Shown one piece after another: positions 1 through 64,000 of a DNA stretch of 64,000 nt. A program made the translations under genes and the position numbers. This DNA comes from Ovis canadensis (Eukaryota > Chordata > Mammalia > Artiodactyla > Bovidae): contig NC_091257.1 in assembly GCF_042477335.2 (NCBI RefSeq), positions 49,694,501 to 49,758,500 on the forward strand. The letters are read 5' to 3'. A model generated the notes under the pieces. It was not told the DNA's origin, ran no database searches, and worked only from the letters and a program-made list of their open reading frames with translations. Each line of letters starts with the position of its first letter. The first letter of the stretch is position 1.

Positions 1-1390
1 TGGTTAGAGCCCTGCCTCTGGAGCAGGACAGGCTTGGCTTAGACGTCAGCCCCTTTAGGGGCTCAGATCACCTCCCTCTCTGATGGAGGTTGGTTGTGAG
101 CATTAAACCAGCTAGTTGGCCTCCATCAACCAGACCTACAGTGAGTCAGGTGTGAACAGAATCAGCACAAAGGTGGTCTAAGGGATTTGCGACAGAATGG
201 GGACCTGGGAGCCATCTCAAAAATCAGAAGAGCATCAACATTCCTATCAAAACACAATCTATCATAAGGACAACATGAACCAGAGGAGGAAGACTTTCCG
301 ATGTGGACGCAGCTGCCAGGAGGGACCAGCGTTGGCCGGCCTGTGTGATGACCTCCCGGCACATGGTGCGAGAGAACAGGCTTGGGAGGAAGCCAGCATC
401 TGTCAGTGTCCTCAGGGGAGGGTGGGCGAGGGCCCAGTGTGACCCTCTGTCCAGTTAAGGAGGGACCAGGAGGCAGATGGGTGTGGGGAGAAGTCCCGCA
501 TGAAAGATTTTCACTTTTCTGTGGCGCAAGGACTTCAGTGATAAAGAGAAAGTAATAATCAGTTCCTTTACTCCGAGGCCGAAGACTACACAGTTTAAAG
601 ACTTTCTCCCAACTGTTCCCTCAAGAACTGGATCCAAGGTCCCTCCTGCTCTCCCTGTTTAGACTTGATGTTTTAATTGGGAACACTTATTAGTGTTGTG
701 AGTACAGGGGACTTCTGATCGCCCAGCTGTATCTGAAAGCTGAAAACGCATCTCTATTCCCAGCAAGCCTGAGGCTCCGGCTCCACGCTGGGCTGGCCAT
801 GATAACGGCCAGCCTGGGGCTGTGCAGCTGGAAGGCGCAGAGGCAGGGAAAGACACAGAGCACATCTTGGGTCACAGGCACATCTGTTTCTCACTGAACT
901 GGTCTGGCCCCAGGGGTCCTTTTTCAAAGCATGTCTTTTTACTGGGGCTTCCTCCTGTTTTATAGGGCGGCTGCTCCACCCTGGCCCCGTTCCTCAATCC
1001 ACAGGACTCATACCATGCTCCCGGTGAGGCGGTTCTGTCAAACCCTAACAGATGCTCCTTTTTATTTTTATTCCCAAGGGGATGGGAAGACGCACAAGTG
1101 AATTACAGCCACGAAGCCTTCAGTGGGATTTTCTTATCCAATGCACTGGGCAGGGACTGCGTTTTATCTCAGAAGCAGTAAGGAGGGGAATGGGGGGTTT
1201 TCGAGACATTTAAAGGGAATTTCTAGAGTGTTCTGACATTCCTGAGACAAGGAAGCATTTCAACTTTGAGGCTGCAGGACACAAAAACAGGGAAGACAGC
1301 TGATTCCTTATGTCTGTCTCTCACTTGCCTTGATGTGGAGGCCCCGTGATAAGTTACATTTGATGTCATGAAAATAAGTTGAGGGAGGGG
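1..1390. other. Unassigned DNA, no gene seen
   Basis: I see no known repeat, RNA gene or exon here. Short open frames exist on both strands but none carries a recognisable motif. The stretch ends where the tcagt-type tail of BovB copy A begins. Confidence 0.5.
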
Positions 1391-2985
1391 ATCAGTTCAG
1401 TTCAGTCACTCAGTCGTGTCCGACTCTTTGCGACCCCATGAATCGCAGCACACCAGGCCTCCCTGTCCATCACCAACTCCCGGAGTTCACTCAGACTCAC
1501 GTCCCTCGAGTCCGTGATGCCATCCAGCCATTTCATCCTCGGTCATCCCGTTCTCCTCCTGCCCCCAATCCCTCCCAGAATCAGAGTCTTTTTTAATGAG
1601 TCAACTCTTCGCATGAGGTGGCCAAAGTACTGGAGCTTCAGCTTTAGTATAATTCCTTCCAAAGAAATCCCAGGGTTGATCTTCAGAATGGACTGGTTGG
1701 ATCTCCTTGCAGTCCAAGGGACTCTCAAGAGTTTTCTCCAACACCACAGTTCAAAAGCATCAATTCTTTGGCGCTCAGCCTTCTTCACAGTCCAACTCTC
1801 ACATCCATACATGACCACAGGAAAAACCATAGCCTTGACTAGACGGACCTTAGTCGGCAAAGTAATGTCTCTGCTTTTGAATATGCTCTCTAGGTTGGTC
1901 ATAACTTTCCTTCCAAGGAGTAAGCGTCTTTTAATTTCATGGCTGCAGTCACCATCTGCAGTGATTCTGGAGCCCAAAAAACTAAAGTCTGACACTGTTT
2001 CTCCACTGTTTCCCCATCTATTTCCCATTAAGTGATGGGACTGGATGCCATGATCTTCGTTTTCTGAATGTTGAGCTTTAAGCCAACTTTTTCACTCTCC
2101 TCTTTCACTTTCATCAAGAGGCTTTTTAGCTCCTCTTCACTTTCTGTCATAAGGGTGGTGTCATCTGCATATCTGAGATTATTAATATTTCTTCTGGCAA
2201 TCTTGATTCCAGCTTGTGTTTCTTCCAGTCCAGCGTTTCTCATGATGTACTCTGCATATAAGTTAAACAAGCAGGGTGACAATATACAGCCTTGACATAC
2301 TCCTTTTCCTATTTGGAACCAGTCTGTTGTTCCATGTCAGGTTCTAACTGTTGCTTCCTGGCCTGCATACAGATTTCTCAAGAGGCAGGTTAGGTGGTCT
2401 GGTATTCCCATCTCTTTCAGAATTTTCCACAGTTTATTGTGATCCACACAGTCAAAGGCTTTGGCATAGTCAATAAAGCAGAAATAGATGTTTTTCTGGA
2501 ACTCTCTTGCTTTTTCAGTGATCCAGAGGATGTTGGCAATTTGATCTCTGGTTCCTCTGCCTTTTCTAAACCCAGCTTGAACATCAGGGAGTTCACGGTT
2601 CACGTATTGCTGAAGCCTGGCTTGAAGAATTTTGAGCATTACTTTACTAGCATGTGAGATGAGTGCAATTGTGCAGTAGTTTGAGCATTCTTTGGCATTG
2701 CCTTTCTTTGGGATTGGAATGGAAACTGACGTTTTCTGGTCCTGTGGCCACTGCTGAGTTTTCCAAATTTGCTGGCATATTGAGTGCAGCACTTTCACAG
2801 CATCATCTTTCAGGATTTGAAACAGCTCCACTGGAATTCCATCACCTCCACTAGCTTTGTTTATAGTGATGCTTTCTAAGGCCCACTTGACTTCACATTC
2901 CAAGATGTCTGGCTCTAGATTAGTGATCACATCATCATTATAAGCAGTAGCAAAATGTTTTTCTTTACCTTTATAATCATTTTCC
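1391..2985 (-). mobile_element. BovB (RTE-class LINE) copy A, 5' truncated
   Basis: This is the longest BovB copy in the window, about 1.6 kb. On the plus strand it starts with the reversed 3' tail, repeats of tcagt, followed by the conserved end that reads gtccgactctttgcgacccc. Reading the minus strand, it encodes the middle and C-terminal part of the BovB reverse transcriptase. The full element is about 3.2 kb and carries an apurinic endonuclease upstream, which is missing here. Similarity to the second long copy fades near 2940-2985, so the 5' edge is approximate. I found no convincing target-site duplication. Confidence 0.93.
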
Positions 2986-3026
2986 CAGGTACCAGAGATG
3001 CCATATGTTAGAAATAACTTTGGCAC
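1543..3026 (-). pseudogene. Broken BovB reverse transcriptase (copy A)
   Basis: The frame covers the fingers/palm motifs of an RTE reverse transcriptase: NKASGGDGIPVELF near the start, the motif A region FIDYAKAFD, the conserved CLFNLYAEYIMRNAG, and the catalytic YADD box (codons near 2160). It is dead. A TGA at 2334-2336 replaces the Gly codon of the GHGTTDW segment, a TAA lies at 2028-2030, and a frame change follows near 2000-2010. The reading frame ends at 1543, about 150 bp short of the element's 3' end. The first 25 or so residues do not look like BovB and are probably flanking DNA. Confidence 0.85.
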
Positions 3027-3422
3027 TTTGTGCTAACTTTTTATGTCTTGACTATTTCTACAATTTAAAAGTTCCTCATATCTGAAAAAACTAAGGTTCC
3101 TAACAGTTGTGTTATCTTCTCAATATATTTTAAAATCTCATATTGTCATTTCAACTTATAAATATTCAAGACATCACACTGTAGGTAGTTATGAGCCTTT
3201 CAACATCTCAAGTAACTTTAAAACATAAATTAAAAATCAAATTTTGTCCACCTCAACTATTTAATATTTCTTTCCTTTTCAAGATAGATTTTAAATTTAG
3301 GTGTTTTATAAGCCTCTAAATTATATAGGCTATTTCCCCAAGGTCCTTGGGCAATTACAAAGGTTTATTCTGTCATCTTCCATCTTAGCTTTCATCTTAA
3401 CTTCTTAGCATCTTTCGTCTTA
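2986..3422. other. AT-rich unassigned DNA
   Basis: AT-rich sequence between BovB A and the next SINE. I recognise no family and no coding potential. Confidence 0.4.
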
Positions 3423-3645
3423 GCTTCCCAGATAGATGGCTCTAGTGGTAAAAAACCCGCCTGCCCATGCAGGAGATCTAAGAGATACGAGTTCGATCCC
3501 TGGGTTGAGAAGATACCCTGGAGGAGGGCACGGCAACCCGCTCCAGTATTCTTGCCTGGAGAATCCCATGGATAGAGGAGCCTGACGAGCTATAGTACGT
3601 GAAGTTGCAAAGAGTTAGACACGACTGAACACGACTTAGTACTAG
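3423..3645 (+). mobile_element. Bov-tA SINE
   Basis: A tRNA-derived head carries an A-box-like gctctagtggtaaaaaacc and a B-box-like gagttcgatccctgg. It is joined to the BovB-derived body (ccagtattcttgcctggaga) and the ending gacacgactgaacacgactta. It is transcribed by RNA polymerase III and mobilised by BovB machinery. It is full length. Confidence 0.9.
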
Positions 3646-3869
3646 CACTATGCTATTATCTTATGTAAAGAGGGATGATAGAAATAATTGGGTTTGTCTG
3701 TATGCTATTTCTTAAATAGGTCAACACGATAACAAGAGCAACACAGGAATATTGTCAAATTAAAAGAGAACTCTGCTTTCCCAAGTTAATTTTTAAGAAA
3801 GTTTTATTTTTTCCCGCGATCATCTGACTACAAAAGTAAACCAATTTTTGTTTCGTTCACATTTCTCTA
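3646..3869. other. Unassigned DNA
   Basis: Short AT-rich interval with no recognised feature. Confidence 0.4.
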
Positions 3870-4430
3870 TTTTTTCCCATCTTATTGATTTTAGTTCTTT
3901 CTTTCCTTTCTCCTACTTATTTTAGGATTACTTTGTTTTTCTAGTTTCTTAATGTGGAAAGTATGGATGTGAGAGTTGGACTGTGAAGAAGGCTGAGCAC
4001 CGAAGAATTGATGTGCTTGAACTGTGGTGTTGGAGAAGACTCTTGAGAGCCCCTTGGACTGCAAGGAGATCCAACCAGTCCATTCTGAAGTAGATCAGCC
4101 CTGCGATTTCTTTGGAAGGAATGATGCTCAAGCTGAAGCTCCAGTACTTTGGCCACCTCATGCGAAGAGCTGACTCATTGGAAAAGACTCTGATGCTGGG
4201 AGGGATTGGGAGCAGGAGGAGAAGGGAACGACCGAGAATGAGATGGCTGGATGGCACCACCGACCTGATGGACATGAATCTTAGTGAACTCTAAGTTGGT
4301 GATGGACAAGGAGGCCTGGTGTGCTGCAATTCATGGGGTCACAAAGAGTCGGACACGACTGAGCGACTGAACTGAACTGAATGTGGAAAGTTAGATTGTT
4401 GATTTGAGATCTTTACTCCCCGCCAACCCT
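3870..4430 (-). mobile_element. L1 fragment split by BovB copy B
   Basis: The two halves, about 3870-3961 and 4381-4430, join into reverse-complement L1 sequence of the form ctttgtttttctagtttctt then gttgatttgagatcttt. This matches the ORF2 region of mammalian L1 as I remember it. The match is short, so the L1 call is moderate. The interruption is BovB copy B. Confidence 0.5.
3962..4380 (+). mobile_element. BovB copy B, 5' truncated, with target-site duplication
   Basis: 419 bp of BovB 3' end, starting inside the VMYGCESW region and ending with two actga tail units. It is flanked by a perfect direct repeat atgtggaaag at 3952-3961 and 4381-4390, the hallmark of target-primed reverse transcription. 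The C-terminal reverse transcriptase region is broken: a TAG replaces the Lys codon of the SILKEISP segment, and further lesions follow. Confidence 0.93.
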
Positions 4431-4431
4431 G

Positions 4432-4556
4432 CTCTTTTTTAGCATCACAATGCAGCATGCGGGATCTTTATTCCTGTGCCAGGGATGGAACGTGTGCCCC
4501 TTCCAGTGGAAGTACAGTATCTTAACCACTGGATGGTCAGGGAAGTCCTGTTAATT
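4432..4556 (-). mobile_element. CHR-2-type tRNA-Glu SINE
   Basis: Reverse-complement cetartiodactyl SINE. A T-rich tail is followed by gcagcatgcgggatcttt, the B-box-like ccagggatggaacgtgtgcc, and the head cttaaccactggatggtcag ending in gaagtcctg. Degenerate and non-coding. Confidence 0.85.
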
Positions 4557-4730
4557 TCCTAGAGGTAGTATGTTATTAATACAAATATATGTCAGAGATT
4601 TTATGTTTGAAGGAACTCCTGCAGGTCTGCCTGTACCCTCACCGTCTGTAATATATTCTTCCCTTAAAGGTAACCACCAATCAAAGCTTTGTAGACCAGC
4701 GAGGTTACTATAATTAGTAAGTGTAATAAA
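4557..4730. other. Unassigned DNA before BovB C
   Basis: No recognised family. The last 12 bases, aagtgtaataaa at 4719-4730, are the left copy of the target-site duplication of BovB C. Confidence 0.4.
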
Positions 4731-6154
4731 AGATGAAAGAATGCTGTGAAAGTGCTGCACTCAATATGCCAGCAAATTTGGAAAACTCAGCCGTGGCCAC
4801 AGGACTGGAAAACGTCAGTTTTCATTCCAATCCCAAAGAAAGGCAATGCTAAAAAATACTCAAACTACCGCACAATTGCACTCATCTCACATGCTAGTAA
4901 AGTAATGCTCAAAATTCTCCAAGCCAGACTTCAGCAATATGTGAACCGTGAACTTCCAGATGTTCAAGCTGGTTTTAGAAAAGGCAGAGGAACCAGAGAT
5001 CAAATTGCCAACATCCTCTGGATCACTGAAAAAGCAAGAGAGTTCCAGAAAAACATCTATTTCTGCTTTATTGACTATGCCAAAGCCTCTAACTGTGTGG
5101 ATCACAATAAACTGTGGAAAATTCTGAAAGAGATGGGAATACCAGACCACCTGACCTGCCTCTTGAGAAACCTGTATGCAGGTCAGGAAGCAATGGTTAG
5201 AACTGGACATGGAACAACAGACTGGTTCCAAATAGGAAACGGAGTATGTCAAGGCTGTATATTGTTACCCTGCTTATTTAACTTATATGCAGAGTACATC
5301 ATGAGAAATGCTGGGCTGGAAGAAACACAAGCTGGAATCAAGATTGCCGGGAGAAATATCAATAACCTCAGATATGCAAATAACACCACCCTTATGACAG
5401 AAAGTGAAGAAGAACCTGAAAAGCCTCTTGATGAAAGTGAAAGAGGAGAGTAAAAAAGTTGGCTTGAAGTTCAACATTCAGAAAACTAAGATCATGGCAT
5501 CTGGTCCCATTACTTCATGGCAAATAGATGGGGAAACAGTGGAAACAGTGACAGAATTTATTTGGGGGGGGGCTCCAAAATCACTGCAGATGGTGATTGT
5601 AGCCATGAAATTAAAAGACACATGCTCCTTGAAAGGAAAGTTATGACCAACCTAGACAGCATATTAAAAAGAAGAGATATTACTTTGCCTACAAAGATCT
5701 CTCTAGTTAAGACTATGGTTTTTCCAGTAGTCATGTATGGTTGTGAGAGTTGGACTATGAAGAAAGCTGAGTGCTGAAGAATTGATGCTTTTGAACTGTG
5801 CTGTTGGAGAAGGCTCTTGAGAGTCCCTTGGACTGCAAGGAGATCCAACCAGTCCATCCTAAAGGAGATCAGTCCTGGGTGTTCATTGGAAGGACTGATG
5901 TTGAAGCTGAAACTCCAATACTTTGGCCACCTGATGTGAGAGCTGACTCATTGGAAAAGACCCTGATGCTGGGAGAGATTGAAGGTGGGAGGAGAAGGGG
6001 ATGACAGAGGATGAGATGGTTGGATGGCATCACTGACTCAATGGGCATGAGTTTGAGTGAACTCCAGGAGTTGGTGATGGACAGGGAGGTCTGGCATGCT
6101 GAGGTCCATGGGGTTGCAAAGAGTCGGACACTACTGAGCGACTGAACTGAACTG
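4731..6154 (+). mobile_element. BovB copy C, 5' truncated, with 12-bp duplication
   Basis: 1.42 kb of BovB running from the KVLHSICQQIW segment of the reverse transcriptase to an actga tail. A perfect 12-bp direct repeat, aagtgtaataaa, lies at 4719-4730 and 6155-6166. It lies opposite in orientation to copy A and faces it across 1.75 kb. Confidence 0.95.
4746..5777 (+). pseudogene. Broken BovB reverse transcriptase (copy C), YADD changed to YANN
   Basis: A continuous 235-codon frame (4746-5453) holds the palm domain but with damaged catalytic residues. The motif A region reads FIDYAKASN where copy A has FIDYAKAFD, and the YADD box near 5370 reads YANN. An extra C in the GAAGAACCTG stretch near 5410 shifts the frame. 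The frame resumes at 5404-5570 and shifts again at a run of eight G near 5566-5573. It then continues to a TGA at 5776 where another copy (A) has an Arg codon. No active protein can come from this locus. Confidence 0.88.
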
Positions 6155-6166
6155 AAGTGTAATAAA

Positions 6167-6624
6167 TGAACCATCACTTCTCAGAGATTTTTCTCAACAG
6201 GTGGTTTTTGCTTTCTCCTCATATTTGCTGGAATTTTCTATAATATCCAGGTTAGCAACTGGATCTTTAACAAAGGATAGTCGCAAAGCCTAAATGGAAA
6301 GGCTTACAGCAGTTACCCTAAACTATTGATCCTTGATAGATACACTCACGTGTACAGGTTTGGGAGTTTTATTAAGATGGCATCTCTTAGACCACTCTGA
6401 TTGCTTGTATCAGAGCAAGAGTCAGGTTTCCCAGCTCTCTCCCTTCCAAAAGCAAATAACTGCAAAAGCAGTTTCCTGACCCATGAGCCAGTGGAACAAG
6501 AATTAGTTAGGAGAACTGAATGAACAGACGAAGAAAATTTAATTGTGTGCATTTTTTAAAAAAGGATTATTGATATTGTTCTTAATGTTTTATCATTTCA
6601 TGGCTGTCTGGGGAAACTCTTCTT
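6167..6624. other. Unassigned DNA
   Basis: No recognisable repeat, RNA or exon between BovB C and the next L1 piece. Confidence 0.4.
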
Positions 6625-7066
6625 TTCTGTGGTAAAATATATGTCACATAAAATTACCACGTTAACCACTTTAAGTGCACAATTCCATGGTATCAAGTGC
6701 ATTCACAATATGATACAACCATCATCGCCACCCATCTTCAGAGCTTTTTCATCATCCCAAACAGGAACACTGTACTCATTAAACAACAGCTCTTCCTACC
6801 CACCACCCGAGTCCCTCGTGCACACCACCCTACTTTCTGTGTTTCTGAATTTGGCTAGCTCAGGTGCCTCATATAAGTGGCGTCATACAATATTTGTCTC
6901 TTTGTGACCGGCTTATTTCACTGGGCATAATGTCCTCAAGGCTTATTCATGCTCTAGCATGTGTCAGAATTTACTTCCTCTCTAAGACTGAGCAGTACTC
7001 CACATGTGGCCATGCTTTGTTTATCCATTCAGCTGTTCATCAACACTTGGGTGGGTGGCCTATTCC
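6625..7066 (-). mobile_element. L1M 3' end (ancient L1)
   Basis: Reverse complement of the mammalian L1M 3' region: taccacgttaaccactttaa, gtgcattcacaatatgatac, the catataagtggcgtcataca stretch and ttgtttatccattcagctgt. About 440 bp, well diverged, no open reading frame. The exact subfamily needs a repeat search. Confidence 0.85.
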
Positions 7067-8434
7067 TTTAGGTTCTGAAGCCATCCCTTTCCCCATCATT
7101 CTGACAGTTTAGGCGGCCTTGCCTTTTCCATAATCTATGAAGGTTGTAGATTTCCCTTATCTGCCAGGACTGAATACACTGGGATTTATGTAGCTTGCAT
7201 CAGTGTCTGAACTCACTCATTCTTAGCTCACAGAATGTTAGAGAGTGGAAGCCCTGCCTCCCTTGATTATAAAGAGAAACTGAAGCTTAACGAAAAAGGG
7301 TTTAGATAAATATGGTGGACATACTGTAATTTATGTCTGGCTGTGTATTGGCATAATATTTCTTCCTGTCCATGTATCTTTTCTCCATATGTCTGCATCT
7401 TAGACTATGTTCTATATGTATGATTTCTCTCCCTACATCTTTGCTGCTTTTCCAGAGGTGAATGGGTATTGGGTAAGTGCTTTTCGATAAGGATGAAACA
7501 AAGGAAGGGATGTTTCTGGAAGCACACATTCTGGAAATTACCAGAAAAAGCTGTTCAGAGGTCAGAGGGTGATTGTCTGTCTGTCTAAAAGTCTTTTAAG
7601 AGTCCTCCCTCCCTGGAGAATTGATTCAGCACATCCTTGCCTTTGAGCTCAGTCCAGATGCCTCTCTGAGGCTCTGCGTGGGGAAGTATTATCAGTGTCA
7701 CTACCTAGGATGATTTCTGCTTGGAGCAAAAAATTTTGTTACTTTTGGCAGATATAGCCAGAGAATGGCCAAGAAAGGATGTGACATAAATTCAGCAATT
7801 TAATTCTGAAAACCCCGTGGTTTCAAGGCTGGTCATTTCTTGTTAGAACTTTGTTTTTCCTCTTTGGTCTTCACAACTGGACTTTCAGGGAATTATTTCT
7901 TCTTACAAATTAAGGAAATTTTCTGAGCCAAATTTCAGGTCTTTCCTGATCTAATGAAAACAACAATGAAAGGATAGTGAGCTTGACTTTGAATAGCAGC
8001 CAGGGACACAACCCCAAAAGACAACTTTTATTATTATACTTCCTAACAAAGCAATGCTATTTTTGAAAAATAAATTCTTTTGTTCTTGAGAAAAATCTAA
8101 CACTTTTATGGAACCTCTACTTGAAGGTTCTTGTAAACATAATTTTAACTTTATAGTAGATGGGAGTGGTTCAGTGTAGGGAATAGATTTCTTTCTAAAG
8201 CAAATTCGGAACCAAAGCCAGAGATGCAGGTATTATGTATGATCCCGTCCTCCTTGAGGTTCCCTGGTGTAACGAACTTAACCCAGCTGTCCTTCACTCC
8301 TGGGCTCCTTGTCTCCAGGGGAAAGTCACTGTTTGAATTTCAGCTTCCTCTTTGGTAAGATGAGGTCATCACACATATCACTGCAATGCTGAAAGGATCA
8401 GTTCAATAGAATGACAAGAATAGTTAATATTTTT
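7067..8434. other. Unassigned DNA
   Basis: About 1.4 kb without a repeat I can name and without a convincing exon. The last 100 bp (about 8335-8434) are faintly MIR-like. Confidence 0.45.
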
Positions 8435-8910
8435 TGATAACTTACTATGTGCCTAGGGCTCCCCTCATAGCTCAGTGAGTAAATCATCTGCCTGTAGTGC
8501 AGGAGACCCGGGTTCGATGCCTGGGTCAGGAAGATCCCCTGGAGAAGGAAATGGCAACACACTCCAGTATTCTTGCCTGGAGGAGTCCATGGACAGAGGA
8601 GCCTGGTGGGCTGCAGTCCATGGCGTCACAAGAATCAGACACAACTTAGCAACTAAATCCAAACCACTCTGTGCCTGGCACCTATGTAAGGATTTAACTC
8701 ATAACTAAGTTAAGGACTTAACACCTATTCTATCATTTAATCCTCACAACACCCTCTAATGCATAAATTAATTTTCTTCACCATCTTACAAATCCCTGTC
8801 TCTAAGACTGAGGCACAGAGAGGTCAAGTATTTCACTCAGGGTCTCACAGCTAGTAAGTGATGGAACCCGTGGTCAAACAGCAGCCATCTGGCTCCAGGA
8901 CTGTGTACCC
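8435..8910 (+). mobile_element. MIR SINE split by a Bov-tA
   Basis: The MIR core and 3' part read as taacttactatgtgcct, then, after the Bov-tA, ctctgtgcctggcacc, atcatttaatcctcacaaca, gactgaggcacagagaggtc and cacagctagtaagtgatgg. MIR is an ancient mammalian tRNA-derived SINE spread by L2. Coordinates include the 211-bp younger insertion. Confidence 0.88.
8455..8665 (+). mobile_element. Bov-tA SINE inside MIR
   Basis: Full-length Bov-tA with tRNA head (ctcagtgagtaaatcatctg, B box gggttcgatgcc) and BovB-like body. Direct repeats actatgtgcct (8444-8454) and actctgtgcct (8666-8676) differ by one base and mark the insertion into MIR. Confidence 0.93.
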
Positions 8911-9380
8911 AGACACTGTGCCATATTCCCTACCCAGATGTCACGTGTGGCTGTATCTAGTATAAAGTCTCGAATATAATGAGTATTCAATTAATTTAAT
9001 TGGATCTGACCAGTTCAAGCACAAACCTAGCATTTCTATACAGCCCAGAGACCTCAGCAGCTCAATATCAATACTGTCTGTGCAATGAACATAGTCAATG
9101 AAAAATATCTTAATAAAAATATGCATCATTAACAAAATGCCATACTTTCACAGCTGGACTAAAATAAATTCACAATACGCCTTCAAATGATGAAACTATC
9201 TCTGGGGCACCAGGTGGGGCTCTTTTCTGTTCACTGGACCCCAAGTTCTTCCTCTATCACATCTTCTGATGAGCAGCATTTTCTCAGTAAAGAGCTCTCT
9301 GTGATCATATATGCATTTCTGGGTATCACTTTGGCTGTTTATAAAGAGTTACCCTTATGTTCCATTTATTGCTGTCCCCT
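8911..9380. other. Unassigned DNA
   Basis: No recognised family. An open frame starting at 9187 runs from here into BovB D, giving an accidental 161-codon chimera. Confidence 0.45.
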
Positions 9381-9701
9381 ATCCAACCAGTCCATTCTAA
9401 AGGAGATCAGCCCTGGGTGTTCTTTGGAGGGAATGATGCTAAAGCTGAAACTCCAGTACTTTGGCCACCTCATGCGAAGAGTTGACTCATTGGAAAAGAC
9501 TCTGATGCTGGGAGGGATTGAGGGCAGGAGGAGAAGGGGACAACAGAGGATGAGATGGCTGGATGGCATCACCGACTCGATGGACGTGAGTTTGAGTGAA
9601 CTCTGGGAGTTGGTGATGGACAGGGAGGCCTGGTGTGCTGCGATTCATGGGGTCGCAGAGAGTCAGACATGACTGAGCAACTGAACTGAACTGAACTGAT
9701 G
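9381..9701 (+). mobile_element. BovB copy D, 5' truncated
   Basis: About 320 bp starting at atccaaccagtccattctaa and ending with three to four actga units. It encodes the C-terminal reverse transcriptase stretch, including [20 protein letters not shown], without a stop until the tail. Long intact frames in such a short copy suggest a fairly young insertion. Confidence 0.92.
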
Positions 9702-9744
9702 TACAGGATACCATGCCAGACCAATCTGTTTTAAATAATTAAAT

Positions 9745-10013
9745 AACTAATTAGTTTATGGCCGTGCTGGGTCTTCATTGCTGCTTCAACGTTCTCTAGT
9801 TGCAGCGAATGGGGGCTGCTCGGGCTTCTTATTGTGGTGGCTTCTCTTGTTGCAGAGCATGGGCTTTAGGGCATGTGGTCTTCAGGAGCTGTGGCCCATG
9901 AGCTTAGTTGCCCAACCTGCACCAGCATGTGAAATCTTCCTGGACCAGGAGTCAAACCTGTGTCCCCTGCATTGGCAGACAGATTCTTAACCACTGGACC
10001 ACCAGAGGAGTCC
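9745..10013 (-). mobile_element. CHR-1 SINE
   Basis: Reverse complement of the longer cetartiodactyl tRNA-Glu SINE: tatggccgtgctgggtcttc, ttgcccaacctgcaccagca, gtgtcccctgcattggcaga and the head cttaaccactggaccaccag. About 270 bp. Confidence 0.87.
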
Positions 10014-10446
10014 AGGTTGGTCTTAAATAAAGAAGATAAGGCATGTCCAATGGGAAGCTCTTAGGGACTGAGTTACAGACCACGCAGAGAATTCAGTGTA
10101 CTAGCCTGTGCCTGCTTTGTAACCTATATAAGATTACCTGCTCTGAGCTGCTCCGAGGTACTATGGGATCATCCTCATAAAAAAAAAAAAAATTTCTTTT
10201 GACTGCAATCAAATGTCTTTGAGTTCTGCTTCTCCCTAAGGATGCCACCAGCTCTTTTCTCTTGGGACTTTATGAAAGGATAACTAAAGGGGTTTGTTGA
10301 GTTGAATCAGATCTGCCTTATGAGTAACAGAGAAGCTAAGGCTATTTTGTTCATCTGGTCACTGTTATCTACAACGTACAGAGCATTTCAGATACAATAA
10401 CAGTCCAACAGAGCTCCTGCCCTCAAAACACCTACAGTATGGGGCA
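10014..10446. other. Unassigned DNA with a short poly-A
   Basis: Contains an A-run at about 10181-10193 and nothing else I can name. Confidence 0.4.
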
Positions 10447-10668
10447 GGGATTCCCAAACTCTGACCCATAAACTCAACCATTTGCTTTTGTAAATGAAAT
10501 TTTATTAGAAACAGCCATACTGTTCACTGAAGGATTGTCTGTGGCTGCTTTTGCAGTCTTAACAGCAGTCTAGTAGTTGTATCAGAGACTTCAGGGCTCA
10601 AAAAGTCTAAGGTATATCTTAGTTGATCTTCCACAGAGGAAAGGCTGCCAACTTCTGGTCTAAGGGCA
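10447..10668 (+). mobile_element. hAT-type DNA transposon fossil (MER58-like)
   Basis: Sequence such as aatgaaattttattagaaac and gtctgtggctgcttttgcag matches a common non-autonomous hAT family with TG-poor ends. A second copy lies at 62226-62440. The family name is from memory and could be a neighbour such as another MER element. Confidence 0.55.
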
Positions 10669-11116
10669 GAGTCCTATGAGAAGGATTATATAACTGGCAT
10701 ACTATATAACTCATACATTAACCAAGTAGGATTTTGGTATATAACCACAACACAATTTTAAGGTTTATTCAGTGTGGTAAGTTATTTTCTTGTTGCTGGA
10801 TTAAAATTTGAGCTGGTTTTGTGACTTAAAAAAAAAATTCTTCTTAAATAATAAAATTCCTCCAGTCATTTTAAGTTGTAAAATACAGTCCCCCTTCTCA
10901 ATTGCCAAACCCATATAACATTGGAAACTTCCAGTTTCACGCCCAGTTGCAATTCCTTTCCAGCCTCTTAGAAAATGGATTCTTTGGTCTTTCTGTCCTA
11001 GCTTTTGTCTTTCTGGGGCTGGTGCAGACTCAGGGGTAGGAGTGCAGAGAACAGGTCATGGGAGTAAGGGGGTTTTTATTTAACTGACACTGTCATGACA
11101 TGGTTTTGGGCTTCCT
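10669..11116. other. Unassigned DNA
   Basis: No recognised family or exon. One A-run near 10829-10837. Confidence 0.4.
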
Positions 11117-11823
11117 GAAAAAGTTGTCTTAAAGCTCAACATTCAGAAAACGAAGATCATGGCATCTGGTCCCATCACTTCATGGGAAATAGATGGGGAA
11201 ACAGTGTCAGACTTTAGTTTTGGGGGCTCCAAAATCACTGCAGATGGTGACTGCAGCCATGAAATTAAAAGACGCTTACTCCTTGGAAGAAAAGTTATGA
11301 TCAACCTAGATAGCATACTCAAAAGCAGAGACATTACCTTGCCAACTAAGGTCCGTCTAGTCAAGGCTATGGTTTTTCCAGTAGTCATGTATGGATGTGA
11401 GAGTTGGACTGTGAAGAAGGCTGAGCGCTGAAGAATTGATGCTTTTGAACTGTGGTGTTGGAGAAGACTCTTGAGAGTCCCTTGGACTGCAAGGAAATCC
11501 AACCAGTCCATTCTGAAGGAGATCAACCTTGGGATTTCTTTGGAGGGAATGATGCTAAAGCTGAAGCTCCAGTACTTTGGCCACCTCATGCGAAGAGTTG
11601 ACTCATTGGAAAAGACTCTGATGCTGGGAGGGATTGGGGGTAGGAGGAGAAGGGGACGGCAGAGGATGAGATGGCTGGATGGCATCGCTGACTCGATGGA
11701 TGTGAGTCTGAGTGAACTCCGGGAGCTGGTGATGGACAGGGAGGCCTGGCGTGCTGCGATTCATGGGGTCACAGAGTCAGACACGACTGAGCGACTGAAC
11801 TGAACTAGACTGAACTGAACTGA
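11117..11823 (+). mobile_element. BovB copy E, 5' truncated, best preserved
   Basis: 707 bp covering the last third of the reverse transcriptase and the full 3' end, with several actga tail units (one altered to actaga). It shows the least coding damage of all 13 copies, so it is probably the youngest long copy. No clear target-site duplication was found. Confidence 0.94.
11159..11803 (+). pseudogene. BovB reverse transcriptase C-terminus, one nonsense codon
   Basis: Two open stretches, 11159-11431 and 11471-11803, are in the same frame and together give about 215 codons. They are broken only by a TGA at 11429-11431 where copy A has a CGG Arg codon (the likely ancestral CGA would make this a CpG change). 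The region holds the thumb and C-terminal segment ([38 protein letters not shown]) but not the YADD box. It can only be a remnant. Confidence 0.85.
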
Positions 11824-12370
11824 AGGTTGGCAGCTGTTGAAAGCTCTTTATCCTGTGGGGTCCTTGTGAGGGTTGTTTGGAGACCCTGTTTCTCGTCCCG
11901 CTGTGCCTACTCCAGAAATCTCACACCTGGGTGGATGTTCCTCTGGTTCACTGGATCATTTACTCCTTCTGCAGCCATGAAAATGAGGGTTTGACAACTT
12001 GTCCTAAGCTGACATCACTGAGTTGCTGGTCTTGCCCACATCAGGTCCGTAGAGAGCCTCTCCTTCCATCTGTCCCCACAGACTCCGGACATGCAGGCTG
12101 ATCCCAGAGTCTCCGCCTCTGTTCTGACCTGCCATCAGCAGCTAGCCATCAGCAGCTAGCAGCTAGCTGTCTTCTCTCCTGTCTAGGTTCTCAATAGACA
12201 GTCAGACACCAGCCTAGTCTCCACCCTCAAATCCAGGGACATGTTGAAATCTCTGGGGAGCCACCTGTTCTCTGCAGGTGATGGGGGCTCATCCACTACC
12301 TATCATGCTTTGCAGGGAGGTCTTCTAGCACAGCTGTCTCCAAAGAAATTGTTTTTACAAATCCTTCTTT
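11824..12370. other. Unassigned DNA with a small tandem
   Basis: Mostly unassigned. Around 12132-12168 the unit catcagcagctagc occurs twice, followed by further agctagc copies. Confidence 0.45.
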
Positions 12371-12478
12371 GAATCTACTTTTGACTTATTTTGTAGCCTT
12401 GAAATTTTGGGTTTCCCTGGTGGCTCAGACGGTAAAGAAGGGCTTCCCTGAATCTACTTTTGACTTATTTTATAGCCT
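12371..12478 (+). mobile_element. Truncated Bov-tA head between 29-bp direct repeats
   Basis: Only the first 30 or so bases of a Bov-tA head (gtttccctggtggctcagac plus ggtaaagaa, about 12411-12440) are present. They lie between two copies of a 29-bp host sequence beginning gaatctacttttgacttatt (12371-12399 and 12450-12478; one mismatch). Either this is an aborted or 3'-truncated insertion, or a 79-bp tandem duplication. Confidence 0.65.
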
Positions 12479-12524
12479 CAAACTGAGAACTGAAACTTGA
12501 GAGTTTGACCAGTTTTTTGATTTA

Positions 12525-12728
12525 TTCTCCAGGTGGTGCAGTAGTAAAGAATTTACTTGCCAATACAAGAGACGCAAGAGATGCAGTTTTGATCCCTAGG
12601 TTGGGAAGATCCCCTGGAAAAGGAAATGGCAACCCCCTCCAATATTCTTGCCTGGAAAATTCCATGGACAGAGGAGCCTGGCAGGCTACAGTACATGGGG
12701 TCACAGAGTCAGACACACCTACCCATGC
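12525..12728 (+). mobile_element. Bov-tA SINE
   Basis: tRNA head (aggtggtgcagtagtaaaga) and BovB-like body ending in cagagtcagacacacct. Moderately diverged. Confidence 0.88.
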
Positions 12729-12811
12729 ACACTGGTCACTGGTTAATTCTTTCTGTAAGTTCTCACTTGGAAACTGCTATTTACTATATCTTGGTGAGTC
12801 AGTAAAAATGT

Positions 12812-12861
12812 CTAATTTCAAAAAAACACACACATAAAATAAAAAACAAACAAAAAAAAGC
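12812..12861 (+). repeat. A-rich low-complexity tract
   Basis: A-rich run with short cacacaca and aaacaaac patches. Confidence 0.8.
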
Positions 12862-13139
12862 AAACTTCCAATTTCATATACTCTACAATTAGATTGCGGA
12901 GAAGGTGAAGGCATTCAGAGCAAACAAGAAACAGATAAATCAAAGTGAAGTTGGATCCAGGCCTGAGTCAACTTTCTAAGATAAAGAAGAGAAATGGGGT
13001 CACTGAGTTTTCATAGCTGTGAGACGGGGGCTGGAGGCATTTTAATCTACAAACCAGAGGTCAGGGTGACATTACTAGTACAGAAAACTTGGGAATATAC
13101 ATCCAAGGTAATTGCTACTGGGTTATATCTTGAAGGCAG
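12862..13139. other. Unassigned DNA
   Basis: No recognised feature; possibly a further diverged part of the adjacent L2. Confidence 0.35.
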
Positions 13140-13520
13140 GTGTGGGCATATTTGCATTTTTGGAAGTTCACCGTGGCCACAGTCTGAAGGGTGGAATGAA
13201 AAGGCAGAGGTTGGAGACCCGGGAGAGGTTATTACAGTAAACCAGATGGGAAACCATAAAGAGGTAAATCATTGCATTGGCTTTGGAAACAGAGGGGAAA
13301 AGGCAAAGTTTAAGGCAGTTAAGAGGCAATTCCTCCAGTAATTGATGATAGGATGTCCAGGAAGGAGTTAAAGATGATTTCAAGTTTCTGCCTTGAGCAA
13401 CTGGAAGAACTGTAATTCTATCCACTGAGATGCAAAAGAGCAGATATGTGGGGGAAAGGTGCCTAATTTCTTTGATGGTCAAGGAGGGGATTATGGAAGA
13501 AAGGCAGTGAAAGGATCATG
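13140..13520 (-). mobile_element. L2 LINE fragment
   Basis: Reverse complement of L2: aaggcagaggttggagaccc, gaggttattacagtaaacca, caagtttctgccttgagcaa and the block with atccactgagatgcaaaaga all line up in L2 order. Ancient and non-coding. Confidence 0.72.
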
Positions 13521-14284
13521 GAATCCATATTTAGACCAAAATACCTAGAAGGGAGGAAATTCTGAGTAAGGTTTAAGTCTTAAACTGGACTCTGTAGTAA
13601 TTCTTTATACCAATAATTATCCATTAAAATATGATTGCTTAACTTTCACTGGAGAAGATAAAATTACTGTAGCACCATTAGATTACTGTTAGTTCTATAC
13701 TATTAATCCTATCTAATTGGAAGTGGAAATGACAGTACAAAGTACAGGTAAAAGAAAAAAGGTGTCAGACTAGTCCTTCTACTAAATCTCTTTCTTTGCA
13801 TTTATTCTACATATGTTTCACCTGCAAATTCATTCCTCCTTTGCATCTAGCTCCACTGGGAGCTCCCCCGCCCCATACACTCACCCCGCAGGGACAGGCA
13901 CATGACCTAGAACAGCCAATTAGAATACCCTAGCCCTCTTGGATCCAGTGATTGGTTCAGGAGTAATCCGTGTCCCAAGCAGCACCAATCAAACTCTTCC
14001 TTCTGATGGCTGTAAGGATGTTGGAAAAGAGCATCTATCTCTCTGCCAGGCCTGCTAAGCACCACTTGGGGAGAGTCTGTGGTTTCGGGGTACCATTTTG
14101 TCTTCTCGGATGTGAAACTGAAGCAAACAACAGCTCTCAGTTTCCAAGTTATTTTGGTCAGAACACGTCTCCTTCCCCTCTTTAAAATTTTTCTTAATAT
14201 AGTTTGAGATGTTTTTCACTTGCAAAAGAGCTCTGACAAGTTTCCTTGGTGTCCACAGACAAAGCCCATGGCCCTCCCTTATAT
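13521..14284. other. Mostly unassigned; possible ancient repeat at 13880-14150
   Basis: The segment around 13895-14000, with cacatgacctagaacagcca and gattggttcaggagtaatcc, resembles a common mammalian interspersed repeat that I cannot name with confidence. The rest is unassigned. Confidence 0.35.
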
Positions 14285-16040
14285 GCCCCTACTGCTTTAT
14301 TGAGATATCATCATACACCATGCCCTTCACCATTTTAAGCACAATTCAGTGGACATTTTTGTACATTCACAGAACTGTACAACTAACACCATTATTTAAT
14401 TTTAGAATATTTTCATTGCCCCCAAATGCAATCCCACAAGTATTAGTCATTTTTCACTACTTCCTTTGGTAATCACTAATTTACTCTATGTCTCTATGGA
14501 TTTTCCTGTTCTGGACATTTTGTGCAAATGGGATCCTACAGTGTATGGCTTTTGTGTCTGGTATCTTTCATTAAGCATGATGTTTTCAAAGTTTATCCAT
14601 ATTATATCATTATATCATTCTTTTTTATAGCCAAGTAATAGTACCCATTTTGGTTATCTATTTATCAGTTGATAGACATTTGGAGTATTTCCACTTTGAG
14701 ACTGCTATTAAAATGCTGCTATATTTGTGTAGATGTTCTTGTGTGGACATATGTTTTTATTCTCTTGGGTATCCATCGAGGGGTGAAATTGCTGAGTCAT
14801 GTGGTAACTCTATGTTTAAACTTTTGAGGAACTGCCAAGTTATTTTCCAAAATAGATGCATCATTTTATATTCCCACCAGCAATGTATGAGGGTTCAAAT
14901 TTTTCCACATCCTCACTACACTTCTTTTTATCTGTCTTTTTAACTTTGTCATCCAAGTGGGTATGAAGTGGTACCCAATTGTGGTTTTGATTTACATTTC
15001 CGTGGGGGAATATTTCATGTGCTTATTGGCCACTTGTAAACCTTTTTTGAAAAATGTTTAAAATTGAGTTATTTGGTGTTTTATTGTTGGGTTGTAATAG
15101 TTCCTCATATATTCTGTTTATAAGTCTATTAGCTATAGGATTTGCAAATAAATATGGTGACTGCAGCCATGAAATTAAAAGACGCTTACTCCTTGGAAGA
15201 AAAGTTATGACCAACCTGGATAGTATATTCAAAAGCAGAGACATTACTTTGCCGACTAAGGTCCGTCTGGTCAAAGCTATGGTTTTTCCTGTGGTCATGT
15301 ATGGATGTGAGAGTTGGACTGTGAAGAAGGCTGAGTGCCAAACAATTGATGCTTTTAAACTGTGGTGTTGGAGAAGACTCTTGAGAGTCCCTTGGACTGC
15401 AAGGAGATCCAACCAGTCCAATCTGAAGGAGATCAGCCCTGGGATTTCTTTGGAAGGAATGATGCTAAAGCCTCATGTGAAGAGCTGACTCATTGGAAAA
15501 GACTCTGATGCTGGGAGAGATTGGGGGCAGGAGGAAAAGGGGACGACCGAGGATGAGATGGCTGAATGGCATCATGGACTTGATGGACGTGAGTCTGAGT
15601 GAACTCCGGGAGTTGGTGATGGACAGGGAGGCCTGGCGTGGTGCGATTCATGGGGTCACAAAGAGTCGGACACGACTGAGCGACTGAACTGAACTGAACT
15701 GATGTTCTCTCATTCTGAAGGTTGCTGTTTTACTTTCCTATTGTGTTCCATTAAGGACAAAAACAAAAAATTTTAATGAAGTCCAATTTATTTATTTTTC
15801 TTTTGTAACATGTGCTTATGGTATTGTATCTTAAAAAAAAAAAAAAATGGCCTAAGCCAAGAACACAAAGATTTACACTTAGAATGCTTTCTTGTGAGAG
15901 TTTACAGCTTTAGATCTATGATCCATTTTGAGCCAATTTTGTATCCTGTTACTTCTTGCCTCTCTCCCTCTCTTTTTGTTCTCGTCCAGTTGCGCTATGA
16001 TTTTTGGTACACAAACATTCTGGTATATTTTTTAGAGGAT
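14285..16040 (-). mobile_element. L1M 3' region split by BovB F
   Basis: Reverse complement of an ancient L1, covering the 3' UTR and the end of ORF2. Recognisable blocks are caattcagtggacatttttg, tttatctatttatcagttgatag-like sequence near 14655, tgggtatccatcgaggggtg, and, after the BovB, aatgaagtccaatttattta and gatctatgatccattttgag. About 1.2 kb of L1 is left once the 547-bp BovB is removed. Frames are heavily mutated. Confidence 0.88.
15155..15701 (+). mobile_element. BovB copy F, 5' truncated, inside L1M
   Basis: Starts within the GDCSHEIKRRLLLGRKVM segment and ends with actga units. Compared with the other copies it lacks about 23 bp near 15470 (between atgctaaagc and ctcatgtg), which breaks the frame. 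The L1 sequence resumes immediately after the tail. Confidence 0.93.
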
Positions 16041-16140
16041 GTGAATAAACATGGATCCCCAAGAGGACTTTGAACTTAAATAAGCTTAGAAAAGTTTGCA
16101 GAGTATATTTCCCTCTTGAAGATTCATAGTGTATATGTGC
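16041..16140. other. Unassigned DNA
   Basis: Short interval after the L1M without recognised content. Confidence 0.35.
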
Positions 16141-16660
16141 TCATTAGAGGCTTAACGTCAGCAGCAGGAGAAGAAACCGTTGTGTTTTGGTTCATCTTGT
16201 GCTTACAGATACCATAGTCTGGTGCTGGAGGCGGTGCTGTGCCTCCCTGATGCCCCTTTGGAAGAGAACTCATTCCAGCTGCTGACAGTGCCCCTGGGGG
16301 CCACCCCTCAGCTGTTGGCCCCCTAGGCATTTGGCTCCACTGAGTTTAACTACCTTATCCAAGATCATGCTTCCTTGCGGGAACAGACCACAGCCAAACA
16401 CTGATTGGCCTAGGGATATAAATGCCTGGCTATCTACCCCCTCCTCAAGACAGATTTGCAGGCTCATTTCATCTTCAGAATCCCTGCTGCCCCAGCTAAG
16501 GCCGCCCCTTAGTCAGCTCTCCTCTCTCTGATTCTGCTTTCAGCCCAGCCCTTCTCTTTCTCAAGTGTCGATCCTAAAAGCATGCCTTCAGAACTGGCTT
16601 CCATGCAAAAGAGTATCTCAGCAGCTGCTGCTAGGAGAACCCAACCTGTGACCAAAAAGA
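16141..16660 (+). mobile_element. Possible ancient LTR
   Basis: The order ctgattggcc (CCAAT-like), gggatataaatgcctgg (TATA-like) and a later gagaacccaacctgtgac end resembles an old mammalian LTR-type repeat. I cannot name the family, and no flanking duplication is clear. Confidence 0.3.
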
Positions 16661-16829
16661 ATTTCCCAAACACATTGGAGTACCAAATTTTAGTTTTTAG
16701 GAAACAATTACTACCAGGGTGGCAGTCAAGAACACCACTAGGGGAAATGTAAATTTAGCAGAAGCAAGACTTGCAACCAAAAGAACTGATGTACATTCAG
16801 ATTTGTCTGCTGATTGGCTATTTGATCTT

Positions 16830-16957
16830 TTTAAAAAACACATTTCTTTATTTGGATAATGGATCTTTAGTTGTGGCATGGGGGGGTCAGGTTCCCTAAC
16901 CAGTGATCCAACCCGGGCCTCCTGCACGGGCCCCCTGCATTGGGAGCATAGAGTGTC
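16830..16957 (-). mobile_element. CHR-2-type SINE with perfect 15-bp duplication
   Basis: Reverse-complement tRNA-Glu SINE (ctttagttgtggcatggggg, gtgatccaacccgggcctcc, ccctgcattgggagcatag). It is flanked by tggctatttgatctt at 16815-16829 and 16958-16972. A 12-14 bp block around cctcctgcacgggcc looks locally duplicated. Confidence 0.92.
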
Positions 16958-17085
16958 TGGCTATTTGATCTTGATCTAGCTTCCTATTTTGCTGGAGCTT
17001 CAGTCTATCCTCAATAAAATGAGCACCATAAAATCCACATCCGGAAATCTGAAAAGGCCTACCAGTGCTTAGTTGATCCTTCTAA

Positions 17086-17296
17086 AGTAAAAGTGTTAGT
17101 CGCTCAGTCATGTCTGACTCTGTGACACCATGGACTGTAGCCCGCCAGGCTTCTCTGTCCATGGAATTCTCCAGGCAAGAATGCTGCAGTGAGTTGCCAA
17201 TCCCTTCTCCCGGGGATCTTCCCAACCTGGGATTGAACCTGGAGTCTCCCATATTGCAGGCAGATTGTCTACTGTTTGAGCCAACAGGCAAGCCCA
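17086..17296 (-). mobile_element. Bov-tA SINE
   Basis: Reverse complement: gtgttagtcgctcagtcatg end first, then ccatggaattctccaggcaa, and the tRNA head at the right (tattgcaggcagattgtcta, gagccaacaggcaagccc). Imperfect flanking repeats atccttctaaag and aatcctttcaaaag. Confidence 0.92.
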
Positions 17297-17329
17297 ATCC
17301 TTTCAAAAGAGCTCCACAAAGCAGGGGGT

Positions 17330-17420
17330 TTGTGTAGTTTATATACTACTATGTCCCAAGTGCCTAGAGCTATCTGATACATAGCAAGCATTCTATAAAT
17401 ATTTGAATTCATTAAGTAAA
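17330..17420 (+). mobile_element. L2 3' end
   Basis: The block gtgcctagagctatctgata, tagcaagcattctataaata and tttgaattcatt resembles the L2 3' terminus. Short and diverged. Confidence 0.5.
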
Positions 17421-17445
17421 TAACACACAACTAACCGTGGAAAGT

Positions 17446-17718
17446 TTTATTGAGGTATATTTCCTGTCCATATTGTTGAATAGGTCATTTGTGAAAAGGA
17501 AAAGTAAAGATTACTTTCACGAGGTCTGCTAGCTGACCTTTCCCATACTCACTGGGAGCCATAAAAACACTGGCACCATTACTACGAGATTTCTTGGGCA
17601 ACATCCCACAAACCTTTACAGCCACCAATTTAATTTGCTGACCTTTCCTGTAATTTCTGGTATAGGTCATAGTCTCGAGCAAATAAGCTAAAAAGTCACT
17701 TGCATTGACTATTGTATT
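17446..17718 (-). other. Unidentified 78-codon open frame with nearby AATAAA
   Basis: A minus-strand frame is open for 78 codons; a Met-initiated version gives 65 residues (17682-17488). It includes the segment VKVCGMLPKKSRSNG. An AATAAA on the same strand (17446-17451) lies about 35 nt after the stop. I do not recognise the protein. It could be a fragment of an old retrogene, part of an unrecognised transposon, or chance. Confidence 0.25.
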
Positions 17719-17906
17719 AGATTAAAGCAAGCCTCATAAAGTCCCAGTGAAATGCATTTTGAAGGCTTATTAATTTGAATTGGAAAACATCTTGAAGCTT
17801 ACTGAGAAGAATCAAAATGTCATGCCGTGTTTGCCGGCTGTCGCATGAACAGGGTGGAGACATTCTACTTCGTTTAGCACATCCCAAGGCTTGTGTTACT
17901 GGATTA

Positions 17907-18030
17907 AGACATGGCAACCCACTCCAGTATCCTTGCCTGGAAAATTCCATGGACAGAGGAACCTGGTGGGCTACAGTCCATGCGGTCACACAGAGTCGGA
18001 CATGACTGAAGCAACTGAGCACACGCAGGC
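17907..18030 (+). mobile_element. Bov-tA 3' part, head missing
   Basis: Starts at gacatggcaacccactccag and continues to cggacatgactgaagcaact. The tRNA head is absent, so this is a 5'-truncated copy. Confidence 0.85.
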
Positions 18031-18374
18031 GTATGTTATTAGCAGTTTTTCCTACTAGTAGTGGCACTGAAGAGCAAGAGTGAATAAAATTCCTCAGGGC
18101 AGCATTGTTTGTGTTGGATTTTGTGCATAATTTGGCTAAAAGACATAGTCTCTCCCCATAGGAAGACTTCAGGGGGACTAACACCCTTCTAGAAGCAGGA
18201 AAGGTTTGGGATTTTGCTCTTGACACTCAGGCATGATTTAGGGGGAGGAAAACACACCGCCACAAGCTCCTAGAAGAAGAACAAAGAAAAGGTCCATTGG
18301 AGAGATTCAACTGGGGAGAAGAGGGGCACAAGGATGCTGCTCGTTGTAGCTGGAGCTTAGGAAGACATGTTGAA
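18031..18374. other. Unassigned DNA
   Basis: No recognised family or exon. Confidence 0.4.
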
Positions 18375-18580
18375 AAGCTGTCACCTGAATTGTGTCCTGA
18401 AAACTAAATATAATTTCTGATGGTGAGGTTGTGAGGGCAGGGCATTCCAGAAATAGTGCAAATGGTACAATCCTAGAAACCGATCGAGACAGAATACAGG
18501 GTGCCAGAGGCTAATGTGATGGGCAATGAGAATGCACAGATGTTGATGGGAATGAAAGAGTCATGAACATTTTATTACAC
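18375..18580 (-). mobile_element. Possible L2 fragment
   Basis: ggcagggcattccagaaata and the following gccagaggctaatgtgatgg fit the reverse complement of L2 internal sequence. Strongly diverged. Confidence 0.42.
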
Positions 18581-18869
18581 GTGATTAATCACTGAGTTAG
18601 CAATTCTCTTCTCTAGTTCTCACAGTGTATCTCATGCCCCAAGTCTTGAAGCAAGTTTTAAACTATAAAACTACATGGAAACAACATATCTGAAGGTCAG
18701 GCTTCTGAAAAGTTTGTGTCTCTGGAATAACACCTTGAATGTCAAAATAACTGAAACAAAAGAGAATAAGTAAAAAAGAAAAAGATAAAGGAGGAGGAAG
18801 AAAAAGAGAGAGAAAAGGGAAAACAGAAAGATCTCCAGGAATCACTAAAACCTCATTGCAAAGGATGGG

Positions 18870-19080
18870 TTTAGGAGTTCAACAGTCTAGGCTTGAATCC
18901 TGATCCTGTCACTTATTAATCCTAAGTGGGATCTCACTAAGGTCCCATGGGACTTCACGAAGCTCCATTTCTGCCTATGCAAGTTGGCATCACAGTCTCA
19001 CCCATCCTGGAGGGGGGTACCAAATGGAGATATTCTTAAAGCCTCTTATGAATGACCTCAAGCACGGGGCACTCAGTCTG
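18870..19080 (+). mobile_element. MIR SINE
   Basis: The MIR order is kept: gtctaggcttgaatcctgat, cctgtcacttattaatccta, gctccatttctgcctatgca and the later tcttatgaatgacctcaagc. Diverged. Confidence 0.6.
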
Positions 19081-20743
19081 TCTACCTGCTCAGTGAAGCT
19101 TCTGGCTGCTCTCACTACCTCCTGGCACTAAAGCTCACGGCTTTTCTCAAAAGACAAGTTCTTCTGTTCTCAATCTACTGTCTGTATTCAAACGAGATTT
19201 TTGCTCACCTTGTTTGTTGAGCATTGGGCACTCGGGCAGGGATGTTATCACAGGGGGAGACTCCTGGAAACATACATGATCACCCAGGCCGGCAGCAGAG
19301 GGTGGGACCAGCAATGCAGATTGCATGTCTACACTGTGCTTGTTTGGCTATGTCTTAAAGCATCAAAAGGACATAGTGGGTGTGGTAACAGTGTCCTCGA
19401 GTTGGAATGAAAGGCTGAATTCCTTCCTTCAGTCCAAGTACCTTCCATTACCAAAGCTTCAGGGCTGATGTGGGGATAACAGACGGCAAACACGACAGTT
19501 GATTTAAATGGAGCTGGGAACGAACCAGGCAGTCTCTCACATGGCTAGGATATTTGCATTCAAAACAGTCAAAACGAGCAAATGTTTGAGTCATCTGAAA
19601 AAAAATTTTTACTTGCAAAGGAAGCTGTAGATGACTCATTTTCCAGGCATGTTTGATAATGAATCGTCAAATCTGCTGAGTGAGGTGAGAAACAGGTGCT
19701 CACAGGTTGTTTGCCGATTGAATGGGTTCTATTTTGCTTTTGTTGCGCACAGTGAAACAGGTAAAACCACCATTTTTTCCTTCATTGGTGCCTCAACTTC
19801 ATCCCAAAGGATGAATCCTCCTATCTCCAAATTCCCTGTTCCAACTCATGGCACTGCCATCCTGAGCCTTCCAGACTGGAGACTGGGGGATGTCTTCAAG
19901 TCTTCTCTGCCCCTCATCCCTGCATCCAGATGATGGGCCAGTCTACAAACACTTTTCTGTAACGTTTTGTCCATTTGTGCCCATCTCTTGAGTCCTACTT
20001 AAGCAGGTAATTCTTTTTCACCCTGAGGTTGCAGTACCTTCGAGAAGGCAGCTATCCTTTAAATCCATCCCATTCTACACCCCACATGAAAATGGTCATC
20101 TGAGAATCTGGCTGGGACTTGACCACAACCTGATCATGAGCACCTCTCTTAAAGCACTGCCAGCCTCTGCTTCTCAGCAGCAGGGTGAAGGCATACTTGT
20201 TGGAAGCATTGTTGGAAAGGGCAGGGTCACTTCTGGGAGGAGCCCTCCATTGCTGGGATGAGAGACCCTCCAGAGCTTTCCTCTTCCTTCTCCCATAGTG
20301 ACCAGTGTGCCCCAGACAGTAGCAACACCATCAGCCTGAGTCCTGTGGTAAGGGCAGTGTCAGGACAGTGTGCAGTGCAGCCTGTAGCTGCCCCATGAAT
20401 GTAACTAACATATATGGCAAATCCAGCTTGTAGTCTTCCGTCATCAGGGTTTAGTTGCATATGGCAAGTCCAGCGTGGTCTTAAGCCATTGGGGTTCAGT
20501 GGTTGCTCAGAACTGAGCCCATCTTGACTGATGCATCCCTCCCCAAAGGCTTCAAGGCTCCCCATTATACTGAGTGAGACTCTCTTCCAAGCCCTTTGAC
20601 ATAGCATTGAAGGACCTCTGATGCAAATCTACCCTTCTACTTGCTCTCCTGAGCTGTCCCTTTACACGAGCTGTATCTCAACTGAGCTGGACCAGTTTCT
20701 GCTCCCCAAGACTCCACACCCTTCCCTCTACTCCCACGTGCGC
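19081..20743. other. Unassigned DNA with one diverged tandem pair
   Basis: About 1.7 kb with no nameable repeat or exon. Around 20412-20504 a unit of about 47 bp starting atatggcaa(a/g)tccagc occurs twice with perhaps 75 percent identity. Confidence 0.45.
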
Positions 20744-20881
20744 ATGGGTGCTAAGTCACTTCAGTCATATCTCCATATCTTTGTGACCCTATGGATGATA
20801 GAGCACCAGGCTTCTCTGTCCATGGAATTCTCCAGGCAAGAATACTGGAGTAGGTTGCCATGGCCTCCTCCAGGGGATCTT
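20744..20881 (-). mobile_element. Bov-tA body, head missing
   Basis: Reverse complement of the BovB-related body (gtgctaagtcacttcagtca, ttctctgtccatggaattct). It stops at ccaggggatctt, before the tRNA part, so it is a 5'-truncated copy. Confidence 0.85.
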
Positions 20882-20924
20882 AAAATGCTTTTCCCCATGC
20901 TTCCCCATCATCAGTCAAAACCTG

Positions 20925-21080
20925 TGCCTCCCTTAATACCTCCCTCAGACATAATTTTTCAAACGGAGCCTTTCCTGATTCCTCCTGCCCCTACCTTAGT
21001 CCCCTGAAGTGTCTCTGTTCTCTGCCACTCTAACCACTCTGTAAGATCCTCGGGTGAGAAACCTGCCACCCTGGGCACCA
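20925..21080 (+). mobile_element. L2 LINE fragment
   Basis: gagcctttcctgattcctcc followed by ctctgtaagatcctcgggtg has the order of the L2 3' region. Diverged. Confidence 0.5.
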
Positions 21081-22689
21081 TACCATTACTACCTACAAGC
21101 CAAGCTCAGAAACAGCACCATTCAGTGCTCCCGGAGGGAATTCCCTGCTCTGGATTTTACAAATAAGACACCTCCAGCCCATGAGATGCAGGTTTCTACC
21201 GGAAAAGTTCATCATAACTGATTCCTGGACCACAGGGGATCTTTTTTTTTTTCCCTCTGGTTTGTGTTTTGTTTTTAACAATGGAGCTCTGGTCACGATG
21301 AATAAGCCCTTTAGAGGACACTAGTTATTTCCTTCTCTTTCTCATGTCTCCCAAAAAGAAGTGGGTAAAAAGCCCTGCAGGGTGAACGGAAGGTTTACGA
21401 AGACGTTTAATTTTTCAGAATTTTCTAAAGCAGACTACAAATCAGCCTAACTGATTCCAGTTGTGGGCTGATGAGTCTAGGCTCACATCTTCTCCGCCAA
21501 GCAGACTGGGTAAAGTTTTAGCCAAGTCTCCATATGGCTGGTGTTCGGTACATATTTGTGATGGATTGACTGTATTCTGGGTGCCAGATCCAGGCGTTTC
21601 CAAAGTGAAAAGAAATACCGATTGCTCTCTCTTTTCCTGTGTTAAAAAGTACAATGTGTACAGCATTCCGTGGGTCCCTGGGACTGGCCTGAATGTCTTC
21701 CAGTGTAATCAAACCCCCGATTGGTCTGCACTCAGAAGATGCAGTGGAAAAGCAGAAAACAGAATTTTTTGATGTCACACTCGGGCACTAATGAGTCTCC
21801 ATGAATCCCCTGGTTTCTCCTGCCTCTTAGATACCAGCTGCCCTCTTTATCTGGACAGCGAGGTTCTGACCTTCACAAATTAACGTCTATCTTTTCTAAG
21901 TCAGTGCTCTTAAAAGGGACTGTGAGAGCAGAAATGGGATTCACCAAAAGTACACCGAGAAGCTGAACGAATCAGGAAATCTGAGAATCAGATTCAGAGA
22001 TCTCACTGCTCTCCGGAATCAGCTCATCATGGACCAGCCCAGGGCGAGACCCACCATCTTTCCTGCTGGTCTAGGGTTTAGGCTTCTGTCCTCCTGGCTA
22101 GAATTGTAGTTACTCCTTCTCTGCCCCTGGAATCTTCTTCAAGGACCTCTGTCTCCAGCTATGCTGGTTAGCTGGTCCAGCTTGGAGAGTATCTGAAGGG
22201 TGAGGCCAAGGTCACAGGCCCACACTCTTAGTTGGCACCTGAGGACCTGCCATTCTCGGGGGGCCTCACTACTCACAGTTTGAGCCATGAAGGAAAGTGT
22301 GAATTTTGCATCACCTGTCTCCCACCAAGCCTCAGGTGGGGGACCTCGCCTTACACAGGGAGGAGCTTAGATGCAAAGTCACCAAGAAGCATGATAATGT
22401 CCACACTTCTTATCCAGATATGCAGCACTCACTGCACTGTGTGTCTGCGTTCATCGGTCTATGCACTCCTTCTGGAGCAACTGGAAACAGGATGTGAAGG
22501 GGGAGGCCGAGGTGACCCCCACACCCATTCTGGGGACTCCCATGCAGTCCCAGCAGCTAAGGCCTCCGAGTGTCCACACTGTGTCTAGTGTGGCCACAAG
22601 ACCCTCATTCTGTGGGACTGTTTGAACCCTGGTTGGTACAAGTCCACCTCTCAAACCAATTGGAGAATTGAGACAGTACCCCAGACTTG
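21081..22689. other. Unassigned DNA
   Basis: About 1.6 kb with no nameable repeat and no exon that I can support. A T-run lies at 21242-21252. Confidence 0.45.
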
Positions 22690-22800
22690 GTACCAACCCC
22701 CTGGGGACCTTGTTAAGGCACAGATTTAAGGGTTGAGGCTGGGATCCTTCATTTCTAATAAGCTCCCAGGTGATACTGTTGCTGTAGTTCGTGGATGTAC
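22690..22800 (+). mobile_element. MER5A (hAT-Charlie MITE) fragment
   Basis: The blocks ggaccttgttaaggcacaga, catttctaataagctcccag and gtgatactgttgctgtag match the MER5A core in order. Ancient non-autonomous DNA transposon. Confidence 0.7.
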
Positions 22801-23312
22801 CCAGAAGAGCTGAGCGCAAGAGGTCAGCATGCCTGGAGTGCTACAAACCAGGAGAGCACTTTGACGGATCACAGCACCATGGAGCTTCTCGGTGGGGGGC
22901 AAGATCCTAGCCTTGACAAGCCGGCAGGAGTTCATTAGATGGCCTGGGTTGAGCATGGAGGTGTAATAGACCCAGAGTGATGCACCATCCTGGTTCACCC
23001 AGATCTGTCCTGATTTAAGTGCTGAAGGCCTTGTGTCCCTGGAACAAGTATCGTATTTCTCTGATACTTGCCCAGTCACACCAGCCAACACAGCAACCGC
23101 GTACCATTTGCTCAACAGGTTGGCCGAGTTTACCCTCTGGAGGCTGAAGTCACAGGGAGTCTGTTTCATTTCTGGTCTTAGTAAAGCCTTGGAAAGGAAG
23201 CAGTGAAGTTTTGGATTATTTTTTCCGTAATATCTTTGTGATATCAACCTTGACATCACTGTTTTATGGTAATAGTTCTTAAGGCTTTCTTTCATTACCC
23301 AGAGAACTTTGT
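22801..23312. other. Unassigned DNA crossed by a 189-codon open frame
   Basis: The minus strand is open from 23295 to 22726 (189 residues), but its last 40 or so residues fall in MER5A. I recognise no domain. No repeat family is evident in the rest. Confidence 0.35.
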
Positions 23313-23440
23313 GTAGTTGTTATTCAGTCACTAAGTCATGTCCAACTCTTTGAGACCCCCATGGACTGAAGCAAGCCAGGCTTCCCTGTCCTTCACTATC
23401 TCCAGGAGTTTCTTCAAACTCATGCCCATTGAAATCAGCG
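23313..23440 (-). mobile_element. BovB copy G, 3' end only
   Basis: Reverse complement of the last 125 bp of BovB (ttattcagtcactaagtcat, ttcactatctccaggagttt, caaactcatgcccattgaaa). The gttgtt start reflects an (aac)n-type tail, seen on the older copies. Confidence 0.82.
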
Positions 23441-23444
23441 ATGG

Positions 23445-23690
23445 GGCTTCGTGGTGGCTCAAATGGTAAAGAATCTGCCTGCAATGCAGGAGACCCAGGT
23501 TCAATTCCTGGGTTTGGGAAGATCCCCTGGAGAAGGAAATGGCAACCCACTCCAATATTCTCACCTGGAGAATTCCATGGATAGAGGAGCCTGGCAGGGT
23601 CAGGAAGTCCATGGGGTCCTCCATGGGGTCATGGGGTCCATGGGGTCAGGAAAAGTCAGACATGACTGAACGAGTAACACTTTTCATTTT
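23445..23690 (+). mobile_element. Bov-tA SINE with internal expansion
   Basis: Complete tRNA head (gtggctcaaatggtaaagaa, caggttcaattcctgggttt) and body. Between about 23605 and 23650 the unit tccatggggtc is repeated about four times, lengthening the element by 30-40 bp. Confidence 0.92.
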
Positions 23691-24300
23691 CAGAAAACTT
23701 TACATTCCTATCACGTATTCCAACCTGGATATGAAGTGTCATAGCACTATTGGAGGCCCCAGGAAAGCCAGGCTTGGTGCAGCTCAAACCAGGTCACCAC
23801 ACTGCAGCAAACCAGCTGTTCCAGGTCATTGTAAAGCATCTGAATCAGCCATGGCCACGGAGACCTCACCACACCTGGTTGAACTTTAGTGCGCAGGTTC
23901 AGTAAGCCAGCTTGTCCTCACCTGTAGAGTGGACCATCCCACAGCTGAGACTTTTCCTAAAGAAATGGGTTTTTTTGCTTTGATTAGCTTCCTCCTCACT
24001 CACAATCATGTTTTTCATTCTTGGTGAGCCAGAAAGATGCTCATTAAATTTGACATCTAGATTCCCTGCCCAAGATACCTGAGCAAAACCCAAAAAGGAC
24101 AAGCTGCCCCTTTTCACAGAGTGACTTCTCCAGCCAGCTGATGAGCACATTGGCCTGCGGGTGGGTTGGGGAGGAAGCGGGTCACCTGCGCGAACAGCAT
24201 CCAGGTTCTGATCCTGCAAACAGTCCCCACCTGCCCCAGAGCTTCAGGCCTTTTGCCGGCCTACTGGAACATGGAAGCCCTGGGTTCCAGGGCACAAATC
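23691..24300. other. Unassigned DNA
   Basis: No recognised repeat or exon. Confidence 0.4.
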
Positions 24301-24450
24301 AGCCTCTGCTTCCTCTCCTGTCCCTCCTCCCCTTTCCTCCTCCTGCTCTCATTCCTCCCATCTCTCCTCCCCCTTCTTCTTCCTCCTCTTCCTTCCTCTT
24401 CCTCTCCCTCCTCTTTCTCCTCCCCTCCTCTCTGCTCCCTGCCCTTCCTG
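24301..24450 (+). repeat. Polypyrimidine tract
   Basis: About 150 bp almost entirely C and T (cctcctcccctttcctcctc and similar) with very few purines. Purine-rich on the minus strand. Confidence 0.9.
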
Positions 24451-24797
24451 CCCATTACTGAGTGCAAGCTCACTCTGCTCACCACATGAGAGGCCAGTAA
24501 ACCAAGAGACGAGGTGTGGAGGCCAGAAATATGACTTAATTCAGAAAGCTGGCAGGCCGAGAAGATGGCAGACTAGTGTCTCCAAAACACCCATCTTATT
24601 GGGGTCTGGATGCCAGGTTCTTTTATAGCACAGAGAAGGAGAGGAGGTGAGGAAGTAATGTAAATAAGGCCTTCGGTCTTGCAAAATAGGAGGGAATGTG
24701 TTTATTTTTTTTTTCTCTGCAGCCATTCACAGGTGGGCAGGGTCAAGATTGTCCCCTAAGAACTGAACAAAGCCACTTTGGTTTAACATTCAGAAGA
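24451..24797. other. Unassigned DNA
   Basis: No recognised feature apart from a T-run near 24703-24713. Confidence 0.4.
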
Positions 24798-25018
24798 GTG
24801 AGCCGACTCATTGGAAAAGATTCTGATGTTGGGAAAGATGGAGGGCAAGAGGAGAAGGGGGCGACAGAGGGTGAGATGGTGGTTGGATGGCCTCACAGAC
24901 TCAATGGACTTGAGTCTGAGCAAACCCCGGGAGATAGTGAAGGACAGGGAAGCCTGGTGTGCTGTAGTCCATGGACTCATAAAGAGTCCAGCACAACTTG
25001 GTGACAGGACAACAGTAA
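24798..25018 (+). mobile_element. BovB copy H, old subfamily, 5' truncated
   Basis: Starts at gccgactcattggaaaagat and ends gtgacaggacaacag, an (aac)-type tail rather than actga. More diverged than copies A-F. Confidence 0.88.
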
Positions 25019-25469
25019 GAGGGGCAAGGTTCCCTGAGGCAGGCCACTATGTATGATTATAATAATAAAAGCAACAGAAAGCAAGGGTAAAGTCAAAGAA
25101 GCAGATTCAACATGGAGTCACAATTGACTTTGCCCTGTTGCACCCTCTGCCTCCCTCCCAGCCTCACACACGTCTCTCTCTTCCCTTTCCTCCCCCAGAA
25201 CTTTGAGGCTGTCAGCTCTGGGTCTTTCAGTTACCATTATCTTTTCCAAGTGTGACCCCCTAGGAGCTGAGAGACCTGTTTTGGTCCATGCACGGATTTT
25301 GTTTGAATCTTTAACTTTCTGAGCTGTGGCCACAGCAAGTCTTAACTGCCGTGGTCTGTGCCTGGGTTGGAAAAGAATTTCTGAGGTAGAATGAGAGGAG
25401 AACAGAGTTAGAGTGGGAGATGCTTGTAGAACCATGGGCGGGCTCAGGGAAGAGCCAACATCTTTTGCA
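25019..25469. other. Unassigned DNA
   Basis: No recognised family or exon between two old BovB ends. Confidence 0.4.
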
Positions 25470-25712
25470 GGCTAGTAGATGGGAGAGGTGGACTCACTGA
25501 AAAGGACCCTTATTCTGGGAGATTGAGGGCAGGAGGAGAAAGGGCTGACAGAGGATGAGATGGTTGGATGGCATCACTGACTCAGTGGATATGAGTCTGA
25601 GCAAATTCCAGGAGATGGATAGGGAAGGATAGGGAAGCCTGGCATGCTACAGTCCATGGTATCACAAAGAGTCAGACATGACTTAGCAACTGAACAACAA
25701 GAAGCCAATTTT
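25470..25712 (+). mobile_element. BovB copy I, old subfamily, 5' truncated
   Basis: ggtggactcactgaaaagga to tagcaactgaacaacaag. A small internal duplication gives gatagggaag twice near 25620. Shares gagtctgagcaaa with copy H, unlike the younger copies. Confidence 0.88.
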
Positions 25713-25788
25713 TATAGCCTCAAGACAGAGAAAATTCCTACTGGAAGGGTGGCATTAGGTGATTGGTTAGGACACTACAGGGTGGGTA

Positions 25789-26003
25789 ATAAGGTGGTTT
25801 TGTTGTTGTTTAGTCACTAAGCTGCCTCTGACCCACAGACCGTGGCCCACCAGGCACCTCTGTCCATGGGATTTCCCAGGCAAGAATACTGGAATGGGTT
25901 GCCATTACCTTCTCCAGGAGCTCTTCCCAGCCCAAGGATCAAACCCAGGTGCCCTACATTGCAAGCAGATTCTTTACAGTCTGAGCCACCGGGGAAGCCC
26001 AAT
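25789..26003 (-). mobile_element. Bov-tA SINE with duplication
   Basis: Reverse-complement Bov-tA with a ttgttgttg tail on the left and the head gagccaccggggaagccc on the right. Direct repeat agggtgggta at 25779-25788 and 26004-26013. Confidence 0.93.
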
Positions 26004-26013
26004 AGGGTGGGTA

Positions 26014-26881
26014 TTTTATCTAATATGGGGTCAGGGGGCTAGTTGGTTTAGATCAGGAGGCTCATTGCAACAGTTACTATGGGGCTTGGTTAAGTCTGGA
26101 CAGTTTCGTTCTGTGACCTTGGTATAGAGCTCCACACTAAACTACAGCCTGATCAGAGAAAATCCCTGTGTCTCCCGCTGGACCTGCTGGTGACCCAAAC
26201 CCCACAGTTCACTGGACTTTCCTCCCTGGGGTTACTCCTCTCTGAGCTACTTAGGGAAGTTTCCCAAATCATTTTCCACTGACTTTTAGAAGATGGTAGG
26301 CAAGATTAGGGAGTAAACTGAGGACAAAAGAAGTCTACACATCAGAGTTCGTCTGGGGAGACTGTGTGCTTTGGGAGCTGAACGCTCAAGAATTTGGGTA
26401 CATTTGAGAATCAGTGCTCAATACAAAGATTCAACCGTCAGCTCTGCTCAGGCCTCAGCCTTGACCTGGATTCCGCCTCCCACGTAGCCCCGGGCTCTGA
26501 CCAGTGAGGCAGGAGCGCCATCTTGGCTAATCCTCAGTGATGGGCCCTCACTGGCCAGGGCAGCCGCTGGCCTCTGGGAGCAGGGACTGTGACCCTCCAG
26601 CAGCAGGAGGGACCAGGGCGTAGAGGGAGGAGCCGGTGAGGAAGTGACCGGTGTGTCCCAAACATGGGCTGGCTCCAGGCCTTTCTTCCCACCTGAGAGC
26701 TGGCAGTTTCTGCTGAGCTTTTTATAAAACATGCAGAGTCGGCTTTCTGTCTGATCTTTTTAGAAGTCACCATTTCCTTCTCTCTGGGGCTGCTTTCACC
26801 TTTGTGACTGGGTTTGGGTTCCTGCTCTTTCTGTAGGAAGAATTATGGTTCATTTCACCAAAAGCTTGAAGTTGATGGTGG
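26014..26881. other. Unassigned GC-richer DNA
   Basis: About 870 bp, GC-rich around 26450-26640. Open frames on the minus strand show no domain. No repeat recognised. Confidence 0.4.
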
Positions 26882-27373
26882 TGTTGCAGCAAGGGAGACC
26901 ATTCCAGGGCTCATAAAGGGGACTCTTGTCTAACACTCGGAAATGCATTGTCCAAGGAGACACACGCGCTGACAAAGCAAGAGGCTTCTTTGGGAAAGGG
27001 CCCCCAGGCCAAGAGCAGGAGGGTGAGGAATCCCAAGGGGACTGCTCTGCTACATGGCTCTCGGTCTTGGGTCTTATGGTGATGGGATTAGTTTTCAAAT
27101 TGTCTGTGGCCAGTCACTCTGACTCAGGGTTCTTTCTGGTGGCGTACTCATTGCTCAGCCAAGATGGATTCCAACCAGAAGGATTCTGGGAGGTAGTAGG
27201 CCACATGGCATCTCCTCTCGACCTATACTAAACCCTTTTGGTTGGTAGTGGCTTATTGGTTCCGTGTTCTTTACCAGGACTTTCTGTTGTCAAATAACTC
27301 ATGTGAATGATTACTATGGTGCCTGGCCAAGGTAGGCAGTTTCAGTCAGTGTGAACTGACTTCCCCCTTAACA
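26882..27373 (-). mobile_element. Candidate solo LTR of a ruminant endogenous retrovirus
   Basis: A 492-bp unit reads TGTTGCAGCA at the left and CCCCTTAACA at the right, so it begins TG and ends CA on either strand. It is bounded by gtgg at 26878-26881 and 27374-27377, a 4-bp duplication typical of ERVs. Internal blocks such as ctcagccaagatggattcca are ones I associate with bovine LTRs in antisense orientation. There is no internal gag, pol or env sequence next to it, so it would be a solo LTR. The AATAAA site expected near aaagaag is mutated. Confidence 0.65.
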
Positions 27374-27639
27374 GTGGTGTTGAGCATAAGTCCCCAGGAA
27401 AGCAGGGTCCTGGGCCTGCGGTGAATTCCCACACCCTGGGCCCGGGCTTGGAGTCCACGAGGCGAGGGTTGGCAATCGGGCAGCACAGCCCTGCCTGGGA
27501 CTCACAGGCCCTACAGGACACTCTACCAGAGCCATCCCTGCTCTGTCCTGGTGCCCCGGGCCAGCCTGGAAATGCTGTGTGGAGCCGTGCAGGCTTAGAG
27601 GAGCAAGGGACATAAGGCCAGACCTCACAGAGCTCCATT
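27374..27639. other. GC-rich unassigned DNA
   Basis: GC-rich, several short open frames, no recognisable domain. Confidence 0.4.
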
Positions 27640-27800
27640 CTCGACCTTGACATACATTAGCTGTGCAGCCTTGGTCCAGGTAGGCACTTCTCTGTACCCA
27701 CATTTCTTTTTTTCTCTCTCCTTCAGGGTGGTTGTGACGATCGGATGACAGCACCTGTACACTTAACTCTGCAAGTGCCCAGTAACTGAGTCTTGGCTTA
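27640..27800 (+). mobile_element. MIR SINE
   Basis: acatacattagctgtgcagc, cttggtccaggtaggcactt, ggtggttgtgacgatcggat and agtgcccagtaactg follow the MIR order. A T/C-rich patch splits it near 27700. Confidence 0.65.
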
Positions 27801-28413
27801 GGAAACAGAAAGGAGAAAGAGGCAGGAGGCAGTGAGAAGTAACAAGGAGGGGGAGGAAAGGGCAAAAACCTCAGCAGAAGAGGTACAGGAATTGACCTTG
27901 ACCTTGACCCTTAGGTACAATGTTTGCATGACGGATGCAGACAGAAACAGTTGGCTTTAGCACCACTGGGGGTATCAAGAAAACCGCATCTGAGAGCAGG
28001 GGCCTCACCACTGACGCCGTGGGAATGAGGGAGCTCGATTTGTACAAAGGTCTCAAGGTCCTGTTAGGGGAGATGCCAAGCCCCTTCTGGACATGGGGTT
28101 CATGGATGGACTTCTCTTTTCTCTGAGGCAAGCAGCAGTTTTCTCAGTTTAGAACTTGGAGCTGATAGCTGAGAGTAACAGCGTTCTTTAAACATTTTTC
28201 TTGCCCTCCATCTGTCCCCATCTCAACTCACAGGCTCCCCTAGAAGTGCCCGGCCTGCGAGGAATTTCTTGTAACAATTCCAACCATCCCAGCTGTTGCA
28301 TCCAAGAACCACTATTTTTGATAACAAGGGTCAGAGTGCTGGGGGGCCTCTTTCATATTGAGGCCTCACCCTTGTGCTGGTGCTGTCTACACACTGAATC
28401 AGGCCTGTGGTGC
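27801..28413. other. Unassigned DNA
   Basis: No recognised repeat or exon. Confidence 0.4.
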
Positions 28414-28437
28414 AGTGTGTGTGTGTGTGTGTGTGTG
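28414..28437 (+). repeat. (GT)n microsatellite
   Basis: About 11-12 uninterrupted gt units. Confidence 0.95.
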
Positions 28438-28687
28438 GTGTTGGGGTATGGGATATCGACCCTCCTCCAGCTTCCAGCACTGTTCACTTCCAAGAAGGTA
28501 GGGCTGCATGGCTTTGAGGGGAGAGAGTTTGCCTTTGAAAAGCATTTCTGGTCGTTAGTGAAATCTCTCCCACTTCCTTTCTCTGACCCAGTGTAACTTT
28601 CTGCAACCAATTTCAATCAGGAAGGCTGAGTTTTAAGTCTACAGGTTTATTTGCAAACAAATTCCTCTATGGCTGCATCCTCGAGGC
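28438..28687. other. Unassigned DNA
   Basis: No recognised feature. Confidence 0.4.
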
Positions 28688-28962
28688 TTCACTTCACTTC
28701 AGTTCAGTTCAGTTCACTCAGTTGTGTCTGACTCTTTGCAACCCCATGGACTGCAGCATGCCAGGCCTCTCTGTTGGCCTCACCAACTCCCAGAGCTTGC
28801 TCAAACTCATGTCCATTGCGTCGGTGATGCCATCCAACCATCTCATCCTCTGTCATCCCCTTCTCCTCCTGCCTTCAATCCTTCCCAGCATCAGGGTCTT
28901 TTCCAAAGAGTCAGCTGTTTGCATCAGGTGGCCAAAATATTGGAGTTTCAGCTTCAACATCA
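28688..28962 (-). mobile_element. BovB copy J, 3' end
   Basis: Reverse complement with several tcagt tail units (cttcagttcagttcagttca) followed by the BovB 3' end up to ggagtttcagcttcaacatc. About 275 bp, 5' truncated. Confidence 0.92.
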
Positions 28963-29148
28963 GTGGCTTAGAGAAGGTATATTCTTGCTAAAGTGCTGTC
29001 TCTGGGCTGGGATGGGATAAGGGGCATCACTCCAAAGAGGGGAGGGGGCATGTGTGGGCATGGCTGTGTGTTAGCCACTTTTCTCTCCCTTTCCCTTCTG
29101 AAAGCTTTAATTATGTATCTTGGAAAGAAGATAGCAGGGGCGTAGTAG
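28963..29148. other. Unassigned DNA
   Basis: No recognised feature. Confidence 0.35.
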
Positions 29149-29174
29149 ACACACACACACACACAACACACACC
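29149..29174 (+). repeat. (CA)n microsatellite
   Basis: acacacacacacacac interrupted once by an extra a, then acacaca. Confidence 0.93.
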
Positions 29175-29689
29175 CAGCATGTCTTCTCTTGAAAATTTCG
29201 AGCACAGCACTACTGTTTCTAAGGGGCACTTGTATCTGTGTGATAGCTGAACAATGCAGGGAGATGTTTATGCCTAGTACTGGTTTAACACAGGCTTGCC
29301 CAGGATGCCATCATGTTCAACTCCATCAGGAAAGCATGTGCTGCACCATAGAAGCTTGCCCAGGGCTGGGGGATTGGGAAAGACCTCCAACTGCAGGCGA
29401 GTGAACTGTGAAAGCTCCGACCTGGAGTGTTCTCTTGGTAAACGGCAGGCCACAGAGGGTCACTGGGCCCTGCTGCACACTCCTGATGACAATTACAAAA
29501 AGGAAGCAGGATGCAACCCATAGGACAGAAGTACTAGGGCCCTGACAACATTGGACAGTCTTTGTTCCTGTCCTGTTTCCTGCTTCTCCTTCCATCCCAG
29601 CCTCTCTGCCCCACCCTGAGTGAGAATGTCTCATAATAGACTGTCTCTCTCGCTTCCCATGGTTCGGCCTCCTGACACACACGTGACTG
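29175..29689. other. Unassigned DNA
   Basis: No recognised repeat or exon. Confidence 0.4.
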
Positions 29690-30070
29690 TGTTAGTGGGC
29701 TCCATCTGCCATAACCAAAGACACCAGAGTCTTTTGAAGTCTGGAGACTTGAACCACAGACATTTTCTGCAGGCTGGACATCCAAGGTCAAGGTGTTGGC
29801 AGGTTTGGTGTCTATTGGTCTGGTGTCTGCACCTGGCTCCCTACTGGGCTTGCAGACGGCTGCCTCCTCGCTGTTCTCTCACAAACTTTTCCCTGTATAG
29901 CTACCTACCCTTCCCCTTGCCTCTTCTCAAGAGAACACCAGCCTTACTGGGTTAGGGCCCCACCCACCCTTATGACCTCATTCAGTCTTCACCACTGCCT
30001 TAAAGGTCACGTCTCCTTACACAGTCACAATACAGATCAGAGTTTCAACACATGGGTTTGGGGGGAACAT
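29690..30070 (-). mobile_element. MLT1-type LTR (ERVL-MaLR)
   Basis: Reverse complement of a MaLR LTR: gtgttagtgggctccatctg, acattttctgcaggctggac, ccaaggtcaaggtgttggca, cagacggctgcctcctcgct, ccttatgacctcattcag and tttcaacacatgggtttggg in the expected order. Ancient and non-coding; whether internal MaLR sequence remains cannot be seen. Confidence 0.78.
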
Positions 30071-30764
30071 GCCCCAGCCCTGGCACGGGTGTTCCTGAAC
30101 TCACATGTGGACGCAGCACAGCCACAGATGACACACAGATGACATCCCTCCCTGGGTGTGCTCCCATGCAGCGCACAGCAGGCCAGGACAGAGCCACGTG
30201 GGCCCAGGGACATGGCCCACAGGGACACAAGCTGAGCTGGCCAGTGGGGACACATGTGTAAGATGTCCAGTGACTCCAGCTCTGGACAGGGCCCCGGAAA
30301 GGAGATCTTTGCCCTTTAACTGGAACCCAGAATGGCAATGCGGGAGTCGGGGAGAACTGTCAATGAGCAGATATTCCTGAGCTAATTGGAGCAGGAACAA
30401 GAAGTATCAGAGTCAAGTCATCCAGCCTGGACATGGTCCCTTCCTCCTCCTGAAGACTCTGTCCTGAATGGATGACTGAAACCCTGAGGGAGGGAGGTCC
30501 TCTCCTGGGCTTCAAGTCTGGGCTCCTCACCAGGGCTTCTGGTGCCAGAGATTCCCTGGGAAGACTCTCTCGTGCTCTCCTTGCTGGAGGAGCATCTAGG
30601 AATCAACCCCGGATCCCCAGTTAATCTGTAGGGAAACCAGTGAGAGGTGCTGCCTAGAGTCTATTGTCTGAGACAATTGTCTGGACTTGCCCTGTAGGTC
30701 TGATGGTCTCTGGGGGAAGGAATCAGATGGAGAGGAACAGAATCCTGCCACCTCCCAGGCAGTG
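30071..30764. other. GC-rich unassigned DNA
   Basis: GC-rich with many short open frames on both strands and no recognisable domain. The 9-mer cagatgaca occurs twice near 30124-30142. Confidence 0.4.
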
Positions 30765-30971
30765 GTGGTTTGGTCGCTAAGTCCTGTCCAACTCTTGTGA
30801 CCCCGTGGACTGTAGCCTGCCAGGCTCCTCTGTCCATGGGGATTCTCCAGGCAAGAATACTGGAGTGGGTTGCCATTTCCTCCTCCAGGGGTTCTTCCCG
30901 ACTCAAAGATTGAACCCGGATCTTCTGCATTGCAGGCAAATTCTTTAGGGACTGAGCTATGAGGGAAGCCC
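30765..30971 (-). mobile_element. Bov-tA SINE
   Basis: Reverse complement, from ggtttggtcgctaagtcctg to the head gggactgagctatgagggaa. Full length. Confidence 0.92.
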
Positions 30972-31028
30972 CTACTGAGCAGGGTACCATCCCCAAGAGA
31001 AACGCCTGGCCTGCGTTACCGCCGTCGG

Positions 31029-31041
31029 CCAGCAGGGGGCG
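31029..31041 (+). promoter_or_regulatory. CTCF core motif candidate
   Basis: CCAGCAGGGGGCG fits the CTCF core consensus at essentially every position and sits in CpG-containing unique sequence (gttaccgccgtcggcc just before). CTCF binding is methylation sensitive and marks insulators and loop anchors. Motif orientation is plus. Occupancy cannot be read from sequence. Confidence 0.55.
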
Positions 31042-31378
31042 GTTCCCGTTTGCCTGAGTGCTGACAGCGATTTTTCTGGTCTTTGTATCATCTCTCTTGA
31101 AGGGAAAATAGTGAAGTATTGCAGAACATTGAAACAGGAACAGGCTCTGTCTTAAGTGCTCCCTTAATTCTCTGAGAATCTCAGGATGCCGCTGACGGTG
31201 ATGTTCCCTAATTGTTCTTGTTTTCTCCCAGTTTCTACCTCTTTCATTTTCAAAGATGGAGTCCTAACAGGGCTCTAGTCGCTCAGAGTCAATGCCCAAG
31301 TCCTCATAAGGGCCGCAAAGCACTGCCCTGGGGCCTCTCTGAGCACATCCACAAGGACCCCCCTGGCCCACACCATTC
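31042..31378. other. Unassigned DNA
   Basis: No recognised feature. Confidence 0.35.
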
Positions 31379-31590
31379 TGTTGTTGTTTTGTTGCTAAGT
31401 CATGTCTGACTCTTTGTGACCCTGTGGATTGTAGCCCACCAGGCTCTTCTGTCCATGGGGATTCTCCAGTCAAGAATACTGGAGCGGGTCGCCATTTCCT
31501 TCTCCAGGGGATCTTCCCAACCCAGGGATCGAAGCCACGTCTCCTTCACTGGCAGGCGGGTTCTTTACCACTGAGCCACCTGGGAAGCCC
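31379..31590 (-). mobile_element. Bov-tA SINE
   Basis: Reverse complement, tail tgttgttttgttgctaagtc and head ctgagccacctgggaagccc. Weak flanking similarity acaccattct / acaccctact. Confidence 0.92.
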
Positions 31591-31689
31591 ACACCCTACT
31601 CTAGACCCTCAAAGGTCAGATGTGCCCCACCCCAGGATCTGTGAGCTTGCTGGCTGTGTCCCCTCCCACCTGGAGGCCCCCCACAGATA

Positions 31690-31965
31690 CCCAACGGCTG
31701 CCTTCTGCCCCCTCCTCAGGTCAGGCTCAAATGTCTCCCTCTCAGTGGGGCCCCGGCCACCTGTCTGAGCTCTCACCTAGGCTCCCCTACCCCCAGCCCC
31801 TCCGCAGCACTCTCCACCCCCTAAAGTCTCTGCATTTTACTTATTTATCATGTCCTCCCCACCCCAACCCCCAATTAGAATATTAACTCCATGTATGGTT
31901 GGTTCCTTGCAGCGTCACCAGGGCCCAGACTTGCAGCTAGTAGATGTATAAACATTGTTGAATTA
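31690..31965 (+). mobile_element. L2 LINE 3' end
   Basis: aggctcaaatgtctccctct, ttttacttatttatcatgtc, ccaattagaatattaactcc and gtataaacattgttgaatta follow the L2 3' region in order. Confidence 0.75.
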
Positions 31966-32099
31966 AAAAAACAGGCCAGTTCACTCCCTGCTTGAAGTCT
32001 TAAGAAATGTCCCAAACCTATAACATGCTAGAATTTGCGCTGTTCTTGCAGTGCCCACTTCTCCCCTCATCTCAGGATACTGGTTTCTCTCATTTACCA

Positions 32100-32405
32100 T
32101 CCCGCAGCCCCATCGGTCTTTTTCCTGTTCCTTAAACAGGCCTCAGGGTGTATGTGCAATTTCCACTGCCTGGGGTCCTTGGGCTCCTGCCTCATGATGA
32201 GTTCTGCCTAAGTTCTCCCTTAGATGCTTGGAATGGTCCCACTCCCGAGAGGCCATCCCCACTGTGCTACCCCCACCATGAGCCGCGTTGTCTGTTTTAG
32301 CCTCTGATCTGTTTCTCTCTGGTCATTCTGAGAATCGCGATTGCTTTGCTTGTTTACATGTGTTTTTTCTTCCTCCATCAGACTGTCAGCTCTGTGGGAG
32401 TTTCA
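32100..32405 (+). mobile_element. L2 LINE fragment
   Basis: ctgttccttaaacaggcctc, tttccactgcctggggtcct and catcagactgtcagctctgt are in L2 order. It overlaps in L2 coordinates with the previous piece, so it is a separate copy. Confidence 0.65.
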
Positions 32406-33399
32406 GAAACGGAAGGATTTGAGTGTTTTTTTACCCTCCTCACAAGCTCACTGGCTCACCTGTCGCAACTGCATGGATACTGGCAGAAGACATGAGACTC
32501 CTGGGTCAGAAACACGCAATGAAGCAACTCAGGGGGCAGTGTGAGCTTCAGGCTCCTCCATCAGCTCCCGTCGTCTGTCAAGTTCAGGTTGATGCTGCAC
32601 ACTCAGGGCTGGCATCACAGCTCAGGAACTCTGTGCTTAAGGAACCCCAATCATTTATCATGGGCTGCTAGCAAACCTGACCTTGGCCTTGGAGGGAGTC
32701 ATCTTTATTACAGGACATAGTACAAACTTCCTTTTTCTCAAAAGGGAGATCCTATCTCTTTTTTCCCAAGCTGTTTGCCATAAAAACATCCTTGAAAAGA
32801 ATAGTGCCTCTGCTGGCGAGAGGTACAGAGATGTGAGGGCCCATGGAGAACCGTCTCCGTGCAGAGGGCAGAGTTCGTGAATGTGCTCATCACTGTCCCA
32901 GCCCATCACACCAGCCACCATGCTCTAAGCCACAGAACAGAAGCCATGGGGCTGCATCAGCCAAGCAGAGTTGGTGCCATTTTCAGAAACACTGAACAGG
33001 CATACAGACCAGAAGTGGTTCTATGGAAAAAGCACCTTCTTTATTGCTTTCTGTATCCTGGATTTTCATTCTGGAATTTCTCTTGGCTTGCTCCTGTCTG
33101 GAAAATGAGATAAAAGCACCATTCAAACCTGACATAGCCATGATGGAACAGAGTTGTCTCTGGGAGATGCTTAAGGATTGTGGTGGAAAATAATAATTTT
33201 AAAGATGACTTTTGTTTAGGAATCTTCAAGGTTAAGCCTCTACAAAAAAGAAATAACTGGGGGAGGTGTTTGGCGGGCTACAAGAAGAAATTGTTAATCT
33301 CTGCTGTCCATATACATTCAGAATCTGGGGTATCTTCCTGGACAGATCCTCAGGCATGAGACCAGAGGCTGACTGCAAACTTTAGCTGACCCCCACGTC
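32406..33399. other. Unassigned; possible old LTR-like piece at 32440-32650
   Basis: actggctcacctgtcgcaac, atgagactcctgggtcagaa and caggttgatgctgcacactc feel like a known mammalian repeat, but I cannot name it. The remainder is unassigned. Confidence 0.35.
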
Positions 33400-33800
33400 C
33401 CACATCCAGTCAATCATGAAGACTGGTCTTTCCGGATTCCTGGTTCCTTCCTGTCCCATCCCCGTGGCCCCTACCAAGTTCACAAGATTCTTGTCAACCT
33501 CTGGCACCATTTCTTCAGCTTTCTAGTAGATTTTCCTGCCTCCAGTCCATTGTCCACACCTCTGCCTTGGAGATCTTTCCAAAATGAAATTCTGATTGTG
33601 TCATTCCCCTTCTTCAAACTTTTCAGTGATTTCCTGTTTCCTTTAGGATAAAGCTCTAATTCAGAAGGGCTCATGAGATGAGACCCTTCTTGCATGACTT
33701 CTCCCCTTCTGCTTCACTCTGACTGCCTCTCCCCTTCATCCTCTTTGTTTCAGCCACAGTTCAAGTGTTCCCCTGGGCAAGAATGCCTTCTCCACCATTC
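33400..33800 (+). mobile_element. L2 LINE fragment
   Basis: cctgcctccagtccattgtc, cttccaaaatgaaattctg, gtcattccccttcttcaaac and tttaggataaagctctaatt match the L2 internal region in order. Confidence 0.78.
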
Positions 33801-34439
33801 TTGGGAAAATGTTCAGAGTTCTAAGAAAAAGCAGCTGAGGAATCAGGAAATAATAATCTTAAAAGAATTAAGGCTTAACAATCAACATAGGAACATTTTT
33901 GCTCTGGAGGCATCCAATGCTACCAAGTGGAAAGTGAGAGCAGGAAATGCTGACATGTATTGGGTAAAAAGCTCATTTGGGTTTTTCTGTGAGAGCTTAC
34001 TTCTGAGAGATTCTTACAATAGAATCCAAAGACAGGGTCAAATCGCTGGGAAATGGGCCCAGAGTGAATAGGAGAGTCGTGATGGAGATTGAGTTGGTCT
34101 TGCTGGCAGCTGTGGCCCTGTAAAAAGTGTGCTATGTCTATGTCTCCTGACAGTTGATTAATTCTTGCAAAATAAAAACAAAATAACTATATGCATAGTA
34201 TACTTAATACAAACCTTATGAGTAGCTTTCCAAGAAATAAGGATAAAACGATAGATATCTTTGGCATGCCTCCTGATCCTTCTCCTTTCAGTTAAGGTCT
34301 GTTCCTCCAGGAAGTCACCTTGACCTTTAAATCTGAGGTTTGTTGCCCCTCTGGTGTTCTCCTTACTGCTTTCCTACTATTTACTAGACTGCATGGAGGA
34401 GACTATATTGGTAACCCCCAGAAGAAACACACCTCCTAT
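33801..34439. other. Unassigned; weak L2 similarity near 34260-34400
   Basis: gttcctccaggaagtcacct is L2-like; otherwise nothing recognisable. Confidence 0.35.
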
Positions 34440-34855
34440 TTGCATAAATTTACATGACCCCTCCCACACTGACCGTGGGAGTGATCGTGTGACTTGCTTC
34501 AACTACCAGGACATTAATCAGAGTGATACAGATAATTGCTAGGACCTGTATCCTGGGGCTTGTTTCCTTGGAACCCTCCTCCTTGGAAGCCAGTCACCAC
34601 ACCTTCAAGAAACCCAGGCTTGGCTACTGAAACATGTGAGACCCTGGTGGGATGATGGCCGTCTTGGACCTTCCACTCCTCTCCCTGCCAGGCTCCCAGG
34701 TGAATGCAGCTGTTTCAGGATGTGAAGCAGAAGAGCTGTCCAGCTGAGCCCAGTCCACCCACAGACTTTTGAGAAACAAAGCATCGTTTTTGTTTTTAAA
34801 TTTTTAGCCACGGAGTTTTACGATGGTATTTGACACAGCAATAGGTAACCCAAAC
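34440..34855 (+). mobile_element. MLT1-type LTR (ERVL-MaLR)
   Basis: gtgtgacttgcttcaactac, ctggggcttgtttccttgga, ggctactgaaacatgtgaga and the end ttttagccacggagttttac then acacagcaataggtaaccc follow an MLT1 LTR in sense. Diverged. Confidence 0.58.
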
Positions 34856-36024
34856 ACACTGTGCTGTTATTTCTCTCTCTGCACAGAAGCTGAAAATTCT
34901 CGGAAGGTAAGTTCACGTCTGCCTTATTTTACATAGAGGCTCAGTAAATACTTTTGAAAGGACTTTTTCTGAGTCTTGGTTTAGGTCAAACCCAGCAACT
35001 TTGCTGGATTCAAGCTTGGCTCCCATCAAACAGGGGGTGATGGAGCATTTTGTTTCTACCTACATGGAAGTCACTTATGAGAGGAAAGGCACACTCTATG
35101 ACTTTTCTGTATTTCTCATGCTGAAACTAAGTCTCTCCATCAAGTGAAAAACCTGGATTGCTTTAAGACACTGCTACTTTGTGGTGCTTTCTTGCTGTTC
35201 TTTGGAAGCCTGTTTAGACTGACAGTTCTTCTTAACACTTTGCTTAGAAAACACCTTTACTTCTAAACACCCAGAAGTTCTGGAGGGGAGGGGAAATGGA
35301 AGGTGGTGAGAGAAGGAAAAAAAAAAAAAGTTTGGACTGAATCCAGGCTAAAAATTTTCATCGAGTCAACCTCTGACTCAGCACCGAGTGTGAGGAAATT
35401 GCTGCTTCTTCTGAACTCCAGGGAGGTTTTTATCTTGACCATCTGGCAATTAATCATGGTGAACAATGCTATCTCTTCCCTTGTCTTCTTGGCATTGGGT
35501 CTTGCTGTTTCATTTTTCACAGGTTTACGCCTGAGTTCCCCCAGAGCCCAGCATGCAACAAATAGCTGCCAGGGAGTGGTTTTGCTCCAAGTAACCCTAC
35601 CAGAAAGTGGACCAGAAAGGACTTTGAACAGCCCAAGGTGACATTGCAAAGATCCTCAAGGGCAGGAAGGCACTGGTGTTCAGAAAAAATGAGCATCTGC
35701 CTGACAGCCCCACCAGCAGCCTGGACTTCTGCTCCCTGCCTCTGTTGTTTCCTGGCACTGGGAGAACCAGCCTGATTTGTACCTTGGTCTTTGCAGACGT
35801 CCAACCCCAGACTGAGGTTTTCTCGGCTTTAGAATGAGGCATGAACGGTTCACTGTCTGGCTCTGTCTCTTTCTCTCTTATCTATGAACCCATGAATCAT
35901 TTTCCCTGCCGTGACTGAGGTTACAAAAAGATGATGCTCCAGCTGGAAGGTTTCAGTGAAACAGAGTCTGTCCTGCCAGCTATAAGTACCAATTCATGTA
36001 ATAGGGCCTCAGGGCAGCAGGAGT
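34856..36024. other. Unassigned DNA
   Basis: About 1.2 kb with no nameable repeat or exon. A run of A lies at 35319-35330. Confidence 0.45.
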
Positions 36025-36043
36025 CTGTCTCTCTCTCTCTCTT
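36025..36043 (+). repeat. (CT)n microsatellite
   Basis: tctgtctctctctctctctc directly next to the L1 tail. Confidence 0.85.
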
Positions 36044-36229
36044 TTTAAATTTTTATTGGAGTGTAGTTGATTTACCATGTTGTGTGAGCTTCAGGTGTAC
36101 AGCAAAGTGATTCAGTTATACATAACATATATCCACCCTAGTTTTGGATTCTTTTCCCATATAGATCATTAGTATTGAGCAGAGTTCCCTGTGCTATTCA
36201 GTAGGCTCTTGGTTATCTATTTTATACAT

Positions 36230-36442
36230 GGTGGTGATGGTGGTTTAGACACTAAGTCATGTCTGACTCTTATGACCCCACGGACTGTAACCTGCCAGGC
36301 TCCTCTGTCCATGGGATTCTCCAGGTAAGAATGCAGGAGTGGGTAGCCATTTCCTTCTTCAGGGATGTTCCCAACCCAGAGATTGAACCCAGGTCTCCTG
36401 CAATGCAGGCAGATTCTTTACCGACTGAGCCACCAGGGAAGC
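36230..36442 (-). mobile_element. Bov-tA SINE inside L1
   Basis: Full-length reverse-complement copy; head gagccaccagggaagc at the right. Direct repeat attttata(c/t)at at 36219-36229 and 36443-36453. Confidence 0.93.
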
Positions 36443-36683
36443 ATTTTATATATAGTATCTGTGTTTATAGTATAGAGTATAGTGTATATAGTATATAGTC
36501 TATGTGTTTATAGTATAGAGTATGGTGTCTATAGTATATAGTATCTGTGTTTATAGTATAGAGTATGGTGTCTATAGTATATAGTCTATGTGTTTATAGT
36601 ATAGCGTATGGTGTATACAGTATATAGTATCTGTGTTTATAGTATAGAGTATGGTGTATATAGTATATAGTCTATGTGTCAGT
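36443..36683 (+). repeat. 43-bp minisatellite with 86-bp higher-order period
   Basis: About 5.5 units built on gtttatagtatagagtat. Units alternate between gtatctgtg and gtctatgtg at the same position in strict ABABAB order, so the true period is 86 bp. Confidence 0.88.
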
Positions 36684-36824
36684 CCTAATATCTTGCTAAG
36701 GAGGTCTTCAAAGAAGAACTTTTCTGTCAGCTGGCACAATACCTGCATCCAATTTTTGATTCCTCTGTATCTGATGATGCCACATGTCTCAGAAATAGAC
36801 ACATATGTAAAATCTTAAAAAAAA

Positions 36825-37150
36825 AAAAGACTGAAAAAGTGAATTTATTTACAAAACAGAAGTAGACCCACAGACACAGAAAGCAAACTTTACCAAAGAG
36901 GAAAGAGGGGAAGGATAAATTATGAGTTTGGAATTAACAGATACACACTACTGTATGAAAAATAGATTAAAAAATAACGACCTATTGTATACCACAGGGA
37001 ACTCTACTCAATATCTTTTAATAACCTATAAGGGAAAACATTCTGAAAGATAATATACATGTATAACTGGATCACTTTGCTGCATGTTTGAAACTAACAC
37101 GACATTGCAGGTTCCTCTTCTTCAGTAAAAATATATAAATAAGTAAAAAG
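36825..37150 (+). mobile_element. Ruminant L1 3' end, sense
   Basis: gtagacccacagacacagaa, aacagatacacactactgta, attgtataccacagggaact and ggatcactttgctgcatgtt in order. Opposite in orientation to the L1 end at 36044. Confidence 0.85.
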
Positions 37151-38899
37151 AAAACAGGACCTCCTCCTCCTCCTATAAGGAATGATTCTGCTGACAACCA
37201 GTGACCCGAGAAGGTGACCCTGAGTCCCGGAAGAGTTCATAGCCCCTCTGGAACCCTCAGTTTCAGCTTGGGCACACCACAAGTGGAGGTCCCAGAGTTG
37301 CTGTGTCTGGACTTCTGACCCACAGACCGTGTGAGATGAAATGTGTGTTCTTCTAACCACTGTCTGCACAGAGGCTGAGTTTAACCCCCGCCCGTCATTG
37401 CAGCCCCAGCCTGCTTGATCACACAGCGGCCTTGCCCAGTGCTGGGTGACTGAGCAGAGCTTTTGTCCCAGGACACCTGCTTCTGAATGGGAAATGCCTT
37501 CATCTCCTCCCCTTTGCGCCATTACCTCCACTGTCAGACTCTAGATGTTCAGTGTGCACAGCGATATGTCAGGAGTTTTCACACCACAAGCCTTCTGGAG
37601 CCTCGCAGTGATCCTGTCCGTGGGGCCTGGGGCCCTAGACAGTGCCTCCAGAAACAACCCCTTCCAAAGATCTTAACATCTACATAGAAGGGAGCATGGA
37701 GACTGGAGTCTAGGTTTTTCCAGCTCTGAATTCCATGCTGTTTTCACTCTATACACTGGAATTGTGGGGAATTTTCTGAGGCTTGAGGATGGATGTCGGA
37801 AAGGGATGGTTTCCCAAAACTACAAACTAGACCACAGTGTTAGGACTCTGGGCAGACGGGCTTTGCCCAAGGGAAGCGCTAGGGAAGGGGCAAGTGCCCG
37901 AAGTTTCTGGCTCTCTGGGGTCCTTATCTGTCCTCAGTCCTCCCCAGAACATCACACACATAGTCCAGGAAATTTGCTTTTGCTCTGGGAAAGGCTCTGG
38001 GGCTCCTGAGAATCCTCTGTCCTCTCCTTCCCTTCCTGAGATTCCATCATCAAGTATGACACCCAGAACAGTCCTGCCTCAGGATGTGGTAGTCATCTCC
38101 CCATTCCTGGGAAGCAACAAGCCCAAGCAGGAGAATTGGAGAGGAGAAAGTGAGGTGCGTCCTAGCAACCCCTCCCTTCACCACTGATCCCTTCACCACT
38201 GATCCCTTCAAAAAGCAAGGGAAGAGGAGATAAAGGGAACACCGTGGGTGGGAGTGGGGTAAGAAAAGGGGGTTTCTAGCCTAAGCGCCTGTAGGGATGG
38301 ACTTGAGGGAGTGAAAAGGCAGGAAATTGCCAATAAGTGATAAATTCCAAACAGCACTAGGTCTTCACTATCCACCAATCACTGTCAGTGTGGGCAAACC
38401 ATGTGGTTTTTTTTTTTTTTCCCTTAGCGATAAGAAGAAATAATATACAAACGGTCACAGTTCAGAACTTGTGGATTCTTCCTGAGAAATGTCAAAAACA
38501 AGTTAATGAAGCTTTAATTCTCGGAGAGATTAGCCTGCAGAGCTGGCCTGGCCTCTATCTTTCTTTAACACGGCTTGTCTGCACTGATAACGTGGGCTAA
38601 TCGCATGTGGGGTGGGGGTACGTTTGTGCTTTTCTCGCTGCCTTTTTTTTTCAGGTGTTTGTTTTGTCTCCCCCAAAGCTGGCACAGGAAATTGTCTTTT
38701 GTCTCCAGGAGTCTTTCTGTCTGTCATTGCTATAGAAATTTCCCTGGGTATCATAACATGGTCCATGGGATGCCCTGATGCCGGCCCTGTGTCTTTGCCA
38801 CTCTCGAATGTCCAAAGGGCTCTGAATGATGAGGATGCCTGTTCTTTTCTGCTCTGCTCAAACATGGCTTGTCCCACTAATATTTAACTATGGAAATGT
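37151..38899. other. Unassigned DNA
   Basis: About 1.75 kb with no nameable repeat and no exon I can support. cttcaccactgatcc is tandemly doubled near 38176-38205; a T-run lies at 38407-38420. Confidence 0.45.
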
Positions 38900-39345
38900 C
38901 CAAACATACTGCAACAGAGAGAGGATATTTTAATGGACACCTACCACCTTGATTCTATCAATACAATGAATGTTTTCCCGTACTTGCTTTATGCCATATC
39001 TGTCCAATTGTGTATCTACCCACCAAACTTTCTCGTTTTAAATGAAGCACTGCCAAGTGAACTAGAGTCATCAGTACATGCGTGCATGCATGCTGAGCCG
39101 CTCAGTTGTGTCTGACTCTTTGTGACCCCATGGACTGTGGCCCACCAAGTTCCTCTGTCTATGGAATTCTCCAGGCAAGAATATTGGAGTGGGTTGCCAT
39201 TTCCTTCTCCAGGGGATCTTCCAGACCCAGGGATTGAACCAGAGTCTCCTGCATTGCAGGCAGATTCCACTGTACATACGTACCATATCTTCTTTATCCA
39301 TTCCTCTGTCAATGGACTAATGTTTCTGACTTGGTTGCTGGGACA
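38900..39345 (-). mobile_element. Old L1-like fragment split by Bov-tA
   Basis: gtacttgctttatgccatat and ctgtccaattgtgtatctac before the SINE and atcttctttatccattcctc after it resemble antisense L1M 3' sequence. Low precision at the edges. Confidence 0.45.
39084..39271 (-). mobile_element. Bov-tA SINE, head truncated
   Basis: Reverse complement from gctgagccgctcagttgtgt to gcattgcaggcagattc; the outer half of the tRNA head is missing. Flanking gtacatgcgt (39074-39083) and gtacatacgt (39272-39281). Confidence 0.9.
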
Positions 39346-40606
39346 GAGATCCTTTTTGAAAGAGAAGCAGCAGGGTGAGGTGTCCGAGGCCAGTCTTTGG
39401 GGTGAGACAGAGTGGAGAAGTCCTCAAAAAAGCATCGGTTTCAAAGCTTCAGGAAGTTATCATTGAGAAACTTCTAAATAGGAACTTGGGCACAATGGGA
39501 AGAAGAGACCCAGAACATCCTGTCAATTTCACGTGCTCATTTACTAGATAATTTCCAGACACACTGGAAATTATGTATAAGACCAATTATGAAAAATATG
39601 TATAGGACCACTCTTATTTTAACTATTTTAACTGAGGGAGGAGCTTTTAGTCTCATTTGTGCTATGGAACTGCCAACTCAGGGCAGATAAGATCGAGGCT
39701 GAGTCCTCTGGGAGACACTCCCCCTTCTGGTGCCCACACTCAGGACCCCACAGGTAGCCAGTGAGGGTAGAAGAACGCTGGATGCCACCCCCCTGCCAAT
39801 GGGCCTTGGTTCCCCCCCAAGATGAGTACCAGCAGGAGTGGCCTGGCAGGGGCCCTGAGGGGGTGCCTGGTGGGTCCTGGGGAGCCAAGGGTGGCTGGGG
39901 AGCCACTGACCAACAGCCCTCCATGGGCTGAGGCCTCCTGGAACCTCTACTCCTGTGTGCCATCCGACTTCATTTATAAAACACAAATTCCAAGCTAAAA
40001 TTTAACAATCAAAATCATTCTAGGAAGAGCCTTAAAACCCAAATGTGGGGCCCTTCTGAGCACAGGGCCCTGGGCACCTGTACTGCTGGCTGGCCTGTGA
40101 GACAGCCCGGCCACTTAGGGACACTTGATCAGAGCAGGGGTCCCCCAGCACCCACCACCATACTTGCCCTCTCAGCTTGGCCCAGTCCCTGCTCAGCCTC
40201 TAGAAGAGTCGGAATTGCAAGCCTTGGGTTCAGCCTCTACAAGGCAGGCATAGTCTCACACCTGTGAGTCTTCAGAGTCTGGCCAGGCACTGGCCAGAGT
40301 CTCACAGGCTGCGACAATGTCTGCTGTGTTTAATTGGCTCCCACACAAGAGGGCTCCAGCTTGTCCTGTCTCTCTGATCCCTTGGTGGGTGGATACCCTC
40401 TCCTTCCTGGATCTGCCTACCTGAGCCAGGCCTGGAGTTAGCCTGAGAACCCCGAGGCAAACCAGCCTGTATGCTTCATGGATGAGGAGCTTTAGTCTGT
40501 GTTTTCCCGAAAAGGGGAGATTAGGGCTTATCTAGCAGTTTTAGGGGGAGCCCAGTTAAGAGGGCTTCTATCATGGTGGCAAACCTGGCTATAAAAGAAG
40601 TAATGA
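39346..40606. other. Unassigned DNA
   Basis: About 1.25 kb, GC-rich around 39700-40200, without recognisable repeat or exon. Confidence 0.4.
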
Positions 40607-40760
40607 AGGGAATTCCTTGGGGGTCCAGTAGTTAAAACTCAGTGCTTTCAGGGCTGTGGGCCCAGATTCGATTCCTGGTCAAGGAACTAAGATTCCCCAA
40701 GCTGTGAGGTACAGTCAAAATTTTTTCTAAAGTTAAAAAAATAATAATAAAAAAGAAAGT
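40607..40760 (+). mobile_element. CHR-2-type SINE
   Basis: gggaattccttgggggtcca head, B-box-like cagattcgattcctggtcaa, ggaactaagattccccaag and an A-rich end with aataataat. Confidence 0.87.
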
Positions 40761-40836
40761 AGTGGAAAAAGAGGGTGGGAGGTGGGGGGGTATTTCTGAC
40801 CCAGCATCCATACAAGCAGCAGACACACAGCTACAG

Positions 40837-40859
40837 GTTTTTTTTTTTTTTTTTTTTTT
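40837..40859 (+). repeat. Poly-T run
   Basis: About 21-22 T in a row, not attached to a recognisable element on its right. Confidence 0.9.
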
Positions 40860-41629
40860 GCCAGACCACTCCAGTTGCACATCAGGTTATCATGGAACCA
40901 TTTCCATGAAGCAAGTTTTCCAATGAGGCAGGGATGTTTGCCCAAGAGAACCACTCTCCTTGCACATAGGTAGGTTGGTGACATTGCCTTGGTGACCCCC
41001 CAGCTGTGACTAGCACACTTCTGTATGCTCCTCTCATCCCTGGACTTGCTAGATCCCACCTCCTAGCTTCTCTCCTTGGAAGGAAACCCACAGGGTCAGG
41101 ACAGAATTTTCTGGAGTGACTCTAGTATAGTTTGCTTCTCCAGCAAACTATACTGGTCAGTGCTCGGTGGAAAGGTGGCCCAGGATTATCTTGGTTTGAG
41201 TTTGAACCTGAGTGTGTTCTGAACCCCCATAAGGGCCTCTTCATCCCGTATGCAAAGAACCCCCAACAATATTTCCGTCTGAACATGGAAGCCTTCTGTT
41301 CCCAATCCTGCCCCCACCTACCTGTCAGGTCCCCTCCACCCCACCCCCTACAACCTCACGAAGCACTCTTCCTCCTCCAGACACATGACAAGTTAGTTAC
41401 CTTTAATTTCTTAGAAAATAAATCTTTTCCCAGGAGTTACTGCCCGACAGAGTCTGATGTGTGCTTCAGGTAGGCTGCCTTCTCTTAGCAGGATGTTTCT
41501 CTTGATGTTCGTGCCTTGGCACCTCCAATATCCAATACTCATGAAATATTGGTAGTTTCACTTCCTGGGGAGAGGGAATTTTGCTGTCTTCTCTCCGCTC
41601 CCACGACTTCCCCTTACTCTCATCCCTCT
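40860..41629. other. Unassigned DNA with a perfect hairpin
   Basis: No repeat family recognised. The perfect inverted repeat at 41124-41154 is listed separately. Confidence 0.4.
41124..41154. repeat. Perfect 13-bp inverted repeat, 5-nt loop
   Basis: agtatagtttgct (41124-41136), loop tctcc, and agcaaactatact (41142-41154) are exact reverse complements. Weaker pairing may extend outward (gtgact with the ctgac of the other side). Confidence 0.9.
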
Positions 41630-42545
41630 TCACCTCTCATCTGGACCACTGCCAAGGCTCTCAGCTGATTTCTTTGCCTCTAGACTCTCCTCTCTCCGAC
41701 CCTTTGTTTAAGAGATTCCAGATACAAGTTCGATCATGTCATTTTCCTATTTGAAATCCGTTACAACATATCCCCAAAGCGCACAGGATGAAGCCAGAGT
41801 TCCTCAACCTGGCACACGAGGCCCTGTAAGATCTAGCCTTGCTTTATCTCTGCAATCGTGTGTCTGAAGCACAAACCACCTATCTCAACAGGTCCCCCCA
41901 CCCTGATAGTAATCAACTTCACTCATCCTCTGAGATGGTTTCCAGCATTCATGTTCTTTGTTTATTTTTTAATTGGAAGAAAATTGCTTTACAATGTTTT
42001 AATGGTTTCTGTCCTACAACACACAAATCAGCCATAAGTATACATATATCCCCTCCCTGTTGAGCCTCTCTCCCCTCTTCCCAACCCCCCTCCCCAGGTC
42101 ATCACAGAGCGCCCGGCTGGGCTCCCTGTGTTATAGCGACATCTCACCGGCCATCCTTTTTTACGCATGGTAGTAAATATATATATAGTATGATATAGAC
42201 ATACCCATACATGTCTATGCTACTGTCTCCACTTGTCCCACTCTCTCCTTCCCCCACTGTGTGCACAAGTCCGTTCTCTACGTCAGCATCTCCATTCCTT
42301 CCCTGCAAATAGATTCATCAATATCATTTTTCTAGATCCCATATATATGCAGTAAAATATGATATGTCTTCCTTTTCTGAGGAGCCTCCCGCCTATGCCC
42401 CTCTGTGCTCAGCCGGGACTGTGCCATGCTCCGAGTCCCCAGCCAGCTGTCTGTCATAGCACCCATCACAGCCACTGTAACTGCTTTTCTTTCTCTCCTA
42501 AGAGATGGTGAATAATCTCTTGTGTCAAGGGCACATTGTGGAAAA
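41630..42545 (+). mobile_element. L2 LINE split by a ruminant L1
   Basis: Left half about 41630-41940: ctcatctggaccactgccaa, gatcatgtcattttcctatt, gcacaggatgaagccagagt, cacgaggccctgtaagatct. Right half 42376-42545: gtcatagcacccatcacagc. Together they follow L2 order. Confidence 0.72.
41945..42373 (-). mobile_element. Ruminant L1 3' end inside L2
   Basis: Reverse complement: attggaagaaaattgcttta, tcaccggccatccttttt, gttctctacgtcagcatctc, tctagatcccatatatatgc. Only the 3' end is present. Confidence 0.75.
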
Positions 42546-42864
42546 TACTCAGATTAAAGCTCTTATGAAGAAATATGCATGGAAATGTTGATTGGGACAC
42601 AATCAGATATTTGAAGACAACCCCAAAGTACATATTTCTTAATCTGGCAAGTGGTTTATTTTGAGAAAATTGTTAAGTCGAAATTTTTGTTTTTAAAGAG
42701 CTTATGTATTGTAAATTAACTATAGTTTACTTCCCCCCAAAATAAAGAACTTATATATAAAAAGCCCCAGAACTATTTTTAAAAACAGATTCACTGCAGT
42801 CTATCTCACAGCTTCAGATGTGTGCCAATTGAAAGAACCACAGTGCTGGGAAGTGCTTCTCTAA
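42546..42864. other. Unassigned AT-rich DNA
   Basis: No recognised family. Confidence 0.35.
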
Positions 42865-43079
42865 AAGTGGAAGTGAAAGTCGCTCAGTAGTGTCCAACTC
42901 TTTGCAAACCCATGGAGGAGGCTGCCAGGCTTCTCTGTCCATGGAATTCTCCAGGCTAGAATACTGGAGTGGCTAGCCTTTCCCTTCTGTAGAGGATCTT
43001 TCCGACCTAGAGATTAAACCCAGGTCTCCAGCATTGTTGGCAGATTCTTTACCAGCTGAGCCACCAGGGAAGCCCTCAC
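42865..43079 (-). mobile_element. Bov-tA SINE with duplication
   Basis: Reverse complement, head gagccaccagggaagccc at the right. Direct repeat cttctctaa at 42856-42864 and 43080-43088. Confidence 0.93.
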
Positions 43080-43120
43080 CTTCTCTAAGGATGTCCAGCA
43101 AATTCTCTTTGATGGATTTG

Positions 43121-43880
43121 TTGTTGTTCAGTTGCTCAGTCATGTCCAAGTCTTTGAGACCCCATGGACTGCAGCATGCCAAGCTTCCCTGTCTTTCACT
43201 GTCTCCCAGAGTTTACTCAAACTCATGTCCATTGACTTGGTGATGCCATCCAATCAGTTCATCCTCTGTCATCCCTTTCTCCTCCTGCCTTCAATCTTTC
43301 CCAGCATCAGAGTCTTTTTCAAGAGAGTCAGCTCTTCATATCAGGTGGCCAAAGTATTGGAGCTTCAGCTTCAGCATTAGTCCTTCCAATGAATATTTAG
43401 GGTTGATTTCTTTTAGGATTGACTGGTTTGATCTCCTTGCAGTCCAAGGGACTCTCAAGAGTCTTCTCTAACACCAGAGTTCAAAAGCATCAGTTCTTCA
43501 GTGCTCAGCCTTCTATAGACACGACTGAGTGACTCTCACTTTCTCACATCTGTACATTTAGAAAAACCATAGTTTTGACTAGACGGACCTTTGTCGGCAA
43601 AGTAATGTCTCTGCTTTTTAATACGTTGTCTAGGTTTGTCATATCTTTTCTTCTAAGGAGCAAGCGTCTTTTAATTGCATGGCTGCAGTCACCATCGGCG
43701 GTGATTTTGTAGCCCAAGAAAATAGAGTTTGTTACTATTTCCATTTTTGCCCCATCTATTTGCCACGAAGTGATGGGACCAGATGCCATGATCTTTATTT
43801 TTCGAATGCTGAGTTTTAGGCCAGTTTTTTCACTCTCCTCTTTCACCTTCATCAAGAGGCTCTTTAGTTCCTCTTCACTG
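43121..43880 (-). mobile_element. BovB copy K, old tail, 5' truncated
   Basis: Reverse complement with ttgttgttgttcagttgctc, an (aac)n tail. It covers the 3' end and the reverse transcriptase C-terminus as far as the SEEELKSLLMKVKEES segment. About 25 bp near 43517-43545 (tatagacacgactgagtgac) do not belong at this place in BovB and look like a Bov-A tail. Frame-shifts follow on both sides of that patch. Confidence 0.9.
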
Positions 43881-43995
43881 GATAGATGCAGGAAAAAATG
43901 AACCAGGAGAGGTGGAACATGATTCTCCAGCCTCCTTATCAGTGCAGGGGAAGGAAGACTGGGGACCCTTCTGAGGGTCAGAAATAGAAAAATCC

Positions 43996-44250
43996 TGGAC
44001 TTCCCTGGTGGTCCAGTGGTTAAGAATCTGCCTGGCCATGCAGGGGACACGGGTTCAGTCCCGGCCCCGGAAGACCCCACACATCTTGGGACAACTAATC
44101 CGGTGTGCCACTACTACTGAAGCTGGCATGCCTTAGAGCATGTACTCTGCAACAAGATGAGAAGTCTCCACTCACCACAACTAGAAGAAGCCCATGAGCA
44201 GCAAGGAAAACCCAGCACAACCTAAAAAATAAAAATAATTAAAAAAAATC
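43996..44250 (+). mobile_element. CHR-1 SINE
   Basis: ctggacttccctggtggtcc head, gggacacgggttcagtcccg, ccggtgtgccactactactg, and an A-rich tail near 44225-44250. Confidence 0.88.
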
Positions 44251-45103
44251 TTTTGTGGTAAAAGCATGAAAATTTGGGCAAACCCAGATGCAGCACTGTT
44301 TTGCCGGGGAAGCCTTAGTGACTGTCAACCTTCCAAGAAGGATGACTCTGTAGGAGTGGGTAGAATTATGTCGTAGTCCTAGAATAGGGCAGCAAAGTTC
44401 CTCTGTGGAGCGAAAGTCACTGTGCTGAGATGAGGGAGTCTGTTGGCACAGGACAGAATGTTCCAGCACAGGGATAGCTATGTCAAAGCACTGGTTATGA
44501 AATGAGGGGGTGGGGAGCAGTCCTCTTCTATGCGGAAAAGCTCATTACCTGCAACGCTAGGCAAAAGGCCACCATGAAAGCTGCCTTACTGAGTCTGGGG
44601 TTCCACAGCCTGAGTTTTCCCTGTTAACCAGCATTCTGAGGAATCTTCCTATGACCAGGAATCTCCAAGGCTGGTGGAGGCAAGACAAGCTGGCCAGAGA
44701 CAGGAGGCTGGCTCCTGCCCTGCAGGCTGCTGGCAGAGTTGGGATGCCAGCTGTTGTCGCCTCATCCATGCCCAGGAGGCATCTGGCATGACTCACCAGG
44801 CCTATTTGAAGGAGGTGACCTGTGCGCAGGATTCCTGGGACTCTTGAGGGACAGCTTGCGCTCACTGCTTCCTTCTCCTGCAGCTGCAGGCTAAGAAAAG
44901 TCAAGTCTGCAACCACTGCTGGGGCTCCCCAAGAGAGCATTCTCCCGTCCTCTGCTGTCCTTCCCGCCTCCCGCATCCTCTGGTTTCGACTGTGTTTTAC
45001 AAACACCAGGACAGTGACTTGCCAGAACCCCAAGGTCAGAGGCTATGGAAGCTGCTCCCACCTGCAGCTGTGGGTCTGGGAATAAACGTGAGGTCCAGAG
45101 GCG
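44251..45103. other. Unassigned DNA
   Basis: About 850 bp, GC-rich in the second half. Long antisense frames without a recognisable domain. Confidence 0.4.
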
Positions 45104-45140
45104 GTTCTGGTTCTGGTTCTGGTTAGGGTTAGGGTTAGGC
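45104..45140 (+). repeat. Interstitial telomere-like array
   Basis: Three variant units of ttctgg are followed directly by three ttaggg units (ggttagggttagggttagg), all in the same six-base register. Confidence 0.9.
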
Positions 45141-45789
45141 AGAGTGCTTCCTGCCACAGTGGAGTGGGAACCAACCCCTCTGGATTTGCCCAAGCTTTCC
45201 TGGCTTTAGCACTGAAAAACTTTATCTTGGGAAGCCCCTGGGTCCTGGGCAAATGGGGGTAATGTGTCTCCCTCCCTTGAAGCCCCTGGGGCTGCATGTT
45301 GCTCTCCCCACCCCCACCCTCTCTTCCTGCCCAAATAGTTGTGCTTGTCCTCAGATGATGAGCCACCCCTCACTTGTAGGCCTAGTGCCTTAATGGAACT
45401 GGTAGTAGGTTCCTCTTTGCACCGGCTGTGAGAAATCTTAGCGTCTGCCCAGTGGTCTCTCCCTAACAAATACATAGAGGATCAGTTGATGCCTTCAGCG
45501 CCATCATCTTTCTCCTGCAGCTGCTGGGTTTTGATTTCCATTCGCCTTATTTTACCATTTATTGTACCATGTCCACTCTTCTGTTTGATGGTCTGCAGCT
45601 TTGTAACCATTTAAAATTCTTTTTGAAAGGCCTCCAAATCGTTAGGCTTCTTTCAGACCTCTAGCAGGAGGTCTTTCCTAGCCGCTCCTGGCACTTCTTT
45701 GAATTCCCCAGCCCTGGCTGAGAGGCACAGTTATAATAAAATCCATTTTATTGGACATATGGGAAAAAAATGACTTTTTTAAGTGTCTG
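45141..45789. other. Unassigned DNA
   Basis: No recognised repeat or exon. Confidence 0.4.
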
Positions 45790-46503
45790 TTGCTACATAT
45801 AGAGCTATTTTCAAAAATGTCTGAGCTTATAAAAGATCCTAAATGTCCACTGATGTACAAATGAATGGAAAAAATGAAGCATATATATGTATAAAATAGA
45901 TATATAATGGAATATTACTCAGCCATGAAAAAGAAAACCCTGACATTTGCAACATGGATGGACCTTGAGAGCATTGTGCTAAGTGAGATAAGTCAGATAG
46001 AGAAAGACAAATTCCATATGATCTCACTTACACATGGAATCTAAGTAACAACAAAAGCAATAATAATGATAATAACAAATAATAATAAAAAGCATAAAAA
46101 CAAGCTCATAGATACATGGAACAGATTGGTGATTGCCAGAGGCAGGGTTGGGCGAGCTATGGGGGGCAAAATGGGTGAAGGGAATCAAAAGATATAAACT
46201 TCCAGTTATAAAATAAGTAAGTCCAGGGGATGCAATGTACTATGGGATGATTGCAGTTAATCATACTGTTTTCTATATTTGGAAGTTGCTAAGGGAATGG
46301 TTCTTAAAAGCTCTTACCACAAGAAAATAAAAAAAGATTTGTAACTGTGTGTGAAGAGAGATGCTAAATAGATTTATTATAGTGATCATCACAATATATA
46401 CAAATATGGAGTCATTATGTTTTACGCCTGAAAATAATATAATGTTATATATCAATCAGATCTTGATAAAAATAGATAAAATATAATGTAAAAATAAAAA
46501 AAA
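45790..46503 (+). mobile_element. L1MA-type 3' end
   Basis: ctaaatgtccactgatgtac, ggaatattactcagccatga, acatggatggaccttgagag, gataagtcagatagagaaag, gattgccagaggcagggttg and ttttacgcctgaaaataata follow the mammalian L1M 3' end in sense, about 700 bp. It ends in an A-rich tail near 46490. No intact frame. Confidence 0.9.
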
Positions 46504-46857
46504 AGAAAGGACACCTAGTCCTCCAACAGTGCTCATATTCTGGACATGCCTAGGAATTCATTTTGTCATAGCAGAAAGGTGAATTGAGTCCAGCTGTTAC
46601 CCCAGGCTGTTACTGGTGGGGTTTCTGTGTGCTGATTCCTCTCCATTTGGAAGACAGCAGCTCTCTCCACATGGGGAATTCCAAGTACAGAACTACTGTT
46701 TAGGTTTCTTGGGTTGGGCCAAACGGTAACTATCCTAGGTGGGCTCCGTGAACACCAGGCTGGATCTGGGTGGCCACTGGGGTTGGTCTGACTTTGATTG
46801 AGGTGTGAGGAACATAATTCCACCAGCCACAATATGGCTTCAAGAATGGGTCTTCCA
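46504..46857. other. Unassigned DNA
   Basis: No recognised repeat or exon. Confidence 0.4.
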
Positions 46858-47325
46858 GACTTCCCTGGTGGTTGAGTGGTTACCCTGATGCTGGGAAAGA
46901 CTGAGGGCAGGAGGAGAAGGGGACGACAGAGGATGAGATGGTTGGATGGCATCACCGACTCAATGGACATGGGTTTGGGTGGACTGCGGGAGTTGGTGAT
47001 GGACAGGGAGGCCTGGTGTGCTGTGGTTCAAGGAGTCGCAAAGAGTTGGACACGACTGAGCGACTGAACTGAACTGAACTGAGTGGTTAAGTAATCACCT
47101 TGAAATGCAGGGGACACGGATTGGTCCCAAAGCAAGATCCCACATGTCGCAGAGCAGTGAAGCCCGTGCCCAACAGCTACTGAAGCCGACGGTTCCTAGA
47201 GCCTGTGCTCCACCACAAGAGAAGCCTGCACGGCAACAAAGAGCAGCCCCAGCTTGAGGCAATTAAAGAAAGCTGAGCGCAGCAACAAAGATCCAGTGCA
47301 GTCAAAAATAAAACAAATACTTTGA
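46858..47325 (+). mobile_element. CHR-1 SINE split by BovB L
   Basis: The head cagacttccctggtggttga stops at gagtggtta and resumes after the BovB with gtaatcaccttgaaatgcag, cctgtgctccaccacaagag, and gatccagtgcagtcaaaaat. About 270 bp of SINE if the insertion is removed. Confidence 0.9.
46883..47079 (+). mobile_element. BovB copy L, nested in CHR-1
   Basis: 197 bp of BovB 3' end (ccctgatgctgggaaagact to actgaactgaactgaac) with a perfect duplication tgagtggtta at 46873-46882 and 47080-47089. It keeps an open frame through the [11 protein letters not shown] segment. Confidence 0.95.
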
Positions 47326-47457
47326 AAAAAGAATGGGCCTTCCAGTCACAGTGTCTGTTTACAGTTCTTTGCCCCTGACTGTTCTGACTCTCAGTCTGAG
47401 AGGTTCTCCTGGGCAAATGAGCTTCTCCCTTTGGTTCTTGCAGAATGAATCCAGCCA

Positions 47458-47742
47458 CCAAAGCGAAAGTGAAAGTTGCTCAGTTGAGTCCGACTCTTTG
47501 TGACCCCATGGACTATAGCCCACTAGGCTCCTCAGTCTATGGGATTCTCCAGGCAAGAATGCTGGAATGGGTGGCCATGCCCTTCTCCAGGGGATCTTCC
47601 TAACCCAGGGGTTGAACCCAGGTCTCCCGCATTTCAGGCGGATTCTTTACCATCTGAGCCACAAACGAAGCCCAAGAATACCAGAGTGGGTAGCCTATCC
47701 CTTCTCCAGGGGATCTTCCTGACCCAGGGATCAACCCTCCAG
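47458..47742 (-). mobile_element. Bov-tA SINE plus a partial second body
   Basis: A full reverse-complement Bov-tA (47458-47672, head gagccacaaacgaagccc) is followed without spacer by a second piece of body, 47673-47742 (gagtgggtagcctatccctt). This longer arrangement recurs in ruminant genomes as far as I remember. Confidence 0.87.
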
Positions 47743-49053
47743 GAACCAAGAGGGAGAGGAATTCAACATCTCTCATCCAAGTAGGATTTGAATATGTGAT
47801 GAGTGAATCTTGGAAAAATCACTTAGAAAATGTGTCCCAGGTCTGTTAGCGGCCATCAGCCCCCTTTTCACATACCTTCACAAAATTCACTTCCAGTCTC
47901 AAGCGCATGCAAATGACAAATTCAGCTTTAGATCTGAAAAAATGTGGACTGGGATCACTGTGCATTGTTATCTGAATTGTCCAAGTGACCCAAAAAAAAA
48001 TGGAGGCGCACTTGCCTGAGTCCTCTTACTTCCCAGACAGATGATGATATATGTGGAAAATGTTCCCTGTGGTTTTAGAACATTTTCAAGACACACCCCC
48101 ACTTAAGTGGCCACCGGCTATGAAGACCAACTTCTAAAGGGCTTGCAATAAAAGCTTCTTTGTGAAATCTGAAACCTCAGCTAGCTCTGGTTTCAAGCTA
48201 AGCACTTCAGCTGATTTCACCAAAATCTCTCCCAGACCTTTGACCTTTATCAGCAACCATACTATTAGGCCTTTGCCCCCCTCACAAAATGTACCTTTAT
48301 TTTTTTCCTGTGAAACATCGTGATTGCACAGAAAAACCTGGCTGAGGTATTGGGTTTGTGTCCAGTTTAAGATAAATGTGCCCAAGATGATACATTCAAC
48401 CTGATCTGTGGTTTCCTTTTCTTGAGAAATTTCAGTGACAGGACCTTCTCAATTCTGCAGAGCAACTGAGCCAAACCAGGATCCGTTTTGGGGTTTGATG
48501 TTCCACTCTCCTGCTGGTTTGGGAACTGCCTATAACATGATGAGACAAACTCCTATAACCCCCACCAGCGCCCCCAGGATGAAAACTACTCAGTCCAAAT
48601 ATAGACCAGGCTTCTGTCCAATGGAAGCCCACAAAGCTCCGTGACTCTTCACCAGGAAAATGAGAGTATGCCTGGGAGGTTACCTTAACCCTGTGTGGGA
48701 AAGGCCAGGAGGAGAGCTCCCTGTGATATGCAGAAATCCTGGCCAGTAAAGGTGGTCAGCAATGTTCTCCTCTGGTCCAGGGCTTTATAAAGATGAGGAC
48801 CCTTCGAGGAAGTGTGGACAGAGAGGGTCACCTGCCACGTCAGTAAACAAAGGATACTGCAGCCAAAAAGCCATCAGCTACCACAGCTGCTCTGAAGGCA
48901 CAGGGGATTCAGGATGGAGGGGGATTCAGGATGGAGAAAGATAAGATACTGGCCCTGATAGTTAAGATGCTTATTAAAGGAGTAATCTCAGTGAGCCCAG
49001 ATTCTTGCCTCGTTCCATACACAGAAAAGCATTGAAATCAACTTAAGAAGTCT
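47743..49053. other. Unassigned DNA
   Basis: About 1.3 kb without nameable repeats. gggattcaggatgga is tandemly doubled near 48903-48935. Confidence 0.45.
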
Positions 49054-49055
49054 AT

Positions 49056-49090
<35 letters not shown>
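49054..49090 (+). repeat. (TG)n microsatellite
   Basis: About 13 tg units, then tatgtgtg. Confidence 0.95.
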
Positions 49091-49640
49091 TTAGCAGTGA
49101 TCTTTTGATGTTCAACTACCTTTTTTATTTCAGCAAAAACTCCTATAGAACCAGATTCTTCCCTTAAACCTCTTTGGAACAAGTCCCTCAGAGCGATCTC
49201 AGAGGCTGCCTTCCTGGGCTATAGTCCTCAGTAAGGTCCTCAAACAAAGCGTAATTCTCAACTTTTACGTCATGCGTTTTGTTTTGTTTTCAGTTGCCAG
49301 AAGAATAAAAAATTAGATTCACTTGGGTAGGAGGCAGTACTACACACCTACTGTCTTAGGAAGCTGAGTGAAGGGAAATAGAGGGAATTTAAACATATTT
49401 TTGATGGGTAAATTCCCAGAATTATTCTCCCAGATATAGAGCAACAATAAGGGGGGGAGGAGTTAGAATAGGTGGGAGAAGAATTTGAGAGGGGTTGTTA
49501 CCCACTTTTAAGATGAAAGACTCACCATAGCTCAAAATATTTGAAAGCTCTGTGCAAGACTGATTTTAGTGGAAATACTTCACTACTTCTAAATACTACT
49601 TCTAAACTCTCAGCACCTTCCAAATTTCTTTCTAATTCAT
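49091..49640. other. Unassigned DNA
   Basis: No recognised repeat or exon. Short G-run at 49452-49459. Confidence 0.4.
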
Positions 49641-49939
49641 CCCCAAGCTATAAAATTGTTACAGATTTCATCTGGGATTAGGGAGCAACATCCTTCCCCT
49701 TGTTGTTGTTCATTCTCTAAGTTGTGTCTGACTTTGTGACCCCATGGACTGTAGCCTGCTAGGCTCCTCTGTCAATGGGATTCTCCAGGCCAGATTACTG
49801 GAGTCGGTTGCCATTTCCTTCTCCAGGGGATTTTCCCAACCCAGTGATCAAATCTGCATCTCCTGCATTGGCAGGTGAATTCCTTATCATCTGAGCCATC
49901 AGGGAAACTCCCCAAGCTATGAATTTGTTACATATTTCA
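49641..49939 (-). mobile_element. Bov-tA insertion with 3' extra sequence, between 30-bp repeats
   Basis: The Bov-tA itself is 49699-49909 (reverse complement, ttgttgttgttc tail on the left). Direct repeats starting ccccaagctat lie at 49641-49670 and 49910-49939 with 27 of 30 bases equal. A further 29 bp (49671-49699) sits between the SINE tail and the left repeat, as expected for a read-through transcript that carried 3' flanking sequence. Confidence 0.8.
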
Positions 49940-50282
49940 CCCCTGAGGGGTTAAAGAGGAATATTCTTTCCACCGTAGAGATAAGTAAGCCAAGGTTCTG
50001 TGGATTTTGTTGGTTCGTCTTCTGGAGCACAGAACTCTATTCTCTTAGGTTTATACACTGAAATTCTGTCAGCAACTTGCCCTGCTTGGTATGTAGCATG
50101 ATTTCCTTTTCCTTCCCTTCTTTCTCTTAGAAACGTGGGCCTGATGCCATCCATTACTGAGTTCTGTTCACAGATGAATATATTGAAAGGTGATGAGTAC
50201 AAATAACTTGGCTGCCAGCCCATCAGTACAGTAAAAACATGAGCCTATAAAATGTGAAAAGATGAGCGTGTGGGAGCTTCTT
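49940..50282. other. Unassigned DNA
   Basis: No recognised repeat or exon. Confidence 0.4.
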
Positions 50283-50480
50283 TCTTTTTTAGAAAAATAA
50301 AGTCTTATTTTATATCAGAGTATGACCAATTAACAATGTTGTGATAGTTTCAGGTGGACAGCAAAGGGACTCAGCCATCCCTATGCATGTATCCATTGTC
50401 CCCCAAACTCCCCCCCATCTAGGCGGCCACAAAACTTTGAGCAGAGTTCCCTGTGCTCTAGTGTGGGTCCTTGTTTGTAA
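50283..50480 (-). mobile_element. Ruminant L1 3' end
   Basis: Reverse complement: accaattaacaatgttgtga, gtttcaggtggacagcaaag, tgagcagagttccctgtgct, gggtccttgtttgtaac. Short 3' fragment. Confidence 0.82.
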
Positions 50481-50694
50481 CTATGTGGGAATTTCTGATC
50501 CCTGAATTTGCAGCGTGTTTGCTGTGCAGGGACAAAGCCTTGCCTCCAGAGCCCTTGGTTTCCAGGGTTATTAATTATTGACTGGAGTTGTATTAATACG
50601 TCTTTTGTGACCTGGACATTATTGACTGGAGACCTATCAATACATTTTTAGAGAGTGATAACAATTAGCATCACTGTGGGAAGTTGTTAAGAGC
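50481..50694. other. Flank with 26-bp direct repeat
   Basis: attattgactggag followed by 12 similar bases occurs at 50574-50599 and 50618-50643 (22 of 26 equal). Otherwise unassigned. Confidence 0.6.
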
Positions 50695-51239
50695 TTAAAA
50701 TTGATCAAGGGTTCATTATACAGCTTAACGATTTTCGTTATCTTCACACTTTGCTCCGTTAGGTTTTTGTTTCCACCTTGTGTATATTATAAAACTAAAA
50801 TTTTCAAAAATGACACACTGCAAAATTTTGATTGAAGAAGAATTTTTCCGTGAATTTTATGCAGATACCTTCTCTAACTGTCTGAGTGGCATATATAGAA
50901 GGGTCTCAGAAGATAGTTCTTCAGAATATAATTCTGATTCAGACGGTGTGAATATCAGACCAACAAAAAGACAGAAAATCTTAGTGACTGATGCTGATTC
51001 GGAAAGTGAACATGAAACTCACGGTGCTGGAGGGTGCTCCTTTGTTTCTACAGAAGAGTAAACTGATAATAAATATTTCACGAAAATTAGAAGACCATAC
51101 AGGTGTGTTAGGTGTTACTTATTGAACGTGATATCCACAAAGTGTTAGCAAAATAGAAGAATTAATTTTTGGCTGGCCAAAAGAAAACTGCCAGCCAAGA
51201 GCATTAGTCTCTGCAAAAATCCCGTGGTCAATGAGTTAA
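50695..51239 (+). mobile_element. piggyBac-like DNA transposon, internally deleted (candidate)
   Basis: A 545-bp unit bounded by TTAA at 50695-50698 and 51236-51239, the target site used by piggyBac transposases. Inside the left TTAA stands attgatcaaggg. The reverse complement inside the right TTAA gives attgaccacggg: 10 of 12 positions agree, with a 2-base offset. A subterminal hairpin, ttggctggc (51169-51177) with gccagccaa (51190-51198), lies near the right end. The unit carries one short acidic open frame and is far too small for a full transposase of about 580 residues, so it would be non-autonomous. Seen: TTAA ends, inverted repeats, open frame. Inferred: the family. Alternatives are a host-derived sequence or another DNA-transposon class. 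Confidence 0.5.
50810..51061 (+). CDS. Acidic 83-residue protein, possible piggyBac transposase N-terminus
   Basis: The first ATG in the frame is at 50810 with A at -3; the frame itself opens 30 bp earlier without an ATG. The product begins MTHCKILIEEEFFREFYAD, then has a Ser/Asp/Glu-rich stretch (SEDSSSEYNSDSDG, residues about 33-46), a basic patch RPTKRQK that could serve in nuclear import, and a second acidic run (DADSESEHE). This order, acidic then basic then acidic, is usual for piggyBac transposase N-termini; no DDD catalytic core is present. After the TAA the same frame reads on for 28 codons, with RRPYRCVRC, reminiscent of the Cys-rich C-terminus of such enzymes. Expression is unknown and it may be a fossil. 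Confidence 0.4.
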   Translation: MTHCKILIEEEFFREFYADTFSNCLSGIYRRVSEDSSSEYNSDSDGVNIRPTKRQKILVTDADSESEHETHGAGGCSFVSTEE

Positions 51240-51719
51240 TGAGTCAATCAGGCTGTGACTGTGTGTTGGGGGCAATCAGAGCCCAGTGTAGACCGAGGCT
51301 GTATCTCCTGCCCTCAGTGGGTGCGGACGAATCCTGGGCCAGCAGCTGCAGCCGCTCTCCGGTGCTGCACAGGGCACTGCTGCAGGGCTAGCAGGCTGCA
51401 TGGGCCTCGGGCTGTGTCCCTCAGGCCTCCTTGTCTCTCTCCTTTACTGGCATCCTAGGGATGGTGTGTGGTGGCCAAGGAGAAACCAGAACCTCCGGAT
51501 TCCCTTTTTTACAAGTCTTTGTCCACTTTCTTTAACACACAAGCAGGCTATGGGCAGGCCATCCAGCCCCGGTCTCATATTACACTCCACTCAGTGAGTG
51601 TCACCAGCCCAACAAATTCCTGAAACACCAGGTAACGGCAGAAAATATGCCACAATTTCTTTCAGGATAGTCAAGATTAGAAAACATATTTCTAGAGGGG
51701 ACAGCCAAAAACTTATTTT
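51240..51719. other. Unassigned DNA
   Basis: GC-rich around 51290-51430, no recognised repeat or exon. Confidence 0.4.
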
Positions 51720-51985
51720 TCATATGATAATTATAATTATATATTTATAATTAGGATAAGTTACAAAAAGATAATTGTAATAATAAATATATAATCAAAA
51801 TAAATTATCATTATAATATGTTATAATAATTATAAATTAAATGTTAGTTATATTTTATAATCATAATACATAAGTATTATAAATAATTTCTAAACATAAA
51901 TTTAGAAATTTATATTATAATAAATATGCATATATTATAGTCATAGCATATGGTATGAATATGTAAATGTATACCTATATTTATA
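51720..51985 (+). repeat. AT-rich low-complexity tract
   Basis: About 265 bp of almost pure A/T made of ataatta and ttataatt motifs, without a clean tandem period. Confidence 0.9.
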
Positions 51986-52470
51986 CTCAATCATTGTTGA
52001 ATTTATCAGAGCCCAGTTAATGTCCTCACGTCCATCCCAGCCTGAATCCTGAAGAATATGAACAGAACAAAAAGTTGGGAAAAATAAACAGAAGTGAGGG
52101 TTCATCTTGTTTTGGGAGAGCATGTGCAGTGCGCAGAAACAGATACTAAGTTGACATTGAAATCCTGGGAATTTTTCTTAATATCATTCCACTCAATGGC
52201 ACCTCAGTCCCCGTAACCCTAAATTTTTGTGTCTTCCAATCTTTTCGCTAACCTATACTCTAAAATTTTTCCAAAAAACTATGTTCTTCCATCCACATTT
52301 TTAAGTTGACAGCTGAATTTCTGTCTTCATTAAGTTTAAATATGTGAGGTAGAATTTCCCACATAATGCAAATATCAGCATTTTAAAATAAAGTGGTTCA
52401 TCCCCCTTTAAAATGTATCTAACAGAAGGGAAACACTATAGTTGTCTTCTGTTCACTATCATCATTTAAA
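51986..52470. other. Unassigned DNA
   Basis: No recognised repeat or exon. Confidence 0.4.
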
Positions 52471-52660
52471 GTGAAAGTTGCTCAGTCACGTCTGACTCTT
52501 TGTGACCCCATGGACTATACAGTCCATGGAATTCTCCAGGCCAGAATACTGGAGTGGGTAGCCATTCTCTTCTCCAGGGGATCGTCCCAACCCAAGGATA
52601 GATCCTAGGTCTCCTGCATTGCAGGCGAATTCTCTACCAGCTGAACTGCAAGGGAAGCTC
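52471..52660 (-). mobile_element. Bov-tA SINE with duplication
   Basis: Reverse complement, slightly shortened (gactatacagtccatggaat joins two parts that are normally further apart). Flanks atcatcatttaaa (52458-52470) and atcatccatttaaa (52661-52674) differ by one inserted base. Confidence 0.9.
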
Positions 52661-52674
52661 ATCATCCATTTAAA

Positions 52675-54039
52675 AAATACAACAAATTCTCTTCTTTGGG
52701 TATTGGAAATTTACTATCTTTAAATTGTATTTCCATTCCTCTTCCACACAGGATTTTATGCCAAGAAAAGATATTTTTGTGATTGAAAATCTTTCATTGA
52801 CTGCCCATCATACTTGGTTACAGAAATAAGAACAAAAGTAGAAATTTGAAAATTATTTCCTCTGGATTTAGTTATCATCTTAATAATAATCCACGTGTGA
52901 TCAAAACAAATATTAACACATTGTTATAAGCTTTGATTTAAATAATTATTAAATATAAGAAGTAAACATTTTTGGAAAAGTATCAGATGGTTAGGTGTAT
53001 CATTGTGCGTTCATTAAAAGACATCTTGCTTGTATTATTATGGATAATAATATGGATACATTATTGTATTGTATCCATATACAAAATATATGGATACCAA
53101 GGGAAAGAGGGCAACTGACAGGGAGACAGGAAAGCAAATGTTTGGTAAATAAATGTTTGCTGAGCCAGGTAGATACAATGGGACACAGGGAGGAATTTAA
53201 CAGACTTCAGAGGGCTCCTCCCAGCTACACACCTGGCTCCAACTGTGATTACCTCTAGTGATTGATGCTTCCCTCCTGGATCAGGCCCTCTGATCCAGTC
53301 TTTAGGAGGCTAAGGGGGACAAAGTTCTTCCTGAGTCGTCTGGGCCTTGACTGGTTTCAGCTCAAAGTAATCCATATGCTGAAGGGGTATTTTGGAGGCA
53401 GCGCATTTTGCTGCCTCAATGAGAATCTGGAAACTGAGTCCCTTACATCTGGGGTCCTCGTACCTCTTGGGAAGGCTCTGAGTCTTGAGGTTGTAGGTTG
53501 GCCCAGTTGGTTGTACCATGTGAGCCTTCTGAATTCTGCACTGAGATGCCTCCTCCCACGTGGAAAGGAGTGACCAGACTCAATGCCCATCCCCCACCCT
53601 CCATCCCCCACCCCCCGGAGCTGGGATCATGGCACTTGGACCCTGCTCCCACCCCGCCTGTGCCTGCTGGAATCTGTGGACAGAATACTGATACCCTAGT
53701 TGGAGAGGCGGGGAATCCTCTGAGGAGGCCTTTGGGTGATCACACCGCATGCCCCACCATGACCCCCCAAATTCACATGCTGTGCACCCCAGCCCAGAAC
53801 CTGGTCACATGCCAGTTTAGATGCTTCACTCCAGCTTCTTCATCATCCATGTTGTCCTCCTCAACAGACTCCAATGATGCTTCTTGGAAGCTGGAATCAC
53901 ATTTTAAACTAAAAAAATAAGATAGAAAAAACCAAAACTCACAAACTCCATAGTTATAACACTTTAAGAAGCTTTTCATCCGGGCTCCCTTCCAGCATCT
54001 TACACAGGCCTGGCCTTAGAAGGCACTCAGATGCTGGCA
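52675..54039. other. Unassigned DNA
   Basis: About 1.36 kb. At 53050-53098 the 10-mer atatggatac occurs twice with one reverse-complement copy between. Around 53320-53420 the sequence looks repeat-derived but I cannot name it. No exon can be supported. Confidence 0.4.
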
Positions 54040-54091
54040 GATTGGGGTTCCACTGCTGGGGTTCTAGATTGGGGTTCCACTGCTGGGGTTT
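54040..54091 (+). repeat. 27-bp tandem duplication
   Basis: gattggggttccactgctgg begins two consecutive 27-bp units that are identical over almost their whole length. Confidence 0.93.
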
Positions 54092-54265
54092 GCTCCCACC
54101 CATGGAAAGCAGGCTGCATACTATAAGTTGCGCATCTGGAACACAAGAGCTCCCCCTCTTCTTTCATCCAGTTTCTTTCCTTTAGGTTTCCTTCCTCCCC
54201 TCCCCTCAGCCCTCCCTTCCTCCAGCTTCCGGGGTGGGGCTTCCAAGAAATCTCCAGGCACAAAG
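54092..54265. other. Unassigned DNA
   Basis: No recognised feature. Confidence 0.35.
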
Positions 54266-54289
54266 TGGGGTGGGGGTGGGGGTGGGGGG
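54266..54289 (+). repeat. G-rich run, G-quadruplex candidate
   Basis: Four G-runs of 4, 5, 5 and 6 separated by single T. Single-base loops make this a very stable quadruplex motif on the plus strand. Confidence 0.88.
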
Positions 54290-55204
54290 CTGTAACCTTC
54301 CCTGCTAGCCTTTCCAGCTGCTGCTGTCTGGAGATGAACAGGTGCTTAAGGGTAATCCCCGGGCATGGCTGGGAGAGGAAAACTCGGTTCCAACTGGAAA
54401 AGTTTCTTTGGAAACTTTGGGACTTCTAGCGTAATCCCACCAGTTACATCTAGTGGCTTTGTTTCTTTTCATCTGTCCCACAGTGTGGCCACTCTGCCCC
54501 TGTCCCGGGCACTAAGACGCTTCTCTGGAATCCTCCTATCCCAGGGCTGACAAGGAAGGCAAGATGCTGGGTCACTGTGCCCTCTAGGCAGGCCAGGGCT
54601 GCAGCCCATCAGGGACCCAAATCTGACCCCAGGGTGATGCCTCTTGTCTTCATCCTTGCCAAAAAGACCATCCTTTCTCATTTTGTGTTTGCCTGACTCT
54701 TTCCTGAGAGTGTCCCTGCGGTAGATCTTATAGGAGGTGAAGAGTCTAAGTAAGGAAAACCTTTGAAAGAGAGAATAGTCAGCAGAAGAATGAATGATCT
54801 GATTGTGAGCAATGCACACCTTCTGGAGGGCTCTAGAGTCCTTGCTGGAAGCACCCTGGAGACGCTTCTCAGAAATAGCACCCTCAGAGAAGGTTCCAGA
54901 AGCTTGTTCCAAGGGATGTTTTCTCCCCAGATGTTACTGGTGTAAAAGGAGCAGTAAATTTGGACACAGCTGTAGCATAGTGAGCACACTGAAAATGGGA
55001 AGTGGCGCGGTGACATGGGGGGCAAAGGAAAGAGCGCTGGTTATCCCGAACCCAATAAAGACATTCACAAATATTTCTTAAGTACCTGCTGTATGCTAAG
55101 GCTTCTTTTAGGCAACATGGGAGGAGAAGGGATATAAAGTCCATCTCTGGGCATCCTAATTCGCATGTTGCCATAGCAGAGAGGATGCTTCCAAATTTGG
55201 GGGT
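54290..55204. other. Unassigned DNA
   Basis: About 900 bp. Two overlapping minus-strand frames of 115 and 147 residues have no recognisable domain. No repeat recognised. Confidence 0.4.
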
Positions 55205-56058
55205 GCATTTACAAACTTATATACAGAGTATATCATGAAAAATGCTGGACTGGATGAAGCACAAGCTAGAATCAAGATTGTCGAGAGAAATATCAATAAC
55301 CTCAGATATGCAGATGACACCACCCTTACGGCAGAAAGCAAAGAACTTGATGAAAGTGAAAGAGGAGAGTGCAACACTTAGAAAAGATCATGGCATCTGG
55401 TCCCATCAATTCATGGCAAATAGATGAGGAAACAATGGAAACAATGACAGACTTTATTTTGGGGGGCTCCAAAGTCACTGCAGATGGTGACTGCAGCCAT
55501 GAAATTAAAAGACCCTTGCTTCTTGGAAGAAAAGTTATCACCAACCTAACAGCATATTAAAAAGCAGAGACATTACTTTGCCAACAAATGTCCGTCTAGT
55601 CAAAGCTATGTTTTTTTTGGAAGTCATGTATGGATGTGAGAGTTGGACTATATAGAAAGCTGAGCACTGAAGAATTGATGCTTTTGAGCTGTGGTATTGG
55701 AGAGGACTCTTGAGAGTCTCTTGGACAACAAGGAGATCCAACCAATCCATCTTAAAGGAAATCAGTCCTGAATATTCACTGGAAGGACTGATGCTGAAGC
55801 TGAAACACCAATGTTTTGGTCACCTGATGCAAAGGACTGACTCATTGGAAAAGACCTTGATGCTGGGAAAGATTGAAGGCAGGAAGAGAAGGGGATGAAA
55901 GAGGATGAAATGGTTGGATGGCATCACTGACTCAATGGACATGAGTTTGAGTAAGCTCTGGGAGCTGGTGATGGACAGGGATGCCTGGCGTGCTGCAGTC
56001 CATGGGGTCTCAAAGAGTCAGACATGACTGAGCAACTGAACTGAACTGAACTGAACTT
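55205..56058 (+). mobile_element. BovB copy M, 5' truncated
   Basis: About 850 bp from the YAEYIMRNAG region to actga tail units. The catalytic NLRYADDTTL codons (about 55295-55324) are intact, but several deletions (for example near 55350-55370) and stops break the frame. More diverged than copy E. Confidence 0.93.
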
Positions 56059-56176
56059 ACACATTTTCCTCAATAAATACAAGGATCCCCTTAGAGTGGT
56101 CATACAGACAGAAAGTAGCATGGTTGATCACAGGGACTGAGAGCAACAAGGAATGAGGAGTTATTGTTTAATTAGT
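56059..56176. other. Unassigned DNA
   Basis: Short interval, nothing recognised. Confidence 0.35.
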
Positions 56177-56396
56177 ATGTGTGCTAAGTCACTTCAGTCA
56201 TGTCCAACTCTTTGCGACCCCATGGACTGTAGCCTGCCCGCCTCCTCTGCCCATGAGAATCTCTAGGCAAGAATACTGGAGTGGGTTGCCATCTCTTTCT
56301 CCAGGGGATCTTCCTGACCCAGGGATCAAACCCACGTCTCATGTCTCCTGCATTGGCAGGTGTGTTCTTTACCACTAGCGCCACCCGGAAAGCCCT
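56177..56396 (-). mobile_element. Bov-tA SINE
   Basis: Reverse complement from gtgctaagtcacttcagtca to gcgccacccggaaagccc. It carries the catgtctcctgcattggcag variant head. Confidence 0.92.
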
Positions 56397-56407
56397 TAAT
56401 TGATTTA

Positions 56408-56572
56408 GGGTTTCAGTTTTGCAAGAGAAAAAAATTCTGGAGATGGATGAGACTGATGGTCACACAAAATGTCAGTGTACGTAAGGACACGGAACTTAAA
56501 ATGACTAAAGCGGTAAATTTTATGTTATGTATATATTACACAGTTAAAAATACTAAATGCAAAAAAAGAGAA
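56408..56572 (+). mobile_element. L1M 3' terminus
   Basis: aaattctggagatggatgag, gatggtcacacaaaatgtca, ggaacttaaaatgactaaag and ggtaaattttatgttatgta then an A-rich end match the ancient L1M tail. Confidence 0.82.
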
Positions 56573-56734
56573 AGGATAGGGTTGCAGATCCTGTTGCTGG
56601 AGCTCCTACCACCCCGTCAGACCCTGCTGGTCCTGCCCACTCTTCTCTGCTTCCCTCTCAGCCCCTCTCTGCTCTTGCTGGGTCCCCCACAGCCTCCCTG
56701 TCTCATTTCTGCCTTGTGATGGGGGAAGGGAACC
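56573..56734. other. Unassigned DNA
   Basis: No recognised feature. Confidence 0.35.
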
Positions 56735-56850
56735 CCAAGTTTGATTCCAGTTAGAATTCCATGTGCATCACTTGTCTGTCGTGTGACCTCGGGCCAAGTT
56801 CTGATTTCTCTTGACCTCAGTTTCCCAGTTTGTCACATCAAGACCGTCTC
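56735..56850 (+). mobile_element. MIR fragment
   Basis: gtctgtcgtgtgacctcggg, ccaagttctgatttctcttg and cctcagtttcccagtttgtc fit the MIR core. Confidence 0.6.
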
Positions 56851-58937
56851 CTAGTCCTCTTCTTGGGAAGATCAAACATGGAGACCTCAAGGGTAGTGTG
56901 TCCGGCCCACCCTAGAGACCCCACCAACAATGATTTCCTTCCACCTTCTGGGTTCTCCAACAACCCCTCCCTGGGCACAAGGGGATGTTTTCCCCTTGTC
57001 ATTCAGAGATGCTTCAGGGTGGGAAGAACCCCTTATCAGATGATGACTCAATGTGCAAACGTGCAGTTGCTATTTTTAAATTCTGGATCTCTACTTCATT
57101 TTTGTCCCAGCAGAATGATTTATGACATATTCTATTTCTTCCCAGAGAAGAGCAGCTTTTATTATGTCATCAATTAGAGATGGATGGAGGTCGGTGTGTG
57201 TGGCTCCTTCCTGGGAGAGGAGCTCAGCAGGGGTGGGAGGAGGGTGGTACTCAGCTGTTTGCTGATTGCTTGACTCAACCTGAGGCTGTTGTAGATTTCC
57301 CATCCTGTGTTCAAAACTGCCAGCAAAGTCAGCTGCGTGGAGCTGAATTTGCCCTGGAAAAAAAAAAAACAACAAAACACCATCCAGCCTCAGCAAGTTC
57401 AGTCACAGCGATAACCAAACAGATTCTGGAAGGATGAATACGGAAGGCAACATTGGTGGTGCCACAGCTGCGAATGCCATCCACAGCAGACAGCCCAGAC
57501 AGTCACAGGCCTGGGGAGAATCCACCTGTGGGTTGAATAATGCGGGGCACATTGAGGGTGAAGTCATGCCCAGGGCGAGGTTGGCTCTTTCTAGAACTCA
57601 TCAATAAAGCAAAGTGTTCCTTTGGTCCTGGGGCAGGAAGTTTCTGATTGCTCCCTGGCCCTGGGAATGTCAATTCAAATGGTGAACACAGATACCCCTG
57701 TCCTGGAACAAGGGCCCCAGTTTTCAGCCCATATTGCACGTGAGGGATATGGGAGGGGCAGGACACCCTGTGACAGCCAGGGACTCCTTCTCTTGTAAGA
57801 GATCAAAGACCTTTGAGTGCTTTCATTTATTTTGCTATGAGTGGAGCCTATCTCCCAGAGAGGGTATGGGAGGGAGAGTTCTGGAACATATTCTTGTCTC
57901 CTGGGGGTGGTAAACTCTTCCAGAATGTGTCTGGTCTGCCATATGGTAGAGAAACCGAGCCCAGTGGGGCGCTGGCTGACTTGGAGTGCGTGGCTGTCCC
58001 TCGCAGACATCCTGGGATAGGAACTCCTAGCGGTAGATCTAATTGGACTGCTCCTTCCCTGCTCTGTACTAATTAGACAAGAAAACAAGGCATGGGTGGA
58101 AAGTTTATTTACAATACAGACCAAGCAATGCCAAAGATGCTACAAGGCAGTGGGCAGATCCCAGGGAGGGAGCAGGCAGCAGTGCCTGGGGACTTGAGGG
58201 GAGGGAGAGGAGGGCTGTGGTGGGGTTAGTATCAGTGGGGTTTCTGGGGTTCAAGGGCAGTTGATAGAGTCGGCTCAGGGCCCCTAACTAACCACAGAGA
58301 GCCAGGTCTGTGGAAAGTCAGACTGACTTTTGAGGATACCTTTGAAAGAAGCAGGAATCAGGAAAATGGTTCCAGCCAGAGACTCCAGGATTTCGGCCCA
58401 AGGCAGGAGAAGTTCTGGCTGCTGGTAAGGCTCTGACTTCTTCCCATAGGATGGGTCTGTTCCCTGAGGTATGGCCGTCAGACCACACTGTGGACCCCTC
58501 CATCACAGCTGAGAGAGAAACCAGGCTGGACAGAGTTTCATGCTCAGGCTTGGAGTGGAGACCAGGTGATAAAGCCTATAACCTGTGGCAGGTGTGACAA
58601 ATGCTCCCAGGTATCTGTTATAAGGTCTAGATTTTGTGAACTGACTCTTTATTTTCAAGCCCCATCCAGTGGCCCCTCCTCAACCCTCTTGAACAGCCTT
58701 CCTTATTTTCTGCTCAGTCCTAGCTGTCAGCCCACAGGCCAGTTCTAGTGCCTGACAGGTGATCTGCCAGTGAGGCTGAGCAAATGGATACATTAGATAT
58801 TGGTGAGGCTTGCAAAGGTGTTAGCGAAGGTGGCCAAAGCCATGTGCCATGGCATAGTCAGATATGCTTCCAGAGAAATTCTGGAAAGATTCTTGAAGAG
58901 GATCTTTGGAGAATAGCCATTAAGTGTGGACCTAGAG
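56851..58937. other. Unassigned DNA with a minus-strand poly(A) signal
   Basis: About 2.1 kb without a nameable repeat. An A-run lies at 57359-57370. A minus-strand AATAAA (58104-58109) in sequence that looks like an mRNA 3' end is listed separately. Confidence 0.45.
58080..58320 (-). terminator. Possible minus-strand transcript 3' end
   Basis: On the minus strand, gtattgtaaataaactttcc contains AATAAA (58104-58109), followed about 15-30 nt later by a T/GT-rich ttgttttcttgtct, the usual layout of a vertebrate poly(A) site. The 200 bp upstream are C-rich and without repeats, like a 3' UTR. No exon was identified. Confidence 0.3.
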
Positions 58938-59277
58938 GACTTCCCTAGTGACACAGTGAATAAGAATTTGCCTGCCAGTGCAGGGACACAGGTTCAATCC
59001 TGGGTCTGGGAATATCCCATATGCCTCAGTGCAGCTAAGTCCACGTACGACACCTACGGAGCCTGTGCTCTAGAGCCAGAGAGCTACAACTACGGAGCCT
59101 ACATGCTGCAAATACTATAGCCCTTGTGCCCTAGAGCCTGTACTCCACAACAAGAGGAACCACCGTGATGAGAACCCTGTGCCCCGCAGAGAAGAGCAGC
59201 CCCGCTTGCCACAACTAGAGAAAACTTAGACAAAAGCAACAAAGGCCCAGTTCAGCCAAATTTTTTTTTTAAAATAG
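58938..59277 (+). mobile_element. CHR-1 SINE with duplication
   Basis: Long CHR-1 (gacttccctagtgacacagt head, caggttcaatcctgggtctg, gagaagagcagccccgcttg), ending in tttttttttt plus aaaa. Flanks gtggacctagag (58926-58937) and gtgaatctagag (59278-59289) agree at 10 of 12 bases. Confidence 0.9.
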
Positions 59278-59289
59278 TGAATCTAGAGG

Positions 59290-59475
59290 GACTTTCCTGA
59301 TGGTACAGTGGATAGGAATCCATCTGCCAATGCAGGGGACACAGGTTCAATTCTTGGTCTGGAAATATCCCACATACCGTGGAGCAACTACTTCCACGTA
59401 TCACAAGTACTGAAGCCTAAGTGCAGTTACAAAGACCTAGCACAGCCAAAAAAAAGAGAGAGAGAGAGAGATGTA
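59290..59475 (+). mobile_element. CHR SINE with (GA)n tail
   Basis: gactttcctgatggtacagt head, acaggttcaattcttggtct, then a shortened body and a tail of eight A followed by about ten ga units (59450-59470). Second SINE of this group placed head-to-tail after the first. Confidence 0.9.
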
Positions 59476-60485
59476 GAGCATCAAACGCTTTATTCTGTTT
59501 CTCCTCTCTGAGTGGAATCCATCCTGATGTTTGTTTATGAGTCCATTATTATGTTCACGTATGTATTTCTTCTTACTGTGCACCAAACTTTTTTCAGTGT
59601 GACCTGAACTTCGTTGGCCTTATGAATATCATAGTCTTACACATTTTATTGGCATTTGTAAGCATTGCAATAAATTAGACATTTTAAAAATATGTGCCTC
59701 TGAAAGTAATTACTGGAGTTTTGACTAACGGAGTGGTATCCCCGTGAGAAGCATCAATTTCTTTTGTTGGGGAAAAAGCAAACATTTTTATGAAAACAAT
59801 GCTCACTCCACGTAGGGTAGATGTGGGAGTATACACAAGGGATGATGCAAGTCCTTTTCCCATGCAGCTGAATTGAAAAACAAGACAAATATTTTGAACA
59901 GCTCATATGTCAAGAAGACATGTGCAGACCCCACTTGTTAAAATAATAATGGTATCATGGTGCTCTGATGTGGTGCTTTTATCTTCAAAGCAATTTATGA
60001 CCGTTCACTAGTTGACTTGGAACAAAAGATCAGAAATTGGCGGGAGGTTCTGGGTATGTGATTTTAAGAAGAATGGATGGGACAGAGATCAAAGAGACAG
60101 CCCTCCACCCACTAGGCTTTGTTAAGTGTCCCCCTGGAACCTAAAAGGAAGCCTGCAATTCTGCCCTGAGGGGGCTGGTTTCTTCTGGACAGTGGAAGCT
60201 GACGATTCAATGGCAGAAAGAAAGTTGGGCATTTTTTCCATCAAATCCCACTCCTCCAGCCTTGTGTGGTCATGGTCCTAGAACCAGGGAAGGCCAGCCG
60301 ATACATTCCCCACCAGGGTCCCAGTGTCCACCTCACACTCAAACGAGGGGAGACATTTCAGCTCGTGACATGGTCTTACCTCTCTCCAGTCCCTTTGGAC
60401 CAAGGTGGCCCCACAGTCTGCATCCAAGGTCATAATAGTGGTTCTGCGGGAGGGGCGAGGGATAGGGAGTTTGGGATTGACAGGT
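59476..60485. other. Unassigned DNA
   Basis: About 1 kb, AT-rich to 60000, no nameable repeat or exon. Confidence 0.45.
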
Positions 60486-60715
60486 TCATAGCTTCAGGTG
60501 TTCAGCAAAACGATTCAGTTATACATATACATATATCTATTTGTTTTAAATTCCTTTTCCATCTAGGTTATACATATATCTATTTGTTTTCAAATTCTTT
60601 TTCCATCTAGGTTATTACAGAATATTGAGCAGAGTTTCCTGTGCTACACAGTAAGTCCTTGTTGGTTATCTATTTTAAATATTGATATAGTGTGTGAACC
60701 TTAAATATATATAAA
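60486..60715 (-). mobile_element. Ruminant L1 3' end with internal duplication
   Basis: Reverse complement: gcttcaggtgttcagcaaaa, attacagaatattgagcaga, gtccttgttggttatctatt. A 43-bp block starting tacatatatctatttgtttt is tandemly doubled (60528-60570, 60571-60614). Confidence 0.87.
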
Positions 60716-60716
60716 T

Positions 60717-60763
<47 letters not shown>

Positions 60764-60790
60764 CCTGTAAATATATACACACACACACAT
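60714..60790 (+). repeat. Compound (CA)n(TA)n microsatellite
   Basis: About ten ca units, then about 14 ta units to 60762, and after a short gap another ca run at 60776-60789. Confidence 0.95.
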
Positions 60791-61337
60791 CGGTACCTCA
60801 TGCCTGGATTTGCTTCCATGGGTCTTAATGAGGTGTTTCCTGAGTACCCACTCTGCACCGGGTTCTCTGCTGGGTGCCCGGGCCATGGCTTGAATAAGAC
60901 AGAGTTGACATGATCCTCACGAAGTTTCTGGTCTAAGAGGAGAAAGCATTCAACCCAGGAAGGAGCACTAATGTATTGGGTGAAACGCACACTTGTGGAT
61001 GAAAACTCTAGGGAACCAAATGAGCCAACAGCAGGAACTCACCTGGGAGTCAGGAAAGGCTCTACTAAGACAAGGTTTGAGGTGGATGCTGGGAAATCAA
61101 CAGAGAAAAGAGAGGTGGCGTGGGGGGAAATTCCAAGAAGAGACACTGGTTCCTCGGTGGAAGCCAGTGAGCCAGGGAACTTTTTAAAAGGTCAGTGTGG
61201 CTAGAATCCCAGGAGTGAGGAGGCAGTGGAGAGGGAAGAGAGGCTGGACCAAGGCTTGCAGTGTTCTGGGAGTCTTGGGGCAGCCTTGGGTTTTAATCCT
61301 AAAAGCAGTGACAAGTCATCCAAGGGTTTTGTTTTGG

Positions 61338-61430
61338 CATGCATGATCTTAGTTCCTTTGCAGAGATTGAGCCTGTGCTCCTGCAATGGAAGCATGGATT
61401 CTTAACCACTGGATCACCAGGGAAGTCCAT
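61338..61430 (-). mobile_element. CHR-type SINE fragment
   Basis: tgatcttagttcctttgcag, attgagcctgtgctcctgca, cttaaccactggatcaccag. Reverse complement. Confidence 0.82.
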
Positions 61431-61493
61431 CCATTACCTTTTTTTAAATGTATCCATTCATCAACCATTTATGACAATGACTGTACTTACATT

Positions 61494-61711
61494 GTGCAAA
61501 GTCACCTCAGCTATGTCCAGCTCTTTGCAATCTTGTGAACTGTGGCCCGCCAGCCTTCTCTGTCCATGAGATTTCCCAGGCAAGAATATACTGGAATGGG
61601 TTGCCATTTCCTACTTCAGGGGATCTTTCCGACCCAAGGATCAAACCCTCATGTCAGATGTCTCCTCCACTGGCACACGTGTTCTTTACCACTAGCATTA
61701 CCTGGAAAGCC
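61494..61711 (-). mobile_element. Bov-tA SINE with perfect 13-bp duplication
   Basis: Reverse-complement copy with direct repeat ctgtacttacatt at 61481-61493 and 61712-61724. Confidence 0.95.
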
Positions 61712-61740
61712 CTGTACTTACATTAATAGAGACATATAAT

Positions 61741-61864
61741 TTTTTTCTTTTATTTTGGCCACACCATGCGGCATGTGGGACCTTAACTCCCTGACTAGGA
61801 ATCAAACCTGTGCCCTCTTCATTGGCAGCATGGAGTCTTGACCACTGGACTGCCAGGGAAGCCC
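61741..61864 (-). mobile_element. CHR-2-type SINE
   Basis: ttttattttggccacaccat, gcggcatgtgggaccttaac, ttgaccactggactgccagg. Complete and fairly well preserved. Confidence 0.92.
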
Positions 61865-62225
61865 CTGTCCAAAGGTTTCAAGTAGAAGGGTTGTGTCTTC
61901 CGCCTCCTGATTTTTAAAGATGACCCTGGCTTCTGTGTAGAAATCAGTGGCACAGAGCCGGGGTGGAGGGAGCGATGTCCAAGTAGGACTCCCCGTGGCC
62001 ATTAAGTGAGAGAGGATGGGCTTGATGAGGGGGTGCTGGATGAGATGGTGGGGACTGGATGGATGTCAGTTCCGCAGGCCCCGCAGAGAGTTTTTGCATG
62101 CATTCTCCACCAATTATAAATGTTTTTTAGCTGTCCACCATCATCATGACTGTTATCGGTCTGTATATTTGGTTTGGAAATACATAGATAAATTAACATA
62201 ACCTCGTTAAGGGAAATAGCATTCC

Positions 62226-62440
62226 AGATCAAAAGCTGGCAAACCACAGTCCATCTGTGGGCCAAAACCAGCCCTCCGCTACTTTTGTAAATAAGGTTTT
62301 ATTGGCCCACGGCCACGCCCACTTGTTTCCATATTGTTTATGGCTGCTTTTGCCTGGCAAGTTGACTAACTCTAACGGAGACCACATGTCCAGCACAGCT
62401 TAAAATACTCCCTGATCTACAGAAAAGTTTGCCTACCTCT
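62226..62440 (+). mobile_element. hAT-type DNA transposon fossil (MER58-like)
   Basis: Better preserved than the copy at 10447: gctggcaaaccacagtccat, tttgtaaataaggttttatt, gtttatggctgcttttgcct, cagaaaagtttgcctacctc. Both ends have tggcaaac / gtttgcc-like inverted sequence. Confidence 0.65.
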
Positions 62441-62608
62441 GTTCAGATCTTTATGCTTCCTGTTGATGAAAGCTACACTTCTTAACCCTTTTCTCTGGCT
62501 CTGCCAGTTCTGAGAGCTTCGGGCTCCTCTCTCACTTCTGCCCTTGAGGTAAAGGCAATCTACAGTCTTCCTGGGTACAAGGAGACCTGATGGCTAAGGT
62601 TAAGTCAT
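62441..62608. other. Unassigned DNA
   Basis: No recognised feature. Confidence 0.35.
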
Positions 62609-62812
62609 GAGCTTCTCTGATGGCTCAGCAGATAAAGAATCCTGCAATGCAGGGGACATGGGAGACGTGGCTTCGATCCCTGGGTCAGAAAGATCTCCTA
62701 GAGGAGGGAATGACAACCCACTCCAGTATTCTTGCCTGGAGAATCCCATGGACAGAGGAGCCTGGTGGGCTACAGTCCAAATTGTCACAAAGAGAAATGA
62801 CTGAGCAAGCAG
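62609..62812 (+). mobile_element. Bov-tA SINE
   Basis: agcttctctgatggctcagc head, gtggcttcgatccctgggtc, body to aatgactgagcaagcag. Full length, moderately diverged. Confidence 0.92.
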
Positions 62813-62886
62813 GTAGGTGCATACTCTATGTCTTCTCATTTTACAGAATAAATAAAAATAAAAATATAGTTAAGACATTGGCCCCA

Positions 62887-62950
62887 GGGACTTCCCTGAT
62901 GGTCCAGTGATTAAAACCCCCGAAAAATAAAACAAACAAACAAAAAAAAC
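62887..62950 (+). mobile_element. CHR-2 head with A-rich tail
   Basis: gggacttccctgatggtcca and gtgattaaaaccccc are the SINE head; an A-rich tail (aaacaaacaaac) follows directly. The body is missing. Confidence 0.82.
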
Positions 62951-62954
62951 CCAT

Positions 62955-63010
62955 TAGTTTCTCCACTGTAAAATGAGGATAACGACAGCACTAACCTCAG
63001 AGGTTGTTTC
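62955..63010 (+). mobile_element. MIR fragment
   Basis: agtttctccactgtaaaatg, aggataacgacagcactaac, ctcagaggttgttt. Short MIR core piece. Confidence 0.6.
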
Positions 63011-63434
63011 AACAAGTATTTATTGAATAGTTTCTGGAGAAGACAGTGAGTAAATCAGATAATGTCCACGCTTCAGGAGCTTATAGAGTGAGAAGAGGCA
63101 TCAGTAGGGCCCTGCGGGGACAAAGCGCAGCATAATGGAAGCCGGTACAGACATGAGGGATTATCTACCCACCACATCATCACCCGTCATCACCCAGAGC
63201 TCTGTAGTGACCCAAGCTTCCAGGGTTGTGGCTGTCTTAGAATCAAACACAAACTCAAAGCCAGAATTGGGTGAAGGAGTGAGGCAACCATCTCAGGCGC
63301 AAACTTTAGGGCGACAACAAAACACCCCAACTAATGCGACGTCATCAAAATAAAAACTAATGTGAAAGAATCCACGGTGAACAAATGACCAACATTTCAC
63401 ATAAAGACAGAAGCGTCACTGCTGAATTTTCCTT
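63011..63434. other. Unassigned DNA
   Basis: No recognised repeat or exon. Confidence 0.4.
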
Positions 63435-63660
63435 TTGCCTCGGAGTCCTAGACGGCTCGGCGGGAGCTGCACAGACTCGCGCCCACACTTGCAAGTGCAT
63501 CGCTCTGGATATTCGGCTCTAGGGCGCGCGCATCCCTGTGCCGGGCACCAGCCCGAGCCCTCACTTCTCTCTGAAGTGTGACTGTTAGACACAACTCGGA
63601 CGGCTGAGCGAACGTTCAGAAACTCCCTCATCTCGCCTCTCTTTGGATGCCTCGGAAATG
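63435..63660. promoter_or_regulatory. CpG-dense patch, possible small CpG island
   Basis: About 20 CpG in some 220 bp, including gggcgcgcgcatc, while most of the window is CpG-poor. It is not inside a recognised repeat. Such a patch can be a promoter or first exon, but no exon or splice site is certain here and the window ends 340 bp later. Confidence 0.4.
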
Positions 63661-63914
63661 GAGTTCCGCTGTGTTTTGTTTTGTCGACATTTGCCAGAAC
63701 GTAAACCAGAGAGCGTCCAACTGTTAATGGCAGGGCCTAGGAAAGTTTACATGGCACCCCATCAATCTAGAAACACAGCCTCAGAGGCCTGCGGGCCAGA
63801 TTGGGGGAACACGCAGACCTCACAGCATGGATGGAAAGAACCCAGACTTGAGACCTGAAGAAGAAGAGCCTCCTCTGTCAGGTCCCTGGGATTCCCGGGG
63901 GTCTTCCTCATCTG

Positions 63915-64000
63915 TAATACACGCTCACTCACTCTCACAGACACAGGCACACATGCGCACACCCACTCATACACTCACACACACACACACGACACACACA
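63915..64000 (+). repeat. CA-rich simple repeat
   Basis: Impure ca/cact repeats ending in about ten ca units; it runs off the window end. Confidence 0.9.

Follow-up and report, generated by a model that had tools for sequence, protein, structure and literature searches.

The question raised by this locus is whether a stretch lying between two TTAA tetranucleotides, in an analysed window of 64,000 nucleotides from Ovis canadensis, is the remnant of a piggyBac-type transposon, and, if so, where the element ends, how it moved and where it came from. The original prediction had proposed a non-autonomous, internally deleted piggyBac element of 545 bp (50695-51239), on the basis of TTAA at both edges, a terminal match of 10 of 12 bases, a subterminal 9-bp hairpin and an acidic-basic-acidic open frame. 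A multicopy family, a transposase N-terminus and a full-length-type copy in the same genome (L040) supported this class of element, and the left border had to be moved. We consider it about 95% probable that this is a fossil non-autonomous piggyBac transposon, which was moved by the transposase of full-length copies and has since decayed.

A search of the host genome assembly (2.97 Gb in 42 contigs) with the 545 bp gave 42 match rows, which represent at least 40 copies, including the window copy, on 20 contigs; scoring covered 40 of the 191 first-look candidates, and the copy number is a lower bound. In their main rows, the remaining 39 copies showed 74-83% identity, and many copies shared the right TTAA end, as would be anticipated for a transposon family. 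From the 40 scored copies, chosen by their likeness to the window, a 677-bp consensus was built, and alignment to this consensus delimited the element as follows.

50568-51239, forward strand: entire non-autonomous element of piggyBac type, about 672 bp long (aligned with the 40-copy, 677-bp consensus)
50568-50587, forward strand: true left terminal repeat, degraded, TTATTAATTATTGACTGGAG (consensus TTAACACATTATTGACTAGAG)
50695-50698, no strand: TTAA previously taken as the left edge; internal, at consensus position 127
51221-51239, reverse strand: right terminal repeat, including TTAA at 51236-51239 (identity drop past the TTAA in 33 copies and TTAA tally)

Both of the predicted TTAA sites are thus present, the right one being the real edge and the left one lying inside the element, and the left border had been set about 127 bp too far inward. 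A border at 50695 was rejected since all 40 copies align further to the left, the weakest extension (L014) reaching only 8 bp beyond the TTAA at consensus position 127. The left starts of the 40 copies on the consensus were at position 25 or lower in 22 copies, at 50-57 in 13 and at 32-119 in 5. In the window, the left end falls at 50568 or 50571, depending on the alignment to the consensus; positions 50568-50574 read TTATTAATTATTGAC where the consensus has TTAACACATTATTGAC, and the left TTAA of this copy is degraded. The consensus ends, TTAACACATTATTGACTAG on the left and TTAACTCATTATTGACCAG on the right (inverted), form terminal inverted repeats in which 18 of the first 24 positions match. 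Similarity extending past the TTAA sites, which the original prediction would have counted against itself, was indeed found at the left, but only up to the true piggyBac end, and therefore the border moves and the class of the element is unchanged.

At the right edge, column identity in 33 copies remains at least 80% through the TTAA and is 30-50% directly after it. By a scripted tally, a TTAA occurs within the right boundary stretch in 23 of these 33 copies, versus 68 of 780 flank 20-mers used as a control, and the remaining 10 of 33 have no TTAA at the right edge; on manual reading, the TTAAs of L016 and L036, which were counted, lie off the edge, and L018, which was missed, has one just outside. 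Manual reading of the alignment also placed the left end exactly at TTAA in 10 of the 22 long-form copies and otherwise in 12, and at least five long-form copies (L003, L006, L026, L035 and L039) have TTAA at both ends. Missing edge TTAAs are as expected for old copies, though not ideal. The flank past the right TTAA (window 51236-51247), TGAGTCAA, nearly repeats the element's own TGAGTTAA, and because of this an alternative alignment can carry the right end from 51239 to 51247.

The left part of the element also contains a direct repeat and several copies of the motif ATTGAYYRGRG.

50574-50610, forward strand: 5' direct repeat, first unit (repeat search)
50577-50587, forward strand: motif copy 1, no mismatch
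50618-50654, forward strand: 5' direct repeat, second unit, 78% identical to the first (repeat search)
50621-50631, forward strand: motif copy 2, no mismatch
50700-50710, forward strand: motif copy 3, one mismatch, left half of the predicted match
51222-51232, reverse strand: motif copy 4, inverted, one mismatch, right half of the predicted match

The predicted 10-of-12 match (between attgatcaaggg, starting at 50700, and the right end read as its reverse complement) therefore exists but is subterminal, since its positions, 50700 and 51222 inverted, are those of the third left motif and the right motif. Among the 890 pairs of TTAAs in the window that are 300-1000 bp apart, none but 50695/51236 shows an inverted match of 10 or more out of 12 within 3 bp of the TTAAs. 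This locus also illustrates how a TTAA inside an element can be mistaken for its edge when a subterminal motif lies next to it. At no more than one mismatch, the motif was found at 17 places in the whole window, four of them in the element, and it is a possible transposase binding site. The long and short left-end forms (consensus 1-100; window 50574-50654) differ by one unit of about 45-50 bp that carries one copy of the motif. The short form, without one of the 5' repeat units, accounts for 13 of the 40 copies, and may have arisen by deletion between the repeats or may be an older form.

Several observations concern the surroundings of the copies. Two of them, L010 and L041 (G000:C26:57826273-57826823 and 57828563-57829041), lie about 1.7 kb apart in opposite orientation, and three others occur within about 50 kb of one contig (G000:C10:33970968-34021293), by local duplication or by repeated insertion. 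No clean empty TTAA site inside repeats was found among the searched sequences, where only L020 and L025 were spanned and the flanks there are other repeats. The L025 flanks also match repeats in the window at 17094-17281, 39100-39267, 47474-47665, 49700-49896 and 52476-52637, which resemble ruminant SINEs. In addition, an AT-rich tandem array with a period of 14 and about six copies is present at window positions 51727-51815, within a longer AT-rich stretch.

The coding content of the element and the site of its internal deletion are as follows.

50810-51061, forward strand: open frame of 83 aa, acidic N-terminus of a piggyBac transposase (frame translation and relatives)
51062-51182, forward strand: transposase relic continuing after a frameshift, KLEDHTGVLGVTY then PQSVSKIEELIFGWPK (residues shared with P0002, P0005, P0015, P0020 and P0035)
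51169-51198, no strand: 9-bp hairpin spanning the deletion junction (arms at 51169-51177 and 51190-51198), imperfect in the consensus
51176-51182, no strand: approximate junction of an internal deletion of about 1.5 kb, consensus 610-616, where L040 has extra DNA

Both the hairpin and the acidic-basic-acidic frame had thus been correctly noticed. In the frame, the mostly acidic stretches SEDSSSEYNSDSDG and TDADSESEHE flank RPTKRQK, and this composition agrees with the long, disordered and mostly acidic N-terminal region described for the piggyBac superfamily (PMC9499001). A protein search with the 83-aa frame gave 31 relatives, and a search admitting longer proteins gave six, including P0032 and three yak proteins with pieces of the frame. 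P0032, which covers 98% of the N-terminal query at 79% identity, then runs into the Pfam domain DDE_Tnp_1_7 (E 4.6e-22), and its best relative of solved structure is the piggyBat transposase (E 2.6e-37). The frame accordingly belongs to a piggyBac transposase, through P0032 and L040, both of which represent the DDE_Tnp_1_7 type, and the window copy retains only the N-terminus. Neither the 83-aa frame alone nor the alignment of its relatives matched Pfam or the PDB; a Pfam scan of the longer relatives and two window pieces returned only a DPCD match far below the cut-off, and of the 2, 34 and 61 pattern matches in IMG/VR and GTDB contigs none was confirmed. Two gene models deserve separate mention: in P0033 (Bos mutus), the N-terminal frame of the transposon is joined to a ubiquitin-conjugating enzyme domain, probably an annotation artefact or else an exonised transposon, and in P0025 the frame gives way to a peptide resembling a translated ruminant SINE, presumably inserted there.

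The internal deletion was revealed by L040, in which the left end (consensus 3-610) and the right end (616-677) are separated by about 1.54 kb of extra DNA that matches, in broken pieces, residues 10-560 of the 567-aa protein P0038. L040 is a broken full-length form of about 2.2 kb in the same genome, with ends common to the short family, and this indicates that the short family arose by the internal deletion of about 1.5 kb. When aligned to P0038, it retains the aspartates of FDKAV, YQDNY and MKGVD, which would correspond to the piggyBac catalytic triad, as well as a broken Cys-rich tail, a possible counterpart of the Cys-rich C-terminal domain of the superfamily; the dolphin protein P0046 has a glutamate at the first of the three positions (LEEAK). 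Another copy, L041 (forward strand), reads past the junction and keeps transposase coding sequence up to P0032 residue 190, and a search for its right end found none. Full-length-type copies are therefore known from L040 and, in part, L041. The deletion is common to the family of at least 40 copies with common ends: the frames of P0015 and P0020 end at the junction, and that of P0035 runs across it into the right end.

These features suggest the following history. An ancestor of this ruminant would once have harboured an active full-length element, about 2.2 kb long and encoding an arthropod-like transposase. In one copy, a deletion would have removed about 1.5 kb from the transposase gene, leaving both ends and the N-terminal coding part in place. 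The shared ends suggest that this short form was moved in trans by transposase from the full-length copies, inserting at TTAA, and the transposase perhaps bound the repeated motif. All copies examined would have decayed since.

The origin of the full-length element was approached through protein relatives. As close relatives occur in whales, namely P0046 from a humpback dolphin and P0051 from a sperm whale, with longest contigs of 3.7 and 108.8 megabases, the lineage is not confined to ruminants. In the tree, P0046 and P0051 group with P0032 and P0066 (support 99/98), and P0032, P0066 and the relatives of the 83-aa frame are probably of ruminant-type origin. The sister group of this clade (96/95) comprises one wasp, one ant and four spider rows together with P0038, P0039 and P0044, and the two clades join at a fork of 13 rows (100/99). 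P0046, which comes from a decayed element, shows 72% identity to P0038, 64-67% to Araneus, one Argiope and Cataglyphis (over 214-235 aa), 62% to Mischocyttarus (over 114 aa), 49-56% to two other Argiope rows, Polistes, Blattella and Harpegnathos, 46% to a fish and 36% to a beetle; its best relatives of solved structure are piggyBat (E 2.3e-81) and piggyBac. With arthropod transposases as the nearest named outside relatives, these protein comparisons suggest horizontal transfer between very different animals, which is the likelier history because such likeness across phyla is hard to obtain vertically. At roughly even odds in our judgement, an arthropod-type piggyBac element may have entered the ruminant-whale ancestor some 50-60 million years ago by this route, spawned the internally deleted short form and died out, as a lineage missing from the literature entries listed for this mammal group. 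Vertical descent from an old vertebrate piggyBac, with no transfer between phyla, is a possible but doubtful alternative. It gains from the long residence of piggyBac-derived sequences in vertebrates, from the presence of a fish protein in the tree, though a distant one, and from the protein search itself, which works from exact 5-residue matches and would overlook diverged relatives elsewhere among vertebrates; but the whale and ruminant-type proteins are sister to those of spiders, ant and wasp with P0038, P0039 and P0044, the fish protein is far off, and even the decayed P0046 keeps its high identity to Araneus, one Argiope and Cataglyphis.

A young age for the family was rejected, and the burst is old, because the cores of the 40 copies lie at a mean K2P of 0.130 from the consensus (0.104 without CpG-type sites; range 0.082-0.167; window copy 0.134). 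The divergence of the whole element was 0.158 (0.132 without CpG-type sites), and the core value is preferred because the former is inflated by the forced alignment of short-form copies. With a substitution rate of 2.2e-9 per site per year, an age of about 47-59 million years would follow. Decay of the frame was near-neutral: the three codon positions changed nearly alike (0.115, 0.110 and 0.124), and, in the comparison with expectations from the family's noncoding parts, the change rate was 0.116 versus 0.127, the nonsynonymous/synonymous ratio 2.66 versus 2.98 and stops 2.8% versus 3.4%, with a raw pN/pS of 0.63. Across the family, rather than at single loci, the coding sequence was not kept by selection in the way of a domesticated gene, and we rejected selection on the frame, with no sign of a protein in use. 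It is accordingly very improbable that the N-terminal frame is a peptide maintained by selection, such as a truncated transposase acting as a regulator: although the frame is open in the window copy and both pN/pS and the small deficit of changes point that way, the deficit is only about one tenth in a family-level test with near-even codon positions, and most relatives are broken or have different end points. The deficit may stem from the period when copies descended from working elements. A chance likeness, or an element of another class (a LINE, LTR or hAT fragment) with accidental TTAA, is scarcely credible: TTAA is common in this AT-rich 64 kb (279 occurrences) and the first left border was wrong, but 40 copies have the same ends, and the joining of the P0032 N-terminus to DDE_Tnp_1_7 and the piggyBac transposase between the family ends in L040 refute both chance and another superfamily.

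The fossil piggyBac transposon can be compared with several known systems. MER85 elements of primates are non-autonomous piggyBac derivatives with an internal deletion, which PGBD3 mobilised in trans, and they resemble this family in their short terminal repeats, TTAA targets and internal deletion, as well as in the trans mobilisation proposed here (PMC3459987). By description, MER85 is shorter, at 140 bp versus about 677 bp here, and joins roughly the first 100 bp of its parent to the last 40; unlike MER85, this family keeps the N-terminal coding part and a duplicated left motif. The human elements MER75, MER75B and Looper are piggyBac-like, with TTAA, terminal repeats and subterminal inner repeats, and are likened to this family by description only (PMC12324416). 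The left end of piggyBat, from Myotis lucifugus, has recurring motifs that resemble those of this left end (PMC11707139). piggyBat is active, in bats, whereas this family is decayed; it is the best solved relative of P0032 and P0046 and was not included in the tree. For the transposases of Araneus, Argiope, Cataglyphis and Mischocyttarus, which belong to the sister clade, the likeness rests on proteins. For the transfer of piggyBac into mammals, the hosts named in a 2018 review are mouse lemur and vespertilionid bats (PMC5857283). Among the titles and abstract beginnings of the literature matches listed, we found no native piggyBac family of ruminants or whales, and it is quite possible that Repbase or Dfam already holds an entry for this one.

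If this reading is true, the ruminant-whale lineage joins the mammals with a piggyBac invasion of their own. As the transposase stands closer to proteins of spiders and ants than to the single fish protein of the tree, transfer across phyla becomes testable. Scoring single copies as present or absent in whales, hippos, pigs and camels would give the invasion a date and supply phylogenetic markers.
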